Origin: Tepidimonas alkaliphilus
GTDB taxonomy: Bacteria; Pseudomonadota; Gammaproteobacteria; Burkholderiales; Burkholderiaceae_C
Direction of reading: 5' to 3'
Assembly: GCF_007556595.1 (NCBI RefSeq)
Contig: NZ_VJNB01000006.1
Span: forward strand, 62,001 to 126,000
DNA: 64,000 nucleotides
The stretch's first letter is position 1, and each line of letters begins with the position of its first letter. Positions 1 through 64,000 of the stretch are shown piece by piece. Under the pieces are notes generated by a model. The model ran no database searches, was not told the origin of the DNA, and saw only the letters and a list, made by a program, of their open reading frames with translations. A program made the translations under genes and the position numbers.

Positions 1-1
1 C

Positions 2-799
2 GACCACGGCACGCTGTATGTGGCGAAATTCAATGCCGACGGCACCGGCGAGTGGCTGCCGCTGGTGCACGACCGCGGGCCGCTGACCGCGGCCAATGGC
101 TTTGCCAACCAGGGCGCGGTGCTGATCAAGGCGCGCCAGGCCAGCGACCTGTTGGGCGCCACCAAAATGGACCGCCCCGAATGGACCGCGGTGGACCCGA
201 TCAGCAAAGAGGTCTATTGCACGCTGACCAACAACAGCAACCGCGGCCGCGACAAGAGCCCGGGCGTGGATGCGGCCAACCCGCGCGCCAACAACACCAT
301 GGGTCATATCATCCGCTGGAAAGAAAGCGGCGACCTGGACGCCACACGCTTTACCTGGAGCCACTTCGTGCTGGCAGGCGACCCCTCGTTGCCGCGCGCG
401 GAGGCCAAAGGCAACATTCGGGGCGACATCTTCGGCAGCCCCGATGGCCTTTGGGTCGATCCGCGCGGCGTGCTGTGGATCCAAACCGACGTGTCCACCT
501 CCACGCTGGGCAAAGGCGACTACGTCAACCTGCCGAACAACCAAATGCTGGCCTGCGACCCGACCAAAGGCGAGATTCGCCGTTTCCTGGTTGGCCCGCG
601 CGGCTGTGAGGTGACCGGCATCACGATGACGCCGGATTTGCGCACGATGTTCATCAACATCCAGCACCCCGGCGAAAGCCCCAGTGAGCGCAGCGACCCG
701 GACGAGCCGATGAAATTTTCACGCTGGCCAGATGGCGGCCGTCCGCGCTCGGCCACCGTGGTCATCACCAAAAACGATGGCGGGGTGATCGGACTGTAA
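2..799 (+). CDS. PhoX-family alkaline phosphatase, C-terminal part
   Basis: The reading frame is open from the window edge and ends at TAA, so only the last ~265 residues are present. The protein resembles the C-terminal half of PhoX/DUF839 phosphatases: a run of beta-propeller-type strands, the segment EVYCTLTNN followed by NRG, the segment GSPDGLWVDPRGVLWIQTD, and the ending pattern INIQHPGE...WP followed by R-P-R-SATVVI. Family knowledge: PhoX enzymes are Tat-exported, calcium/iron-dependent periplasmic phosphomonoesterases that release phosphate from organic esters. The start, signal peptide and N-terminal ligands lie outside the window. A strong hairpin terminator follows about 50 bp downstream. 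Family assignment is fairly secure; substrate is not visible. Confidence 0.85.
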   Translation, partial: DHGTLYVAKFNADGTGEWLPLVHDRGPLTAANGFANQGAVLIKARQASDLLGATKMDRPEWTAVDPISKEVYCTLTNNSNRGRDKSPGVDAANPRANNTMGHIIRWKESGDLDATRFTWSHFVLAGDPSLPRAEAKGNIRGDIFGSPDGLWVDPRGVLWIQTDVSTSTLGKGDYVNLPNNQMLACDPTKGEIRRFLVGPRGCEVTGITMTPDLRTMFINIQHPGESPSERSDPDEPMKFSRWPDGGRPRSATVVITKNDGGVIGL

Positions 800-851
800 G
801 CGCCTGGGTGCAAGGATGCGGGCCTTGCGCCCGCTCGCTGACGCGCCACGC

Positions 852-890
852 AGCCGGCCTGCGGCCCTGTCCGCAAGCCGGCTTTTTCTT
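852..890 (+). terminator. Rho-independent terminator of the phoX-like gene
   Basis: Stem AGCCGGC (852-858) pairs with GCCGGCT (877-883), extended by TGCGG/CCGCA inside, with a short loop and then TTTTCTT. It sits ~50 bp after the phoX stop and touches the stop codon of the convergent MBL gene. Confidence 0.8.
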
Positions 891-1786
891 CACAGCGCAT
901 TGACCGGAATTTTCAAATACGACAGCCCGTTGTCCTCTGGCGGCGGCATGCGGCCCGCCCGCATGTTGACCTGCACCGACGGCAGCATCAACGCAGGCAG
1001 CGGCAACTGGGCATCGCGCTGCTGTCGCATCTGCACGAAGGCGGCTTCGTCCACGCCTTGGTGCACGTGCACGTTGCGGCGCTTTTGCTCGCCCACCGTC
1101 GTCACCCAGCTTGGCGGCTGCCCAGGCGCCGGGTAATCGTGGCACAGGTAGAGCTGGGTGTCATCGGGCAAGCTGAAAATCTTTTGAATGGAGCGGTAAA
1201 GCGCCGGGGCGCTGCCGCCCGGAAAATCGCAGCGCGCAGTGCCATAGTCGGGCCTAAACAAGGTATCGCCGACAAAAGCCACGCGGCGCGGCGGCGTGGA
1301 TTCGACGTCGGTGACCACGTAGGTCATGCACGCCGGGGTATGGCCCGGCGTATGCAGCGCTTGCACCGGCAAACCTCCGATCTCGAACGTCTCGCCGTCG
1401 TGCAACAGACGATCAAACTGGCGCCCGTCGCGGGCGAACTCCGTCCCCGCGTTGAAAAGTTTGCCAAAAACCTGCTGCACGGTGATGATCTCAGCCCCAA
1501 TGGCCAGCTGCCCTCCCAGTTGTTGCTGCAGGTACGGAGCCGCCGACAAATGATCGGCGTGCACATGCGTCTCCAGCAGCCACTGCACTTTCAAGCCCAA
1601 AGCCCGCACGCGTTCGATCACCCGATCGGCGCTGGCGGTGGAGGTGCGTCCGCTGTTGGGATCGTAATCCAACACGCTGTCGATGATGGCGCTGTGACCC
1701 GTTTGGCGATCCCAAGCCAAATGCGTCACGGTGTGCGTGACCGGATCAAAAAACGACTCAATGCTCAAGCGGCCTTGTTCGGACAT
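890..1786 (-). CDS. MBL-fold metallo-hydrolase (persulfide dioxygenase / Blh-like)
   Basis: 298 residues with the metallo-beta-lactamase signature HVHADH at residues 74-79 (His74, His76, Asp78, His79), further metal-ligand candidates in the TPGHTP segment and in FVGDTLF, and CHDYP near residue 235. The pattern ETHVHADHLSAAPYL with TPGHTPACMTYV is typical of the ETHE1/Blh branch, whose members oxidise glutathione persulfide or act in sulfide detoxification. That activity is inferred, not shown. The gene is monocistronic, converges on phoX, and reads away from the peroxiredoxin terminator. Length is normal for the branch. Confidence 0.85.
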   Translation of the reverse strand: MSEQGRLSIESFFDPVTHTVTHLAWDRQTGHSAIIDSVLDYDPNSGRTSTASADRVIERVRALGLKVQWLLETHVHADHLSAAPYLQQQLGGQLAIGAEIITVQQVFGKLFNAGTEFARDGRQFDRLLHDGETFEIGGLPVQALHTPGHTPACMTYVVTDVESTPPRRVAFVGDTLFRPDYGTARCDFPGGSAPALYRSIQKIFSLPDDTQLYLCHDYPAPGQPPSWVTTVGEQKRRNVHVHQGVDEAAFVQMRQQRDAQLPLPALMLPSVQVNMRAGRMPPPEDNGLSYLKIPVNAL

Positions 1787-1809
1787 GACCCCGTCTCCTC
1801 AAAGGCGTC

Positions 1810-1834
1810 AAAAAACCCGGCCCTGGGGGCCGGG
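1810..1834 (-). terminator. Terminator downstream of the peroxiredoxin gene
   Basis: On the minus strand, CCCGGCC (complement of 1828-1834) pairs with GGCCGGG (complement of 1816-1822) and is followed by six T (1815-1810). It lies 40 bp after the peroxiredoxin stop and just upstream of the MBL gene start. Confidence 0.75.
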
Positions 1835-1873
1835 GCCTTATTCACGAAAGGTTGGCAGCCGATGGGTTTAGGC

Positions 1874-2515
1874 TTACAGCGGTTTGGTGGCGAAATACCA
1901 ATCTTTCATCGCGTAGCCTTCGCCCTTGCGCGCTTCAATCGCCTGCGGCGTCTTCGGCGGCGGCACGATCACGTCACAACCCGGCGTCCAGCCTTCCGGC
2001 GTGGCCACCTTGTGCGCGTCGCTGGTCTGCATGGCTTTGAGCAGACGCAAAAATTCGTCGATGGAGCGCCCGTTGGTCATCGGGTAATAGACCATGGCGC
2101 GCAGCTTGCTTTCCGGATCAATGAAAAACGTCGCCCGCACCGCTTGCGTATCGGCAGCGCCAGGGTGGATCATGCCATAGGCGCGAGCCACTTCCATTTT
2201 GATATCGTCAATGATCGGGAATGGAATCTCAACGCCAAAGTTCTGCTTGATGCTTTGCATCCACGCCAGGTGCGAATAGATGCTGTCCACCGACAGGCCC
2301 AGCAACTCGCAGTTCATGGCCTTGAACTGGTCGGCTGCCTTGGCAAAGGCAATGAACTCGGTCGTGCAAACGGGCGTGAAGTCGGCAGGGTGAGAAAACA
2401 GAATCAGCCACTTGCCTTTGTAGTCGGCCAGCGAACGCGGGCCATGCGTGGTGTTGACCTGAAAATCAGGGGCGGGTTCGTTGATGCGCGGCAAACCGAT
2501 CACGGCATTTTCCAT
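1874..2515 (-). CDS. Peroxiredoxin, Prx6/1-Cys-like subfamily
   Basis: 213 residues from the ATG at 2515, chosen because GGAG stands 6 bases upstream and because MENAVIGLPRINEPAPDF is the usual family N-terminus; an upstream in-frame ATG at 2578 lacks this support. The peroxidatic site is PVCTTEF with Cys50. The C-terminal extension with GCDVIVPPP is typical of bacterial Prx6-type enzymes, which reduce hydrogen peroxide and alkyl hydroperoxides in the cytoplasm. A Cys in the C-terminal part could act as resolving residue, which is inference. The gene stands alone with its own terminator, and no regulator gene is adjacent. Confidence 0.92.
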   Translation of the reverse strand: MENAVIGLPRINEPAPDFQVNTTHGPRSLADYKGKWLILFSHPADFTPVCTTEFIAFAKAADQFKAMNCELLGLSVDSIYSHLAWMQSIKQNFGVEIPFPIIDDIKMEVARAYGMIHPGAADTQAVRATFFIDPESKLRAMVYYPMTNGRSIDEFLRLLKAMQTSDAHKVATPEGWTPGCDVIVPPPKTPQAIEARKGEGYAMKDWYFATKPL

Positions 2516-2682
2516 GACACACTCCTTTTCCATGTGATTGCAGGGCAGAAAGGCGCCGCTGCAGGTGTCACTATACAACCCCGGGGAGTATGCCGTGTTC
2601 GAAATTTCCTATGCCGTTGATTGATCGCTCAGGCTTTTTCTGAAACCACAAACCCGCGCACCATCGAATCCAAATAAAGCTT

Positions 2683-2696
2683 GCGAGCCGGCTCGC
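2683..2696. other. Perfect 14-bp palindrome between peroxiredoxin and phytase-like gene
   Basis: GCGAGCC/GGCTCGC is perfectly self-complementary. On the minus strand it is followed by AAGCTTTATTT, so it could be a weak terminator for the phytase-like gene, whose stop is at 2764. It could equally be an operator ~170 bp upstream of the peroxiredoxin gene. Nothing else is recognised in the interval 2516-2763. Confidence 0.35.
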
Positions 2697-2763
2697 TTGA
2701 TCCGCCAGCCGGTCCAAGCTCTTGCCATCGCAAGCCCGCCCCGAGGCCGCGACCTCCTGCTCT

Positions 2764-5013
2764 TTACGGCAGCGCAAGCGTCGGCCAGCGCAGCAGCATC
2801 GTCTCGCCATTGCTGCCGTCCACCCCGTCGTTGTCGGTAACGGCAAACCAATGGCCCGCGGCGTCGCGGGTCAGCCCCTCCAGCTTGTCCGGCACGAAGC
2901 CGCCATGCGCCGCCAGATCCGGCACGACGTCGCGCACCAGGCGCTTGGCCAGCACCGGCACCGGCGACTGCCCCGGGGCCGCGGGGGCCACGCCGCGCAC
3001 CGACACGAACGAGAGCCGCTTCAGCGCTTGCGGGCCAAATTGGTTGTCGCGCTCGATCAGCACGAAGGCGTCGTCGCCGACGGCCACCAGCTCCGACATG
3101 CCCACCCACGAGCCCTCGAGTCGCGGCGTCTCCAGCGGCACGTGCCAGACGCCCCATTCGCCGCTGGCAGGCCGATAGCGCAACAGCTTGACGTGGCCCT
3201 TGGGGTCGTCCTTCCACTCGCGCTGCACGATCGCCCAGACGGCCTCGTCGGCGCCGCGGCCCGTCACCGCCACGCCTTCCAGGCCGAAGCGGGTGGCGTG
3301 GCGCGCGATCGCTTCCGGCAGCGCCACCTCGCGCACCACGCGCCCCTCGGCGTCGAGCTGGATCAGCAGATTGGGCCGCGGCGCGCCCTTGGCGTCGGGG
3401 TCGCCTTCCGAGGCCAGCCAGAAACCGCCGTCCGCACGCACCGCGATCCCCTCGCCGTCGTAGCCGACCGGCTGGCCGTCGCGGGTCACGGTCAGACGCC
3501 GCACGATGCGCGCTGGATGGCGCGTGGCGTCGATTTCATACAGGTAGGTTTCGGCAAAGAAGCTGTCCGACACCGCCCACAGCCGGCCCGGGCGCTGCGG
3601 ATCGGCCGCCAGCCCCGACAGCGCCCCCCACGGGATCGGGCGGCCCTGCGCGTCGTCGTCGGACTGCAGCATCGGGTACGGCGGCGCGGCGTCGCGGGGC
3701 CGCTCGACCCAGCGGTAGATGGTCAGACCAGCCCGGGCGCCCTTGTCCACTTCGCTGGCCACCACCAGCAGGCCGCGCTTGGGCAGCGCCAGCAGGCCTT
3801 CCGGCCCCTGCAACGCCGGCAGCGCCTGCAGCGGCATCGGCGCGCGCCCCGGCCCCTCGTCGTGCCACACCGTCACAAGGCTGGAGCGCTCCGAGCCGAC
3901 GAAGAACAGCCGCTGACCGCCGAAGGTGCCGACCGCCAGCCCTTCCGGCTCGTTGCCCTTGGCGCGCGAGCGCTTGTCCGGATAGTGCCCGAGCCGCACC
4001 GCCCAGTGCTCCAGCAACGCGCCGCTGTCCCACAGCACGCGCCCCTGGCGGTCGAAGATGGTGATGCCGCGCGAGCCGCCGACCCAGTCGCCCTCGTTGG
4101 CGGTGACAAAGCGTTCGTCGTCCAGCCACGCCACGGCATCCGGCTCGCGCACGAGCCCAGTGCGCCGCTCATTCAACACGATGCGCCCATCGGTGGTCGC
4201 GTCGATGCCGTCCAGATCCACCGCGCCGGCGCTGAAGTGGCCGACCACTTGCCGCCGCGCCACGTCCACCAGCACCAGATGGTTGTTCTCCTGCAGGGAG
4301 ACGACCGCAAGCCCCTGCCGGTTGACGTGCACGAACTCGGGCTCCGGATCCTGTGGCGCCACCGCCGCCAGACCGCTTAGCGAGACGGGGTGGATCCGCG
4401 TGCAATCCGGCAGGCCGCCGGCGCGCACCGGCACGATCGACAGGTTGCCCCCGGGAAGCTGCGGCAGCTTGCCCTTGTCGAGCTTCTCGTCACGTTCGTT
4501 CTCGATCACGATCACCGCATGACGCCCCTGCGGGTCGAACGCAATGGCATCGGGTTGCCCGAAAAGCGGGCAGCGCTCCACCACGCGCCCGCGCCGCCAG
4601 TCCAACGCCAGCAGTTCGCCCTGCGGCATCGCGTGATCGGTCGTCTGGTCCACCACCACCCAGGCGTAGCGGCCGCGCACCGCCACCGAGGTCGGCTCGC
4701 CAGAAACCTCGATCAGACCGCCCGGACGCGGCCGGGCCGGGTCGCGCAGATCGACAAGGCCAACTGCGCGGCGCTGGCTGTCGGTGTAGAGCAGCCAGCG
4801 GCCGTCGGCGCTGGCGGCCACGATCTCGGCCACCGCCGGCTTGGCCTCGGTACCGGCCGGGGCGTTGCGCGCCGCTTCGAACACCGCGACGCGCTCAAAC
4901 CAGCCGCCGGCCCACGCGGGCGCCAACCCAAGCCCCCACGCCAACCCCATGGCGGCCAATGGGCCTGCCTTCATCCAGCGCCGACCCCGCGCTGCGTCTC
5001 GCTTGGCTTGCAT
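2764..5013 (-). CDS. Esterase-like activity of phytase family protein, exported
   Basis: 749 residues. The N-terminus carries a signal sequence ending in APAWA|GG; with the start at 5013 it includes an Arg-Arg pair (GRRWMK) that could make it Tat-dependent. A shorter start at 4974 would leave a plain Sec signal. The N-terminal ~430 residues look like a beta-propeller repeat region (e.g. IAFDPQGRHAVIVIEN, VAWLDDERFVTANEGDW). The C-terminal ~300 residues carry the phytase-like pattern ALSGLAADPQRPGRLWAVSDS, YDGEGIAVR, FWLASEGD and the ending KLEGLTRDAAGHWFAVTDNDG. These large proteins are periplasmic or surface calcium-binding esterases of poorly known substrate. Proximity to phoX suggests organic-phosphate use, but this is inference. 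Confidence 0.8.
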   Translation of the reverse strand: MQAKRDAARGRRWMKAGPLAAMGLAWGLGLAPAWAGGWFERVAVFEAARNAPAGTEAKPAVAEIVAASADGRWLLYTDSQRRAVGLVDLRDPARPRPGGLIEVSGEPTSVAVRGRYAWVVVDQTTDHAMPQGELLALDWRRGRVVERCPLFGQPDAIAFDPQGRHAVIVIENERDEKLDKGKLPQLPGGNLSIVPVRAGGLPDCTRIHPVSLSGLAAVAPQDPEPEFVHVNRQGLAVVSLQENNHLVLVDVARRQVVGHFSAGAVDLDGIDATTDGRIVLNERRTGLVREPDAVAWLDDERFVTANEGDWVGGSRGITIFDRQGRVLWDSGALLEHWAVRLGHYPDKRSRAKGNEPEGLAVGTFGGQRLFFVGSERSSLVTVWHDEGPGRAPMPLQALPALQGPEGLLALPKRGLLVVASEVDKGARAGLTIYRWVERPRDAAPPYPMLQSDDDAQGRPIPWGALSGLAADPQRPGRLWAVSDSFFAETYLYEIDATRHPARIVRRLTVTRDGQPVGYDGEGIAVRADGGFWLASEGDPDAKGAPRPNLLIQLDAEGRVVREVALPEAIARHATRFGLEGVAVTGRGADEAVWAIVQREWKDDPKGHVKLLRYRPASGEWGVWHVPLETPRLEGSWVGMSELVAVGDDAFVLIERDNQFGPQALKRLSFVSVRGVAPAAPGQSPVPVLAKRLVRDVVPDLAAHGGFVPDKLEGLTRDAAGHWFAVTDNDGVDGSNGETMLLRWPTLALP

Positions 5014-5265
5014 GCTCAGCTGCCCTTTCTTGCCCTTGTTTTAGACCTTCACAGACGTTCATGCTGAAGGCAAGCCGTGACAGAGCGTTGAAGGCGGACT
5101 GTTGCGTGCATGCCACGCTCACGTCTGCTTTCATGGCGATGTCATCCACGCCTGCTGCAATAGCGCCCGAATCAACCGGAGGTCGGTCGTTGTCGCGATA
5201 GCGACTGCTTCGGGCGAAACCCAAAACGATCGCTTCTTTTACTCGCTCCTTCAAGAGGTTCAATC

Positions 5266-6291
5266 ATGAAAAAATCCATTTGGGCGGTTGCCGCCCTGCT
5301 GACCGCGGGGTCGGCCTGGGCACAGTCCAGCGTCACCTTTTATGGTCGCATCGATCTGTCGGTGGGCTCGATCAAAGACAACGGCACGGGCGCCACGTCC
5401 AACAAGCTGGTCAACAACACCCGCGGTCAATCGGTGACGCGCATGTTCCAAGGCGGCGACGGCGGCTTGACCACCTCGCGCTGGGGACTGCGCGGCACGG
5501 AAGACCTGGGGGGCGGCCTGAAAGCGGCGTTCAAATTGGAAAACCGCTTTGACGCCGACACTGGCGCGTCGCAAGATCCCTTCTTTAAAGGCGAATCAAG
5601 CCTGTCGCTGATCGGGGGTTTTGGCGAAATCAAGCTCGGTCGCAGCACTTCGGTTTATGATGATGTGCGCGCGGTCGGCCAGAAGTTTGACGTGTTTGAC
5701 TCCGCGTTCACCGCCTCCAGCAACGGGGTTTTCAAATCCGGCGGGGATTACGCCAACCGGCTGGACAACAAAATCAGCTACTACTCGCCCGACTTTGGCG
5801 GCTTTTACGCCGGCTTGGACTACAGCTTTGACGAAGATAAGACCAAGAGCGCCGATCGTTACGCGCTGAAGTTCGGTTACAAAGAAAAAGCCTTTGAAAT
5901 CGCGCTGGGCTACCAGAACGAAAAAGACAAAGGCGACAAATATACCGTGCTGGCCGGCAACTACAATTTTGGCAGCTTCGCGCTGTCGGCTTCTTACAAC
6001 CACCGCAACGGCGCCGCGGCCAACGGGGACGACAACGAATACGCCATCGGCGTGGCGATTCCCGTCGATGCATGGACGTTCTCAGCCGGTTATGCCTCCA
6101 GCAAAACCAAAAACTCGACCGGCGGCACTAAAAATGCCAAAGCTCAGGGATTTGCGCTTGGGGTCACTTACGCGTTGTCCAAGCGCACCCGTCTGTATGC
6201 GGGTTATCGCGATGTCGAAGTCAAAAACAACGTCGGCGTCAAGACCAAAGACGAACGGCTCTACGCGGTGGGGGTTCGTCACGACTTTTAA
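5266..6291 (+). CDS. Gram-negative general porin (Burkholderia/Bordetella type)
   Basis: 341 residues with a 19-residue signal peptide ending SAWA|QSS and the mature start SSVTFYGRIDLSVG. Diagnostic segments are SRWGLRGTEDLGGGLKA, FKLENRF, the constriction-loop-like region after EIKLGRSTSVYDD, and a C-terminal aromatic (RHDF-stop) used by the BAM machinery. Trimeric outer-membrane diffusion pores of this family have 16 strands; length fits. Codon use here is less GC-biased than in the phytase-like gene next door, as expected for a highly expressed gene. A strong terminator follows at 6405. The upstream 250 bp hold a small hairpin (GTCGC-gata-GCGAC near 5190) but no operator I can name. Confidence 0.93.
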   Translation: MKKSIWAVAALLTAGSAWAQSSVTFYGRIDLSVGSIKDNGTGATSNKLVNNTRGQSVTRMFQGGDGGLTTSRWGLRGTEDLGGGLKAAFKLENRFDADTGASQDPFFKGESSLSLIGGFGEIKLGRSTSVYDDVRAVGQKFDVFDSAFTASSNGVFKSGGDYANRLDNKISYYSPDFGGFYAGLDYSFDEDKTKSADRYALKFGYKEKAFEIALGYQNEKDKGDKYTVLAGNYNFGSFALSASYNHRNGAAANGDDNEYAIGVAIPVDAWTFSAGYASSKTKNSTGGTKNAKAQGFALGVTYALSKRTRLYAGYRDVEVKNNVGVKTKDERLYAVGVRHDF

Positions 6292-6404
6292 CAGCGTCGG
6301 GCGAGCTTTGCGCGCCGATCAACAGGCAAACGTTTCCATCGTCCAAGCATACATCTCCAAGGGGTAAATCCGCAACTTGTTTCAACGCTCGCGGATGACG
6401 ATGG

Positions 6405-6436
6405 ACCCGCGTTGCGCAGTGCGACGCGGGTTTTTT
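6405..6436 (+). terminator. Rho-independent terminator after the porin gene
   Basis: ACCCGCG (6405-6411) pairs with CGCGGGT (6425-6431), followed by a run of six T. It ends the porin transcript ~110 bp after the stop. Confidence 0.85.
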
Positions 6437-6570
6437 CTTGCTTTAGCCTGAGCGGCGCATCCGTCGCCGCATTTCGCTTGGCTGCCCGAGCAGGCGACGA
6501 CCAAGCGGCTCTTTGGAACCCAACGCGGGTGGTTCCGGTGGCCGAGCCGACGAAGTTTTAAGCTCACGCC

Positions 6571-7938
6571 ATGGCTTCATCCCCTGCTTCGATCGATCCG
6601 GCGCGCCTGAGGACGTTGATGGACGCCGAACGCCAGCGCTTCCTCGCGCGGCACCCGCGCTCCTGCGCGCTGGCGCAGCAAGCCGCCGGGCATTTTTTGT
6701 TCGGGGTGCCGCTGCACTGGATGCGCGACTGGCCGACGCCCGCCACGCTGTTCGTGCGCGCGGCGCGCGGGGCGGAGCTGACCTGCGCCGACGGGCACGT
6801 GTTGGCCGATTTCTGCCTCGGCGACACCGGCGCGATGTTCGGCCACTCGCCGCCGGCGGTGGCGCAGGCGCTGGCCGAGCAGGCCGCGCGGGGCCTGACC
6901 AGCATGCTGCCGGACGAGCGCGCAGCCGAGGTCGGCGCGCTGCTGGCGCAGCGTTTCGGCCTGCCGTGCTGGCAGCTGGCGATGACCGCCAGCGACGCCA
7001 ACCGCTTCGTGCTGCGCTGGGCGCGCGCCGCCACCGGCCGGCCGCAGGTGCTGGTGTTCGACGGCTGCTACCACGGCGCAGTGGACGACACGCTGGTGGA
7101 TCGCGACCCCGCCACCGGCGCCACGCTGCGCCGCCCCTCGGTACTGGGCGCGGTGCACGACCACCCGGCGTTCACGCGCGTGGCGCCGTTCAACGACCTG
7201 GCGGCGCTGGAACGCGCGCTGGTCGACCGACAGGTAGCGGCGCTGCTGGCGGAGCCGGCGCTGACCAACTTCGGCCTGGTGCCGCCGCAGGACGGCTTCT
7301 GGGCCGAGGCGCAAGCGCTGTGCCGCCGCCACGGCACGCTGCTGGTGCTGGACGAGACGCACACGCTGTCCAGCGGCGTCGGCGGCTGGGCGCGCACGCA
7401 CGGCGTGACGCCCGACGTCTGGGTCGCCGGCAAGGCGGTGGCTGGCGGCGTGCCGTGCGCGGTGTACGGCTTCACCGAAGAGGTGGCGCAGCGCCTGCGC
7501 GCCGTCAAGGAAGCCGCGCCGGAAGGCCACAGCGGTATCGGCACGACGCTGACCGCCAACGCGCTGGCGCTGGCCGCGCTGCACGCGGCGCTGACGCACC
7601 TGCACACCGAGGCCACCTACGCCGCCATGCAGCAGGCGGCCGACGCGCTGCAGGCCGGGCTGGAGGCGGCGCTGCGGCGCCGCGGGCGGCCATGGACCGT
7701 CACGCGCCTCGGCGCGCGCATGGAGCTGCAATTCATGCCAACGACGCCGCGCAACGCTGACGACGTGCGCCGCCACCTGCAGCCGCGGCTGGAACAGAGC
7801 CTGCACCTGTTCATGCTGAACCGCGGCGTGCTGCTGACGCCGTTTCACGGCATGCTGCTGTGCAGCCCGGCCACGAGCGCGGCGCACGTCGAGCGGCTGC
7901 TGCAAGCGTTCGACGACTGGCTGGCGGCGCTGGTGTGA
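6571..7938 (+). CDS. Class III PLP-dependent aminotransferase (GSA-aminomutase-like)
   Basis: 455 residues. Family landmarks: LADFCLGDTGAMFGHSPPAV near the N-terminus (glycine-rich entry typical of glutamate-1-semialdehyde aminomutase relatives), FDGCYHGAVDDTL for cofactor stacking, LVLDETHTL with the pyridoxal-nitrogen-binding Asp, and VWVAGKAVAGG with Lys288 as the expected Schiff-base lysine. The protein is a relative of HemL but lacks enough detail to assign it to tetrapyrrole synthesis. It may be an amino-acid or beta-amino-acid transaminase of unknown substrate. It stands alone between the porin terminator and the convergent hemerythrin-like gene. The GTC/GCG-rich codon use is stronger than in the porin. 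Confidence 0.85.
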   Translation: MASSPASIDPARLRTLMDAERQRFLARHPRSCALAQQAAGHFLFGVPLHWMRDWPTPATLFVRAARGAELTCADGHVLADFCLGDTGAMFGHSPPAVAQALAEQAARGLTSMLPDERAAEVGALLAQRFGLPCWQLAMTASDANRFVLRWARAATGRPQVLVFDGCYHGAVDDTLVDRDPATGATLRRPSVLGAVHDHPAFTRVAPFNDLAALERALVDRQVAALLAEPALTNFGLVPPQDGFWAEAQALCRRHGTLLVLDETHTLSSGVGGWARTHGVTPDVWVAGKAVAGGVPCAVYGFTEEVAQRLRAVKEAAPEGHSGIGTTLTANALALAALHAALTHLHTEATYAAMQQAADALQAGLEAALRRRGRPWTVTRLGARMELQFMPTTPRNADDVRRHLQPRLEQSLHLFMLNRGVLLTPFHGMLLCSPATSAAHVERLLQAFDDWLAALV

Positions 7939-7957
7939 CCGCGCCGCCTGCGCCGGC

Positions 7958-8542
7958 TCAGGCGCCCAGCCCGATCGGCGCCGGCGCCACCTCCAGGATG
8001 CGCTGGAACAGCCGCTCGTAGGCCGGCTCCGGGCGGTGGCCGGTCAGCGGGTCGCGGTTGGCGGCGAACGCCTCGTCCAGCGCCTGCCAGTCGGCTTCGT
8101 CCAGCACGCGCTGCGCCGCCGGCAGGATCTCCTGCTCCTCCAGCCGCATGTGCTCGAGGTAGAACGTCAGGTAACGCTCGCACGCCTGCACGAAGGCCTC
8201 GCGCCGCTCTTCGCCCAGCCACTCCCACGCCAGCAGCAGGTGCTGCAGCTCACGCACCTGCTGCTCGCCGCGCATGTGGTCCTGCTCCAGCCGGTCGATC
8301 ACCGGCAGCATCTCCCGCGCGCGCTTGGCCACGCGCGGAAACAGCAGGTTGGATTCCTTCGGATGGTGCAGCCGCTCCGGAAATTCGTCGACGTAGAACA
8401 GCATCGCGCGCACGGTGTCGAAGAAGCGCGCGCGCTGCCCCTCCTCCGGGCCGCGGCGGATCAGCCACAGCAGCGACTGCAGCATCGCCGCCAGCGCGGC
8501 GTGCTCCTCCCGGATGATGCGCAACGAAGGGGCCACGGCCAT
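7958..8542 (-). CDS. Hemerythrin-like domain protein
   Basis: 194 residues from the ATG at 8542, preceded by AGGAG; an upstream in-frame start at 8644 would overlap the end of copA and adds a non-family tail. Histidine/carboxylate motifs of the hemerythrin HHE fold are visible: EEHAALAAML, LHHPKESNLLFP, EQDHMRGEQQV and LEHMRLEEQEILP, on what should be four antiparallel helices binding a di-iron centre. Such cytoplasmic proteins are linked to oxygen or nitric-oxide sensing and iron-centre repair. An FNR-type palindrome lies ~90 bp upstream, consistent with low-oxygen control. It lies 98 bp downstream of copA on the same strand. Confidence 0.85.
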   Translation of the reverse strand: MAVAPSLRIIREEHAALAAMLQSLLWLIRRGPEEGQRARFFDTVRAMLFYVDEFPERLHHPKESNLLFPRVAKRAREMLPVIDRLEQDHMRGEQQVRELQHLLLAWEWLGEERREAFVQACERYLTFYLEHMRLEEQEILPAAQRVLDEADWQALDEAFAANRDPLTGHRPEPAYERLFQRILEVAPAPIGLGA

Positions 8543-8630
8543 CGGATGCTCCTGTCCGCCACGGTGCCCGCCATGTCGGGAAGCGGCACCGGACTGTCCG
8601 TGAGCTTGGCACCGTCGCGCCGTGCCGGGC

Positions 8631-8644
8631 TTGACGCAAGTCAA
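8631..8644. promoter_or_regulatory. FNR/ANR/DNR-type box upstream of the hemerythrin-like gene
   Basis: TTGAC-GCAA-GTCAA is a perfect 5-4-5 palindrome matching the Crp/FNR-family pattern TTGAY-N4-RTCAA. It overlaps the copA stop codon (8641-8643) and lies ~90 bp from the hemerythrin-like start at 8542. Confidence 0.6.
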
Positions 8645-10962
8645 GCGTGCGGCGCGGCGGGCCGCCAGCGCGCCAGCAGCAGCGCGTTGCTGACGACGCT
8701 GACGGAACTTGCCGCCATCGCCGCGCCGGCCAGCACCGGGTCGAGCCAGCCCAGCGCCGCCAGCGGCACGCCAGCGGCGTTGTAAACGAAGGCCCAGAAC
8801 AGGTTCTGGCGGATCTTGCGCACGGTGCGCTGCGCGATGTCCAGCGCCGCCGGCACCAGCCGCGGATCGCCGCGCAGCAGCGTCACGCCGGCGGCCTGCA
8901 TCGCGGCCTCGGTGCCCTCGCCCATCGCGATGCCGAGGTCAGCGGCGGCCAGCGCCGGGGCGTCGTTGACGCCGTCGCCGACCATCGCCACCGCACCGAA
9001 GCGCTGGCGCAGCGCCGCCACCGCGGCGGCCTTGTCCGCCGGCAGCACCTCGGCCTGCACCTCATCCGCTGCCAACCCAAGCCGCGCGGCCAGCGCCATG
9101 GCGGCGGCGCGCTGGTCGCCGGTGATCAGGCGCACCACCAGGCCGCGGCGCTTCAGGTCCGCCAGCGCTTCGGCGGCACCCGCCTTCGGCGCGTCGGCAA
9201 ACGCCAGCAAGGCCAGCGGCCGCCAGTGCCCCGCGTGCTGCCAGGCCAGCACCGAAAGCGTCGCGCCGGCCTGCCGTTGCCCGGCCAGCACCGGCTGCCA
9301 GGCCGGCGGCAGCGCCGCCTCGGACCAGCCCGGCTCCAGCTCCGCCAGCCAGGCCAGGCTGCCGAGCGCCAGCGGCACGCCCTCCACCCAGCCGCGCACG
9401 CCGCGGCCCGGCACCGCCTGCACGTCCACCGCCGGGGCCAGCGCCGCATCACCGGCCGCCGCTCGCACCGCCTGCGCCAGCGGATGGCTACTGCCCTGCT
9501 GCAGCGCCGCCGCCGCGCGCAGCGCCGCCGCCGCATCGACCCCCGGCGCCGGCTCCAGCTGAACCAGGCGCGGCTTGCCCTCGGTCAGCGTGCCGGTCTT
9601 GTCGAACGCCACCGCGCGCACCTGCCGCGCGCGCTCCAGCGCCTCGGGATCGCGGATCAGGATGCCGTGGCGCGCCGCGGCGCCGGTACCGGCCAGGATG
9701 GCGGCGGGCGTGGCCAGCCCAAGCGCGCACGGGCAAGCGATCACCAGCACCGCCACCGCGTGCAGCACTGCCTGCTCCAGCGGGGCGCCTGCGCCCAGCC
9801 ACCACCCCAGCAGCGTGACCAGCGCCGTCAGCACCACCGCCGGCACGAACACCGCCGCCACGCGGTCCACCCGGCGCTGCACCGGCGGCTTGGCCGCCTG
9901 CGCGTCCTGCACCAGCGCGATGATGCGCTGCAGCGTCGAGGCCGCGCCGACCGCCGTCACGCGCACCTCGATCGCACCGTCGCCATTAACGCTGCCGCCG
10001 ATCACGCGGTCGCCAACGCCGCGCGGCTGCGGCAGCGCCTCGCCGGTCAGCAGCGACTCGTCGACCGCGGTCTGCCCGGCCTCGATGACGCCGTCGGCGG
10101 GAATGCGCTCGCCGGCGCGCACGAGCACCCGGTCGCCCGGCAGCAGCTCGGCGGCCGGAATATCCTGGGTCTCGGTGCGGCGCACGCCGTCCGGCAGCAG
10201 GTGCGCCACCTCCGGCCGCAGCGCCTGCAGCGCACGGATCGCCGCCGCGGTGCGCCGCCGCGCGCGCGCCTCCAGCCACTTGCCGAGCCGCACCAGCGCG
10301 ATCACCACCGCCGCCGCCTCGTAGTAGAGGTGCGGCGTCTCGCCCGGCGCAGCGCGCCACCACAGCCACGTGCTCAGGCCCCAGGCGGCGCTGGTGCCCA
10401 AGGCCACCAAAAGCTCCATGTTGCCGCTGCCATGGCGCAGCGCCGCCCAGCCGGCACGGTAGAAACGCGCCCCGAGGACGAACTGCACCGGCGTGGCCAG
10501 CAGAAACTGCACGAGCGGCGGCAGCATCGCGTGCCAGCCGACCAGCATCCCCGCCATCGGCAGCGCGAGCGGCGCCGCCAGCACCAAGCCCAGCAGCACC
10601 CACCAACCCTCACGGCGCAGCTCGGCTTCGGCGCGCTGCTCCTCATCGGCCCCGTCGTCCAGCGCGCGCGGCTCATACCCGGCATCGCGCACCGCACGCT
10701 GCAGCCGCGCCCGCAGCTCCGCTGCCGGCAGCGTGCCGTCCCCCTGCACGCGCGCGCGCCCCGTGGCCAGGTTGACCTGCGCCGACGTCACGCCCGGCAC
10801 GCGCGCCAGCGCGCGCTCCACCCGCGCCACGCACGAGGCGCAGGTCATGCCGCCGATGGCGAGGTCGCACGTCGTCTGATTCGACCGATCGGCTGGTCCC
10901 CCTTGCGGCGCGAGGGCCAGGCGCCCCATTTGCGTCGTTGGTTCCGCCACGGCTCCTATCAT
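8641..10962 (-). CDS. copA: Copper-exporting P1B-type ATPase
   Basis: 773 residues. One N-terminal heavy-metal-binding domain with GMTCASC (Cys41, Cys44), eight predicted membrane segments, the membrane ion-binding motif CPC within [11 protein letters not shown] (around residue 410), the phosphorylation motif DKTGTLTEG (around 452), SSHPLAQAV for the P1B nucleotide domain, and the hinge [10 protein letters not shown]. These features define Cu(I)-exporting ATPases moving copper from cytoplasm to periplasm. The gene is divergent from a CopZ-like chaperone across an 87-bp gap. I looked for a CueR-type dyad there and did not find a clear one. Several in-frame starts exist; no Shine-Dalgarno decides among them. 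Confidence 0.93.
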
Positions 10963-11049
10963 GCCATGCAGGTTTCAGGCCGCCGATCGACGGCAACCTG
11001 GATCCCTTTTTCCTTCTAAGGTGGCGCTCAAAGCGAAAGGAGACGAACC

Positions 11050-11253
11050 ATGTCAACCCTCCAAGTGTTCCAAGTCCAGGGCATGTCGTGCCAACACTGC
11101 GTCAAGGCGATCGAGCACGCCCTGCGCAGCCTCGATGCGCACGCCGAGGTGCAGATCGATCTGGCGCAAGGCCGCGTCGAAGTGCGCTCCAGCCAGCCGC
11201 GCGAGGCGCTGGCGCAGGCCATCCGGGCCGAAGGTTACGACGTCGCAACCTGA
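11050..11253 (+). CDS. copZ: Copper chaperone / heavy-metal-associated domain protein
   Basis: 67 residues forming one ferredoxin-like HMA domain with GMSCQHC (Cys14, Cys17) and the usual ending REALAQAIRAEGYDV. A clear AAAGGAG precedes the ATG. Such proteins carry Cu(I) in the cytoplasm and pass it to the CopA N-terminal domain, which fits the divergent copA 87 bp away. Confidence 0.92.
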   Translation: MSTLQVFQVQGMSCQHCVKAIEHALRSLDAHAEVQIDLAQGRVEVRSSQPREALAQAIRAEGYDVAT

Positions 11254-11283
11254 ATGGGTCTGCACCGATCCGCTGCGACGATT

Positions 11284-11361
11284 GGGGACAAAGCGGTGGA
11301 TAACTTTTGAACTGAATCTCGGTTATCCACAACAGTTCAAGGCGAGCGCGCGCTTGTCCCC
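11284..11361. repeat. Three interlocked inverted repeats with DnaA-box-like arms
   Basis: Three dyads interleave. GGGGACAA (11284-11291) pairs with TTGTCCCC (11354-11361). GTGGATAAC (11296-11304) pairs with GTTATCCAC (11322-11330). TTGAACTG (11307-11314) pairs with CAGTTCAA (11333-11340). The middle pair contains DnaA-box-like sequences: TTATCCACA at 11323-11331 is an exact match to the E. coli consensus, and 11295-11303 reads TTATCCACC on the minus strand. A third site TTATCCACG lies at 11442-11450 after an AT-rich stretch. The 345-bp interval 11254-11598 holds no gene. Confidence 0.65.
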
Positions 11362-11441
11362 ATCCCGCGCGGGGGGCAATCCTGATTCGCCCACAGGTAT
11401 GCTTTTGTTGTAAGTCTTTGTTGAGAAAAGGATTTTAGGCT

Positions 11442-11450
11442 TTATCCACG
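11442..11450 (+). promoter_or_regulatory. Third DnaA-box-like site near an AT-rich stretch
   Basis: TTATCCACG differs from the DnaA consensus TTATCCACA at the last base. It ends an AT-rich run (about 11402-11446) 150 bp upstream of minC. No dnaA, dnaN, gidA or rpmH is nearby, so a chromosomal origin is not implied. Confidence 0.35.
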
Positions 11451-11598
11451 CCGCTGCGGTCGCTTCTAGCAGCTACCACGACATTTGAAAAAATGGCTCT
11501 GAAAACCGAAGCTGTTCGAAGCCCCATCCGGCTGGCCACAGCCCGGGTTCGCTCAGCTCGGCTGCTAAGATGCGCACCGTTGTCCGCCGCGAACCTGC

Positions 11599-12345
11599 AT
11601 GAAAACATCCGCCGCTTCAGAAACCGCGCTTGACATTCGCCCCACGGCTTGGCCGGTGCTGGGCGCGCGGCTGCGAGGCGGATCGATCGATGCGGTGTTG
11701 CACGAGCTGCAGCAACGCTACGGGCACAGCGGGTTTTTTGAGGCGGAACCGCTGATCCTGGATTGGTCGCTGTGGCCCCAGCAACCTCCGCCCACAGCCT
11801 TGGAGTTGGATGCCCTGCTGCGCGCGCTGCGCGAAGTTGGCTTGCGGCCTGTGGCGTTTTATGGCGTCGCCAACGCCTGGCAGCAACGCCTGCTGGATCT
11901 GGGGCTAAACCGCGCCGAAGAGCTTCATTACGGTGCGGCCATGACGTCCGAGCCCCACCAGGCCGTTGCCCAAGTGCCGCAGGAAACGCAGCCTGCGCCA
12001 ACCAGCGCGTTGGTGGTCGAGCGACCGCTGCGCTCAGGCCAGCAGGTCTATGCGCGCGGGCGGGATTTGGTGGTGCTGGCGATGGTCAACCCGGGAGCGG
12101 AAATCATCGCCGACGGCCACATTCACGTTTACGCTCCTTTGAGGGGTCGCGCACTGGCAGGCGCCCGGGGCGATGGACAAGCGCGGGTCTTTGCCCTGGT
12201 GTTCGAGCCGGAGTTGGTGTCGGTGGCGGGGGTGTATCAAACCGCCGAGCACGGCTGGCCCGAGCGGGTTCGAGGGCGTGCGGCCCAGGTGCGTCTGCAA
12301 CATCAAGACGGACGCGACACGCTCCTGTTCGAAGCGCTGCAGTAA
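11599..12345 (+). CDS. minC: Septum site-determining protein MinC
   Basis: 248 residues. The N-terminal domain (to ~100) has the ALVLDWSLW-like segment EPLILDWSLWPQ and ends GLRPVAFYG. A proline/glutamine-rich linker is followed by the C-terminal beta-helix domain with RPLRSGQQVYARGRDLVVLAMVNPGAEIIADGHIHVYAPLRGRALAGARGD as one conserved block. MinC blocks FtsZ polymerisation away from midcell when recruited to the membrane by MinD. It is the first gene of minCDE; minD follows after 42 bp. Length is usual. Confidence 0.95.
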   Translation: MKTSAASETALDIRPTAWPVLGARLRGGSIDAVLHELQQRYGHSGFFEAEPLILDWSLWPQQPPPTALELDALLRALREVGLRPVAFYGVANAWQQRLLDLGLNRAEELHYGAAMTSEPHQAVAQVPQETQPAPTSALVVERPLRSGQQVYARGRDLVVLAMVNPGAEIIADGHIHVYAPLRGRALAGARGDGQARVFALVFEPELVSVAGVYQTAEHGWPERVRGRAAQVRLQHQDGRDTLLFEALQ

Positions 12346-12387
12346 GGTAACGGGTTTTTCATTTGTTCGACGGAAAGCAAAGTATCC

Positions 12388-13203
12388 ATGGCCAAAATCG
12401 TCGTCGTCACTTCGGGCAAGGGCGGCGTGGGCAAGACCACCACCAGCGCCTCTTTTGCCACGGGGCTTGCGCTCAAAGGCCACAAGACGGTGGTGATCGA
12501 CTTTGACGTCGGCTTGCGCAACCTTGACCTCATCATGGGGTGCGAGCGCCGCGTCGTGTATGACTTTGTCAATGTCATCCAGGGCGAGGCCAACCTCAAC
12601 CAGGCCCTAATTCGCGACAAGCAGGTGGACAGCCTTTACGTGCTGGCCGCCAGCCAGACGCGCGACAAGGAGGCGCTCAAGCAAGAAGGCGTCGAGCGGG
12701 TGTTGAACGAGCTCCTCGGCATGGGGTTTGAATACATCGTTTGCGATTCGCCCGCTGGCATCGAAACCGGCGCGCTGATGGCGATGCACTACGCCGATGA
12801 GGCGTTGGTGGTGACCAATCCCGAGGTCTCCTCCGTGCGCGACTCGGACCGCATCCTGGGCATGTTGGCGTCCAAGACGCGCCGCGCCATCGAAGGGCGC
12901 GAGCCGGTCAAGGAACACCTTCTGATCACGCGCTACAACCCCAACCGCGTGCAGGAAGGGCAAATGCTGTCGTTGCAGGATATTCAGGATATTCTGCGCA
13001 TTCCGCTGATCGGGGTGATCCCCGAAAGCGAAGCGGTGTTGCACGCCTCCAACCAAGGCATCCCGGCGATTCACTTGCAGGGCACCGACGTGTCCGAAGC
13101 CTACAAAGACGTCATCGATCGCTTTCTAGGGCAAGACAAGCCGCTGCGTTTCATCGAAGCGGAAAAGCCCAGCTTTTTCAAGCGCCTCTTCGGCGGGAGG
13201 TAA
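12388..13203 (+). CDS. minD: Septum site-determining ATPase MinD
   Basis: 271 residues. Deviant Walker A motif [10 protein letters not shown] at residues 10-19, the switch segment [19 protein letters not shown] as Walker B region, and the C-terminal amphipathic membrane-targeting helix (FFKRLFGGR). MinD binds the membrane as an ATP dimer, carries MinC, and is displaced by MinE, giving the pole-to-pole oscillation. It sits between minC and minE, with only 5 bp to the minE start. Confidence 0.97.
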
Positions 13204-13208
13204 GCGCT

Positions 13209-13472
13209 GTGTCGTTGCTGTCGTTTCTGCTGGGCGAAAAGAAAAAAACCGCGGCGGTGGCCAAGGAACGCCTGCAGATCATTTTGGCGCACGAGCGCGC
13301 CGGGCGCAACGCCAGCCAGCCGGATTACCTGCCCGCGCTGCAGCGAGATCTGGTGGCGGTGATCGGCAAATACATCACCATCCACCCCGACGACATCAAG
13401 GTCAACCTGGAGCGCCATGACGATCTGGAGGTGCTGGAGGTCAAGATCGAGCTGCCGGAAACCCGGCCATGA
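13209..13472 (+). CDS. minE: Cell division topological specificity factor MinE
   Basis: 87 residues from a GTG start (13209). The N-terminal anti-MinD helix region contains [14 protein letters not shown] and the C-terminal dimerisation region has [21 protein letters not shown], both hallmark segments. MinE stimulates MinD ATPase and sets the midcell position of division. Its stop overlaps the start of the next gene in ATGA, suggesting translational coupling. Confidence 0.95.
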
Positions 13473-13756
13473 CCACCGCTGGCTGGACTGAGGCCATCGG
13501 CGGCGTTGCAGCCGTGCTGACCACGGTGAGTTTTGTGCCGCAGGCCTGGCGCACGTGGCGCACGCGTGACGTGTCAGGGATTTCGCTGGGCATGTATGCC
13601 ACGTTTGCCACGGGGGTCGCCCTGTGGCTGATCTATGGGCTGCTGCTGGGGTCGTGGCCCATCATCATCGCCAATGCCATCACGCTGACCTTGGCGCTGA
13701 TGATCCTGACCATGTGCGTGCGCTATCGCCGCCGCCGTCGATCCGAAACCCTGTAG
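13469..13756 (+). CDS. SemiSWEET-family sugar transporter subunit
   Basis: 95 residues with three predicted membrane helices (about 9-27, 40-58, 64-86) and the PQ-loop pattern [21 protein letters not shown], characteristic of bacterial SemiSWEETs, which dimerise to transport sugars. The ATG shares bases with the minE stop (ATGA), so it is very likely co-translated with minCDE. The functional link to division is not obvious. The following ~90 bp separate it from the convergent sua5 gene. Confidence 0.85.
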
Positions 13757-13849
13757 CGATCCGGCAAGTTTGCAAGCGTGGCGGGCCAGGTTGGCCATGC
13801 ACTCTTAAGGCTGATCAACCGTCGCTTGATGGCGAACAAAACGGCAACG

Positions 13850-14872
13850 TCAAGCCGCGGCGCGTTGCAGGCGGTCGCGCACGCCGTCCCAGGCTTCGTC
13901 CGCAGGGGGACGTTCGACCCAGATGAAGCGCGGCTGCGCCGCGTCGAGCTCGCGCAACGCCGCAAACAACTCTTGGGCAGCGGCTTGGGGATTGTCGGGC
14001 ATGCGTCGCAACCGCACACGCGGACAGGCGCAACGCAGCGGGCTGCGGTGATACACCGCCAGGTCGGGCGCTTGCGCGCCCAGTAGATCCAATGCGGTTT
14101 GCAGCTGCGCAGCGTCCAACAGCCGCACCGGGGCGTTGGGGGCGTAATGAGAAGCCAGTGTGCCCGAAGCGCGCGGCGCCGCGGCGTCTCGATCGCGCAG
14201 GCTGCAACCCAGCGCGTGTTCCAGTTGCTTGCGGCTGAGTGTGCCAGGGCGCAGCAGCACGGGTTCATCGCGCGTGCAATCGATGATGGTCGATTCGATG
14301 CCGACGGGGCACGCGCCGCCGTCCAAAATCAAAAGCTCCTCGTCGGCCAGGCAGCCCAGATCCGCCGCCACATGCGCGGCGTGCGTCGGGCTGATGCGAC
14401 CGAAGCGGTTGGCGCTGGGCGCGGCCAGTCCCCAGATGCCCGCGGCGCGGCAGCTCACGAGCAAGGCTTGCGCCACCGGGTGGGCCGGGCAACGCAGCCC
14501 GATCGAGGCCTGACCCCCGGCGGCGGCCTGCGCCACGTCTGAACGACGCGGCAGGATCAGCGTCAGAGGCCCCGGCCAAAACGCGGCCATCAGCGCGCGC
14601 GCGAAGTCCGGCGCCGCTGCGGCGTAGTAGGTCAACGCCGCCTCGCGCTCGGACGCGGTGGCGCCGCCGATGTGCACGATCAACGGATGGTCGCTCGGGC
14701 GACCCTTGGCAGCAAAGATGCGAGCCACCGCTTCAGGCTGATCGGCGTCGGCGGCCAGGCCATACACGGTTTCGGTCGGCATGGCCACCAGACCGCCAGC
14801 GCGCAGTCGCACCACCGCCGCGGCGATCGCGGCGTCGCGCTGGGGCCCCTGGGCGTCAAGGATCAGCGCCAT
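13850..14872 (-). CDS. Threonylcarbamoyl-AMP synthase (Sua5/YrdC/YwlC)
   Basis: 340 residues from the ATG at 14872. N-terminal YrdC domain with AVVRLRAGGLVAMPTETVYGLAADA, KGRPSDHPLIVHI, ALLVSC...GLAAPSANRFGRISPT, and a C-terminal Sua5 domain after a linker containing LRPGTLSRKQLE and ASGTLASHYAPNAPVRLL. The enzyme makes threonylcarbamoyl-adenylate from threonine, bicarbonate and ATP for the t6A modification of ANN-decoding tRNAs. The extra Sua5 domain separates it from the shorter TsaC form. The start overlaps the end of purK by 10 bp, so it is probably the last gene of purE-purK-sua5. Confidence 0.93.
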   Translation of the reverse strand: MALILDAQGPQRDAAIAAAVVRLRAGGLVAMPTETVYGLAADADQPEAVARIFAAKGRPSDHPLIVHIGGATASEREAALTYYAAAAPDFARALMAAFWPGPLTLILPRRSDVAQAAAGGQASIGLRCPAHPVAQALLVSCRAAGIWGLAAPSANRFGRISPTHAAHVAADLGCLADEELLILDGGACPVGIESTIIDCTRDEPVLLRPGTLSRKQLEHALGCSLRDRDAAAPRASGTLASHYAPNAPVRLLDAAQLQTALDLLGAQAPDLAVYHRSPLRCACPRVRLRRMPDNPQAAAQELFAALRELDAAQPRFIWVERPPADEAWDGVRDRLQRAAA

Positions 14873-16071
14873 GGTGCGAGGCCCAGCCGGGCGGCTGCCT
14901 CCCATGCCACGCGCCGCGCCTCGTGGCCGTCAGCAGCCGTGACGGTGAGGTGCCCCATCTTGCGGCCCGGGCGCGCGTCGAGCTTGCCATACAGGTGCAG
15001 GTGCACGCCGGGCAGCGCCAGCACGCCGGCCCAGTCAGGCGTCGTCGGGTTGCCGCTGCGCCACCACAGATCGCCCAACAGGTTCAGCATCACCGCCGCG
15101 CTGTGCGCGCGCGGCGACGTCAGCGGCAGCCCCGCAAGCGTGCGCACTTGCAACTCAAATTGCGACACGTCGCAGGCGTCGATCGAATAGTGGCCGCTGT
15201 TGTGCGGCCTGGGCGCCATTTCGTTGACCACCAGCGCGCCGTCGGCGCTGCCGTCGTCGATAACGAAGAACTCCACGCACAGCACGCCAACGTAATCCAG
15301 CTCCGCAGCGACCGCCATCGTGGCGTCACGCGCCTGCTGCGCCAACCGCACCGGCAGCACCCCTTCGAACACCTCGGTGACGGCCAGGATACCGTGGCGG
15401 TGCACGTTACGCTGCACTGGCAACGTCACCATCGCGCCGTCGGCGCCACGCGCCACGATCACCGACAGCTCGTCGCGCAACCCCAGTTGCCGCTCCAGCA
15501 CGCACGGCACGCCGCCGAGCTGCGCCCAGGCAGCCGCCAGCTCGTCGCGGCTGGCCACGCGCCGCTGGCCCTTGCCGTCGTAGCCCAGGCGCGCGCTCTT
15601 CAAGATTCCCGGCAGCAGCGCCTGCGGCACGCGCGCGAGGTCGGCCTCGGATTCGATCACCGCATGCGGCGCAGGGCCGACACCGCTTAAGCGCGCGCTG
15701 GCGGCGAAGTGCGCCTTTTCGGCGCGACGGTCCTGCGCCACCGCCACCGCAGCGGCGCCGGGCGCCACGGGCCGATGCGCCCCCAGTGTGGCCAGCACCT
15801 CGGCGGGGACGTTCTCGAACTCGGTTGTCACCGCCTCGCAGCGCTGCAGCAACTGCGCCAGACCCTGCTCGTCGTCATACGCAGTGGCGATGTGAACATC
15901 CGCCACTTTGCCGGCGGGACTGACCGGATCGGGATCCAATACCGCGGCCTGATAGCCCATCGCCTGCGCCGCGTGCACGAACATGCGGCCCAGCTGCCCG
16001 CCGCCCAGCACACCCAGCGTAGCCGGCCGGCTGCTGTTGGCCAGCGGCCCCGGCAGGATCACCCCGGCCAT
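14863..16071 (-). CDS. purK: N5-carboxyaminoimidazole ribonucleotide synthase
   Basis: 402 residues of ATP-grasp fold. GVLGGGQLGRMFVHAAQAMGY opens the N-terminal domain, KSARLGYDGKGQ and LERQLGLRDELSVIVAR lie in the ATP-binding region, and EMAPRPHNSGHYSIDACDVSQFE is the catalytic region. It converts AIR, ATP and bicarbonate to N5-CAIR in purine synthesis. Its ATG overlaps the purE stop (ATGA at 16069-16073), matching the usual purE-purK coupling. Confidence 0.96.
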   Translation of the reverse strand: MAGVILPGPLANSSRPATLGVLGGGQLGRMFVHAAQAMGYQAAVLDPDPVSPAGKVADVHIATAYDDEQGLAQLLQRCEAVTTEFENVPAEVLATLGAHRPVAPGAAAVAVAQDRRAEKAHFAASARLSGVGPAPHAVIESEADLARVPQALLPGILKSARLGYDGKGQRRVASRDELAAAWAQLGGVPCVLERQLGLRDELSVIVARGADGAMVTLPVQRNVHRHGILAVTEVFEGVLPVRLAQQARDATMAVAAELDYVGVLCVEFFVIDDGSADGALVVNEMAPRPHNSGHYSIDACDVSQFELQVRTLAGLPLTSPRAHSAAVMLNLLGDLWWRSGNPTTPDWAGVLALPGVHLHLYGKLDARPGRKMGHLTVTAADGHEARRVAWEAAARLGLAPWR

Positions 16072-16577
16072 CAGGCCGCTCCCGCCGGCGGCAGCGTCAT
16101 CGCGCGCGCCGCCGCTGTTTGTTCGGCGCGAAACGCCTGCAGGCGCTGGCGCAGCGCGGCGTCCTCATTGGCCAGCATCGCCACCACAAACAGCGCAGCA
16201 TTGGCTGCGCCCGCTGCGCCGATCGCGAAGGTGGCCACCGGCACGCCCTTGGGCATTTGCACGATCGAGTGCAGCGAGTCCACCCCCTGCAAATGACGGC
16301 TTGGCACCGGCACGCCCAGCACCGGCACGGTGGTCTTGGCCGCCAGCATGCCGGGCAGGTGCGCCGCGCCGCCGGCGCCGGCCACGATGGCTTTGAGCCC
16401 GCGCGCCTCAGCAGCCTCGGCATAGGCGAACATGTCGTCCGGCATGCGGTGCGCCGAGACCACGCGCGCCTCGTGCGCGATGCCGAACTGTTGGAAAATG
16501 GCGACCGCGTGCTGCATGGTGTCCCAGTCGCTGCTGGACCCCATCACGACACCGACCTGGACGTTGCTGCTGGACAT
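16071..16577 (-). CDS. purE: N5-CAIR mutase
   Basis: 168 residues from the ATG at 16577; longer in-frame extensions run into the promoter region of the neighbouring gene and lack homology. Landmarks: VGVVMGSSSDWDTMQHA with the catalytic region, VSAHRMPD (conserved His), GAGGAAHLPGMLAAKTTVPVLGVPVPS and NAALFVVAMLA. Catalyses N5-CAIR to CAIR in de novo purine synthesis, downstream of PurK. First gene of a minus-strand unit with purK and sua5; divergent from the thioredoxin gene (52 bp apart). Confidence 0.96.
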   Translation of the reverse strand: MSSSNVQVGVVMGSSSDWDTMQHAVAIFQQFGIAHEARVVSAHRMPDDMFAYAEAAEARGLKAIVAGAGGAAHLPGMLAAKTTVPVLGVPVPSRHLQGVDSLHSIVQMPKGVPVATFAIGAAGAANAALFVVAMLANEDAALRQRLQAFRAEQTAAARAMTLPPAGAA

Positions 16578-16629
16578 GGCGACCCCGGGGGCAAGAACCC
16601 AACATTCTAGAGAAACGGACGCTGCCACA

Positions 16630-17583
16630 ATGATCGACGTCACGCTTGCCAACTTCCAGACCGAGGTGCTTGACGCCTCTTCCAAAACCCCGGTGCTGGT
16701 GGACTTCTGGGCCCCGTGGTGCGGCCCGTGCAAGGTGCTGGGCCCGATCCTGGAAAAGGTCGAGCAGGCCTACGGCGGCCGCTTCAAGCTGGCCAAGGTC
16801 AACACCGAGGAGGAGCAGCAGCTCGCCGCCTACTTCCAGATCCGCAGCATCCCGACCTGCATCCTGTTTGTTGGCGGCCAGCCGGTGGACGGCTTCATGG
16901 GCGCGCTGCCGGAGGGGCAGATCAAGGCCTTCCTCGACCGCAGCCTGCCGACGCCGGAGCAGCTGGAGGCGCAGGCCGACGTGCAGGAGGCGCTGCAGGC
17001 CGCCGCCAGTGGCGACACCGAAGCGGCGCTGCAGCATTTGCGCGAGGCGCTGGCGCGCGACCCGGACAACGACGACGCGCGCTACGACCTCGTGCGCCTG
17101 TTGGTGGAAAACGGGCGCTTGGAAGAGGCCTCAGCGGCGCTGGCGCCGGCGTTGGGCAAGCTGCCGCTGCCGCTGCGTTTTGAAGCGTTGCGGCACTGGA
17201 TCGACGCGCTGGAATTTGCGCGCCACGACCCGCGCGGGCAGTGGCCGCTGGAGAAGTTCGACGAGCTCATCGCCGCCAACCGGCGCGACTTCGAGACGCG
17301 CCTGGCCAAGGCGCGCGTGCTGATTGCGCGCGGCGAGTGGACCGCGGCGATGGACGAGTTGGCCGAGATCATCATGCGCGACAAGAAGTGGGGCGACGAG
17401 GCGCCGCGCAAGACTTACGTGGCGCTGTTGGAGCTGATGACGCCGCCGCCGCGCGACGCCGGCATGGCCGCGCCGAAGTCCGCCGCGGGGCTGGAGATCG
17501 CCGGCCACAGCGCCGCTGCGCCTGACCCGCAGGCCGAGCTCATCTCGCGCTACCGGCGCAAGCTCAGCATGGCGCTGAACTGA
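16630..17583 (+). CDS. Thioredoxin-fold co-chaperone with TPR region (CnoX/YbbN-like)
   Basis: 317 residues from the ATG at 16630, where family homology begins. Thioredoxin domain (1-110) with FWAPWCGPCK (Cys31, Cys34), SIPTCILF with the cis-proline region, then a helical TPR-like region to the end (EALQAAASGDTEAALQHLREALARDP and similar). E. coli CnoX has lost the redox pair; here the full CGPC is retained, so a disulfide-reductase role is possible as well as holdase activity. Its stop overlaps the ATG of the ferredoxin gene (TGATG), implying coupling. Confidence 0.9.
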   Translation: MIDVTLANFQTEVLDASSKTPVLVDFWAPWCGPCKVLGPILEKVEQAYGGRFKLAKVNTEEEQQLAAYFQIRSIPTCILFVGGQPVDGFMGALPEGQIKAFLDRSLPTPEQLEAQADVQEALQAAASGDTEAALQHLREALARDPDNDDARYDLVRLLVENGRLEEASAALAPALGKLPLPLRFEALRHWIDALEFARHDPRGQWPLEKFDELIAANRRDFETRLAKARVLIARGEWTAAMDELAEIIMRDKKWGDEAPRKTYVALLELMTPPPRDAGMAAPKSAAGLEIAGHSAAAPDPQAELISRYRRKLSMALN

Positions 17584-17927
17584 TGACGACGATCACCGTC
17601 CGCTTCGTGCAGCCGGGGCCGCACGGCCCGCGCATCGACACCGAGGTGCAGGCAAGCGCCGATGGCCGCAGCCTGATGAAGGCGGCGGTCGATGCAGGAA
17701 TCGACGCCATCGCCGCCGACTGCGGCGGCAACCTCACCTGCGCCACCTGCCATGTGATCGTGCCGCCCGAGTGGCAGGCGCGCGTTGGCGCGCCGTCCGC
17801 CGATGAGGACACGATGCTGGACTACACGGCGGTGCCGCGCCAAAGCGGCAGCCGCCTCAGCTGCCAAATCCGCTTGCACCCGGAGTTGGATGGCTTGTGG
17901 GTTGAGCTGCCGGAGCGGCAATATTGA
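17583..17927 (+). CDS. 2Fe-2S ferredoxin, adrenodoxin-like
   Basis: 114 residues. Cluster ligands DCGGNLTCATCHV give Cys-X5-Cys-X2-Cys, with the fourth Cys in LSCQIRL, the vertebrate/putidaredoxin-type arrangement. EWQARVG and DEDTMLDYTAVPRQSGSRL match this subfamily. Likely an electron donor to an oxygenase or Fe-S assembly step; no partner reductase is adjacent. Translationally coupled to the thioredoxin gene by a one-base overlap. Confidence 0.92.
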   Translation: MTTITVRFVQPGPHGPRIDTEVQASADGRSLMKAAVDAGIDAIAADCGGNLTCATCHVIVPPEWQARVGAPSADEDTMLDYTAVPRQSGSRLSCQIRLHPELDGLWVELPERQY

Positions 17928-17976
17928 AGCGGCGGGTCGATCCAGCGGCTCGCCCAACTTGGCCGTTGCGTCGCGC

Positions 17977-17991
17977 TTGACACTTCTTTAC
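17977..17991 (-). promoter_or_regulatory. CpxR-like box upstream of the Spy/CpxP gene
   Basis: On the minus strand GTAAA-GAAGT-GTCAA matches the CpxR pattern GTAAA-N5-GTAAA at nine of ten positions. It lies ~130 bp upstream of the Spy-like gene and its response regulator/kinase pair. Autoregulation is inferred. Confidence 0.4.
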
Positions 17992-18119
17992 ATCGGCGCC
18001 AAGTCCAAGTGACATGCTTGCTCCACACTCTGAGACATGCCGGCGCGCACGGCAAGGTCTGGATCCGTCGGGCTTCCTGGCGCGTCGGTTTGCGTTGAGT
18101 CGAACAGGAGTGTTGCGCG

Positions 18120-18662
18120 ATGAGCAAGCAAGGTTCCCACATCTCTTCATGGCCTGCTTGGTTGGCTGCTGGCCTGTTGGCGGTTGCCGCCGCGCCGGGC
18201 TGGGCGGCGCCGGGCATGGGCGGGCCTGATGGACGCCCGCCTCACCATGGCCCGCGGCATCCGCCCGCACCCAACGACGAAGCGCGCGCCGAGCGCATGG
18301 TCGAACATTTGACCCGTGGCTTGGATTTGCAGCCCGCGCAGCGCGAGCAAGTGCGCGCCCTGGCGCAAGCGGCCAGCGCCGATTTGCGCGCCTTGCGCGA
18401 GGAGGGTCGCGCCTTGCGCGAAGAGCGCCACCGGTTGCTGGGCGCGCCCACGCTGGATGAGGCGGCGTTGGAGGCGTTGCGGCAGCGCGAACTGGCGCAT
18501 CACGATCGCCTCAGCGCGCGCATGCAGCGCTTTACCCTTGACGTCGCCAAAGTGCTGACGCCCGAGCAACGCCAGCGCTGGGCCGAGCGCCAAGCGCGCC
18601 GCGGCAGACCCCATCCTCCTGAGCATGGCCCCGAAGGACAGCTGCATCCTGCTCGTCGATGA
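18120..18662 (+). CDS. Spy/CpxP-family periplasmic protein
   Basis: 180 residues. Signal peptide of ~29 residues ending GWA|APG, a His/Pro/Gly-rich linker (GRPPHHGPRHPP), then a long helical, Arg/Glu-rich region with two LTxxQ-type motifs (LDLQPAQREQ and LTPEQRQRW). Spy and CpxP are periplasmic chaperones/sensors of envelope or metal stress. The His-rich linker could bind metal. The gene overlaps the next one (response regulator) by 38 bp in another frame, and forms a sensor-regulator cluster with the following pair. Confidence 0.82.
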   Translation: MSKQGSHISSWPAWLAAGLLAVAAAPGWAAPGMGGPDGRPPHHGPRHPPAPNDEARAERMVEHLTRGLDLQPAQREQVRALAQAASADLRALREEGRALREERHRLLGAPTLDEAALEALRQRELAHHDRLSARMQRFTLDVAKVLTPEQRQRWAERQARRGRPHPPEHGPEGQLHPARR

Positions 18663-19356
18663 CGACCTGCGCTTGGCCGGCATGCTGGCCGAGTATCTGG
18701 GCGCGGCAGGCTTGCCGGTGCAGACCGCCGCCAGCCTGACCGCGGCGCGCCAGCGCCTGCGCTCGTCGCCGCTGCCCCAGGCGCTGGTGTTGGATCTGAT
18801 GCTGCCCGACGGCGACGGGCTCGACTTGTGCCGTGAGCTGCGCGCGCAGGCCGCCACGCGCACGCTGCCGGTTCTGATGCTATCGGCGCGCGGCGAGCCG
18901 GCTGACCGCGTGGTGGGGCTAGAACTGGGCGCCGACGATTACCTGCCCAAGCCGTTTGAGGCGCGCGAGCTGCTGGCGCGGCTGCGCGCGCTGCTGCGGC
19001 GGGCGCAGGCAGCCGCCAACCCGGAATATCTGCGCGTGGGCGATTTGGAACTGGATTTAGGCGCGCACCAAGTGCGCGTGCGCGGCCAACGGTGCGAGCT
19101 GACCGCTTACCAGTTTCAGCTGTTGGCGCTGCTGGCGCGCCACGCCGGGCGCGTGCTGACGCGCGATCAGATCATGGACGCCCTCAAAGGCCATCCGCAG
19201 GAGGCGTTTGACCGCTCGATCGACGTGCACATCTCGCGCATCCGAGCCGCCATCGAAGACGATCCACGCCAGCCGCGGCGCATTTTGACCGTGCGCGGCC
19301 ATGGCTATCTGCTGGCGCGATCCCGCGAGCCGTCTGCCGAAGCCGATCAGGGATGA
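18625..19356 (+). CDS. OmpR-family response regulator (CpxR-like)
   Basis: 243 residues. Receiver domain with the acidic pocket VDDD (12-14), phosphorylation site Asp57 in LVLDLMLPDGDG, the conserved Ser in LMLSAR and Lys in LPKPF; then a winged-helix domain (about 135-230) with LTAYQFQLLALLARHAGRVLTRDQIMD, DVHISRIRAAIEDDP and ILTVRGHGYL. Cytoplasmic transcription factor paired with the kinase that overlaps its end by 4 bp. Start ATG at 18625 lies inside the Spy-like gene. Confidence 0.93.
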   Translation: MAPKDSCILLVDDDLRLAGMLAEYLGAAGLPVQTAASLTAARQRLRSSPLPQALVLDLMLPDGDGLDLCRELRAQAATRTLPVLMLSARGEPADRVVGLELGADDYLPKPFEARELLARLRALLRRAQAAANPEYLRVGDLELDLGAHQVRVRGQRCELTAYQFQLLALLARHAGRVLTRDQIMDALKGHPQEAFDRSIDVHISRIRAAIEDDPRQPRRILTVRGHGYLLARSREPSAEADQG

Positions 19357-20462
19357 AGCGCCTCTACTTGCGTTTCTACGCGGCTTTGCTGGCGGCCTTG
19401 CTGCTGTTTGGCGCGCTGGCGCTGGCTGCGTTTGAATACCACGTGCAGGCGCAAAGCGAGCAGGAACGCGCGGTCTGGATCGATTTGGCGGGCGGCTGGG
19501 CGGAGCCGGCGCTGGAGCCTCTGACCGAAGACGATGCGCCGCTGGCGCGCAGGCTGGCCTGGGTGGCGGCGACGTTGGCGACGCTGGCGTTGGTGATTGG
19601 GGTAGCATCCTACCCAGTGATGCGCTCGCTCAGCCGCCGGCTGGAGGCGCTGCGGGCCGGCGTGCAGGGCTTCGGCGCCGGCGAGCTGGGCCGGCGCGTG
19701 CCGGTGCAGGGCCGCGACGAGGTGGCGGAGCTGGCCGCCGCGTTCAACGCCGCCGCGGCGCGGCTGGAGGCGCTGGTGCAGGCGCAGCGCCAATTGCTGG
19801 CGCACGCCTCGCACGAGCTGCGCTCGCCGCTGGCGCGGCTCAAGCTCGCGCTGGAGCTGCTGGACGGCGCCCCGCCCGAGGCGGCGGCGCGCCACCGAGC
19901 CGAGATCGCGCGCAACGTCGCCGAGCTCGATGCGCTGGTCGGCGACATCCTGCTGGCGGCGCGGTTGCAGGCTGGCGACGCGCCGCCCGCCATCCCGATG
20001 CAGCCGCTCGATCTGCGCGCCCTCGTCGCCGAGGAAGGCGCTGCCGCCGGCGCGCGGCTCGACCTGCCGCCGCGGCTCGACCCGGTGCCGGGCAACGCGC
20101 GGCTGCTGCGCCGCGCGCTGCGCAACCTGCTGGACAACGCGCGCCGCTACGCGCCGGGCGAGCCGCCGCAGGTCACGCTGCGCGATGGCGGCGACCACGT
20201 CGAGCTGCGCGTGGCCGACCGCGGCCCCGGGGTGCCGGCGGCTGAGCGCGAGCGCATCTTCGAGCCGTTTTACCGCCTGCCGGGTCACGCCGAGGCCGAC
20301 GGGGGCGTGGGGCTGGGGCTGAGCCTCGTGCGCCAGATCGCGCAGGCGCACGGCGGCGGCGTGCACTGCGAGGATCACCCCGGTGGCGGGGCCTGCTTCG
20401 TGCTGCGGCTGCCGCGCCGCACCGCGGATCAGCCGAGCAGCCGCGCCAGCGCCTCGCGGTAG
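19353..20462 (+). CDS. Sensor histidine kinase (CpxA-like)
   Basis: 369 residues. Two membrane helices (about 8-28 and 70-90) with only ~40 residues of periplasm between them, a HAMP domain (about 88-140), the H-box [14 protein letters not shown] with His154, N-box [15 protein letters not shown] boxes VADRGPGVP and [11 protein letters not shown], and G-box [14 protein letters not shown]. The very small sensor loop suggests it senses through the Spy-like protein or the membrane, which is inference. Its last 34 bp overlap the 3' end of the convergent purC. Confidence 0.92.
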
Positions 20463-21337
20463 CGCGCCGCGGTCTGCTCGATCACCTCCGCCGGCAGCTT
20501 CGGCGGCGGGGGCTGCTTGTTCCACGGCCGCCCGTCCACCTGCGCCGTCTCCAGCCAATCGCGCAGATACTGCTTGTCGAAGCTCGGCGGGTTGGCGCCC
20601 TCGGCGTACGACTCCGCCGGCCAGTAGCGCGACGAGTCGGGGGTCAGCACCTCGTCCATCAGCGTCAGCGTGCCGTCGGCGTCCAGCCCGAACTCGAACT
20701 TGGTGTCGGCGATCAGGATGCCGCGCGTGGCGGCGTAGGCGCTGGCGGCCTCGTAGAGCCGGATCGAGACGTCGCGGATGCGCTCGGCCAGCGCGCCGCC
20801 GATGCGCGCGGCCATCGCGTCGAACGTGATGTTCTCGTCGTGCTCGCCGACCGCGGCCTTGGCCGCCGGCGTGAAGATCGGCCGCGGCAGCCGGCTGGCG
20901 TTGCGCAGCCCCGGCGGCAGCGGCACGCCGCACACCGCCTGCGTCTGCTGATACTCCTTCCAGCCGCTGCCGGCCAGATACCCGCGCACCACCGCCTCCA
21001 CCGGGATTGGCTGCAGGCGCTTGACCAGCATCGAGCGCCCGCGCACCTGCTCGCGCTCCTGCGGCGCCACGACGCTCTCCGGATCCTCGCCGGTCAGGTG
21101 GATCGGGCACAGGTTGGCGCCTCGGGGCCCCAGCCGGTCGAACCAGAACAGGCTGAGCCGGGTCAGCAGCTCGCCCTTGCCGGGGATCGGCTCGCCCATG
21201 ACGACGTCAAACGCGCTGATGCGGTCGGTCGTCACCATCAGGATGCGGTCGTCGCCGACGGCGTAATTGTCCCGCACCTTGCCGCGGCCCAGCAGCGGCA
21301 GGCTTGTCAACTGGGAGGTGTGCAGTGCGCGCGTCAT
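20429..21337 (-). CDS. purC: SAICAR synthetase
   Basis: 302 residues. [39 protein letters not shown] is the family N-terminus, followed by [26 protein letters not shown] and [14 protein letters not shown]. The enzyme joins CAIR and aspartate with ATP in purine synthesis. This is the longer (eukaryote-like) form used by many betaproteobacteria. It is separated from the upstream DUF4212 gene by a terminator, so it has its own promoter. Convergent overlap of 34 bp with the kinase gene. Confidence 0.96.
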
Positions 21338-21376
21338 GGGCCGTGATGGTAGCGTAGCGCTCGACGCCGGGCGGCC

Positions 21377-21407
21377 AAGAAAAAAGCCGCCATGGCGTCA
21401 CGGCGGC
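21377..21407 (-). terminator. Terminator of the DUF4212/pyk unit
   Basis: On the minus strand GCCGCC (21407-21402) pairs with GGCGGC (21391-21386), followed by TTTTTTCTT. It stands between the DUF4212 gene and purC, separating the two units. Confidence 0.8.
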
Positions 21408-21460
21408 CCCAAGACCGCCAGGCAAGGCCCAGAAAGCCCGGCGGGCAACTGCAGGTCATG

Positions 21461-21811
21461 CTAGCTTAACCGATCGACGGCCTGGGACGGTGAACCAACC
21501 GCTGTGACGCCGTCCATAGGGCTGGGTGCAGACTCAGCAGCGCGCAGCCAAGCTTGATCCAGCCGGTTCATCGCCCGCGCATACAAGGCGATGATCAGCA
21601 CATACACCCCCAGCGCCCCTTGAGCGCCGACCCAAAAACTAAACGGCCAGCCCAGAAAGTCAACATTCAACTGCCGCGCAGCGTAAGCCACACCAAACGT
21701 GACACCGGCCCACAGCACCAGCGAGCCGACCACCCAAAGGCGATGTTGCCGGCGGTGACGCTGTTGCACTTCGGGGCTGGGAACCACACCGCGCATCATG
21801 CCGCTAACCAA
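21461..21811 (-). CDS. DUF4212 protein (small subunit of a sodium:solute symporter), orphan
   Basis: 116 residues with two predicted membrane helices (about 27-46 and 59-81) around the motif RQLNVDFLGWPFSFWVGAQG and ending the second helix with YARAMNRLDQ, as in DUF4212 small subunits. Normally this gene lies directly upstream of a large SSS-family permease for acetate or other carboxylates. Here no such permease follows: a terminator and purC do. It lies 41 bp downstream of pyk on the same strand and may be co-transcribed with it. The start could be any of three near ATGs (21811, 21799, 21796). Confidence 0.75.
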   Translation of the reverse strand: MVSGMMRGVVPSPEVQQRHRRQHRLWVVGSLVLWAGVTFGVAYAARQLNVDFLGWPFSFWVGAQGALGVYVLIIALYARAMNRLDQAWLRAAESAPSPMDGVTAVGSPSQAVDRLS

Positions 21812-21852
21812 GCCAATCTGGTTCGACGCTGGCCGCAGAGCAGACCCGGCTT

Positions 21853-23286
21853 TTACGCCACCGTGCCGACTTTGAGCATGTTGGTGCCGCCCGGCTGGCC
21901 CAGCGGCTCACCGGCGGTGATGACGTAGCGGTCGCCGGCTTGCAGTGCGCCGTGCGCCTTGAGCTGCTGCACCGCCTGTTCCAGCGCGGTGTCGCGGTCG
22001 GCGCTGCCGCCAACGCTGTGCACCGCGTGCACGTTGCGAAACAGCGCCAGCTTGCGCGCGGTGGCCAGGTTGGGCGTCATCGCGTAAATCGGGATGTCGA
22101 TGGTGTGGCGGCTCATCCACAGCGGCGTGGAGCCCGAAGCCGTCAACGCGATGATGGCGCGCGCTTGTAGATGGGAGGCGATGAACAGCGCCCCCAGCGC
22201 AATCGATTGGTCGATGCGCTCGAACGTTTTGCCGATGAAATCATGATCCAGCGCGTCGTGATACGCCTGCTCGGCCGCTAGGCAAATGCGCGCCATCTCC
22301 TGCACCGTCTGCAGCGGGTATTTGCCAGCGGCGGTTTCGGCGCTGAGCATCACCGCGTCGGTGCCGTCCAGCACGGCGTTGGCCACGTCGCTGACCTCGG
22401 CGCGCGTCGGGATCGGCGCGTGGATCATGCTCTCCATCATCTGCGTGGCGGTGATGACCAGCCGGTCGTGCTCGCGCGCCAGGCGGATCATGCGCTTTTG
22501 CAGCGCCGGCACGGCGGCGTTGCCGACTTCCACCGCCAGGTCGCCGCGCGCCACCATGATGCCGTCGCTGGCCTGCAGGATCGCCTCCAGCTCGGGGATG
22601 GCCTCGGCGCGCTCGATCTTGGCGATCAGGCCCGGGCGGTGGCCGTCGCGCGCGGCCTCCTCGCACAGCCGGCGCGCCAGCCGCATGTCGTCGGCGTTCT
22701 TTGGAAAGCTGACCGCCACGTAGTCGGCCTGCAGCGCCATCGCGGTGGCGATGTCGGCCATGTCCTTGGGCGTGAGCGCCGGCGCCGTCAGCCCTCCGCC
22801 GCGCTTGTTGATGCCCTTGTGGTTGGACAGCTCGCCGCCCGTGACCACGCGCGTGTGCACCGCCGCGCCCTCCACGCGCTCGACGCGCAGCTCGATCAGC
22901 CCGTCGTTGAGCAGCAGCACGTCTCCCGGCGCCACGTCGCGCGGCAGCTCCTTGTAATCCAGCCCCACCGCGTGCTCGTCGCCCGGCTCGGTGCGCGCGG
23001 CATCCAGCGTGAAGGCGGCGCCTTCCACCAGCGTCACCTTGCCGTGCGCGAACTTGCCGACCCGGATCTTGGGCCCCTGCAGGTCGGCCATCACGGCCAC
23101 TTCCTTGCCGACGCGGGCAGCGGCCTCGCGCACCGCGGCGGCGCGACGGCGATGGTCGTCCGCCGTGCCGTGCGAAAAGTTGAGCCGCACCACATCCACG
23201 CCGGCGCGGATCATGGCCTCCAGCAGTTCGGGCGTATCGCTGGCCGGGCCCAGCGTGGCGACGATCTTGGTGGCGCGCAGCGGCAT
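21853..23286 (-). CDS. pyk: Pyruvate kinase
   Basis: 477 residues. RATKIVATLGPASDTPELLEAMIRAG and VVRLNFSHG at the N-terminus, MADLQGPKIRVG, KINKRGG-like segment HKGINKRGG, AKIERAEAIPELEAIL (active-site Lys/Glu), MVARGDLAVEVG, and ATQMMESMI. These identify the last glycolytic enzyme, phosphoenolpyruvate plus ADP to pyruvate plus ATP. The C-terminal regulatory domain is present. A TACAAT -10-like hexamer lies on the minus strand at 23361-23356, but no good -35 is seen. Confidence 0.97.
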   Translation of the reverse strand: MPLRATKIVATLGPASDTPELLEAMIRAGVDVVRLNFSHGTADDHRRRAAAVREAAARVGKEVAVMADLQGPKIRVGKFAHGKVTLVEGAAFTLDAARTEPGDEHAVGLDYKELPRDVAPGDVLLLNDGLIELRVERVEGAAVHTRVVTGGELSNHKGINKRGGGLTAPALTPKDMADIATAMALQADYVAVSFPKNADDMRLARRLCEEAARDGHRPGLIAKIERAEAIPELEAILQASDGIMVARGDLAVEVGNAAVPALQKRMIRLAREHDRLVITATQMMESMIHAPIPTRAEVSDVANAVLDGTDAVMLSAETAAGKYPLQTVQEMARICLAAEQAYHDALDHDFIGKTFERIDQSIALGALFIASHLQARAIIALTASGSTPLWMSRHTIDIPIYAMTPNLATARKLALFRNVHAVHSVGGSADRDTALEQAVQQLKAHGALQAGDRYVITAGEPLGQPGGTNMLKVGTVA

Positions 23287-23495
23287 GGCGGTCGGTCTCC
23301 TCGGGTGATTTGGGCGCGCAGCGTACCCTGAGTCGGTAACAAAATTACGACAGTCATTGTAGCGTCGCGCGCCCGCCGCGGCGGCGACACGGCCGGCTCG
23401 GCGAGGTCACGGGCCTGGGGGCTGGACGAAGCGTCCCAGCCGCCCACCATCGAAATCGTGCGCAGCTACGGCGCTGGGGCGTGATGCGGACTCGT

Positions 23496-23897
23496 TCAGC
23501 TTGCCTGCATGGCCCGCTGCGCGGCCTGCGCCAGAAAGCCCGAGCGCGTCATGCCGTGCGCGCGGGCGTACTCGTCCACACGCGCCAGCAGCCGGCGTGG
23601 CAGGGTGATGTTGATCTTCTCGGCCTTGCCCTCGAAGCGCGACGTGTCCACCTCCACCAGACCCCAGACCCAGCCGGCGAACTGCGGATCGGCCTGCCAG
23701 TGATCCAGCGGACGCGGCAGCGGGATGTCGCGTCCGTCTTCGGCCAGCAGCTCCAGATGGGCCTCGATGGCCTCCACGGCGTTGGCAAACGCCTGCTCGG
23801 CGGTATCGCCAGCGGAAAAGCACCCCGGCAGATCGGGCACGACCACGCCCCATGCCGTCGTGTCGGTGCCGGGTTCCAGCGCGATGGGGAATTTCAT
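23496..23897 (-). CDS. hicB: HicB-family antitoxin
   Basis: 133 residues. N-terminal partial RNase-H-like HicB fold (AWGVVVPDLPGCFSAGDTAEQAFANAVEAIEAHLELL) and a C-terminal ribbon-helix-helix with KINITLPRRLLARVDEYARAHGMTRSGFLAQAAQRAM, which should bind the operator. It neutralises the HicA mRNA interferase. AAGGAG precedes the ATG. It follows hicA by only 3 bp. The interval 23287-23495 between it and pyk shows no gene. Confidence 0.92.
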   Translation of the reverse strand: MKFPIALEPGTDTTAWGVVVPDLPGCFSAGDTAEQAFANAVEAIEAHLELLAEDGRDIPLPRPLDHWQADPQFAGWVWGLVEVDTSRFEGKAEKINITLPRRLLARVDEYARAHGMTRSGFLAQAAQRAMQAS

Positions 23898-23900
23898 GGT

Positions 23901-24095
23901 TCAGCTCCTTCGGTCAGGTATGCCGGCTTGCTTGAGCAGCTTGTGCACAAGCCCTGCGCCGAGGTCCTTCTTCGGATGCGGGACGCTGAGGTGGCCGGGT
24001 CGATCCGCATGCCGAAAGATGGGGTGACTGCCCTTGACGGCGCGCAGCGTCCAGCCGTGCGCCTCGAGCAGCCTGATGAGTTCCCGGCTGTTCAC
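23901..24095 (-). CDS. hicA: HicA-family toxin (mRNA interferase)
   Basis: 64 residues from a GTG at 24095, the position where the family start (NSRELIRLLEAHGW) falls; an upstream ATG at 24143 adds 16 non-family residues. The double-stranded-RNA-binding-like fold has the catalytic GSH (His24) in VKGSHPIFRH and the ending LSVPHPKKDLGAGLVHKLLKQAGI. HicA cleaves mRNA and tmRNA when not bound by HicB. Toxin first, antitoxin second is the standard order. Confidence 0.92.
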   Translation of the reverse strand: MNSRELIRLLEAHGWTLRAVKGSHPIFRHADRPGHLSVPHPKKDLGAGLVHKLLKQAGIPDRRS

Positions 24096-25929
24096 GGTGT
24101 GGATTGTATCCACCAAAGCCCGAACGATCAACACCATACACACCTAGGACCTGCATCGTCATCCCGCCCTTGCGATTGCACCCAAGCCCGCAGGCCGACA
24201 AGAAAGCCCCGGCCCGCGATGCTACCCTTGCGCCATGACCCCGCAGGCCTTCATCGCCAAATGGTTCGCCGGCGGCGCAGCCGACGGCCTCTCGGAGCGC
24301 GCCGGCGCGCAGGCGCATTTCATCGACCTGTGCCGGCTGCTGGACGTGCCCGAGCCCGCCGACCCCGACGCCTGCTGCTTCGAGCGGGGCCTGAAGAAAA
24401 CCGGCGGCGCAAGCGGCTGGGCCGATGTGTGGAAGCGCGGCTGCTTTGCCTGGGAATACAAGGCGCCTGGGCGCGATCTCGCCGCCGCGCTGCGCCAGCT
24501 CATGACCTACGCGCTGGCGCTGGACAACCCGCCGCTGCTCATCGTCAGCGACCGCCAGCGCATCGAAATCCACACCCACTTCACCGGCACGCCCAGCGAA
24601 TGCCACGTCTTCGAGCTACACGACCTGCTCGATGCGCGGCAGCGCCAGCGCCTGCGCTGGGCCTGGACGGAGCCCGAGCGCTTTCGCCCCAGCCGCACCA
24701 CGCAGGACGTCACCGCCTCCGCCGCCGCGCGCTTTGCCGAGCTGGCGCAGCGGCTCACCGCGCGCGGCCACGACCCACAGGCGGTGGCGCACTTCCTCAT
24801 CCAGTGCCTCTTCTGCCTCTTTGCCGAAGACGCGGGGCTTTTGCCCGCGCGGCTTTTTGAGCGCATCCTCGACAAAAGCGCCGCCGCGCCGGACAAGCTT
24901 GCGCCGCGCCTGGCCGAGCTCTTTGCCGCCATGCGCTTGGGCGGCGACTTCCTGCTGGAAGACATCGCCTGGTTCAACGGCGGGCTGTTCGAGACGATTG
25001 CCCCGCTGCCGCTTTCCGCCGAGGATGCGGCCATCCTGCGCGAGGCCGCGCGCATGGACTGGTCGCAGATCGAGCCCTCGATCTTTGGCACGCTGTTTGA
25101 GCGCGGGCTGGACCCGGCCAAGCGCAGCCAGCTCGGCGCGCACTACACCGACCCGGCCACGATTGCCAAGCTCATCGACCCGCTGATCGTGCAGCCGCTT
25201 TCCCGCGAATGGGCCGCCGCCCGCGCCGTCATCGAGCGGGAGATGGCCCGCTACGCCGCCGGCGGCAGGGGCTCGCACACCGCCCGCCAGGCCGCGCAGG
25301 CGGCCTTCCTCGGCTATCTGGAGCGGCTGAAAAACTTTCGCGTGCTCGATCCGGCCTGCGGCTCGGGCAACTTCCTGTATCTGGCGCTGCGCGCGCTCAA
25401 AGACCTGGAGCACCGCGCCAACCTGGACGCCGAGGCGCTGGGCCTTGAGCGCCAGCTCGGCATCGAGACGAGCCCCGCCAACGTGCTCGGCATCGAACTC
25501 AACCCCTACGCCGCGGAGCTGGCGCGCGTCACGGTGTGGATCGGCGAAATCCAGTGGATGATGAAGCACGGCTACCCGATCCGCCGCGACCCCATTCTGG
25601 CGCGGCTCGATCACATCGAATGCCGCGACGCGCTGCTGGCCCCCGACGGCGGCGAAGCCGAGTGGCCCGAGGCCCACGTCATCCTCGGCAACCCGCCGTT
25701 TCTGGGCGACAAGAAGATGCGCGCGGAACTGGGCGACGCCTACACCGAGCGGCTGCGCCAGACTTACGCGGGCCGCGTGCCGGGCGGGGCGGACCTCGTC
25801 ACCTACTGGTTCGAGAAGGCGCGCGCGGCCATCGAGGCTGGGCGGGCGAGCCGCGCGGGGCTGGTGGCCACCAACTCCATCCGCGGCGGGGCCAACCGGC
25901 GGGTCTTGGATCGTATCCTTGACAGCGCC

Positions 25930-26190
25930 AAGGCCCGATCCAACAATCCTGGCGATCACTACGGTGACCTTCGACACCCTGGAGCTGACCCGCATCCTGA
26001 AGGAAGCGGGGCTGCCGCCGGAGCAGGCCGAGGCGGTGGTGCGCGCCATCGTCCGCTCGCAGGAGGGCATGGTGACCCGCGACTATCTGGACATCCGGCT
26101 GGCCGAGCTGAAAACCGACCTCATCAAGTGGATGACGGGGGCGCTGGTCGCCCAGGCGGCGGTGATCGCGGCGCTGGTCAAGCTGCTCTG
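25930..26190 (+). mobile_element. 261-bp in-frame insertion cassette within the restriction gene
   Basis: Boundaries are inferred from the protein level: family-like sequence stops after LDSA and resumes at TIFEAW. The insert is about 261 bp, divisible by three, has no stop in the host frame, and contains a DUF1640-like gene in another frame. I found no terminal inverted repeat or exact target duplication. Edges may be off by a few bases. Confidence 0.65.
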
Positions 26191-26191
26191 A
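25964..26191 (+). CDS. DUF1640/CCDC90-like small membrane protein, cassette-borne
   Basis: 75 residues from a GTG at 25964 (a TTG further upstream is possible). TFDTLELTRILKEAGLPPEQAEAVV is followed by a coiled-coil segment with LAELKTDLIKW and one C-terminal membrane helix (about 51-74). It is clearly paralogous to the gene at 48335: both share PEQAEA, LAEL, DL-KW and the terminal hydrophobic helix. The wider family resembles the mitochondrial calcium uniporter regulator MCUR1/CCDC90, but bacterial function is unknown. It overlaps the restriction gene in a different frame and ends exactly where the family sequence of that gene resumes. Confidence 0.75.
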   Translation: MTFDTLELTRILKEAGLPPEQAEAVVRAIVRSQEGMVTRDYLDIRLAELKTDLIKWMTGALVAQAAVIAALVKLL

Positions 26192-27397
26192 CGATCTTCG
26201 AGGCCTGGAGCGACGAGCCCTGGTTCAACGACGGCGCGGCGGTGCGGGTGTCGCTGGTGTGCTTTGGCCGCCACGACGGGCCCGCGCGGCTGGATGGGCG
26301 GGAGGTGGCGGCGATTCATGCCGACCTCACGGCGGCGCAGGGGCAAGAGGCGGGGCTGGACCTGACGCGGGCGGTGCCGCTGGCGGAAAACAAGGGTGTG
26401 GCCTTTCAGGGGCCGGTGCTGGTCGGGCCGTTTGAGATTGAGGGCGACGTGGCGCGCGCCTGGCTGGCAGCCCCCAACCCGCACGGACGACCCAACAGCG
26501 ACGTGCTGCGGCCGCTGACCAATGGCAAGGACATCACCGCGCGCAGCCGCGGCCTTTGGGTGGTGGACTTCGCCGCGATGAGCGAAGCCGACGCAAGCCT
26601 CTACGAACTGCCGTTCGAATACGTGCGCCAGCACGTCAAGCCGATGCGGGACAACAACCGCGACGCCTCACGCCGTAGCCGTTGGTGGCTGCACGGTCGG
26701 CTTGGCACGGACTGGCGCGCCGCAACCGCAAGCCTGCCGCGTTACATCGCGACAACACGTGTTGCCAAACACCGCACTTTTGTGTGGTTTCCGTCGGTAT
26801 GCTGGCCATCTGACGCTGTCGTCGCCATCGCCCGCGCCGACGACGCCACCTTCGGCATCCTGCACAGCCGCTTTCACGAACTCTGGTCGCTGCGGCTGGG
26901 CACGTCGCTTGAGGATCGGCCCCGCTACACCCCCACCACCACCTTCGAGACCTTCCCCTTCCCGCCGGGCTTGACGCCTGCCGACACCGCGCACCAGCAA
27001 ACCGAAACGCTCGCGGACGGCGCGCGCATCCCGGCTGATCTTCCGCCCGAGGCGCGCCCCGGCGCCGAGGCCATCGCCCGCGCCGCGCATCGGCTCCACA
27101 CCCTGCGCGAAGCGTGGCTCAACCCGCCCGAGTGGGTGCAGTGGCAGCGCACGCCCGAGGAGGAGGCCGCCGGCTTTCCGTCCCGGCCCGTGCCGAGGCC
27201 CGGCTTTGAGGCGCAGCTCAAAGCCCGCACGCTCACCCACCTCTACAACCAGCGCCCGGCGTGGCTGGCGCAGGCGCACGAAGCGCTCGATGCGGCGGTG
27301 GCCGCCGCCTACGGCTGGGCCGACTACACCCCCGCCATGCCCGACGAGGAAATCCTTGCGCGCCTGCTCGCCCTCAACCGCGCGCGCCGGCCATCGG

Positions 27398-27613
27398 TCA
27401 TAGTGCCGAGAAGAGCCCAAGCTTATGCACACGCCAATGCATCGCCGCCTGCGAGACGTCGAACATGCGGGCAAGCCCCTCCAGCGTCTCGGCCAAGCCC
27501 TCCTGCATGACGAAGCGCAGCGCATCGGCCGGCATCAGGATGGCGGCGGCAAACGCGTTGGCTTCGCGCTCCTGTCCGCCAGCCGCCAGCGTGAACGAGT
27601 CCGGCGCATTGTA
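27398..27613 (-). pseudogene. ImmA/IrrE-type metallopeptidase, C-terminal remnant
   Basis: About 70 codons up to the IS edge. EREANAFAAAILMPADALRF followed by LARMFDVSQAAMHWRVHKLGLF is the typical end of ImmA/IrrE peptidases, including the third zinc-ligand region (EREANAFA). The HExxH N-terminal half is missing; the IS element begins where it should be, and I do not see the missing half beyond the IS. ImmA proteases cleave phage or mobile-element repressors, so the gene fits the surrounding accessory DNA. Confidence 0.7.
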
Positions 27614-28649
27614 TGAGTCCACCACCTTTGGCACTCGGGGTGGTGTTGGAGCAGGCATGATAGTGGGGGCCTCTGTCCGAGGCGATGGTGTGGACGCTGG
27701 GCGTTGTAGAAGACGAGCCAGTTGGCCAGTTTCTGGTTGAAGAGGGCCAAATCCGTCAAGAGCAGGTCCTCGTGGTCGTCGACGAAGGACTCCTGCACGG
27801 TGCGGTTGAAGCGCTCGACGTGCGCCTTCATCTTGGGGGAGTTGGGGTAGGTGTAGCAGCGCTGGATGCCATGCTGCTTGAGCAGCTTGGCAAAGCCGGC
27901 TTCGAACTCGGAGCCGTTGTCTGACAGCACCACCTTGGGTTTGGCGGGCAGCAGCGACAGGATGGCGGCCATGGCCGCCTCGGTGTGGCAGGCGGCCTTG
28001 CTGGGCAAGGCCACGGCCAGGCCGAAGGCGCTGGCTGGATCGATGCAAGTCAGGATAGAGCGGCGCAGGCCATCGTGCACGCGCTCGACGGTGTCCACCG
28101 CCAGGCACTGCAGCGGCGCGGGGCGCGCCCCGCGGGGCTTGCGCGATTTGCGCTGGCGGCGCACGGGCTTGGGGCGGCCGCGGCGGTCGATGCGCGCTGG
28201 CGCATGGCGCATCTTATCGGCGGCTGAGGCGATGATGCGCCCGATGGTGGAGACCGAAGGCAGCTGCAGGCCATGCTGGCGGCGCCAGGGCTCAAGCAAC
28301 GCGTGCAGGCAAGGCCCAAGCCGAGATTGGGGTAGAGCCTGCGCAGATGGCGGATTCTGTGCACCAGGCGCGGATCATGGTGGCTCTGGCGCACCTGATG
28401 GGGCCGGCAGGACTTGGCCGCTAGCGCTGCGGGGTTGCCGCCGGCCTGGTGCAGCCTTTGGCACCAGCGATACAGCGTGCGCTCGGACACGCCAAAGGCA
28501 TCGATGGTGGCCGCCAGCCCGTGCCGATCCCAGAAATGCAGGATACGCAGCCTTTGTTGGGCATCCTTGGGGGTCATCTCCCCAAGATGCCCCAAGTGCG
28601 CTACCCGGTCAAAGCCCCGGATGCCGTATCCGATGCGATGAACCTGCAT
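27535..28649 (-). pseudogene. IS transposase (rve/DDE integrase core), frameshifted
   Basis: The N-terminal part starts at the ATG 28649 (AAGGAG upstream) and has a helix-turn-helix (FGVSERTLYRWCQRLHQAG). After LRRLYPNLG near 28320 the frame is lost and continues one frame over at CLHALLEPWRRQHGL, running through the catalytic core: AVDTVERVHDG and ILTCIDPASAFG (first Asp), VVLSDNGSEF (second Asp), and HVERFNRTVQESF (Glu). A single-base deletion explains this; programmed frameshifting is less likely without an obvious slippery site. The C-terminus has no stop inside the element and runs ~26 codons into the ImmA remnant. Confidence 0.75.
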
Positions 28650-28694
28650 GGCCTTGCTCCTTCGTCGAAGGAGTGCCAAAGGTGTCTGAGCTCA
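27614..28694 (-). mobile_element. Insertion sequence, IS481-like, about 1.08 kb
   Basis: Terminal inverted repeats are visible: CACCTTTGGCACTC (27623-27636) and its exact complement GAGTGCCAAAGGTG (28671-28684), with outer ends TGAG and CTCA. The element carries one transposase on the minus strand. No exact target-site duplication is seen, and the flanks are fragments of different genes (ImmA on the left, a phage protease on the right), so an associated deletion is likely. Confidence 0.75.
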
Positions 28695-28762
28695 TGCAGC
28701 CGCTCACCCGGCGAACCTGTTCATCCTGACCTGACCGCATCCGCCCGCCACCATCGGCTGGC

Positions 28763-29224
28763 ATGGATGCATCGCGACTGCACACCCTGACGTTTGCCGT
28801 GCGGCCTGCCGAGCGGGCCGAGGGCGGGCCGCTGCGCTTCGAGGGCATCGCCTACTCCGGCGGCGTGGTGCCGGCCTACGGCTGGCACGGCGACGTGGTG
28901 ATCGATCTCGCGGGCCTCAAGAACGCCGACGGCGACGAGCTTCCGGTGCTGGTGGACCACCAGGCCAGCGTCGATGCCATTGCCGGCAAGGGCCGCATCT
29001 ATCGCTTTCGCCAGCCCGATGGCACGACCGGCCTGCGCATCGAGGGCGAGGTGATCGACGCCACCGATGCGGGCCGCCAGATCGCCGCGCTGCTGAAGGC
29101 GGACTTCCCGCTGCAGATGTCGGTGGGCATGAGCGCCAACTTCCGCGAGGTCACCGAGCCGCTCGCGGTCAACGGGCGCCAGGTGCGCGTCTCTAACATA
29201 ACAAACACAACTCATTCTCATTGA
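28763..29224 (+). pseudogene. Phage prohead protease, N-terminal remnant
   Basis: 153 codons. LRFEGIAYSGGVVPAYGWHGDVVIDLAGL, LPVLVDHQASVDAIAGKG and FPLQMSVGMSANFREV resemble capsid-maturation proteases fused to scaffolds in tailed-phage genomes. Similarity stops at VNGRQVRV (about 29191); the last ten residues and the stop come from the AT-rich feo promoter region. No other phage gene is present, so this is a cut-off fragment of a prophage. GC and codon use match the host. Confidence 0.65.
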
Positions 29225-29228
29225 GTTT
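29210..29228. promoter_or_regulatory. Fur-box-like palindrome upstream of feoAB
   Basis: AACTCA-TTCTCAT-TGAGTT is a 6-7-6 dyad with Fur-type core (ATTCTCATT) in an AT-rich patch ~105 bp before feoA. Iron-repressed control of feo by Fur is common in this group; binding here is inferred. Confidence 0.5.
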
Positions 29229-29332
29229 CGTTACAATGCCAACCACGGGTTTGGGCTTCAAGCCGCGCCGAGGCCGCTGGTTGGCTGTCCGCATGTGCCC
29301 CCTGCCTGCCCGTTGCCGATGGAGGTGAATCG

Positions 29333-29587
29333 ATGCAGCGCGCCACGCTTGATCAATGCCCTCAAGCTCAGCCCTACCGCGTCGCGGCGGTGCACGCGCC
29401 GCAGCCGGCGCCGCATTGGGCGCAGCAACTGGCGGAGCTTGGTTTTTTGCCGGGTGAGCCGGTCATGCTGATGGCGCGCGCCCCCGGCGGCGATCCCGTG
29501 GTGGTGCGGGTGGGAGCGAGCACCTACGCCCTGCGCCGCGCCGAGGCGGCGTGCGTTGAAGTGGTCGCCGCGAGCGCTTCGGCATGA
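29333..29587 (+). CDS. feoA: Ferrous iron transport accessory protein FeoA
   Basis: 84 residues forming an SH3-like domain: QQLAELGFLPGEPVMLMARAPGGDPVVVRVGASTYALRRAEAACVEV is one conserved block. GGAGGTGA precedes the ATG. FeoA assists the FeoB GTPase-permease. It overlaps feoB in ATGA. Confidence 0.93.
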   Translation: MQRATLDQCPQAQPYRVAAVHAPQPAPHWAQQLAELGFLPGEPVMLMARAPGGDPVVVRVGASTYALRRAEAACVEVVAASASA

Positions 29588-31500
29588 GCCTGACCTGTCA
29601 CGCGCGGCCCGCCCAAGGCACGGCACAGCCGATCCATTTCCACCGTGGCGAGCCGCTGGTGGCGCTGGTGGGCACGCCCAACTGCGGCAAGACGGCGCTG
29701 TTCAACGCCTTGACCGGCAGCCGGCAGAAAGTGGCCAACTACGCCGGGGTGACGGTGGAGCGCAAGGAAGGGCTGTTCGTCGCCGCCGATGGCCGCAAGC
29801 TGCGCATCTTGGATCTGCCCGGCATCTACAGCCTCAGCCCGCGCTCGCCGGATGAGCGGGTCACGGTGGAGGTGCTGCGCGGCCAGGCCCGCGGTGAGCG
29901 GCGGCCCGACCGCGTGATCTGCGTGGTGGATGCCACCAACCTGCGCCGCAACCTGCGGCTGGTGTTGGCGGTCAAGCGGCTGGGCATCCCCTGCGTGGTG
30001 GCGCTCAACATGGTGGATTTGGCCGAGCGCCGCGGCATCGCCATCGATGTGCCGCGGCTGGCCGCGGAACTGGGGGTGCCGGTGGTGCCGACGGTGGCGG
30101 TGCGCAAGGACGGCACGCAGGCGCTGCGCGCGTGGCTGCAAGCGCCGGTGGACGAATGGGGCGCCGCCGCCGCGCCGCAGGCTGAAACATTCGCCACGCT
30201 CGAGGCCGACCACGACGCCGTGCAGCGCATTCTGTCCACACTGGGTTTGGATCGGCACCTGCCGCCGACGCGCTCGGATCGCATCGACCGCGTGGTGCTG
30301 CACCCGGTGTGGGGGCTGGCGCTGTTGGCACTGGTGCTGTTCCTCATGTTTCAGGCGGTGTTCGCCTGGGCCGAAGCGCCGATGGAGTGGATCGAATCGG
30401 CCATGGCGTGGCTTGGCGAGGCGGCCACCGACGCGCTGCCGGCGGGGTGGCTGACCAGCCTGTTGGTGGAGGGCGTCATCGCCGGGGTCGGTGCGGTGTT
30501 GGTGTTTTTGCCGCAGATCCTGATTCTGTTCTTTTTTATCCTGGTGCTGGAGGAGTCGGGCTACCTGCCGCGCGCAGCCTTTTTGCTCGACCGCTTCATG
30601 GCCAGCGTGGGGCTGTCGGGCCGCTCGTTCATCCCGCTGCTGTCGTCGTTTGCGTGCGCGGTGCCGGGCATCATGGCCACGCGCACCATCGCCAACCCGC
30701 GCGATCGGCTGCTGACCATCATGATTGCGCCGTTGATGACCTGCTCGGCGCGGCTGCCCGTCTATGCGCTGTTGATTGGCGCCTTCATCCCCGAGCGCAC
30801 GGTGGCCGGCCTGTTCGACTTGCGGGGGCTGGTGCTGTTTGGCCTGTATCTGGCGGGGATTGCCAGCGCGATGGCCGTGGCTTGGCTGGTCAAGCGGGTG
30901 ACCGACCGTCATCTGCCGCGGCCACTGATGATGGAGCTGCCCGCCTACCACTGGCCAGCACTGCGCAACATCGCCATCGGCCTTTGGCAGCGCGCGGAGA
31001 TCTTTTTAAAGCGTGTCGGCAGCGTCATCCTGGCGCTGACCGTGCTGATGTGGTTCCTGGCCAGTTTTCCGGCGCCGCCGCCGGGCAGCAGTGCCCCAGC
31101 GATCGAAACCAGCCTGGCCGGCACGCTGGGCCGCTTGCTGGCGGTGGTGCTGGAGCCGATTGGGTTCAACTGGCAGATCAGCATCGCCCTGGTGCCGAGC
31201 ATGGCCGCACGCGAGGTGGCGATTTCGGCGCTCGCCACGGTGTATGCCCTGTCGGCCAGCGGCGACGACACCGCGCAAGCCCTCACGCCGCTGATCGCCG
31301 AAAACTGGAGCCTGGCCACGGGGCTGTCGTTGCTGACGTGGTTTATCTTTGCCCCGCAGTGTCTTTCGACCTTGGCTGCGGTGCGCCGCGAAACCGGCAG
31401 CTGGAAATGGGTCGGCGTGATGGCGCTGTATCTGTTTGGCTTGGCGTGGCTCGCCTGCTACGCCGTGTATCACCTCGCCGTGGCGCTCGGCTGGGGCTGA
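29584..31500 (+). CDS. feoB: Ferrous iron transport GTPase-permease FeoB
   Basis: 638 residues. G-domain: P-loop GTPNCGKT (30-37), the G2 region NYAGVTVER, LPGIYSL (G3 DxxG variant), and NMVD (G4). The membrane part has Gate-like repeats (SFACAVPGIMATRTI, and the second copy with SMAAREVAISALATVY) and the hydrophobic segments expected of the Fe2+ permease. It takes up Fe(II) across the inner membrane. It is shorter than E. coli FeoB (~770), as in many betaproteobacteria, and no feoC is seen. A Fur-like site precedes feoA. Confidence 0.95.
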   Translation: MSLTCHARPAQGTAQPIHFHRGEPLVALVGTPNCGKTALFNALTGSRQKVANYAGVTVERKEGLFVAADGRKLRILDLPGIYSLSPRSPDERVTVEVLRGQARGERRPDRVICVVDATNLRRNLRLVLAVKRLGIPCVVALNMVDLAERRGIAIDVPRLAAELGVPVVPTVAVRKDGTQALRAWLQAPVDEWGAAAAPQAETFATLEADHDAVQRILSTLGLDRHLPPTRSDRIDRVVLHPVWGLALLALVLFLMFQAVFAWAEAPMEWIESAMAWLGEAATDALPAGWLTSLLVEGVIAGVGAVLVFLPQILILFFFILVLEESGYLPRAAFLLDRFMASVGLSGRSFIPLLSSFACAVPGIMATRTIANPRDRLLTIMIAPLMTCSARLPVYALLIGAFIPERTVAGLFDLRGLVLFGLYLAGIASAMAVAWLVKRVTDRHLPRPLMMELPAYHWPALRNIAIGLWQRAEIFLKRVGSVILALTVLMWFLASFPAPPPGSSAPAIETSLAGTLGRLLAVVLEPIGFNWQISIALVPSMAAREVAISALATVYALSASGDDTAQALTPLIAENWSLATGLSLLTWFIFAPQCLSTLAAVRRETGSWKWVGVMALYLFGLAWLACYAVYHLAVALGWG

Positions 31501-31540
31501 ATCGACTTTGCCGCTGTGTCCAGCCTTCGTGGTCACGTAG

Positions 31541-31577
31541 CCCTAGCTGGGCGCTGGCCCTGCGAGGGCTAGGGTTT
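31541..31577 (+). terminator. Possible weak terminator after feoB
   Basis: CCCTAGC (31541-31547) pairs with GCTAGGG (31568-31574), followed by only three T. Plausible end of the feo transcript in the 303-bp gap 31501-31803. That gap otherwise holds a Fur-like site and no gene. Confidence 0.35.
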
Positions 31578-31699
31578 GGCGTGTGCCGTAGGGGGCGCTC
31601 GCCTCTGTCTTTAGCGGGGCGAAGCGACACCACGCGGCTTTTTACCCCTTGCTTGTCAAGTTCAGAACCACCTAGGGGCTCATTCATGATTGCAAACAC

Positions 31700-31718
31700 G
31701 AATGATTATCGTTATAGT
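31700..31718. promoter_or_regulatory. Fur-box-like site upstream of two small genes
   Basis: GAATGATTATCGTTATAGT resembles the Fur consensus GATAATGATAATCATTATC with the central ATGATTATC core. It lies ~100 bp before the gene at 31804. Surroundings are AT-rich compared with the host. Confidence 0.55.
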
Positions 31719-31803
31719 TTGATAAGAGGCACGTGCGTGTCCAGGCCCGTCCGCGTCTCGGTCAGCCAGCTTGAGTTGACAACTTCGTTGAGGAGCTTGA
31801 TCC

Positions 31804-32097
31804 ATGACCACCTTTCACCGCTTGACGCCCCTGGAGCCTTTGTTGGCGGGCACCTTGGCGCTGATGCACCACTTGGCCACCCGTGACGCCCAGCGCCCGC
31901 CCTGTCCCTACGCCGCGCACAAGCTGGCGCTCAACTTGCATCGGCTGGCCAATCATCCGGCCCTGTCGGAGCCGATGGCGGCGGTGCTGGAGCGTTTGTC
32001 GGCGGCGTGGCGGGAGCGCGCGCACGCGGCAGCCTTCGCCACGCAGGCCGAAGATAGCGACCCCGCATCCGGCCCGGCCCACAGCCGCTTGCATTGA
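31804..32097 (+). CDS. Hypothetical protein, iron-block small gene 1
   Basis: 97 residues, no recognised family. It is mostly helical (LLAGTLALMHHLATRD, LALNLHRLANHPALSEPMAAVLERLSAAWRERA), His-rich (HH at 22-23, His39, His46, His51), without a signal peptide or membrane segment. GGAGCTTGATCC precedes the ATG. It is followed 27 bp later by another small gene on the same strand, and a Fur-like box lies upstream, suggesting iron-responsive expression. Function unknown. Confidence 0.6.
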   Translation: MTTFHRLTPLEPLLAGTLALMHHLATRDAQRPPCPYAAHKLALNLHRLANHPALSEPMAAVLERLSAAWRERAHAAAFATQAEDSDPASGPAHSRLH

Positions 32098-32124
32098 AGC
32101 GCGGCTGAACCCAAGGGTAGAGCG

Positions 32125-32514
32125 ATGACGGCCTTAACGGAGGAATACCTGGTGCTGTGCCGTCAATGGGCGCGCGCACAGCGTCATGCCGAGCACGGAT
32201 TGCGGCTGTGGCAGCAGCAGTGTCAAGCTCTGGAGCGTGACGTGATTCGCTTGCGCGGGCGCTTGCTGGCGGTGCGCACCGCGCTGCTGTGGGGTCTGCC
32301 GGTCGCGCTCAGTTGGACCTCGACCGCCACCGCACGCATGGTTCAGACCCTGGCGTCACCCCAAGCGCCAGAGCAGGCGGCCCGCGTGCTGTGCCGTGTA
32401 GGCTGCCAAGGCCACGCCCATCCAGCTTTGGATGCAGACGGCAGTTGTCGCTGGCATGGCGGGGCTTGCGCCGCAGCGACGGAGGTTAACGCTCAGACTC
32501 AATCTATCGGATAA
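32125..32514 (+). CDS. Hypothetical protein, iron-block small gene 2 (possible DUF2325 relative)
   Basis: 129 residues. The first ~60 residues are helical/coiled-coil (LVLCRQWARAQRHAEHGLRLWQQQCQALERDVIRLRGRL). The C-terminal part carries Cys/His pairs: VLCRVGCQGH then SCRWHGGAC. DUF2325 proteins have a coiled-coil followed by a Cys-X3-Cys-X2-His and Cys-X4-Cys type tail, so a distant relation is possible but not proven. Co-directional with the preceding small gene and probably in the same Fur-controlled unit. Confidence 0.55.
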   Translation: MTALTEEYLVLCRQWARAQRHAEHGLRLWQQQCQALERDVIRLRGRLLAVRTALLWGLPVALSWTSTATARMVQTLASPQAPEQAARVLCRVGCQGHAHPALDADGSCRWHGGACAAATEVNAQTQSIG

Positions 32515-32533
32515 AGAGAATCGATTGCATTTA
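32515..32533. promoter_or_regulatory. Fur-box-like site upstream of the DUF2061 gene
   Basis: AGAGAATCGATTGCATTTA resembles Fur sites of the GAGAATGATTTGCATT type. It overlaps the stop codon of the preceding small gene and lies ~60 bp before the DUF2061 start. Confidence 0.4.
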
Positions 32534-32593
32534 CAGGTGTCTGCTGCTACCTTAAGGGCTCAGAAGCCAGACCCTTTTGTGAAGGAGCCCGAC

Positions 32594-32866
32594 ATGGCCC
32601 GCCTACGCCGAATCGCCCAAACCCACCGCCTCGCCTTGATGAAAACCGCCACTTACTACGTGATGCACATTACGGTGGCGATGGCGGTGGCCTACGCCGT
32701 CACCGGCAGCTGGCTGGCCGCGCTGACGCTGAGCCTGCTGGAGCCGACCGTGCAGGCGGTGGCCTATTTCTTCCACGAGCGGGCATGGGCGCGGGTGGAA
32801 AACAGGCGGGCTGACGCATCGGCAGTCGGCCTAACACCCCAAGCTGCGTGCGGCACGTCCGGGTGA
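32594..32866 (+). CDS. DUF2061 small membrane protein
   Basis: 90 residues from the ATG at 32594, with GAAGGAG just upstream. SALMKTATYYVMHITVAMAVAYAVTGSWLAALTLSLLEPTVQAVAYFFHERAW matches DUF2061 except its first residues, with two predicted inner-membrane helices. Function is unknown; members often sit in stress or metal loci. Here it is the last gene of the iron block, preceded by a Fur-like site. Confidence 0.8.
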   Translation: MARLRRIAQTHRLALMKTATYYVMHITVAMAVAYAVTGSWLAALTLSLLEPTVQAVAYFFHERAWARVENRRADASAVGLTPQAACGTSG

Positions 32867-32881
32867 CAAGCATCCGCGGCC

Positions 32882-33454
32882 TTACCCATAAGCAGTGGCC
32901 GCTCGCGCCGCCTGGTCGTAGCGGCCGCTGAGCTGGCGCAGCGTGCGCGCCACCTCCGCCAGGCGGCGGTTTTCCTCCGGTGCGCCGGAAAAGCCCGGCA
33001 TCAGACACGCCTCGCGTACCGCGCGGTAGCGCAGGCAAAGCGCGTGGCCGGCATCGGTGGTGGCGTAGAACACTTCTTTGCCGCGCTTGGTGCCAGCCAC
33101 CAGCCCCATGCCCTGTAGCTTACGCACCGAATAGGACACCACGTGCGCGTCCTCGATGTTGAGCACAAAGGCGATATCCGCCAGGCGCTTCGGGGTGCGG
33201 CGATGGTTGATGTGGTGCAGCACCAGCACGTCGGTAGGCGTCATGTCCTTGACGCCGGCGGCGCCCATGCAGCGAATTAGCCAGCGCTGAAACGCATGCG
33301 CCGCGATGATCAGACCGAACTCAAATTCCGATAGTTCGGGTGACTTCTCTGAAATCAAGTGAGCCGACGATACGATGGGCCGATCCGGCGCTGGAGACTC
33401 CTCGTTGGATGACAAAGAGGCAGAAGGTTTCATGGCAGCGGCGCTAGGCGTCAT
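32882..33454 (-). CDS. MarR-like winged-helix regulator
   Basis: 190 residues from the ATG at 33454 (AGGA ~10 bp upstream). The N-terminal ~45 residues are low-complexity; the rest is a winged helix: FQRWLIRCMGAAGVKDMTPTDVLVLHHINHRRTPKRLADIAFVLNIEDAHVVSYSVRKLQGMGLV with recognition helix around DAHVVSYSVRKL. This family is often found next to TRAP/pxp genes, and it is divergent from the transporter operon here (189 bp apart), so it probably controls that operon. The ligand is unknown. Confidence 0.8.
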   Translation of the reverse strand: MTPSAAAMKPSASLSSNEESPAPDRPIVSSAHLISEKSPELSEFEFGLIIAAHAFQRWLIRCMGAAGVKDMTPTDVLVLHHINHRRTPKRLADIAFVLNIEDAHVVSYSVRKLQGMGLVAGTKRGKEVFYATTDAGHALCLRYRAVREACLMPGFSGAPEENRRLAEVARTLRQLSGRYDQAARAATAYG

Positions 33455-33643
33455 GAGAGCGAATCCTAGCCTGTTGGGCTTGATCAGCGCCAGCTTTAGG
33501 GATATCCCTAGTCTCGCTTCGTCAAGAAAACGTTTATGTTTTCTACACAACGTTTGATGATTTTATTGTGCTCCCTCTTGAGAAAGTTCAAGAAGGTTAC
33601 TGCCAGACCTTGGGTTACCCCTCTACGACAGGAGAAGCAAACC

Positions 33644-34621
33644 ATGCGCGCCACCCTTGCCTCCTTCGCCGCCGCCGCGACGCTCGCGCTGGCCCACGCC
33701 ACCGCCGCCGCCCAGAGCGTCAAGTGGGACATGCCCACCGCCTACCCGGCCGGCAACTTCCATACCGCCAACATCCTGATGTTCGCCAAGGACGTCGAGC
33801 GCGCCAGCGGCGGCAAGCTCTCGATCACCGTGCACGAGAACGGCTCGCTGTTCAAGGCGCCGGAGATCAAGCGCGCCGTGCAGAGCGGCCAGGCGCAGAT
33901 CGGCGAGGTGCTGATCTCCAACTTCTCCAACGAGAACCCGCTGTTCGGCGTCGACTCGATCCCGTTCCTGGCCACCAGCTATGCTGACGCGCGCAAGCTG
34001 TGGCAGGTGTCACGCCCGGCCATCGAAGCAGCGCTGAACAAGCAAGGCTTGAAAGTGTTGTATGCCGTGCCGTGGCCGCCGCAGGGCATCTTCAGCGCCA
34101 AGTCAATTGAGTCTGTGGCTGATCTTAGAGGCGTCAAATGGAGGGCCTACAACCCCAACACCAGCCGCATTGCGCAGCTGGTGGGCGCGCAGCCGGTGAC
34201 GATTCAAGCTGCCGAGTTGACGCAAGCCCTGGCCACTGGCGCGGTCAGCGCCTTCATGACCTCCGGCGCCACCGGCTATGACAGCAAAGTTTGGGAGCAG
34301 ATCAAATATTTCTATGATGTCGCGGCTTGGCTGCCTAAAAACGTAGTGTTTGTGTCGAAACGGGCCTTCGATGCGCTGGACAAGCCGACCCAGCAGGCGC
34401 TGCTGAAGGCTGCGGCCGACGCCGAGGCGCGCGGCTGGCGCGAGAGCGAGGAGAAGACCGCCTGGTATCTGGAGCAGCTGCGCAGGAACGGCATGACGGT
34501 GAGCAAGGGCTCGCCGCAGCTGCAGGCCGATCTGCGCAAGATCGGCGAGACGATGATCGAGGAGTGGACGCGCCAGGCCGGGGCCGAGGGCGCGGCGGTG
34601 CTGGCCGCCTACCGCAAGTGA
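33644..34621 (+). CDS. TRAP transporter substrate-binding protein, DctP type
   Basis: 325 residues from the ATG at 33644 (AGGAGAAG upstream). Signal peptide of ~22 residues ending TAAA|QSV. Family landmarks: VKWDMPTAYPAGNFHTANILMFAKDVE, GQAQIGEVLISNF, IESVADLRGVKWRAYNP with the conserved Arg for carboxylate binding, and LTQALATGAVSAFMTSG. It should bind a carboxylated ligand in the periplasm and hand it to the DctQ/DctM permease encoded next. The stretch ~34030-34370 has visibly lower GC and different codon use than both flanks, hinting at recombination inside the gene. Confidence 0.9.
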   Translation: MRATLASFAAAATLALAHATAAAQSVKWDMPTAYPAGNFHTANILMFAKDVERASGGKLSITVHENGSLFKAPEIKRAVQSGQAQIGEVLISNFSNENPLFGVDSIPFLATSYADARKLWQVSRPAIEAALNKQGLKVLYAVPWPPQGIFSAKSIESVADLRGVKWRAYNPNTSRIAQLVGAQPVTIQAAELTQALATGAVSAFMTSGATGYDSKVWEQIKYFYDVAAWLPKNVVFVSKRAFDALDKPTQQALLKAAADAEARGWRESEEKTAWYLEQLRRNGMTVSKGSPQLQADLRKIGETMIEEWTRQAGAEGAAVLAAYRK

Positions 34622-34643
34622 CGGCGACGTGCCCGAGCCGGCG

Positions 34644-35156
34644 ATGAAGGCGCTGGACCGCCTGTTCGACCTCGCCGCTTGGCTGGCGGCGGGTTTTCTG
34701 ATCGGCACGCTGGCGATGGTGCTGCTCGGCATCGCCGGGCGGCTCTGGCCCGCGCTGGCGCTGCCCGGCTCCGACGCCTATGCCGGCTACTGCATGGCTG
34801 CGGCGGCGTTCCTGGCGCTGGCGCCGACGCTGCGCCGCGGCGAGCACATCCGCGTGATGCTGGTGTTGCAGCGCCTGCCGGTGCCGGCGCGGCGCGCGCT
34901 GGAGCTGGCGGTGCACGCGGTAGGTCTGGCGCTGGCCGGCGGGCTGGCGTGGTTCTCGCTGCGGCTGGTGTGGCAGAGCCACGCCTTCCACGACATCTCC
35001 ACCGGGCTGGACGCCACGCCGCTGTGGATTCCGCAGCTCGGCATGGCAGCGGGCACCGTGCTGCTGGTGCTGGCGCTGGCGGTGCAGTTCGTCGAACACC
35101 TGCGCGGCCAGCCCGCGCCCGCTGCGCCGGGCGACGAGCCCGCACGCATCGAATGA
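34644..35156 (+). CDS. TRAP transporter small permease, DctQ type
   Basis: 170 residues with four predicted helices; LRRGEHIRVMLVL is the characteristic loop. The ATG at 34644 is chosen, with an in-frame GTG at 34629 possible. Pairs with the large permease that follows after 19 bp. Confidence 0.88.
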   Translation: MKALDRLFDLAAWLAAGFLIGTLAMVLLGIAGRLWPALALPGSDAYAGYCMAAAAFLALAPTLRRGEHIRVMLVLQRLPVPARRALELAVHAVGLALAGGLAWFSLRLVWQSHAFHDISTGLDATPLWIPQLGMAAGTVLLVLALAVQFVEHLRGQPAPAAPGDEPARIE

Positions 35157-35175
35157 CGCGGCGGGGGACACGGCC

Positions 35176-36474
35176 ATGGACTTGCTCATTACCGGGGTGT
35201 TGATCGGCGCCTTGCTGCTGCTGTTGGCCGCCGGGGTCTGGATCGGCCTGGCGCTGATCGGCGTGGCCTGGATCGGCATGGCGCTGTTCACCCAGCGCTC
35301 GGTCGGCGACGCGATGGCGTTGACCATCTGGGGCTCGGCCTCGTCGTGGACGCTGACGGCGCTGCCGCTGTTCATCTGGATGGGCGAGATCCTGTTCCGC
35401 ACCCGGCTGTCGGAGGATCTGTTCCGGGGGCTGGCGCCATGGCTGCAGCGCCTGCCGGGGCGGCTGCTGCACACCAACATCCTGGGCAGCACGCTGTTTG
35501 CGGCGGTGTCGGGCTCGTCGGCGGCCACCTGCGCCACGGTCGGCAAGATGACCCTGCCCGAACTGCAGCGCCGCGGCTATCCCGACGCGCTGAGCCTGGG
35601 CACGCTGGCCGGTGCCAGCACGCTCGGGCTGCTGATCCCGCCGTCGATCATCATGATCGTCTATGGCGTGACGGCCGAGGTGTCGATCGCGCGCCTGTTC
35701 GTCGGTGGCATCGTGCCGGGGCTGCTGCTGGCCGCGCTGTTCATGGGCTACGTGATCGTCTGGTCGCTGCTGCACCCGCAGGCCATCCCGCCAGAACACC
35801 AGCGGCTGAGCCTGGCGGAAAAGCTGCGCGCCAGCCGCCACCTGCTGCCGGTGCTGCTGCTGATCGGCGGGGTGCTCGGCACCATCTACACCGGGATTGC
35901 CACCGCCACCGAGGCGGCGGCAGTCGGCGTGGTCGGCGCGCTGCTGATCGCCGCGGCGCAGCGGGCGCTGACCTGGGCGACCCTTCGCGACAGCCTGCTG
36001 GGTGCGGTGCGCATGTACTGCATGATCGCGCTGATCCTGGCCGGCGCGGCCTTCCTGACGCTGGCGATGGGCTACTTGGGCCTGCCGCGCCATGTGGCGG
36101 CGTGGATCGGCTCACTGGGGCTGCAGCCCTGGCAGCTCATCGCCGCTCTGGCGCTCTTTTTCATCGTGTTGGGCTGTTTTCTGGACGGCATCTCGATCGT
36201 CGTGCTGACGATGGGCGTGCTGCTGCCGACCGTGCAGGCCGCCGGGCTGGACCTGATCTGGTTCGGCATCTTCGTCGTCGTGGTGGTGGAGATGGCGCAG
36301 ATCACGCCGCCGGTGGGCTTCAACCTGTTCGTGCTGCAGGGCATGACCGGGCGGCAGGTGACGGAGCTGGCCCGCCACGCAGCGCCGATGTTCGTCATCA
36401 TGGTGCTGGCGGTGGTGCTGCTGACCGTCTTTCCGGAGCTGGTGACGTGGCTGCCGCAGCGCATGGCGGGCTGA
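35176..36474 (+). CDS. TRAP transporter large permease, DctM type
   Basis: 432 residues, about twelve predicted helices. FAAVSGSSAATCATVGKMTLPELQRRGY and GASTLGLLIPPSIIMIVYG are the DctM signature, repeated in pseudo-symmetric form as MAQITPPVGFNLFVLQG. It drives Na+-coupled uptake with DctQ and DctP. The 3' end overlaps the start region of pxpB by 28 bp. Confidence 0.93.
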   Translation: MDLLITGVLIGALLLLLAAGVWIGLALIGVAWIGMALFTQRSVGDAMALTIWGSASSWTLTALPLFIWMGEILFRTRLSEDLFRGLAPWLQRLPGRLLHTNILGSTLFAAVSGSSAATCATVGKMTLPELQRRGYPDALSLGTLAGASTLGLLIPPSIIMIVYGVTAEVSIARLFVGGIVPGLLLAALFMGYVIVWSLLHPQAIPPEHQRLSLAEKLRASRHLLPVLLLIGGVLGTIYTGIATATEAAAVGVVGALLIAAAQRALTWATLRDSLLGAVRMYCMIALILAGAAFLTLAMGYLGLPRHVAAWIGSLGLQPWQLIAALALFFIVLGCFLDGISIVVLTMGVLLPTVQAAGLDLIWFGIFVVVVVEMAQITPPVGFNLFVLQGMTGRQVTELARHAAPMFVIMVLAVVLLTVFPELVTWLPQRMAG

Positions 36475-37232
36475 GTCCCGCGCCGCGCCTGCTGCCGCTG
36501 GGCGACGCGGCCTGGACGGTGGAATTCGGCGCGGCGATCGATGCGGCGCTGCACGCGCGCGTGCTGGCGCTGGAGGCCGCGGTGTGCGCCGCGCGTGCCA
36601 GCGGCGCGCCGCCGTGGGACGCGGTGCAGGACGTGGTGCCGACCTTCCGCTCGCTAACCGTGCACTACGACCCGCTGGCCGGCGATGGCTTGGCGTTGGG
36701 GCAGGCGCTGTTGCTGCTCGCGCAGCAGGCGGGCGCGGCGCCGCCGCGCGGGCGGTGCTGGACGCTGCCGGCCTGCTTCGAGGAGACGCTGGCGCCGGAC
36801 CTGGCAGCGCTGGCGGCGCGGCAGGGGCTCACCCCCGCCGCGGTCGTCGAGCAGCTGCTCAGCATGGAGCTGCGCGTCTACCAGATCGGCTTCATGCCGG
36901 GCTTTCCGTACATGGGCGGGGTGCCGCCGGCGCTGCAGGTGCCGCGCCTGCCCACGCCGCGCAAGGCGGTGCCGGCGGGATCGATCGCGCTGGCTGGCGC
37001 GATGGCGGCGGTCTACCCGTGGGAAAGCCCCGGCGGCTGGCACCTGGTGGGCCGCACGCCGGTGCCGTTGTGGGACCTGCGCCGTGACCCGCCGGCGCTG
37101 CTGGCCAGCGGCGACGTGGTGCGCTGGCGCGCCATCGACGCCGCCGAATACGAACGGCTGCGGCAGGCCGCGCAGCGCGGGGCGCTGAACGTGGCCGCCT
37201 GGTGCGGCGCGCCCGCGGAGGCCGCCGCGTGA
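36447..37232 (+). CDS. pxpB: 5-oxoprolinase subunit PxpB (KipI-like)
   Basis: 261 residues if started at the GTG 36447, inside the dctM end; conserved sequence begins around LLPLGDAAWTVEFG. Diagnostic block: YQIGFMPGFPYMGGVPPALQVPRLPTPRKAVPAGSIALAG and YPWESPGGWHLVGRTP, including the conserved His. With PxpA and PxpC it forms the ATP-dependent bacterial 5-oxoprolinase converting 5-oxoproline to glutamate. Its stop overlaps pxpC (GTGA). Confidence 0.92.
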   Translation: MAAAAHGGLSPAPRLLPLGDAAWTVEFGAAIDAALHARVLALEAAVCAARASGAPPWDAVQDVVPTFRSLTVHYDPLAGDGLALGQALLLLAQQAGAAPPRGRCWTLPACFEETLAPDLAALAARQGLTPAAVVEQLLSMELRVYQIGFMPGFPYMGGVPPALQVPRLPTPRKAVPAGSIALAGAMAAVYPWESPGGWHLVGRTPVPLWDLRRDPPALLASGDVVRWRAIDAAEYERLRQAAQRGALNVAAWCGAPAEAAA

Positions 37233-38296
37233 GCGCGGTGCTCGAGGTGCTTGACGGCGGCGTCGGCGCCACGGTGCAGGACCTGGGCCGCCGCGGACGG
37301 CGCCACTGGGGCGTGGCGCTGGCCGGGGCGCTGGATCCGTGGTGGGCGCGCGCCGCCCACGCGCTGCTGGACAACCCGCCCGAGGCGGCGCTGCTGGAGC
37401 TGCGCCTGCTGGGACCGCGCCTGCGCGCTGGGGGGGCCGCCGTGCGCGTGGCGGTGGTGGGGGACGTGCCGGCCACGGTGGAGCGCGCCGCCGGCGCGCG
37501 GCAGCCGCTGCCCGGCTGGTGCAGCGTGACGCTGCAGCCCGGCGACGCGCTGCGCCTGGGCGCGGTGCAGGGGCTGGCCTACGTGGCGGTGGCCGGCGGC
37601 CTCGACGTGCCGCCGGTGCTGGGCAGCCGCGCCACCCACGAGCGCACCGCGATGGGCGGGTTGCAGGGCCGGATGCTGCGCAGCGGCGACCGGCTGCCGT
37701 GCGCCGCGGCGGACGCCGACCGCGGCGTCGAGTGCCGCGCCGACCCCTTGCCGGACGACGACGGCCCGATCCGCGTGCTCTGGGGCCCGCAGGACGACCA
37801 CTTCACCCCGGCGGCGCGGACGTTGCTGCTGCAGGCCGACTGGCGCCTCACGCCCGAGCGCGACCGCATGGGCATGCGGCTCGCGGGCCCGCCGCTTGAG
37901 CACCTGACCCCGGCGCATGCCGACATCGTCTCCGACGGCGTGGCGCCCGGCGCGATCCAGGTGCCGGCCAGCGGCCAGCCGATCGTGCTGCTGGCCGACG
38001 CGCAGACCGTGGGCGGCTACCCGAAGATCGCCACCGTCATCCAAGCCGACCTGGGCCGGCTGGCGCGCTGGCCGGCGGCGCGGCCGCTGCGCTTTGCGGC
38101 GGTGACGCTGGAGCAGGCGCGCGCGGCCCTGCACGCGCGCCAGTCGGCTTGGGCCGCGTGGGCGGCGCGGCGGCGCGCGTGGCGCCCGCCCGGGTACCTG
38201 GACGAGGCGCGGCTGCATGGCGCCAACCTGATCAGCGGCGTGCTGCGCGCTGCGCTCGACGACGCCCCGTGGGCGGGGCTGGAGGATGGAGGATGA
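37229..38296 (+). CDS. pxpC: 5-oxoprolinase subunit PxpC (biotin-dependent carboxyltransferase-like)
   Basis: 355 residues from the GTG at 37229, overlapping the pxpB stop. VLDGGVGATVQDLGRRGRRHWGVALAGALDPW, VAGGLDVPPVLGSRATHERTAMGG, RVLWGPQDDHF, DRMGMRLAGPPL and QVPASGQPIVLLADAQTVGGYPKIATVI are KipA/PxpC hallmarks. Acts with PxpB and PxpA. The stop overlaps the pxpA start (ATGA). Confidence 0.93.
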   Translation: MSAVLEVLDGGVGATVQDLGRRGRRHWGVALAGALDPWWARAAHALLDNPPEAALLELRLLGPRLRAGGAAVRVAVVGDVPATVERAAGARQPLPGWCSVTLQPGDALRLGAVQGLAYVAVAGGLDVPPVLGSRATHERTAMGGLQGRMLRSGDRLPCAAADADRGVECRADPLPDDDGPIRVLWGPQDDHFTPAARTLLLQADWRLTPERDRMGMRLAGPPLEHLTPAHADIVSDGVAPGAIQVPASGQPIVLLADAQTVGGYPKIATVIQADLGRLARWPAARPLRFAAVTLEQARAALHARQSAWAAWAARRRAWRPPGYLDEARLHGANLISGVLRAALDDAPWAGLEDGG

Positions 38297-39054
38297 CCCC
38301 CCGAACCCCTTGCGTGGACCTCAACGCCGACTTGGGCGAGAGCTTCGGCGCCTGGACGATGGGCGACGACGAGGCGCTGCTGGCCATCGTCGGGCGCGCC
38401 AACGTCGCCTGCGGCTTTCACGCCGGCGACCCGCTGGTGATGCGCCGCACCGTGCGGCTGGCGCGCGAGCGCGGCGTGGCCATCGGCGCCCATCCGGGCT
38501 TTCCGGACCTGCAGGGCTTCGGCCGCCGGCGCATGGACCTCGATCCCGAGGAGTTGCAGGCGCTGCTGATCGTCCAGATCGGCGCGCTGGCCGGCGTGTG
38601 CCAAGCTGAAGGGGTGCGGCTGGCGCACGTCAAGCCGCACGGCGCGCTCAACAACATGGCCTGCGCCGACGAGGCGCTGGCGCGCACCGTGGTCCAGGCG
38701 GTGCGGGCCTACGACCCCGCGCTGCCGCTGCTGGCGCCGGCGTGCTCGGCGCTGGAGCGCGCGGCGCTCGCACTGGGCCAGCCGCTGCTGCGCGAGGTGT
38801 TCGCCGACCGCGCCTACCAGGACGACGGCCAGCTGGTGCCCCGCCGCGAGCCGGGCGCCGTGCTGCACGACCCGGAGGAGGCGGTGGCGCACGTGCTGGC
38901 GATGCTGCAGGCCGGCGGCCTCATCACCCGCGGCGGGCGCGTGCTGCCGACGCCAATCGACAGCGTCTGCGTGCACGGCGACGAGCCGCAGGCGGTGCAG
39001 ACCGCGCGCCGGCTGCGCGCGGCGCTGGTGCAGCGGGGTTGGCTGCGCGTTTGA
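38293..39054 (+). CDS. pxpA: 5-oxoprolinase subunit PxpA (LamB/YcsF family)
   Basis: 253 residues. DLNADLGESFGAWTMGDDEALL, NVACGFHAGDP, AIGAHPGFPDLQGFGRR, HVKPHGALNN and FADRAYQDDGQLVPR mark the YcsF family. Final gene of a tightly overlapping dctPQM-pxpBCA unit, so the TRAP system probably imports 5-oxoproline or a precursor. Converges on eutC (16 bp apart). Confidence 0.94.
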   Translation: MTPRTPCVDLNADLGESFGAWTMGDDEALLAIVGRANVACGFHAGDPLVMRRTVRLARERGVAIGAHPGFPDLQGFGRRRMDLDPEELQALLIVQIGALAGVCQAEGVRLAHVKPHGALNNMACADEALARTVVQAVRAYDPALPLLAPACSALERAALALGQPLLREVFADRAYQDDGQLVPRREPGAVLHDPEEAVAHVLAMLQAGGLITRGGRVLPTPIDSVCVHGDEPQAVQTARRLRAALVQRGWLRV

Positions 39055-39070
39055 AACGGAGCAGCCCCGA

Positions 39071-39934
39071 TCACGACCGAAGCACGGCCTCGGTTGCCGA
39101 AGCCGTGCCGCCTAAGCAATGCTGCGCAGAAGTCCCACTGATAAGGGGCAAACCACTGTGATCTTTAAGGGTGACCCCAGTTGCGCCCAGCCGAAACGCT
39201 TCTCGAAGCAACCAAGCAAACCGCAGCGCGGCGATGTTGGGCTGTTGGCCCTGAGGTCGGATATTTGAAATGCAATTTCTCTGGGCATCGACGCAGCCGA
39301 CGCGAGGCTGAAATGTCATATAAAGCCCAATGCTATCGGGTGAACTCAGGCCAGGACGTTCGCCAATGATCACGACAGCCATGCGTGCTTGAAGAACTTC
39401 GCCAACTTCATCTCCCAACGCTACGCGAGCTTGGGTTGCGATAACAAGGGGGGCTATAACAAATTCACGCTCAATCATCTGGCGGATATGGAACAGTAAA
39501 GACGGAGCATGCTGTTGGATCCCACTGGACGACAAGCCGTCAGCCAATATAAAAACGACGTCTGCGCGCCCTGATTTAAGCTGATATTCTTCTAACAGCT
39601 GTCGGCTGGCGAGGTCAAGTCGCCGGCCGAGGTCAGGTCGCAGCAAATATTGCGATCGGTCTCGAGCTTGGGAGCGAACTGTGATCATGTTATTCCATCC
39701 GCTGGAAACCAACTCCTGCCGAAGGCAATCGATATCCAGAGGGTTGTGAACGGCATCCCTTGCCTGTGCATGCGCAGCGTCAAACCGTAGAATTTCCGCG
39801 GTCGTAAGCGAGCTCCCGGTTCGTTTTAAACCAATACGGGCCGGCGTGAGTCGGCGTAAATCAGACCAATTGAGCGAAGGAGGCGTTTTGCCTTCGTCGG
39901 GGACGATTTGAGAATCTATTAATTTGTCAGCCAT
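39071..39934 (-). CDS. eutC: Ethanolamine ammonia-lyase small subunit
   Basis: 287 residues. The body LTPARIGLKRTGSSLTTAEILRFDAAHAQARDAVH is the family signature, with RPDLGRRLD, VFILADGLSSSGIQQHAP and ALGDEVGE. With EutB it forms the adenosylcobalamin-dependent lyase that splits ethanolamine into acetaldehyde and ammonia. It overlaps the eutB end by 8 bp. DNA here is clearly AT-richer than the pxp genes and shows different codon use, pointing to acquisition by transfer. Confidence 0.94.
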   Translation of the reverse strand: MADKLIDSQIVPDEGKTPPSLNWSDLRRLTPARIGLKRTGSSLTTAEILRFDAAHAQARDAVHNPLDIDCLRQELVSSGWNNMITVRSQARDRSQYLLRPDLGRRLDLASRQLLEEYQLKSGRADVVFILADGLSSSGIQQHAPSLLFHIRQMIEREFVIAPLVIATQARVALGDEVGEVLQARMAVVIIGERPGLSSPDSIGLYMTFQPRVGCVDAQRNCISNIRPQGQQPNIAALRFAWLLREAFRLGATGVTLKDHSGLPLISGTSAQHCLGGTASATEAVLRS

Positions 39935-41333
39935 ATCCGGCAGCCTCCATTGCGGGCCAAAACGAAAAGGAAAGTTTTTTCAGCGTGCGCTCTGCGCCTA
40001 AAACACGTCCGTGCCGATCAACCCACCCCTGTTCGTCAAGCCACTTTTCAAATTCTGGCGCGCGCCTCAATCCGAGAAGATCTCGAACAGCCAAGGCATC
40101 ATGAAATGAAGTGCTCTGGTAATTTAACATGACATCGTCGGCCCCGGGGACGGTTATGATAAAATTAATGCCAGCAACGCCAAGGAGCACCAGCAAGTTA
40201 TCCATGTCATTTTGGTCCGCCTCGGCATGATTGGTGTAGCAAATATCACAACCCATGGGCAGCCCTAAAAGTTTCCCGCAAAAATGATCTTCTAATCCTG
40301 CTCGGGTAATTTGCTTGCCATCATATAGATATTCGGGGCCAATAAAACCAACAACGGTGTTGACGAGCAACGGTTGATAGCGCCGGGCCACGGCATAAGC
40401 TCTGGCTTCGCATGTTTGCTGATCGACCCCGTGATGAGCGCTGGCTGATAAGGCGCTTCCCTGTCCAGTCTCAAAATACATCACATTGTTGCCGACGACT
40501 CCCCGCTGTAAGGCTAACGCCATTTCATAAGCCTCATCTAAAATGGCTAATGTAATTCCAAAAGAGCGGTTCGTGTCTTCCGTGCCCCCTATCGATTGAA
40601 AAACTAAATCGACCGGGGCGCCAAGACGCATGGCCTCCATAGTGTTGGTGATATGCGTCAAAACACAGGTTTGGGTAGGAATCTTTCCTTTCTCTATTAT
40701 TTCGGCTAAAACGTGATTTAATCTGACAAGGTCGGGAACGCTGTCCGAAGCCGGATTGACTCCAATGACTGCGTCGCCCGCTCCCAGTATTAATCCGTCG
40801 AGAATGACCGCGGCAATGCCGAATGGATCATCGGTCGGGTGATTGGGTTGAAGACGGGTTGCCATGTGCCCTCGTAAACCTAGTGTGTTGCGAAACGCCG
40901 TGACAACTTCGCATTTGCGGGCGACGATAACCAAATCCTGGTTGCGCATGAGCTTGCTAACCGCTGCAACCATTTCAGGTGTTAAGCCCATGCGGAGTTT
41001 TTTTAACGCCTCGCTGCTCGCTTCTTCGCTCAATAGCCAATCCCGAAATTCTCCGACCGTCATGTCAGCAACCGTTGCAAAAGCTGCTTTGTCATGTTGA
41101 TCGAAGATCAACCGAGTGACTTCGTCTTTTTCATAAGGTATTAGCTCTTCTTCGAGAAACCTGCTTAATGGAACCTCGGCTAGCGCCATTCTGGCGGCCA
41201 CTCGCTCCTGTTCGCTGGCTGCTGCAACGCCGGCCAAGCAATCGCCTGAGCGCAAGGGGCTAGCTTTCGCCAAAACTTCCCGTAACGTTCCAAAAACATA
41301 TTGCTGGGTGCCTAAGCGAGCGCGATACCGCAT
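39927..41333 (-). CDS. eutB: Ethanolamine ammonia-lyase large subunit
   Basis: 468 residues. AATRLQPNHPTDDPFGIAAVILDGLILGAGDAVIGVNPASDS, VFQSIGGTEDTNRSFGI, YFETGQGSALSASAHHGVDQQTCEARAYA, LPMGCDICYTNHAEADQND and GADDVMLNYQSTSFHDA are the TIM-barrel active-site segments of EutB. It binds adenosylcobalamin with EutC. No microcompartment shell genes, eutA or aldehyde dehydrogenase lie in the window, so acetaldehyde handling must be elsewhere. First gene after the permease on the same strand. Confidence 0.95.
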   Translation of the reverse strand: MRYRARLGTQQYVFGTLREVLAKASPLRSGDCLAGVAAASEQERVAARMALAEVPLSRFLEEELIPYEKDEVTRLIFDQHDKAAFATVADMTVGEFRDWLLSEEASSEALKKLRMGLTPEMVAAVSKLMRNQDLVIVARKCEVVTAFRNTLGLRGHMATRLQPNHPTDDPFGIAAVILDGLILGAGDAVIGVNPASDSVPDLVRLNHVLAEIIEKGKIPTQTCVLTHITNTMEAMRLGAPVDLVFQSIGGTEDTNRSFGITLAILDEAYEMALALQRGVVGNNVMYFETGQGSALSASAHHGVDQQTCEARAYAVARRYQPLLVNTVVGFIGPEYLYDGKQITRAGLEDHFCGKLLGLPMGCDICYTNHAEADQNDMDNLLVLLGVAGINFIITVPGADDVMLNYQSTSFHDALAVRDLLGLRRAPEFEKWLDEQGWVDRHGRVLGAERTLKKLSFSFWPAMEAAGYG

Positions 41334-41354
41334 CTTATCGTCCTACCTTAAGGT

Positions 41355-42764
41355 TTATTCAGATACGGAGGAATGGGAGCGTCCTGTTAGAAGCTCGTCA
41401 TGTGGAGCCTGAGCACGTTGTCGCTCGGTGAGGCGGAAATAGCCGTAACCTGCAATTAGAAGCAGCAGAAAAACGACTGCAAGCTCAAAATTAAAATAAA
41501 CAACAGCCGCCAGGCATACGATCCCGCCAGCCAGCGCGATGGCCGGAAAAACCGGGTAGAAGGGAGCTTTGAAAGGCCGCCGCAAATTCGGCTCAGTTTT
41601 TCTCAGGCGAAACAAAGCCGCCATCGAAACGATATACATGACCAAAGCGCCGAGGACGGCCATGGTCACGATATTGGCTGTTAACGGTTGACCGCCGAAA
41701 GTAATCCACTCATCACTGTAGATGGCGGCAATTCCAACGACACCGCCTGCGATAAGAGCTCTGACTGGTGTGCGAAACCGTGGGTGAACTTTGGAAAAAT
41801 AGCGAGGAAGATAGCCGGCTCGAGCGAGCGCAAAAATTTGTCTGGAATAGCCTAGGATGATTCCATGGAATGACGCAATAAGCCCAAACAACCCGATCCA
41901 GACAAGCATGTGAAGCCAAACGCTCCCATGGCCAACAACGATTTTCATGGCTTGAGGAAGCGGGTCATTGATGTTCGAAAGCTCGCGCCAGTCGCCAACT
42001 CCGCCCGCCATGATCATGACCAAAAACGCGAGAGCGACCAGCGTGAGGATGCCAGCGATGTAAGCGATTGGGATCGTCCGACGAGGATCCTTAGCTTCCT
42101 CAGCGGCCATTGCGGCCCCTTCAATAGCAAGGAAAAACCATATGGCAAACGGGATCGCGGCGAAAATTCCAGCCCAAGTCGCGGCTGTAAAAGTATTCGA
42201 TCCAGCCCAGCCGTTTGCGACAAAATTGCTCAGCGACCAGCCGGGCGCCACGACTCCGGCAAACACCAAGAGTTCAATAACAGCCAGGAGCGTTACAAAC
42301 AGCTCAAAGGTGGCGGCGATGGTTACTCCTAGAGCATTTAGGGTGATGAAAATTATATAGGCTCCGACCGCGGCAATTTTAGGATCCAAACTAGGAAATT
42401 GAACGTTCAAGTAGGCACCTATCGCAAGGGAGATGGCTGGTGGCGCAAAAACGAACTCAACCAAAGTGGCAAAGCCCGCGATGTATCCTCCGGTGGGTCC
42501 GAAAGCCCGGCGAGCATAGGCAAAAGGGCCTCCAGCATGCGGAATAGCTGTTGAGAGTTCGGTAAAACTGAAAATAAAGGTGGTGTACATCAATGCGACA
42601 AATGTCGTCGCGATTAAAAACCCCAGCGTTCCCGCGCTGGCCCAGCCATAGCTCCATCCAAAATACTCTCCGGAGATAACGAGCCCTACCGCGATGCCCC
42701 ATAGCGGCAGGGCGCCGAGCACCGGTTTGAGCTCACGTGTAACTTGGGAGGTCGTGGTACTCAT
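41355..42764 (-). CDS. Ethanolamine permease (APC superfamily)
   Basis: 469 residues from the ATG at 42764 (MSTTTSQ), the family-like start. About twelve membrane helices; VISGEYFGWSYGWASAGTLGF, FTELSTAIPHAGGPFAYARRAFGP, FLAIEGAAMAAEEAKDPRRTIP and FHGIILGYSRQIFALARAGYLP are typical of Eat-type ethanolamine permeases. It supplies substrate to EutBC encoded downstream. AT-rich like the rest of the island. Confidence 0.9.
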   Translation of the reverse strand: MSTTTSQVTRELKPVLGALPLWGIAVGLVISGEYFGWSYGWASAGTLGFLIATTFVALMYTTFIFSFTELSTAIPHAGGPFAYARRAFGPTGGYIAGFATLVEFVFAPPAISLAIGAYLNVQFPSLDPKIAAVGAYIIFITLNALGVTIAATFELFVTLLAVIELLVFAGVVAPGWSLSNFVANGWAGSNTFTAATWAGIFAAIPFAIWFFLAIEGAAMAAEEAKDPRRTIPIAYIAGILTLVALAFLVMIMAGGVGDWRELSNINDPLPQAMKIVVGHGSVWLHMLVWIGLFGLIASFHGIILGYSRQIFALARAGYLPRYFSKVHPRFRTPVRALIAGGVVGIAAIYSDEWITFGGQPLTANIVTMAVLGALVMYIVSMAALFRLRKTEPNLRRPFKAPFYPVFPAIALAGGIVCLAAVVYFNFELAVVFLLLLIAGYGYFRLTERQRAQAPHDELLTGRSHSSVSE

Positions 42765-42838
42765 GGTAATCGAGATTCCGTTGATACCCGAATGGCTCGG
42801 GCAGCCGGATATCATCATCGACAAGGACGCGTGAGGCG

Positions 42839-42896
42839 GCTATCCCAGGTCGGAAAAAGTCAGCTGAGGCAGCTTTTTTTGCCGAAATGGGATAGC
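42839..42896. repeat. 58-bp nested inverted repeat in the eut divergent promoter region
   Basis: Outer arms GCTATCCCA (42839-42847) and TGGGATAGC (42888-42896) are a perfect 9-bp dyad. Inside, CGG/CCG and AAAAAG/CTTTTT also pair, and an alternative inner hairpin AGCTG-agg-CAGCT followed by seven T (42862-42880) could act as a terminator or attenuator. It lies between the permease and the AraC-type gene. Confidence 0.6.
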
Positions 42897-42981
42897 GATC
42901 TAAGGGAAAGCCCCATGGCCAAGACTGGCATGAACCTTGATAGTGAGAACCCCCGTAAGAAGATAAGGGCGCCGGCGCACC

Positions 42982-43983
42982 ATGAACGGGACTCTGCTTA
43001 GGAGTGGGGCGGTTTTTGCGGTCAAACGCACCACCGAAGTGCACTGCCACGCGCAGAACCTGACCGGCTGGCGACAAGACTATGAGCAGACCTCACCTGG
43101 ACTGTTTGAAGGATTGGTGAGGGAGTATCAAGACTCGGTGCTGCAGATTTTTGAGGAGATCGCCAATCGATCAACCACACAATATTGTCAGACGTGGGAT
43201 GAGGGTGTCTGGTTTGGTTTGCCCGTCGAGGAAACGGGGCAGAATTTGCTTTATATGGGCCATGCGCTACGACCAAACCAAATGATGGTGGCGCAAGGCC
43301 GGACCCTGTTTGATCTCCAAGTTCCAGAGGGATTCGGTCTTTATGGTGTGGTGATCAAGGCCCAGCAACTGCAGACTGCTTGGAAGCTCGCCCACGCCAT
43401 GGACGATGACAGCAAGGCTGCTGCCTGGCAACTAGAGATGCCCCGGGTTTTTAACTTGACGCTTCCAACTCGGTTACGATTATCCGGTTTGTTGCGAGAG
43501 GCCCTCAACAATTTGCAAGCCTATCCCCAGGTTGTGCGCCATGCGGGCAGCGTAGCCGCGCTGCAGTCGGCAATTTTATCGACCCTGGTTCAAGTTTTAA
43601 GTTTAGAAAACACGGAGCCGACGGTGACGCTTCGTTGGCGCCGCAGGCTCGACCTTGTGCACCGGGCTCGATCGTTGGTGCTGAGCGATCCCGCTTCTTA
43701 CCTAACCGTGGATCAGTTATGTCAAGCGCTGTATGTCACTCGTCGAACGCTGCAGAACTGTTTCCAATCGGTGCTTGGTATGAGTCCAGCTGCCTATTTA
43801 AGAGCTGTGCGTTTGAATCGAGTGCGTCAGGAGCTGTTGCAGGCGACGCCGGGTCAGACGGTGATCGATATTGCGGCCCGCTGGGGATTCTGGCATATGG
43901 GCCATTTCTCAAAAGAGTATCGAATCCTGTTCGCGGAAAAACCTTCGCAGACCCTGAAACGTTCACGAGCCATGGCTCGATAA
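42982..43983 (+). CDS. AraC-family regulator (EutR-like)
   Basis: 333 residues. N-terminal ~220 residues without a strong family match, with FEGLVREYQDSVLQIFEEIAN; the C-terminal AraC domain has two helix-turn-helix motifs, LTVDQLCQALYVTRRTLQNCFQSVLGMSPAAYLRAVRLNRVRQ and TVIDIAARWGFWHMGHFSKEYRILFAEKPS. Divergent from the ethanolamine operon, it is its likely activator, by analogy with EutR, which senses ethanolamine and B12. Lower GC than the core genome. The last 21 bp overlap the convergent SBP-like gene. Confidence 0.85.
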   Translation: MNGTLLRSGAVFAVKRTTEVHCHAQNLTGWRQDYEQTSPGLFEGLVREYQDSVLQIFEEIANRSTTQYCQTWDEGVWFGLPVEETGQNLLYMGHALRPNQMMVAQGRTLFDLQVPEGFGLYGVVIKAQQLQTAWKLAHAMDDDSKAAAWQLEMPRVFNLTLPTRLRLSGLLREALNNLQAYPQVVRHAGSVAALQSAILSTLVQVLSLENTEPTVTLRWRRRLDLVHRARSLVLSDPASYLTVDQLCQALYVTRRTLQNCFQSVLGMSPAAYLRAVRLNRVRQELLQATPGQTVIDIAARWGFWHMGHFSKEYRILFAEKPSQTLKRSRAMAR

Positions 43984-44718
43984 GTCTCGTGCTGCAGGCG
44001 CGACGGTCGCGCCGTTGACGCCATGGCGCGCCATTAGGGCGGCTATCAGCCCACTGGCTTTGGCCCGCTCGACGAAATCGAACAATATCTGCGCCGCTTG
44101 GGGCCCGGCTGCGGCGCGGCACGCCATCGCTTGCTCGATTCGCATGAAATGACCGGGTAACAGGCGCAGGCCGGGTTGCCGATTCACCTCGCCCTGCAAG
44201 ACGGCCCGGATGCCGGCTGCCACCTCGGCTCCGCTGGCTATGAAGTGCGGCACCACTTCAGGGGTTGAGGGCGCGCGCTCGATGCGGGCGTGGCGCAAGG
44301 TGCGGCTCAGAAACAGGTCATAGGCGCTGCCCTGCGCGACCACCACGCGCACGCCGGGTTGATCGATGTCGTCGTTGCATTGCAGAGCACTGTCCGCGCG
44401 GATCAGGTAACTGCCTTCAATCCAGAGGTAGGGCGCGGTAAACGCCAGCCCCTCGCTGCGCTGGGGATCGACGGCGAAAAAACCGATGTCGGCTTGACCG
44501 TCTCGAACCGCTGCCACTGCCGCCGCAGCGGTGGGCAGCGCCAGCAGCTGCAACGGCAGGTGACATTCATCGGCCAGCGCCTGTGCCAAATCAACCGACA
44601 AGCCAGCCAGGGTGGCGTCAGGGTTGCGGCGGGCCAAGAGTGCGTTGCCGAGATTGATGGCGGCGCGCAGCGTCGCGTGGGGTGCCAGCGGATGCATAAC
44701 GCGCATCATGCCATGCAC
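43963..44718 (-). CDS. Substrate-binding protein-like (SBP_bac_3) without signal peptide
   Basis: 251 residues. ATLRAAINLGNALLA, LAGLSVDLAQALADEC, VRDGQADIGFFAVDPQRSEGLAFTAPYLWIEGSYLIR and a C-terminal lobe match amino-acid ABC solute-binding proteins (SBP_bac_3). No signal peptide precedes the domain, and no permease or ATPase is nearby, so it may be a cytoplasmic ligand sensor or a mis-started protein. GC is high again, so it marks the right edge of the ethanolamine island. The start is uncertain among ATGs at 44718, 44709, 44706 and 44697. Confidence 0.7.
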   Translation of the reverse strand: MHGMMRVMHPLAPHATLRAAINLGNALLARRNPDATLAGLSVDLAQALADECHLPLQLLALPTAAAAVAAVRDGQADIGFFAVDPQRSEGLAFTAPYLWIEGSYLIRADSALQCNDDIDQPGVRVVVAQGSAYDLFLSRTLRHARIERAPSTPEVVPHFIASGAEVAAGIRAVLQGEVNRQPGLRLLPGHFMRIEQAMACRAAAGPQAAQILFDFVERAKASGLIAALMARHGVNGATVAPAARDLSSHGS

Positions 44719-44840
44719 AGCCGGCGGCGGACAGCAACAGCCAGGGCTTTCTACAATGCTTGCGATCCATAGGGAGCAGAAGCCCTGCGAGCTGCGCAGC
44801 TGCTCAGACTCGGATCTTTGCCCACAGGAGGTTTGTTGAG

Positions 44841-47165
44841 GTGACCGATCCCGCCGCCGACCCGCGCGCGCAGCTGCGGCGCGCCGCGCTGGACTACCAC
44901 GCCCATCCGCAGCCCGGCAAGCTGGCCGTCACGCCGACCAAGGCGCTGTCCAACCAGCGCGACCTGGCGCTGGCCTACTCGCCGGGCGTTGCCGCACCGT
45001 GCGAGGAGATCGTCGCCGATCCGGCCAGCGCGTTTCGCTACACCGGGCGCGGCAACCTGGTGGCGGTCATCACCAACGGCACGGCGGTGCTCGGGCTGGG
45101 CGACATCGGCCCGCTGGCGGCCAAGCCGGTGATGGAAGGCAAGGCCGTGCTGTTCAAGAAGTTCGCCGGCATCGATGTCTTCGATCTGGAGATCAACGAG
45201 AAAGACCCTGACAAGCTGGTCGAGATCATCGCGGCGCTGGAGCCCACCTTTGGCGGCATCAACCTGGAGGACATCAAGGCGCCGGACTGCTTCTACGTCG
45301 AGCGCAAGCTGCGCGAGCGCATGCGGATTCCGGTGTTCCACGACGACCAGCACGGCACGGCCATCGTCGTCGGCGCGGCGATCCTCAACGGGCTCAAGGT
45401 CGTCGGCAAGGACCTGCGGCAGGTCAAGCTCGTCACCAGCGGGGCCGGCGCGGCGGCGCTGGCGTGCCTGAACTTGCTGGTCAAGCTCGGGTTGCCGCGC
45501 GAGCGCATCTGGGTCACCGACCTGGCCGGCGTCGTCCACGAGGGGCGCACCGAGCTGATGGACCCCGACAAGGCGCAGTTCGCGCAAAAGACCGAGGCGC
45601 GCACGCTGGCCGAGGTCATCGACGGCGCCGATGTGTTCCTGGGGCTTTCGGCCGGCGGCGTGCTCAAGCCCGAGATGGTGGCGCGCATGGCGCCGCGGCC
45701 GCTGATCCTGGCGCTGGCCAACCCGACGCCGGAGATCCTGCCGGAGCAGGTGCGCGCGGTGCGCGACGACGCGGTGATCGCCACCGGCCGCAGCGACTAC
45801 CCGAACCAGGTCAACAACGTTCTGTGCTTTCCGTACATCTTTCGCGGCGCGCTGGACTGCGGCGCCATCACCATCAACGACGAGATGGAAATCGCCGCGG
45901 TGCACGCGATTGCCGAGTTGGCGCAGGCCGAGCAGAGCGACGTGGTGGCGCAGGCCTACGCCGGCGAGCAGCTGGCCTTTGGGCCGGACTACCTGATCCC
46001 CAAGCCGTTTGACCCGCGGCTGATGATCCGCATTGCCCCTGCGGTGGCCGAGGCCGCCGCGCGCAGCGGCGTGGCCACGCGTCCGATCGAGGATTTGGAC
46101 GCCTACCGCGAGCGGCTGCAAAGCTTTGTGTTCGCCTCCGGCACGCTGATGAAGCCAGTGTATGCGATCGCCAAACAGGCGCGGCACAAGCTGATCGCCT
46201 ACGCCGAAGGCGAGGAAGAGCGCGTGCTGCGGGCCGCCCAAGTGGTGGTGGACGAGGGGCTGGCGCGGCCAGTGCTGATCGGGCGCCCGGCCATCATCGC
46301 GCAGCGCATCGAGCGCTTCGGTCTGCGTCTGCGCGAAGGCGTTGATTACGACGTGGTCAATGTGGAGCACGACCGCCGCTATAAGGCGTTTTGGCAGGAT
46401 TACCACCGCTTGATGGAGCGCCGCGGCGTGACCGAACAGCTGGCCAAGATCGAGATGCGCCGGCGGCTGACGCTGATCGGCGCCATGCTGCTGCGCCACG
46501 GCGACGTGCACGGCCTCATTTGCGGCACCTGGGGCACGCCGCCGATGCATCTGACCTACATCGACCAGGTCATTGGCCTGCGCTCGGGCGCCAGCTGCTA
46601 CGCGGCCATGAACGCGCTGCTGTTGCCGGGCCGGCAGGTGTTTCTGGTGGATACGCACATCAACGTGGATCCGAGCGCTGAGCAGCTGGCGGCCATCACG
46701 CAGATGGCTGCGCGCAAGATCATGCGCTTTGGCATCACGCCCAAAGCCGCGCTGCTGTCGCACTCCAACTTTGGTTCGTCGGATGCACCCAGCGCCGTCA
46801 AGATGCGCCAGGCGCTGGCCCTGCTGCGCGAGCAGGCGCCGTGGCTGGAGGTGGACGGCGAGATGCACGGCGACGTGGCGTTGGACGCGACGATGCGCCA
46901 GGCCATCATGCCGCGCAGCACGCTGACCGGCGAGGCCAACCTGCTGGTCTGCCCCAACATTGACGCGGCCAACATCGCCTACAACCTGCTCAAGACCGCC
47001 GCCGGCGGCGGCATCGCCATCGGCCCGATGTTGCTGGGCGTGGCCAAGCCGGTGCACATCCTGACGGCCAGCTCCACCGTGCGGCGCATCGTCAACATGA
47101 CGGCGCTGACGGTGGCGGAGGCCAACGTCGGTCCGCGGGCGGTGGCCAGTGAAGCCGAGGGCTGA
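44841..47165 (+). CDS. maeB: NADP-dependent malic enzyme with phosphotransacetylase-like domain
   Basis: 774 residues from the GTG at 44841, placed 9 bases after AGGAGG. Malic N-terminal domain with [16 protein letters not shown] and [20 protein letters not shown] (catalytic Tyr/Lys region), [13 protein letters not shown], the NAD(P) domain with [16 protein letters not shown], then a PTA/PTB-like domain from ~430 (e.g. [39 protein letters not shown]). It oxidatively decarboxylates malate to pyruvate; the C-terminal domain is regulatory (acetyl-CoA). Monocistronic. Confidence 0.95.
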
Positions 47166-47277
47166 TCGCGGATCGCTTGATCAAAAAGCGGCCGCGCTGT
47201 CAAGACCTTGTTTTGCAAGCCTCTTTGCGGCACACTTAAGCCCCTGTTTCGAGGGTTTTCCCTAGGCGTTGCGATCG

Positions 47278-47670
47278 GTGCGCGACAGGCTTCGATGGCG
47301 TTGGCTTGCGTGGGCGGCCATCGTATGGTTGAGTTTGAGCTGGGCGTTGCTGGCTTGGGCCCGCGGCCCCCTGCCGGACGACGCCACCGTAGCCTTAAGC
47401 CAGTTGCCGCGCGAAGCGCAGCTTGTCTGGCAACGCATCCGCCAAGGGGGCCCATTCCCTTACGAAAAGGACGGGACGGTGTTCTTCAACCGCGAGCGTC
47501 TGCTGCCGCCAGCCAAGCGCGGCTATTACCGCGAATACACGGTGCCCACTCCAGGGCTGAACCACCGCGGAGCGCGGCGCATCGTTTGCGGAGGTTGGAC
47601 GCCCACCGAGCCCGACGCCTGTTATTACACGGCCGACCATTACGCGAGCTTTCGCCGTATCGTGCCGTGA
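47278..47670 (+). CDS. Secreted guanyl-specific ribonuclease (RNase Sa/barnase-like)
   Basis: 130 residues from the GTG at 47278 (TTG at 47269 possible). A signal sequence (WLAWAAIVWLSLSWALLAWA) precedes the mature domain. GYYREYTVPTPGLNHRGARRIVCGG and ACYYTADHYASFRRI align with RNase Sa, giving the catalytic Glu (REYTV), Arg (GARRIV) and His (DHYASF). It cleaves RNA after G, normally outside the cell. A barstar homologue follows 78 bp later, so this is a barnase/barstar pair, used against competitors or as a stress module. Confidence 0.88.
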   Translation: MRDRLRWRWLAWAAIVWLSLSWALLAWARGPLPDDATVALSQLPREAQLVWQRIRQGGPFPYEKDGTVFFNRERLLPPAKRGYYREYTVPTPGLNHRGARRIVCGGWTPTEPDACYYTADHYASFRRIVP

Positions 47671-47748
47671 GGCCGATGCCAGTGCTGCTGTGGCAGCAGG
47701 TGCGATCAGGCCGATCGTCTTTGACCCTATCCCAATTGCAACGAGACC

Positions 47749-48285
47749 ATGGAACAGCCGCTGCGCAACGTTCGATCCAACATCGTTCAGTCGATCCGCG
47801 CCTTTACGGTGAAGGATCTGCAAGCCGCCGCCGAGGCGCTCGGGCATCATTTTTTGTATGCCAACCTTGCCACGGCGCTGAACAAGCAGGACATCCTGGA
47901 GCTGATTTCGACCCAGTTCCAGCTGCCGCCGCACAATGGCAAAAACCTGGACGCGCTCTATGACTGCCTGACCGACACGGTGTTCAAGTCCGGCCCCCAG
48001 ACCGGCTTCGTGGTGGTGTTGGAGCATATCCCCACGAGTCCGAAGTTTGACAAGGAGGCGCGCGAGCAGCTGCTCGATGTCTTCCGCGACGTGGCCGACT
48101 TCTGGGCCGAGCGCAAGGTGCCGTTCCGCTGCTTCTACTCGTTCTCGGTGGCGCGCGCGCCCAAGCCCGCTGACCTCGAGCAGACCGACGAGCCGCTGCT
48201 GACCGACAAGCTGGTCGATGTCAGCCCGCAGGCGCTGCGCATGAGCAGCCCGTTCAACGCCGGCTACTGGCTCAGCGCGGCGTGA
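47749..48285 (+). CDS. Barstar-family RNase inhibitor
   Basis: 178 residues. The core around LISTQFQLPPHNGKNLDALYDCLTDTV, with FVVVLEHIP and LLDVFRDVADFWAERKVPFRCFYSF, is the barstar domain that binds barnase-type active sites. It is longer than B. amyloliquefaciens barstar (90) because of N- and C-terminal extensions. It protects the cytoplasm from the RNase encoded just upstream. The stop codon lies inside a 14-bp direct repeat. Confidence 0.88.
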   Translation: MEQPLRNVRSNIVQSIRAFTVKDLQAAAEALGHHFLYANLATALNKQDILELISTQFQLPPHNGKNLDALYDCLTDTVFKSGPQTGFVVVLEHIPTSPKFDKEAREQLLDVFRDVADFWAERKVPFRCFYSFSVARAPKPADLEQTDEPLLTDKLVDVSPQALRMSSPFNAGYWLSAA

Positions 48286-48292
48286 GGCCGGC
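48279..48292 (+). repeat. 14-bp direct repeat, left copy flanking a DUF1640-like gene
   Basis: GGCGTGAGGCCGGC is identical to 48562-48575. It contains the barstar stop codon; the right copy contains the DUF1640-like stop codon. The 283-bp spacing brackets that small gene, like a duplication formed at its insertion. Confidence 0.7.
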
Positions 48293-48334
48293 AGCGGTCG
48301 TGCGCCGCCGGCGCGCCTGCGCTACCATGCAGGT

Positions 48335-48568
48335 ATGAGCAGCATTGCGTTCGACACGCACAAGTTCGTCAAGCGCCTGCAGTCCTCCGGACTGACGCCG
48401 GAGCAGGCCGAGGCGCTGGTCGACGCGCTGAAGGACGCGGTCACCGACTCGCAGGTCGCCACCAAACACGATCTGGCGGAACTGAAGTACGACCTGTTGA
48501 AGTGGATCGTCGGCCTGGCGCTGGCCCAGTTCGGCGTGCTGATCGGCATCCTGCTCAGGCTGGCGTGA
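48335..48568 (+). CDS. DUF1640/CCDC90-like small membrane protein, second copy
   Basis: 77 residues. [29 protein letters not shown] is the family N-terminus, followed by a coiled-coil segment ([15 protein letters not shown]) and a C-terminal membrane helix ([18 protein letters not shown]). Paralogue of the gene inserted in the restriction locus at 25964. Function in bacteria is unknown. Its 3' end overlaps the convergent rsmA by 14 bp, and it lies between two identical 14-bp repeats. Confidence 0.85.
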
Positions 48569-49355
48569 GGCCGGCGAGCCGCTGCGCCAGCGCGACGTAG
48601 TCGGCCACCGGCACCTCCTCGGCGCGGCGCTGCACGTCGAAGGCGCCGCCAAAGCCTCGCTCCTCCAGCCAACGGCCCAGCGTATGGCGCAACAGCTTGC
48701 GCCGCTGCGAGAATGCCACCTGCACCAGTTCCTCCAGCCGCGCCACGTCCAGCGGCGCCGGCTGCGGCCACGGCTCCATACGCACCACCGCGCTGGCGAC
48801 GCGCGGCGGCGGCGTGAACGCCTGTGGCGGCACCTCCAGCACGCACTCCATCGCGTAGCGCCACTGCAGCATCACGCTCAGGCGCCCATAGGCGGCGCTG
48901 CACGGCGCGGCCACCATGCGCTCCACCACTTCCTTCTGCAGCATGAAGTGCTGATCCTGCACGCGGTCGGCCCAGCGCAGCAGGTGGAACAGGATCGGCG
49001 TGGAGATGTTGTACGGCAGGTTGCCGACCACGCGCAGCCGCCGCGGCGCGCAGGCGTCGGCGAGCTGGCCGAAGTCCACCGTCAGTACGTCGGCCTGCAC
49101 CACCGTGAGGCCGCCGTGAGCGCGCAGCCGCGCCGCCAGGTCGCGGTCCAGCTCCACCACCGTCAGGCGCTGCAGCCGCTGCAGCAGCGGCTGCGTCAGC
49201 GCCCCCAGGCCCGGGCCGATCTCCACCACCGCGTCACCCGCCTCCGGGTCGATCGCACGCACCAGCGCGTCGATGACGGCCGGGTCGCTCAGGAAATGCT
49301 GGCCAAAGCGCTTGCGCGCGCGGTGGCCGTCCAGCGTGGCGGCAGCCGGCTTCAC
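48555..49355 (-). CDS. rsmA: 16S rRNA dimethyladenosine transferase
   Basis: 266 residues from a GTG at 49355 that overlaps the surA stop (GTGA). [38 protein letters not shown] (SAM motif I), [18 protein letters not shown] (catalytic NLPY) and [12 protein letters not shown] identify KsgA/RsmA, which dimethylates A1518 and A1519 of 16S rRNA. It follows lptD-surA on the minus strand, as in many proteobacteria (pdxA normally comes between but is absent). Confidence 0.96.
48562..48575 (+). repeat. 14-bp direct repeat, right copy
   Basis: Identical to 48279-48292 (GGCGTGAGGCCGGC); spans the stop codon of the DUF1640-like gene and the last codons of rsmA. Confidence 0.7.
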
Positions 49356-50671
49356 AGCTCGGTCTCGCGAATCTCGACGTAGGTGCGCGCGCGCGCTTCG
49401 CGCGCCAACTCGGCCAGCGCTTCCTCGGCTTTGCGCTGGCGCAGCAGCGCGCGGATGCGGTCGCGCTGCTCGCGTTCGGTCAGCGCCACTTCGCGCCGCT
49501 GCAGCACTTCGATCAGATGCACGCCAAAGCGGGTGACGACCGGCTCCGACACCTGCCCCGGCGCCAGCGCCTCCATCGCCTGCTCGAACTCCGGCACGAA
49601 CACGCCTGGCGCGGCCCAGCCGAGACGGCCGCCGTCGCGGGCGCTGGCGTCCTGGCTGACCTCGCGCGCGGCAGCCTCGAAGGAGGTTTGGCCGCCGATG
49701 ATGCGCGCGCGCAGCTGCGCCAAGCGCTGCGTGGCGGCGGCGCGCTCGGCCTCGTTGTCGGCGCGCAGCAGGATGTGGCGCACCTCGGTCTGCGTCACGG
49801 CAGGCGGCGGCAGGTCAACGTGGCGCTGCGTCAGCACCTTCAGCACGTGCCAGCCGGCGCCGCTGCGCAGCGGGCCGACGACGCTGCCGACCGGCTGGCC
49901 GCGTACCGCCTCCCAGAACAGCGTCGGGTAGCGGTCGGCGCGCCGCAGGCCCAGCGACCCACCCTGTGCGGCTTCCGGCGCCTGCGACCACTGGCGCGCC
50001 AGCTGCGCGAAGTCCTCGCCGGCGCGGGCGCGCCGCGCCACCTCCTCGGCGCGCTGGCGCGCGCGCGCCTGCTCCTCGGCGCCGGCGTTTTCCGGCACGG
50101 CAATCAGCACCTGCGCCAGCTCCAGCGCCACTTGCGCCGGGTCGCGCGGCTGCTGGCGCTCGCGCAGCCAGGCGTCGATCTCGGCTTCGCTGACGCGCGC
50201 GCGCGCCTCCTCGCGCTCGCGCAGGCGTTGCAGGGTCAGCTCATCGCGTAAATGGGAGCGCAGCGAGTCCACCGTCAACCCAGCGGCAGGCAGCTGCTCG
50301 CGCAGCTGCGCCACCGTCAGGCCGTTGCGCCGCGCCACCTCGGCCTCGGCGGCATCCACGTCGGCGTCGCTGACGCGGATGCCGGCCTCCTGCGCCGTCT
50401 GCAGCAGCGCGCGCTCTTCGATCAGGCGCTCCAGCGCCTCGCGCGTCCGCTCGGCGCGCGCCGTCGCTGGGGCGCCGGGCGGCAGCGGCTCGCGCGCCAG
50501 TCGGGCGCGCAGCTCGCTGGCGGTGATGGGCTGGCCGCCCACCAGGGCGACGATGTGATCGACGGTGACACTGCCGCCGCGCAGCGGCTGCGCCGTGGCT
50601 GACGCAGCCCACGCCACGGCCAGCAGCGCGCCGGCCAGCGTGTGCCGCAGGATCCGCAAAGGGCTATTCAT
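49352..50671 (-). CDS. surA: Periplasmic chaperone and peptidyl-prolyl isomerase SurA
   Basis: 439 residues from the ATG at 50671. Signal peptide ending [10 protein letters not shown]-terminal chaperone region with [23 protein letters not shown], then two parvulin domains (about 175-275 and 285-385; the second starts [17 protein letters not shown] and contains [19 protein letters not shown]) and a C-terminal helix. It escorts outer-membrane proteins, LptD included, to BAM. Overlaps lptD by 8 bp. Confidence 0.94.
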
Positions 50672-53144
50672 AGGTCTGAAAACGGCTCGGCGGGTTGACG
50701 TCTTCGCGCAAATATTGGTAGCGCGGGATGTGTTGGCGCAGCGCCTGCAGCGGGTTGCTGCCCAGGCGCGAAAAGCCGGAAAACTCCAGCTGAAACAGGA
50801 TGCGCTGGTTGGCGCTGGTGCGGCTCTGCTGCAGCCGCTCCAGCACCACGCGCGCAATCCAGCAGCCAGCATCGTATTCGAAGCCCGCCACCAGGTCGAC
50901 GATGCGCCGCTCCAACAGGCTGTAGTTGAGCCGTCCGACGCTATACCACTGTCCAGGGCCCAGACCTTGGCCCGGCACGGGCTGCGGCGCAGGGCCGCGC
51001 AGGGCCGCCAGCGGCCATTGCCAGGCCACATCCAGCAGCCGGCTGCGCGCCACCGTGGTCTCGTTGTTGCGGTAGGCGGCGCTCAGCACCCGGTAGGGCC
51101 CAGGCTGATAGCGGGCGGTCAGCAGCGTGCGCACTGAGGTGCGCAGCTCCGTGTTGAATTGCCACGTGCCATTGAACGACCATGAGGAGGCCGGCTGCAG
51201 CGTGGCGCCGATCAGGATGTCGCTGCGCCCGGTGGCCAGCGCCGCCTCGTTCGGCAGCGTCACACGCTGCTCGCGCAGGCGCAGCCGCTGCGCCACGCCA
51301 AGGCTGGCCAGCTCGCCACCGTCGTCGGCGTCGTAGAGCCTTGTCGTGAGCCCGTAGGTGACGCTGCGCGCATCGGCGATGCGGTCGTGACCGGCGTAAG
51401 GGTTGGCGGCGTAGATCGTGGCCAGGTTGAAGTCGTAGGCCGCGCTGTCGTACACCGGCAGCAGGCGTTGGTCGCGAAACGGCGTGGCCGCCAGCAGCAC
51501 GCGCGGCTCCAAGGTTTGCACCACCGCGCGGGGGCCCCACTGCGCTTCGCGCTCGAAAATCAGACCGGCGTCGAGGGCGCCGGTGGGCAGGGCGACGCTG
51601 GCGCGCTGGCGTCCGTCCCCTAGCGGCTGCTCAAAGCGATAGTGGCGCGCGTGCAGCTGCAGGCTCGGCTGCACAAACCAGCCCGGCGCCTCCCAGCGCC
51701 GCTGCAGCCGCGCCACCGCCAGCGTGCGCGTGCCGTTGACGTCGGTGCGCTGCTCGCCGGGGCTGATGCCGTCCCAGACGGTGGGCGTGCGCGCGGTGCG
51801 GAACTGCGTCAGCTCCGCATCCAGCGTCAGGAGCCAACCATTCGCAAGACCCCCTTCCCCCATCGGCGGCCGCCAGCGCAGCGCCAGCGACGGCAGACGG
51901 TCATACGGGGCCACGATCTGCTCAGGGCCGATGGCCGTCAGACTCGGCGCCGCGCCCAAAGTCTGCCAGCGCTGCGCCAGCAGGCTGTAAGACCAGTCGC
52001 CTGAGCCGCCGCTGACCACCGCCTCGTTGGCCAGCAGGCGCTGCGCCAGGTTGGTGATGACCGTGGTGCGCGGAAAATCGCGCCAGTAGTCGTCGTCGCT
52101 GACGCGGTTGAGGTTGAGGCGCAGGCCGGCGCCGGGCAGCCAGTCCCAGTCGTGCAGCGCGTGCTGGTGCTGCACCGCATACGCCCAGCGGTTGCGATCG
52201 CGCAAGCGGTCGCTGCCCATCCACGCCGCGCGCATTTGGCCGGCGTAAGTGGGCTCCAGGTAGCGAAACTCGCCGCCCAGATCGAACCCGCGGCGCGTCA
52301 TCAGCGTGGGGTAGAGCGTCGCGTCGCGGTTCGGCGCCAGGTTGAAGTAGTACGGCACCGTGGTCTCGAAGCCGCTCTTGTTGTCGAGGTTGAACGTGGG
52401 TGGCAGCACCCCGCTCTTGCGCGCGCTCGACAACGGAAAGCTGATCCACGGCGCGGCCAGCAGCGGCACGCCCCGAAACTCCAGCCGCGCGCCGCGCGCC
52501 TCGCCGGTGTCGGCGGCTAGATCAAACCGCACCTCATCGGCGCGCAGGGCCCAGTCAGGCTGCCAATCGCCTTGCGATGGGCGCGGGCAGGTGCTGTAGC
52601 GGACTTGGTGCGCCACCGAACGCTGCTCGTCCAGGAAATCCACCCGCGCCGCCTCGCCGCGGCCGCCGGTGCGGCGCAGCTCGAAGCGCACATCGTCAAA
52701 GCGCCCTTCGAAGGTGTCGAGGCGCAATTGCAGCCGCGTGCCCTCATACACGTCGCCGAGCCGGTTGACGCGCACCGTGCCCTCGGCCAGCGCGGTGTCG
52801 TCGGCGGCGGTGTGCTGCAGGCGCTGCGCGCGCAGCACCAGATCGTGCCGCCGCAGCAGCGCGTCGCCTTCGACTTCCACCTGTTCGTCGGCGCGGCCAT
52901 GGATGCGCTGGCCCTCCAGCGTCAGCGGCAACTGCCGACGCAGCGGGGGGGGCACTTCCTGCAAGGTCAGCGATGGTTGCAGCAACAGCGCTTCCTGACT
53001 CCAAACGCTGCCCGACCATGCCGCCCAGGCGCCGATCCACAGCCAAGGCCGCAGCGCCGCGCGCCCGCTGCGCCTCAATGGCGTCTCGGCGCGAAGCGTC
53101 AGCACGGCAACGAGAAATCGGCGCAGGTTGGCGTAGCCCAGCAT
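50664..53144 (-). CDS. lptD: LPS-assembly outer membrane protein LptD
   Basis: 826 residues from the ATG at 53144; further upstream in-frame ATGs (53186, 53180) overlap the neighbour's control region. Signal-like hydrophobic segment near residues 30-50 ending SVWSQ. OstA/LptA-like jellyroll with VEVEGDALLRRHDLVLRAQRLQHTAADDTALAEGTVRVNRLGD, then the barrel from ~200, including PWISFPLSSARKSGVLPPTF and the C-terminal GFEYDAGCWIARVVLER with a conserved Cys. It inserts LPS into the outer leaflet with LptE. Divergent from amgK, 34 bp apart. Confidence 0.95.
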   Translation of the reverse strand: MLGYANLRRFLVAVLTLRAETPLRRSGRAALRPWLWIGAWAAWSGSVWSQEALLLQPSLTLQEVPPPLRRQLPLTLEGQRIHGRADEQVEVEGDALLRRHDLVLRAQRLQHTAADDTALAEGTVRVNRLGDVYEGTRLQLRLDTFEGRFDDVRFELRRTGGRGEAARVDFLDEQRSVAHQVRYSTCPRPSQGDWQPDWALRADEVRFDLAADTGEARGARLEFRGVPLLAAPWISFPLSSARKSGVLPPTFNLDNKSGFETTVPYYFNLAPNRDATLYPTLMTRRGFDLGGEFRYLEPTYAGQMRAAWMGSDRLRDRNRWAYAVQHQHALHDWDWLPGAGLRLNLNRVSDDDYWRDFPRTTVITNLAQRLLANEAVVSGGSGDWSYSLLAQRWQTLGAAPSLTAIGPEQIVAPYDRLPSLALRWRPPMGEGGLANGWLLTLDAELTQFRTARTPTVWDGISPGEQRTDVNGTRTLAVARLQRRWEAPGWFVQPSLQLHARHYRFEQPLGDGRQRASVALPTGALDAGLIFEREAQWGPRAVVQTLEPRVLLAATPFRDQRLLPVYDSAAYDFNLATIYAANPYAGHDRIADARSVTYGLTTRLYDADDGGELASLGVAQRLRLREQRVTLPNEAALATGRSDILIGATLQPASSWSFNGTWQFNTELRTSVRTLLTARYQPGPYRVLSAAYRNNETTVARSRLLDVAWQWPLAALRGPAPQPVPGQGLGPGQWYSVGRLNYSLLERRIVDLVAGFEYDAGCWIARVVLERLQQSRTSANQRILFQLEFSGFSRLGSNPLQALRQHIPRYQYLREDVNPPSRFQTYE

Positions 53145-53178
53145 GGGGCGGCTCCGTAGAATCGCGCTTCGATTATCC

Positions 53179-54306
53179 ATGAGCACCGATCTCTATCCCG
53201 CCTGCGGCGCGGTCGCCTGGTCCGACCCGGCGCGCGCCGCCGCTTTCGAGCGCTGGCTGGCGCGGGTGGCCCCCGCGCACGGCCTGCGCCCCGAGACGCT
53301 GCGTCCGGCCAGCGCCGACGCGAGCTTTCGCCGCTACTTCCGCATCGACTGCGACGCTGCGCACGGCGGCGGCACGCGCATCGTCATGGACGCTCCGCCG
53401 GCGCACGAGGACAGCCGCCCGTTCGTGCGCGTGGCGGGCCTGATGCGCGAGGCCGGCGTGCGCGCGCCCGAGGTGCTCGCGTGGGACGAGGCCGACGGCT
53501 TCCTGCTGCTGACGGACTTGGGCACGCAGACGCTGCTGCAGGCGCTGGATCCGCAGCAGCCCGACGCCGCCCTACCCTACTTCAAGGACGCAATCGCCGC
53601 CCTGGTGGCGTGGCAGCGCGCCAGCCGCCCCGGCGTGCTGCCGCCGTACGACGAGGCGCTGCTGCGGCGCGAGCTGGCGCTGTTTCCCGACTGGTATCTG
53701 GCGCGCCACAAGGGCATCACCTTGTCGGAGGCGCAGCGGCGCACGCTGGAGGCGGCCTTCGACCTCATCGTGCAGCGGGTGCTGGCGCAGCCCACCGTGT
53801 GGGTGCACCGCGACTACATGCCGCGCAACCTGATGCTGCCCGCCGGCGGCTTCGACCCGTCGCATCCTGAAGGACGGCTCGGGGTGCTGGATTTTCAGGA
53901 CGCCGTGCACGGCCCGCTCACCTATGACATCGCCAGCCTCATGCGCGATGCCTTCCTCAGCTGGGACGAGGAGGTGGTGCTCGACGTCACCATCCGCTAC
54001 TGGGAAGCGGCGCGCAAGGCCGGGCTGCTGGACGCGGAGGGCTGGGCGCAGGACTTCGGGGCGTTCTACCGCGCGGTGGAGTGGATGGGGCTGCAGCGCC
54101 ATCTGAAGGTGGCAGGGATCTTTGCGCGGCTGACGCTGCGCGACGGCAAGCCGAAATACCTGGCCGATGCGCCGCGCTTCATCGCCTACATCCGCCACAC
54201 CGCGGCGCGCTACCGTGAGCTGAAAGCCCTGCTGCAGCTGATCGACGCGGTGGAGGGCATCGAGACCCCGGTGGCCTACGCCTTCGGCCGCCCGTGGCTG
54301 AGCTGA
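53179..54306 (+). CDS. amgK: Aminoglycoside phosphotransferase-like sugar kinase (AmgK type)
   Basis: 375 residues from the ATG at 53179. ASADASFRRYFRI (nucleotide-binding region), VRAPEVLAWDEADGFLLLTDLG, the catalytic loop VWVHRDYMPRNLML and metal-binding VLDFQDAVHGPLTYDIASLMRD, and YRAVEWMGLQRHLKVAGIFARL. This kinase phosphorylates the anomeric position of N-acetylmuramate/N-acetylglucosamine in cell-wall recycling in Pseudomonas, where it also neighbours lptD. The usual partner murU does not follow here. Symbol assigned from sequence plus context. Confidence 0.82.
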   Translation: MSTDLYPACGAVAWSDPARAAAFERWLARVAPAHGLRPETLRPASADASFRRYFRIDCDAAHGGGTRIVMDAPPAHEDSRPFVRVAGLMREAGVRAPEVLAWDEADGFLLLTDLGTQTLLQALDPQQPDAALPYFKDAIAALVAWQRASRPGVLPPYDEALLRRELALFPDWYLARHKGITLSEAQRRTLEAAFDLIVQRVLAQPTVWVHRDYMPRNLMLPAGGFDPSHPEGRLGVLDFQDAVHGPLTYDIASLMRDAFLSWDEEVVLDVTIRYWEAARKAGLLDAEGWAQDFGAFYRAVEWMGLQRHLKVAGIFARLTLRDGKPKYLADAPRFIAYIRHTAARYRELKALLQLIDAVEGIETPVAYAFGRPWLS

Positions 54307-54324
54307 TCCGCCGCGCGCCGCCCC

Positions 54325-55098
54325 ATGGCCGTCCCGCGCATCCACCTGCCGCAGCCGCTCGACGCCGGCCAGACGCTGGCGCTGCCGGCGGAGGCGGCGC
54401 GCCACGTGCAGGTGCTGCGGCTGCAGCCGGGCGACGCGCTGACGCTGTTCGGTGATCCGGCGCGCGGCGGCGAGTGGCGCGCGCGCGTGCGCTCGATGGG
54501 CCGGCGCGACGTCACGGTGGTGGTGGAGGCGCACGTGGCGGTGGAGCGCGAGCCGGCGCGCGCGGTGCACCTGGCGGTGGGCATGCCCGCCAACGAGCGT
54601 ATGGACTGGCTGGTCGAGAAGGCCACCGAACTCGGCGTGGCCAGCATCCAGCCGCTGCGGACCGCGCGCACGGTGCTACGGCTGGATGGCGAGCGCGCGG
54701 CGCGCAAGGTGGCGCACTGGCAGGCGGTGGCCGTGGCCGCCTGCGAGCAATGCGGCGGCAACCGCGTGCCGGTGGTGCACCCGGTGCGGGGGCTCACGGA
54801 CTGGCTGGCCGACCCGGCGCGCGCGGCGCTGGGCGCGGGCGTCTGGCTGTCGCTGGCCGCCGGCAGCGTGCCGCTGGCGGCCTGGGCGGCGGGCCACGGC
54901 GGCCCATGCCATGTCGTGCTGGGGCCGGAAGGGGGGCTCGCCGACGCGGAGGAGGCGGCGCTGGCGCAGGCGGGCTTCACGCCGCTGTCGCTGGGCGCGC
55001 GCACGCTGCGCAGCGAGACCGCGGCGCTGGCGGCGCTCGCTTGCTTGACGCTGGGCCAGCTTCAGCCGGGCGCGGCCCACACCGACGCATCGGTGTAG
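54325..55098 (+). CDS. rsmE: 16S rRNA (uracil-1498-N3)-methyltransferase
   Basis: 257 residues. PRIHLPQPLDAGQTLALPAEAARHVQVLRLQPGDAL, MDWLVEKATELGVASIQPLRTARTV, AACEQCGGNRVPVVHP, VLGPEGGLADAEEAALAQAGF and LGARTLRSETAALAALA mark the SPOUT-fold RsmE. It methylates U1498 of 16S rRNA. Its end overlaps the convergent Nudix gene by 37 bp. Confidence 0.95.
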   Translation: MAVPRIHLPQPLDAGQTLALPAEAARHVQVLRLQPGDALTLFGDPARGGEWRARVRSMGRRDVTVVVEAHVAVEREPARAVHLAVGMPANERMDWLVEKATELGVASIQPLRTARTVLRLDGERAARKVAHWQAVAVAACEQCGGNRVPVVHPVRGLTDWLADPARAALGAGVWLSLAAGSVPLAAWAAGHGGPCHVVLGPEGGLADAEEAALAQAGFTPLSLGARTLRSETAALAALACLTLGQLQPGAAHTDASV

Positions 55099-55550
55099 AT
55101 CGCCTCCAGCGGCAGACGGCGGCCGGCGGCGTGGTCCTCGATGCAGCGCAGCACCAGCGGGCTGCGGTGGCGCGCGCGGCTGGCGCGCACCTCCTCCAGC
55201 GTCAGCCACAGCGTGCGCACGATGCCCGCATCCAGCGCGCGGCCCGGCTCGGCCGGGCCGAGCGCGCCGGTGAACGCCAGCCGCAGGTAGGTGACGTCCT
55301 CGCCGGTGGCGGGGCGCTGGAAGCGTGACAGGTACACCCCCAGCAGCGCGGTGGGCGTAAAGCGGTGCGCGGTCTCCTCCAGCACCTCGCGCGCGCAGGC
55401 CTCCACCGGCCCCTCGCCCGGGTCCAGGTGGCCGGCCGGGTTGTTCAGGCGCAGCCCCTCGGGCGTGTGCTCCTCCACCAACAGGTATCGGCCGTCGCGC
55501 TCGATGATGGCGGCCACCGTCACGCTTGGCTTCCAGCGTTGCAGGTTCAT
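55062..55550 (-). CDS. Nudix hydrolase (NudJ-like)
   Basis: 162 residues from the ATG at 55550. The Nudix box GHLDPGEGPVEACAREVLEETAHRF fits GX5EX7REUXEEXGU nearly fully. KPSVTVAAIIERDGRYLLVEEHT and NNPAGHLD are typical of the NudJ branch, a thiamine pyrophosphate/nucleoside-triphosphate phosphatase. Substrate not determined. Confidence 0.88.
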   Translation of the reverse strand: MNLQRWKPSVTVAAIIERDGRYLLVEEHTPEGLRLNNPAGHLDPGEGPVEACAREVLEETAHRFTPTALLGVYLSRFQRPATGEDVTYLRLAFTGALGPAEPGRALDAGIVRTLWLTLEEVRASRARHRSPLVLRCIEDHAAGRRLPLEAIYTDASVWAAPG

Positions 55551-55603
55551 CGCGCCATTATCAGGCGTGACCGGGCCCATCGGTCATCCCTTATATTGTG
55601 CGT

Positions 55604-55622
55604 ATGCACGCACGACGTGCAT
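55604..55622. promoter_or_regulatory. 7-bp inverted repeat upstream of pntAA
   Basis: ATGCACG-cacga-CGTGCAT is a perfect dyad ~80 bp before pntAA and 55 bp from the divergent Nudix start. Possible operator; no regulator is suggested by the neighbours. Confidence 0.35.
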
Positions 55623-55698
55623 CGCGACGTTGCGACGGCAGGCGTCCAAGTCGCGCTACAGTGGCGAAGCCGCAGAACCGATCAGAGGAGAACCCACC

Positions 55699-56844
55699 AT
55701 GCGCATCGGCGTGCCTGCCGAAACGGCAGCGCTCGAGACCCGGGTGGCCGTCACCCCGGAGACCGCCAAAAAGCTCGTGGCCCAGGGCCACACGGTGCTG
55801 GTACAGGCCGGCGCCGGGGCCTCCAGCGGTGCGCCCGATGAGGCGTATCGGGCGGTCGGCGCCGAAATCGTGGACGCCGCCACGGCGCTGGGCGCTGACT
55901 TGGTGCTGAAGGTGCGCGGCCCCTCCGACGCCGAGCTGGCGCAGATGAAATCCGGCTCGACCCTGGTCGGCATGCTCAACCCGTTCGACGCCGAGGGCTT
56001 GCAGCGCCTGGCCGCCGCCGGCCTGACGGCGTTCGCGCTGGAGGCTGTGCCGCGCACCACGCGCGCGCAGAGCATGGACGTGCTGTCCAGCCAGGCCAAC
56101 ATCGCCGGCTACAAGGCCGTGATGCTGGCGGCCAACCACTACCAGCGGCTGTTTCCGATGCTGATGACGGCCGCCGGCACCATCAAGGCCGCGCGCGTCG
56201 TCGTGCTGGGCGTGGGCGTGGCGGGCCTGCAGGCGATCGCCACCGCCAAGCGGCTGGGCGCGGTGATCGAGGCCTCTGACGTGCGCCCGGCGGTCAAGGA
56301 ACAGGTCGAGTCGCTCGGCGCCAAGTTCATCGACGTGCCGTACGAGACCGACGAGGAGCGCGAGTGCGCCCAGGGCGTGGGCGGCTACGCGCGCCCGATG
56401 CCGCCGAGCTGGCTGGAGCGCCAGAAGGTCGAGGTGGCCAAGCGCGTGGCGCAGGCCGACGTCGTCATCTCCACCGCGCTGATCCCGGGCCGCCCGGCGC
56501 CGACCCTCGTCACCGAGGACATGGTGCGCAGCATGAAGCCCGGCTCGGTGATCGTCGACCTCGCCGCCGGCCGCGGCCCCATCGGCCCGCACGGCCAGCC
56601 GGGCGGCAACTGCCCGCTGACGGTGCCGGACCAGGTTGTCACCGTGCACGGCGTCACGATCGTCGGCCACACCAACCTGCCGGCGCTGGTGGCGGCCGAC
56701 GCCTCGGCGCTGTACGCGCGCAATGTGCTGGATTTCCTCAAGCTCATCGTCACCAGGGAAGGCCAGCTGCAGCTCAACCTCGACGACGACATCGTCGCCG
56801 CCTGCCTGGTCGCGCACGGCGGCGAGGTGCGGCGCAAGCCCTGA
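55699..56844 (+). CDS. pntAA: Proton-translocating NAD(P) transhydrogenase, alpha subunit part 1
   Basis: 381 residues (AGAGGAG precedes the ATG). RIGVPAETAALETRVAVTPETAKKLVAQGHTVLVQAGAG and VLGVGVAGLQAIATAKRLGAVIEASDVRPAVKEQVESLGAKF include the NAD(H)-binding Rossmann fold (GVGVAG). It is the soluble dI domain, with the membrane helices split off into the next gene, as in Rhodospirillum-type enzymes. The complex uses the proton gradient to reduce NADP+ with NADH. Confidence 0.96.
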   Translation: MRIGVPAETAALETRVAVTPETAKKLVAQGHTVLVQAGAGASSGAPDEAYRAVGAEIVDAATALGADLVLKVRGPSDAELAQMKSGSTLVGMLNPFDAEGLQRLAAAGLTAFALEAVPRTTRAQSMDVLSSQANIAGYKAVMLAANHYQRLFPMLMTAAGTIKAARVVVLGVGVAGLQAIATAKRLGAVIEASDVRPAVKEQVESLGAKFIDVPYETDEERECAQGVGGYARPMPPSWLERQKVEVAKRVAQADVVISTALIPGRPAPTLVTEDMVRSMKPGSVIVDLAAGRGPIGPHGQPGGNCPLTVPDQVVTVHGVTIVGHTNLPALVAADASALYARNVLDFLKLIVTREGQLQLNLDDDIVAACLVAHGGEVRRKP

Positions 56845-56869
56845 CCCGATCCCCCCACGGAGGCCCGCC

Positions 56870-57196
56870 ATGGAAGCCGTCTCGCCCATCCTCTACAACG
56901 TCATCATCTTCGTGCTGGCCATCTACGTCGGCTACCACGTGGTCTGGAACGTCACGCCGGCGCTGCACACGCCGCTGATGGCCGTCACCAACGCCATCTC
57001 CGCCATCGTCATCGTCGGCGCGATGCTGGCGGCGGCGCTCACCGAGACGGGCCTGGGCAAGGCCATGGGGGTGCTGGCGGTGGCGCTGGCCGCGGTCAAC
57101 GTCTTCGGCGGTTTCCTCGTCACGCGCCGCATGCTGGAGATGTTCAAGAAGAAGGAACGCAAGACCCCGGCCGCCGGGCAAGGAGAGCGCGCATGA
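56870..57196 (+). CDS. pntAB: NAD(P) transhydrogenase, alpha subunit part 2 (membrane)
   Basis: 108 residues with three to four predicted helices; YVGYHVVWNVTPALHTPLMAVTNAISAIVIVGAML is the dII segment of the alpha chain. GGAGG precedes the ATG. Overlaps pntB in ATGA. Confidence 0.95.
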   Translation: MEAVSPILYNVIIFVLAIYVGYHVVWNVTPALHTPLMAVTNAISAIVIVGAMLAAALTETGLGKAMGVLAVALAAVNVFGGFLVTRRMLEMFKKKERKTPAAGQGERA

Positions 57197-58629
57197 GCAT
57201 GAACCTGGTGGTGCTGCTGTACCTGGTGGCCAGCGTCTGCTTCATCCAGGCGCTCAAAGGTTTGAGCCACCCGACCACCTCGATCCGCGGCAACGTCTTC
57301 GGCATGACCGGGATGGCGATCGCCATCCTGACCACCGCCGCGCTGATCGTGGAGCTGTCGGGCGGCGGCGCGCAGGGCATGGTGTGGGTGCTGCTCGGGC
57401 TGCTCGTCGGCGGCACGGCCGGCGCCATCATGGCCAAGCGCGTCGAGATGACCAAGATGCCGGAGCTGGTGGCCTTCATGCACAGCATGGTGGGCCTGGC
57501 GGCGGTGTTCATCGCCATCGCCGCCGCGCACGAGCCGTATGCGTTCGGCATCGTGCAGCGCGGCGCCGACGGCGCGGTGCCGCCGATCCCGGTCGGCAAC
57601 AAGGTCGAGCTGTTCCTCGGTGCGGCCATCGGCGCCATCACCTTCAGCGGCTCGGTGATCGCCTTCGGCAAGCTGTCGGGCAAGTACAAGTTCCGCTTGT
57701 TCCAGGGCGCGCCGGTGGTGTTCCCAGGGCAGCACCTGCTCAACCTGGCGCTGGGCCTGGCCACGCTGGCGCTGGGCATCGCCTACGCCGTCACCGAAAG
57801 CCACGCGGCGTTCTACCTGATGCTGGCGTTGAGCTTCGTGCTGGGGGTGCTGATCATCATCCCGATCGGCGGCGCCGACATGCCGGTGGTGGTCTCGATG
57901 CTCAACAGCTACTCCGGCTGGGCGGCCGCCGGCATCGGCTTTTCGCTCAACAACCCGATGCTGATCATCGCCGGCTCGCTGGTGGGGTCGTCCGGCGCGA
58001 TCCTGTCCTACATCATGTGTAAGGCGATGAACCGTTCGTTCATCAACGTGATCCTGGGCGGCTTCGGCGCCGACCCCGCCGCGGCCCAGGGCGCGCAGCA
58101 GCAGCGCACCGTCAAGAGCGGCAGCGCCGACGACGCTGCCTTCATCCTGTCCAACGCCGAAAGCGTCATCATCGTGCCGGGCTACGGCCTGGCGGTGGCG
58201 CGCGCGCAGCATGCCGTCAAGGAGCTGGCGCAGAAGCTCACCGAGAAGGGCATCAGCGTCAAGTACGCCATCCACCCGGTGGCCGGCCGCATGCCCGGGC
58301 ACATGAACGTGCTGCTCGCGGAGGCCGAGGTGCCCTACGACCAGGTGTTCGAGATGGAGGACATCAACCCCGAGTTCGGCCAGACCGACGTGGCCATCAT
58401 CCTCGGCGCCAACGACGTCGTCAACCCGGCCGCGCTGCAGAAGGGCAGCCCGATCTACGGCATGCCGATCCTGGAGGCCTACAAGGCGCGCACCGTCATC
58501 GTCAACAAGCGCTCGATGGCCACCGGCTACGCCGGGCTGGACAACGAGCTGTTCTACATGGACAAGACGATGATGGTGTTTGGCGACGCGAAGAAGGTGG
58601 TGGAAGACATCGTCAAAGCCATCGAGTGA
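57193..58629 (+). CDS. pntB: NAD(P) transhydrogenase, beta subunit
   Basis: 478 residues. N-terminal nine or so helices (dII) with GLSHPTTSIRGNVFGMTGM, IGGADMPVVVSMLNSYSGWAAA (proton channel region), then the NADP(H)-binding dIII domain from ~300 with VIIVPGYGLAVARAQHAVKEL, HPVAGRMPGHMNVLLAEA and ANDVVNPAA. Completes the pntAA-pntAB-pntB complex. A hairpin terminator follows at 58724. Confidence 0.97.
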   Translation: MSMNLVVLLYLVASVCFIQALKGLSHPTTSIRGNVFGMTGMAIAILTTAALIVELSGGGAQGMVWVLLGLLVGGTAGAIMAKRVEMTKMPELVAFMHSMVGLAAVFIAIAAAHEPYAFGIVQRGADGAVPPIPVGNKVELFLGAAIGAITFSGSVIAFGKLSGKYKFRLFQGAPVVFPGQHLLNLALGLATLALGIAYAVTESHAAFYLMLALSFVLGVLIIIPIGGADMPVVVSMLNSYSGWAAAGIGFSLNNPMLIIAGSLVGSSGAILSYIMCKAMNRSFINVILGGFGADPAAAQGAQQQRTVKSGSADDAAFILSNAESVIIVPGYGLAVARAQHAVKELAQKLTEKGISVKYAIHPVAGRMPGHMNVLLAEAEVPYDQVFEMEDINPEFGQTDVAIILGANDVVNPAALQKGSPIYGMPILEAYKARTVIVNKRSMATGYAGLDNELFYMDKTMMVFGDAKKVVEDIVKAIE

Positions 58630-58723
58630 TGGCTGGGGCATGAAAGCCGAACGGCAGCCGTGTGCATGGAGCACGGAGCGTGCCGGCCTTGCCGTGGCGT
58701 GACCAGGGCCGACGCGCATGAAG

Positions 58724-58751
58724 AAGGGCGTTGACACGCCCTTTCCTTTTT
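58724..58751 (+). terminator. pntB terminator whose loop is the -35 of the next promoter
   Basis: AAGGGCG (58724-58730) pairs with CGCCCTT (58737-58743); the loop is TTGACA, and CCTTTTT follows. The T-run and stem support rho-independent termination of the pnt transcript. Confidence 0.75.
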
Positions 58752-58760
58752 GCGACAATA
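58731..58760 (+). promoter_or_regulatory. Putative sigma-70 promoter of the spc ribosomal operon
   Basis: TTGACA at 58731-58736 (the terminator loop) is 17 bp from GACAAT at 58754-58759 (18 bp if ACAATA is used). It lies ~130 bp upstream of rplN. The -35 is a perfect match; the -10 matches at four of six or so. Confidence 0.6.
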
Positions 58761-58884
58761 CGAGGCTTCACCCGTTTGGGTGAACATCATCTGCCCAACC
58801 AAGCGAGCTTGCTCGCTGCGACGGGCCCAAGACTGATCGCCTCAGCCACTGTGGCTTGAGGGTTCAAGTTGGGACAACATCATC

Positions 58885-59253
58885 ATGATTCAGACGCAAA
58901 CTCGACTCGATGTTGCGGACAACACGGGCGCCAAGTCCGTGATGTGCATCAAAGTGCTGGGCGGCTCCAAGCGCCGCTACGCCAGTGTGGGCGACATCAT
59001 CAAGGTCAGCATCAAAGAGGCCGCGCCGCGCGGGCGGGTCAAAAAAGGCGAGGTTTACAACGCGGTGGTCGTTCGCACCGCCAAAGGCATTCGCCGCCCT
59101 GACGGCGCTCTGATCAAATTCGACAGCAACGCAGCGGTGCTGTTGAACAACAAGCTGGAGCCGATCGGCACCCGCATTTTCGGCCCGGTCACGCGTGAGC
59201 TGCGCACCGAGCGGTTTATGAAAATCGTCTCGCTGGCCCCTGAGGTTCTGTGA
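58885..59253 (+). CDS. rplN: 50S ribosomal protein L14
   Basis: 122 residues. [56 protein letters not shown] and [16 protein letters not shown] are L14 signatures. It binds 23S rRNA near the L19 and 16S contact. First gene of the spc operon here; rpsQ and rpmC, usually just upstream, are not present, and pntB lies there instead. Confidence 0.98.
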
Positions 59254-59262
59254 GGAGCGGCC

Positions 59263-59583
59263 ATGAACAAGATTCGCAAGGGCGACGAAGTGATCGTGAT
59301 CGCGGGTCGCGACAAAGGCAAGCGCGGTCGGGTGTTGCGCCGCGTGGATGAGCAGCGCGTGGTGGTGGAGGGGGTCAACATCGTGAAAAAGCACGTGCGC
59401 CCCAATCCGCTCAAAGGCGTGGCTGGCGGCATTATTGAAAAAACCATGCCGATCCACCAATCCAACATCGCGATTTACAACCCTGCCACTGGCAAAGCCG
59501 ATCGGGTTGGCATCAAGATTCTGGCCGACGGCACCAAGGTGCGCGTCTATAAGTCCAGCGGCGAAGAAATCAAGGTGGCTTGA
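59263..59583 (+). CDS. rplX: 50S ribosomal protein L24
   Basis: 106 residues. [26 protein letters not shown] is the KOW motif; [32 protein letters not shown] follows. Assembly-initiator protein of the large subunit. GGAG lies upstream. Confidence 0.98.
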
Positions 59584-59585
59584 CC

Positions 59586-60125
59586 ATGGCACGTTTCCAA
59601 CAGCTCTACCGCGAAAAAATCGCGCCGGCGCTGCAAAAGCAGTTTGGCTACAAATCGGTGATGGAAGTGCCGCGCATCACCAAGATCACGCTCAACATGG
59701 GCGTGGGCGAGGCGGTGGCCGATAAAAAGGTGCTGGAAAACGCGGTTGCCGATCTGGCCAAAATCGCAGGTCAAAAGCCGGTGGTGACGCGCGCGCGCAA
59801 GGCGATTGCGGGGTTCAAGATCCGCCAAGGCCAGCCCATTGGCTGCATGGTGACGCTGCGCGGCGCCCGCATGTATGAGTTTTTGGATCGTCTGGTGACG
59901 ATCGCGCTGCCGCGCGTGCGCGATTTTCGTGGCGTCTCGGCGCGCGCTTTCGACGGGCGTGGCAACTACAACATCGGCGTGCGCGAGCAAATCATCTTCC
60001 CTGAAATCGAATACGACAAGGTCGATGCGGTGCGGGGTCTGAACATCAGCATCACGACCACGGCCAAAACCGACGAAGAGTGCAAGGCGCTGCTCGCCGG
60101 GTTCCGTTTTCCGTTCAAGAATTGA
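59586..60125 (+). CDS. rplE: 50S ribosomal protein L5
   Basis: 179 residues from the ATG at 59586. [61 protein letters not shown] and the ending [16 protein letters not shown] are L5 hallmarks; it binds 5S rRNA. Two bases after rplX. Confidence 0.98.
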
Positions 60126-60133
60126 GGTGATCC

Positions 60134-60439
60134 GTGGCCAAGCAAGCTCTGCTTCAGCGTGAACTCAAGCGCGCCAAGCTGGTCGCCAAGTTCGCCAAAA
60201 AATACAACGAACTGAAGGCTATCGCCAAAGACGCCAAGCGCTCTGCCGAAGAGCGCGAGGCGGCGCGGCTGGCCTTGCAGAAATTGCCGCGTAATGCCAA
60301 TCCGACGCGGCAGCGCAACCGCTGCGGCATCACCGGCCGTCCGCGCGGTACATTCCGCCAGTTCGGCCTGTCGCGCATGAAGATCCGTGAAATGGCTTTT
60401 GCGGGCGAAATCCCGGGCGTCATCAAGGCGAGCTGGTAA
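60134..60439 (+). CDS. rpsN: 30S ribosomal protein S14
   Basis: 101 residues from a [44 protein letters not shown] is the C-terminal block. It is the long, zinc-independent (C-minus) form, as only one Cys is present. Confidence 0.97.
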
Positions 60440-60459
60440 GTCGCGAAGGAGAACCCCAA

Positions 60460-60855
60460 ATGAGCATGAGTGATCCGATCGCCGACATGCTGACCCGCAT
60501 CCGCAATGCGCAAATGGTCGAAAAAGCCTCGGTGTCGATGCCCGCATCCAAGCTTAAAGTTGCCATTGCGCAAGTGCTCAAAGACGAAGGTTACATCGAC
60601 GGTTTCCAGGTCAAAGAGCAAAACGGCAAAAAAGAGCTTGAAATCGCCCTGAAATACTACGCCGGTCGTCCGGTGATCGAGCGCATCGAGCGGGTGAGCC
60701 GTCCGGGGCTGCGCGTTTATCGGGGGGCTAAGGAAATCCCTCAGGTGATGAATGGTCTGGGTGTTGCCATCGTCACCACGCCAAAAGGTGTGATGACCGA
60801 CCGCAAGGCGCGTGCCGTCGGCGTGGGCGGAGAAGTGCTGTGCTACGTCGCGTAA
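60460..60855 (+). CDS. rpsH: 30S ribosomal protein S8
   Basis: 131 residues. [43 protein letters not shown] and [32 protein letters not shown] define S8, which also autoregulates the spc operon in E. coli. GAAGGAG precedes the ATG; an alternative start is 60466. Confidence 0.98.
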
Positions 60856-60880
60856 TGCGGGAGCGGAAGGAGCAAGATCG

Positions 60881-61414
60881 ATGTCTCGTGTAGCCAAAGC
60901 GGCCATCGCCATCCCGCAAGGCGTTGAGGTGGTGATTGGCCAAGAACAGATCAGCGTGAAAGGCGCGCTTGGGGCGTTGGCGTTGGCGCTGAACCCGCGC
61001 GTCAAGGTTGTCCAGGAAGGCGGCAAGCTCACCTTTGCGCCAACAGATTCTTCGCGTGAAGCGGATGCATTAAGCGGCACCGTGCGTCAATTGGTCAACA
61101 ACATGGTCATTGGCGTCAGCAAAGGCTTTGAGCGCAAGCTGACGCTGGTGGGCGTGGGCTACAAAGCCGCGGCCCAAGGCAACAAGCTCAACCTCAACAT
61201 CGGGTTTTCGCATCCAGTAGAAATGGTCATGCCCGAAGGCATCAAGGTCGAAACCCCTTCGCCGACCGAGATCGTCATCAAAGGGGCCGATCGCCAACGG
61301 GTGGGTCAGGTGGCGGCTGAAGTGCGCGCGGTGCGTCCGCCTGAGCCTTACAAAGGCAAAGGCATTCGTTACGCGGACGAAACGGTGGTCCTCAAAGAGA
61401 CCAAGAAGAAATAA
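60881..61414 (+). CDS. rplF: 50S ribosomal protein L6
   Basis: 177 residues from the ATG at 60881 (GGAAGGAG upstream). [52 protein letters not shown] and [16 protein letters not shown] are L6 signatures. Binds near the sarcin-ricin loop. Confidence 0.98.
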
Positions 61415-61428
61415 CAGGAGCGCGCATC

Positions 61429-61794
61429 ATGTTGAACAAAAAACAACAGCGTCTGCGCCGCGCGCGCCAAACTCGTGTGCGCATCGCCCAGCAAGGCGCG
61501 GTGCGGTTGCAGGTGCATCGAACCAACTTGCACATTTACGCCAACATCATCTCGCCCGACGGCGGAAGAATTCTCGCGTCGGCCTCGACGTTGGAGCCCG
61601 AAGTGCGCGCCCAGCTTGGCGGCAAAGGCAAAGGTGGCAATGTGGCGGCGGCTGCCATCATCGGGCGCCGTATTGCCGAAAAAGCCAAAGCTGCAGGGGT
61701 CGAAAAAGTGGCGTTCGACCGCTCCGGCTTCAAATATCACGGTCGCGTCAAAGCGCTCGCCGAAGCCGCGCGTGAAGGCGGTCTGAAGTTTTGA
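61429..61794 (+). CDS. rplR: 50S ribosomal protein L18
   Basis: 121 residues. [84 protein letters not shown] is the standard end. Contacts 5S rRNA with L5. Confidence 0.98.
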
Positions 61795-61811
61795 CGCTCG
61801 AGGTGACGCAA

Positions 61812-62333
61812 ATGGCAAAGATGCAAGCAAACGTCAAGACGGAAGGCGCAGACGACGGCCTGCGCGAAAAAATGATCGCGGTCAACCGCGTGACCAAAGT
61901 GGTCAAAGGCGGCCGCATCATGGCTTTTGCGGCGCTGACCGTGGTTGGTGATGGCGATGGCCGCATCGGCATGGGCAAGGGCAAGGCGCGCGAGGTGCCG
62001 TCCGCTGTGCAGAAGGCGATGGACGAAGCGCGCCGTTCGATGTTCAAGGTTTCGCTGAAAAACGGCACGCTGCACCACGAAGTGATCGGCGAGCACGGCG
62101 CCTCGCGCGTCATCATGATGCCGGCGCCCAAAGGCACGGGCATTATCGCCGGCGGCCCGATGCGCGCGGTGTTTGAGGTGATGGGGATCACGGACGTCGT
62201 GGCCAAAAGCCACGGCTCGACCAACCCATACAACCTGGTGCGCGCCACGCTGGATGGGCTGCGCAAGTCCACCACGCCGGCTGAAGTTGCTGCCAAGCGC
62301 GGCAAGACCGTTGAAGAAATTTTGAGCGCCTGA
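61812..62333 (+). CDS. rpsE: 30S ribosomal protein S5
   Basis: 173 residues from the ATG at 61812. [60 protein letters not shown] is the double-stranded-RNA-binding domain; [36 protein letters not shown] follows. Role in decoding fidelity. Confidence 0.98.
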
Positions 62334-62346
62334 TGACAGGGGATCG

Positions 62347-62535
62347 ATGATGACGACCACCACCCCAACCATCAAGGTCAAATTGGTGCGCAGCCCGATT
62401 GGCTGCAAAGAAAGCCACCGGGCAACCGTGCGGGGGTTGGGTTTGCGCAAGCTTGGCAGCGTGCGCGAACTGCAGGATACCCCGGCGGTGCGCGGCATGA
62501 TCAACAAAGTGAGCTACCTCGTGCAGGTGCTCTGA
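62347..62535 (+). CDS. rpmD: 50S ribosomal protein L30
   Basis: 62 residues (start at 62347 or 62350). [54 protein letters not shown] covers the full L30 fold. Lies between rpsE and rplO as usual. Confidence 0.97.
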
Positions 62536-62551
62536 GATCCGGAGGATCGGC

Positions 62552-62983
62552 ATGGAACTCAACACGCTCAAGCCCGCACCGGGAGCTAAAAAAGCGCGCC
62601 GGCGCGTCGGACGCGGTATCGGTTCCGGTCTTGGCAAAACCGCTGGTCGCGGGCACAAGGGTCAAAAATCCCGTTCCGGCGGTTTCCATAAGGTCGGCTT
62701 CGAGGGCGGTCAAATGCCGCTGCAGCGGCGGCTGCCCAAGCGCGGCTTCAAATCACCCACGGTGAAATACAACGCCGAAGTGACGTTGGCTGCCCTGCAA
62801 AAGCTCGGTCGAACCGAGGTTGACCTGCTGACGTTGAAGCAGGCAGGGCTGGTTCCCCAGTTGGCCCGCAAGGTCAAAGTGATCAAAACCGGGGAAATCA
62901 CGATCGCGGTCAAGTTGCAGGGTGTCGCAGCGACCGCGGGTGCGAAGGCGGCCATCGAAGCGGCTGGCGGCAGCGTCGCTTAA
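62552..62983 (+). CDS. rplO: 50S ribosomal protein L15
   Basis: 143 residues. [44 protein letters not shown] is the flexible Gly/Lys-rich N-terminus, then [23 protein letters not shown] precedes the ATG. Followed by secY after ~35 bp. Confidence 0.98.
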
Positions 62984-63018
62984 GCTCTCCCCACGCATCG
63001 ATGTGAGGCAACTGCACT

Positions 63019-64000
63019 GTGGCCAACAGCGTCACCACTCTTGCCAAAACCGGTAAATACGGTGACTTGGCGCGCCGGTTGTGGTTCCTGATCGGGGCCT
63101 TGGTGGTCTATCGAATCGGGGCGCACATTCCGGTGCCCGGCATCGACCCGGTTCAGCTTGAGCAGCTCTTCAAAGGGCAGCAAGGCGGCATCCTGAGCTT
63201 GTTCAACATGTTCTCGGGCGGAGCGCTGTCGCGCTTCACCGTGTTTGCGCTTGGGATCATGCCCTACATCTCCGCGTCGATCATCATGCAATTGATGACC
63301 TACGTGATCCCGGCGTTTGAGCAGCTCAAAAAAGAAGGTGAGAGTGGTCGACGCAAGATCACCCAATACACCCGTTACGGCACTTTGGTGTTGGCGATCT
63401 TCCAAGCGCTTGGCATTGCGCTGGCTTTGGAAAGCTCGCCCGGCTTGGTGATCGAGCCCGGTTTGGCTTTCCGCTTTACGGCGGTGGTGAGTTTGGTCGC
63501 CGGCACGATGTTTTTGATGTGGCTGGGCGAACAAATCACCGAGCGAGGTCTCGGCAATGGGATATCCATTTTGATTTTCGCCGGGATTGTGGCGGGCCTG
63601 CCCAGCGCGATCGGAGGCTTGTTGGAGTTGGTGCGCACAGGCGCGATGAGCATTCTGGCCGCCATCTTCATTGTGGCGCTGGTGATCGTCGTGACCTACG
63701 GCGTGGTGTTCGTGGAGCGGGGCCAGCGCAAGATCTTGGTGAACTACGCCCGTCGCCAGGTGGGTAATAGGGTTTATGGGGGTCAGTCTTCCCATCTGCC
63801 GCTTAAACTCAACATGGCTGGGGTGATTCCGCCGATTTTCGCCTCCTCGATCATCCTGCTTCCATCCACATTGGTCAGCTGGATGAGCACAGGTGACGGC
63901 ACCCGCTGGTTGCGCGATTTGGCCGCGGCGCTTTCGCCGGGGCAGCCGGTTTACGTTGTGCTGTATGCGGCGGCCATTGTGTTCTTCTGCTTTTTCTACA
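63019..64000 (+). CDS. secY: Protein translocase channel subunit SecY, N-terminal part
   Basis: The frame starts at a GTG (63019) and is open to the window edge, giving ~327 residues of ~440. [62 protein letters not shown] (plug and TM2 region), [16 protein letters not shown] and [19 protein letters not shown] are SecY signatures; roughly eight helices are visible. Core of the SecYEG translocon in the inner membrane. Cut off by the right edge. Confidence 0.97.

Follow-up and report, generated by a model that had tools for sequence, protein, structure and literature searches.

How can a complete gene come to lie inside another protein-coding gene, in a different reading frame, with both remaining readable? 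The question was raised by a restriction gene of Tepidimonas alkaliphilus, into which, according to the initial annotation, a small DUF1640-like gene had been inserted in frame at positions 25930-26190. All positions refer to the window, by which we mean the whole stretch of 64,000 nucleotides that was analyzed.

The host gene (24235-27510, plus strand) comprises 1091 codons when the insert is read through and encodes an MmeI-like type IIL restriction-methylase. Its product matches the Pfam domains MmeI_hel, MmeI_Mtase and MmeI_TRD (MmeI_C scores below its cut-off), and its best PADLOC model is REase_MTase_IIG (type IIG restriction-methylase, E 2e-277). The nearest solved structure by sequence is MmeI (5hr4, E 1.7e-48), and the model of the host protein matches the same fold (Foldseek E 1e-30). 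Residues D64, E74 and K76 and the methyltransferase motifs DPACGSGNFL and NPPF are kept, and nuclease, helical spacer, gamma-class N6 methyltransferase, target-recognition domain (TRD) and C-terminal helices are combined in one chain. Domain order, nuclease and methyltransferase motifs and fold are those of the MmeI type IIL enzymes (5hr4; PMC4833311), but the window enzyme has about 87 extra residues between methyltransferase and TRD, contributed by a foreign gene in another frame. Compared with Tepidimonas aquatica, the gene showed an NG86 omega of 0.25 over codons 1-561, left of the insert, and of 0.18 over 50 codons right of it. By this measure it is conserved outside the insert, and the value of 0.25 is at most an indirect sign that the enzyme may still restrict and methylate.

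Near its 3' end (27387-27510), the window gene seems to be 2 bases short relative to T. aquatica and to the uninterrupted gene L142 (see below), so that its last few codons would give way to ~38 other residues, a tail that is predicted to be disordered. A HicA/HicB toxin-antitoxin pair lies immediately upstream of the gene (23496-24143, minus strand). An IS481-like transposase sequence, scoring below the NCBIfam cut-off, occupies 27398-28679 (minus strand) and is fused to sequence that we take to resemble the end of an ImmA-type peptidase gene.

That the restriction gene carries a genuine insertion, as initially annotated, is borne out by relatives without it. L142, an IMG/VR contig that shares even the TRD with the window, has an uninterrupted gene that is 90.2% identical to the window gene left of the insert and 88.7% right of it. 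The alignment covers 24200-25917 and 26185-27387 of the window; only 6 bp separate these blocks in L142, versus 267 in the window, a net gain of 261 bp. L142 also matches a window stretch of 798 bp upstream of the gene (90.98%), with ~1.6 kb of additional sequence separating the two. The annotated length of 261 bp thus stood, as did its being a multiple of three with no host-frame stop anywhere; the placement was accurate to within ~6 bp, the best borders from the comparison with L142, plus G003 and G004, being 25924-26184 (plus strand, ends uncertain by a few bp). The initial annotation had proposed a search for uninterrupted orthologues, and these exist in L142 and also in the G003/G004 comparison. 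At the protein level, the 87 codons, absent in close relatives, lie between codons ~564 and ~651, between methyltransferase and target-recognition domains, and the sequence I-V-E-A-L-P-I-F of L142 becomes I-L-D-(87 codons)-A-L-T-I-F.

The same insertion is found in T. aquatica CLN-1 (G001, L017/L046) at the identical base and without any indel, with 19 differences in 280 bp; upstream of its host gene lies, as in the window, a gene starting like the window's pyruvate kinase. Misassembly is therefore very unlikely, and was rejected because separate assemblies agree (T. aquatica and the Methylococcaceae loci L104 and L056). We also rejected an ordinary conserved enzyme domain: empty relatives exist, the inserted residues are predicted to be disordered, and the host frame shows no selection within them. 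A self-splicing intron was discarded as well, as no Rfam match was obtained at E <= 1 in 25700-26400, and since the host frame is open, splicing is not needed.

Neither terminal inverted repeats nor matching direct repeats were detected at the ends of the four inserts examined, and the genome contains a single copy of the segment, with no further match longer than 51 bp. The marks of IS, MITE or RPE-type elements (terminal inverted repeats or a palindrome, target duplication, repeated copies) were not found for the insert. Left ends differ between lineages; the 3' join CTxACGATCTTC is identical in the window and L056. The stop of the small gene falls within resumed host-like sequence (GCTCTGACGATCTTC in the window versus GCCCTGCCGATCTTC in L142). 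At its 3' end, the small gene (GCTCTGAC) is similar to the host target, GCCCTGCC, as might be expected after joining at a microhomology.

The nested ORF (25964-26191, plus strand) starts at a GTG, encodes 75 amino acids in frame +1 relative to the host, and ends with a TGA (26189-26191, plus strand) overlapping the host codons CTG-ACG. An alternative upstream start is the TTG at 25919. The 90-residue product of the longer ORF scored just under the cut-off for the CCDC90-like family PF07798 (32.9 versus 33.5 bits, E 7e-8), and a family alignment of 26 rows found human CCDC90B (6h9m, E 5e-6). The protein has the FDT head motif, a V-T-R neck and a C-terminal hydrophobic helix, from which a membrane anchor at the C-terminus may be supposed. 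AlphaFold predicted helices at residues 5-14, 19-34 and 39-74 (mean pLDDT 89.5); a Foldseek search with the monomer model gave no match at E <= 0.001, and none of the PADLOC defence families matched the two small proteins scanned. By head motif and coiled coil the ORF belongs to the DUF1640/CCDC90 family, marginally so by Pfam. FDT head, [VA]-T-[KR] neck, C-terminal hydrophobic helix and the 6h9m profile match are shared with family members such as MCUR1 and CCDC90B (PMC4786415, PMC7519068), but the window member is encoded inside another gene in a shifted frame. The genome has a second DUF1640-like gene (L009; 48329-48568, plus strand), which stands free and shares 39% identity with the nested copy.

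The insert also brings signals of its own. At its left edge is a promoter-like element, TTGACA-17-AACAAT (25919-25947, plus strand), which agrees with the consensus at 10 of 12 positions (mean 0.0 in 50 shuffles of 25800-26300) and whose hexamers are unchanged in T. aquatica. The initial annotation had called the small gene intact, which holds for the reading frame but not for the start codons of T. aquatica: the site of its two ATG codons (25946-25957, plus strand) reads ATGTCGGCGATG in T. aquatica versus ATCCTGGCGATC in the window, where differences at 25948 and 25957 have removed both. The starts left in the window are GTG 25964 or TTG 25919, and by eye no clear Shine-Dalgarno sequence precedes the gene there. 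In L104, GGAGG stands five bases before the ATG of the small gene, and in L056, GGGGAG stands four bases before it (both by eye). The second T. aquatica ATG is situated approximately where transcription from the promoter would begin, so a leaderless start is conceivable. With both ATG codons lost, expression of the small gene in the window strain is uncertain, and it may fail there, given also the lack of a clear Shine-Dalgarno sequence.

Substitutions inside the insert follow the frame of the small gene and not that of the host. The 19 differences between window and T. aquatica all lie within 25930-26190, with 10, 6 and 3 at DUF codon positions 3, 1 and 2, respectively. Read in the DUF frame, the comparison gave 6 synonymous and 5 nonsynonymous changes (omega 0.31, P 0.048, a weak test with 11 changes), versus 2 and 9 for the same stretch in the host frame (omega 1.79). 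For L056 and L047 (L047a), the DUF frame had 8 synonymous and 1 nonsynonymous changes (omega 0.04, P 5e-5) and the host frame 0 and 8. The small gene is therefore the selected frame in the insert, and the host frame need only stay open. Its openness was dropped as proof of selection on a fusion protein, because with local codon usage it is expected by chance with probabilities of 0.28 (window), 0.52, 0.46, 0.09 and 0.41 in the five cases; five of 32 free DUF1640 copies (L048 set aside) are likewise open in that frame. In the five nested copies tested, between 4 and 12 stops interrupt the other frame, so that only one insertion frame could be tolerated.

In the AlphaFold model of the host protein (24 sequences, mean pLDDT 76.4), residues 565-649 had pLDDT values under 50, with blocks of ten at 24-33 and no secondary structure, between a helix at 552-563 and a strand at 653-662; the remainder was mostly folded. 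The inserted residues are thus predicted to form a disordered loop. Of the annotated fusion with an 87-residue Gly/Arg-rich insertion, the open frame was upheld; the peptide itself shows no selection of its own and is predicted to be disordered. For MmeI, PMC4833311 assigns residues 301-620 to the methyltransferase and 621-825 to the TRD, which places the insert near the seam of the two domains. Other MmeI-type genes have extra bases at this seam with no DUF1640 match (L035, +105 bases; L177-L179, +75). In L030, an MmeI-type gene from another family, the same loop (~2641, reverse strand) contains a palindrome that we take to be REP-like and through which the reading frame continues (PLPPGEGPGVRE), indicating that the loop tolerates insertions.

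The annotated arrangement is not confined to Tepidimonas. Two Methylococcaceae loci contain a nested DUF1640 gene at the same site, on the same strand and in the same frame, with the host frame open: L056, from a MAG (host 58% and DUF 51% identical), and L104 (G513), on a contig of more than 4.2 Mb (host 59% identical over codons 1-1051, DUF 60% over 68 residues). The host gene of L056 is damaged, its first 218 codons being without a match and its TRD changing frame. In L047 the small gene is kept, and only fragments of the restriction gene are present within the 8.2-kb locus; at 3629-4246 of this locus, two different DUF1640 genes stand in tandem, the second occupying the place of the C-terminal half of the restriction gene. 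L106 (G520) retains an in-frame deletion remnant of the insert. A second site is used in L048, another MmeI gene that has decayed. Its DUF1640 gene follows the terminal FPWP motif of the TRD and precedes the C-terminal domain, again in frame +1 and with the enclosing ORF open. As the host genes of L056 and L048 have decayed, the case for an enzyme functioning with its insert comes from L104 and the two species of Tepidimonas. In G003, the first 500 codons are 98-99.7% identical to those of T. aquatica, after which a different sequence takes over at the seam, without the insert; the change lies near 25841, where G003 partly resembles G004. We read this as probable loss of the insert by recombination together with a TRD exchange.

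The host protein was matched (E <= 1e-3) in 37 of 120 relatives, a set that includes the genome of the window, and among the matches listed only those in the window and G001 ran through the insert. The class sample contained 12 matches in 369 genomes at 1e-60, with the insert in the window only. In the family of L056, five of 38 genomes matched at 1e-40: G487 and G513 have the nested gene, G488 has the small gene next to pieces of the host gene, G520 has the remnant, and G524 is empty; in the order, 13 of 251 matched at 1e-60, with the same two nested genes and the G520 remnant. DUF1640 (E <= 1e-3) was found in 9 of the 160 loci fetched with the host protein, a set that includes several views of one gene and shows both sides of the seam in 101 cases. 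These nine correspond to six genes, namely the window (L016), L017, L104, the L056 gene (L092 and L098), the L047 gene (L095) and the single remnant (L106/L109/L112). None of the 79 viral loci found with the host alignment contained DUF1640, and none of the 14 viral DUF1640 loci an MmeI-type match. On plasmids, 78 records matched the host; among the 40 listed, 25 cross the seam, omitting a stretch roughly as long as the insert, and the other 15 do not extend past the seam.

From the side of the small gene, four of 33 DUF1640 loci (L046, L047, L048 and L056) have an enclosing ORF of at least 150 amino acids on the same strand, all of MmeI type and at two sites, a rate biased upward because the set was found with the nested gene as query. 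One further enclosing ORF, in L138, had no Pfam match. A search of the DUF1640 loci collected by then with the host protein gave matches in L046, L047 and L056 only. Among the 25 of 58 Pfam families listed for 46 ORFs flanking free DUF1640 genes (picked by length), there was no restriction family and no common function. DUF1640 genes occur in 24 phage and 16 plasmid records; in L140, one phage record, a Bordetella phage DUF1640-like gene (3501-3764) stands alone on the strand opposite to its neighbours. In PMC3326045, a tail fibre of a T5-like phage is named DUF1640-like.

We then asked how often the nested state arose. In a tree of DUF1640 proteins (40 rows, 83 columns, 13 open forks), the nested label, given to five rows with L048 not among them, needs three changes, at least two of which are forced by starred branches; 5 of 500 shuffles were as low. 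Two changes could also be one gain and one loss. Free copies fall between the nested genes of Tepidimonas and Methylococcaceae. In the host tree (34 rows, six labelled nested, including the L106 remnant and the short L047 row), five changes are needed, at least four of them forced, and 146 of 500 shuffles were as low, so the nested hosts are not clustered. The trees suggest more than one capture without proving it. The simplest reading would be two captures at the methyltransferase-TRD loop (Tepidimonas; Methylococcaceae) and one at the L048 site.

Together, the above observations are consistent with repeated capture of a one-gene DUF1640 unit at a tolerant inter-domain loop, which is our best reading and, in our judgement, a moderately probable one. 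A free-standing unit of ~260 bp, composed of its own promoter and a DUF1640 ORF, would have been captured inside an MmeI-type gene, most likely by illegitimate recombination. The insert would have survived since it entered in the only frame that keeps the host free of stops, at a point able to accommodate a long disordered loop. This leaves room for two products, a full-length enzyme with a disordered loop of ~87 residues and, apart from it, a small coiled-coil protein of the membrane. Such captures would have occurred twice at the methyltransferase-TRD loop and once at the other MmeI site, and copies would later have been lost or moved when TRDs were exchanged by recombination at the seam. 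Of the initial proposal of a mobile or captured cassette, capture is well supported; mobility is so only in part, in that DUF1640 genes are nested at two MmeI sites and the trees favour, without proving it, more than a single capture, but end repeats are missing and the own genome holds a single copy.

The main alternative is a history of one ancient insertion into an MmeI gene that spread among restriction genes by recombination, with no second capture at the loop. Site, frame and 3' join are the same in the window and L056, the TRD exchange shows that the seam recombines, the DUF tree is small and leaves L048 unlabelled, and its counterpart for the hosts shows no more clustering than 146 of 500 shuffles. 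A single event is nevertheless at odds with the starred branches that part the nested DUF clades, with the free copies between them, with L142, which has the window's own TRD and no insert, and with the different site in L048; we regard it as possible but rather doubtful. The units might also be true mobile cassettes that prefer a site in MmeI genes and depend for their movement on a transposase or recombinase acting in trans. The use of the same loop in distant lineages, the phage and plasmid records and the lone opposite-strand phage gene would suit such a cassette, but the lack of repeats at the four inserts, the lack of a second genomic copy beyond short matches and the differing left ends make it quite improbable.

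Alternatively, the nested protein might be kept because it works with the restriction enzyme, for example as a tether or as a second output of the defence unit. The four enclosing ORFs, all of MmeI type, point in this direction. Against it, DUF1640 or its remnant was present in only 9 of 160 host loci (six genes) and in none of 79 viral ones, 25 of the 40 plasmid records listed lack about the insert length at the seam, in L047 the small gene has survived its host gene, and beyond L046, L047 and L056 the DUF1640 loci showed neither host-protein matches nor, among the flanking families listed, a restriction family; such coupling appears unlikely. An artefact (misassembly, a chance ORF or an ordinary conserved domain) could be suspected from the short ORF alone falling just below the Pfam cut-off, but is hardly credible in view of agreeing separate assemblies, uninterrupted relatives and selection in the DUF frame. 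A bolder extension of repeated capture is that each DUF1640 gene forms an autonomous unit, and that such units enter MmeI-type restriction genes time and again, and by preference, at loops between domains and in the single permissive frame. Each entry would create a dual-coding defence locus; its second product, a small coiled-coil protein of the membrane, would be under selection and might work with the enzyme or against it. We offer this only tentatively and would sooner doubt than expect it.

Phage morons are lone genes with their own signals, which the window unit resembles; it differs in being situated inside coding sequence without breaking the frame. Rickettsia palindromic elements and other MITE-like inserts likewise place foreign DNA in frame in a protein gene (PMC10969869), but the window unit contains a separate, selected gene in another frame, and no terminal repeats were found. 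No case of a gene nested in a restriction gene, or of a nested DUF1640 gene, appeared among the titles listed from the open-access literature searched. Within the scope of those titles, the novelty lies in an entire foreign gene that brings its own signals and persists within another gene via the one permissive frame, in several lineages.

To our knowledge, the role of the DUF1640 family in bacteria is not established; a 2019 study by Adlakha is said to deal with prokaryotic CCDC90 proteins. The nested gene gives a handle on this family, which is common to bacteria and mitochondria. Its recurrence in distantly related bacteria suggests that a defence gene can take in such a gene on more than one occasion, with both staying readable. 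Out-of-frame nested genes of bacteria are usually thought to arise by overprinting within an existing frame. With the nested DUF1640 gene, the capture of genes at protein loops becomes a route, open to test, by which overlapping genes and new loops in proteins could arise.
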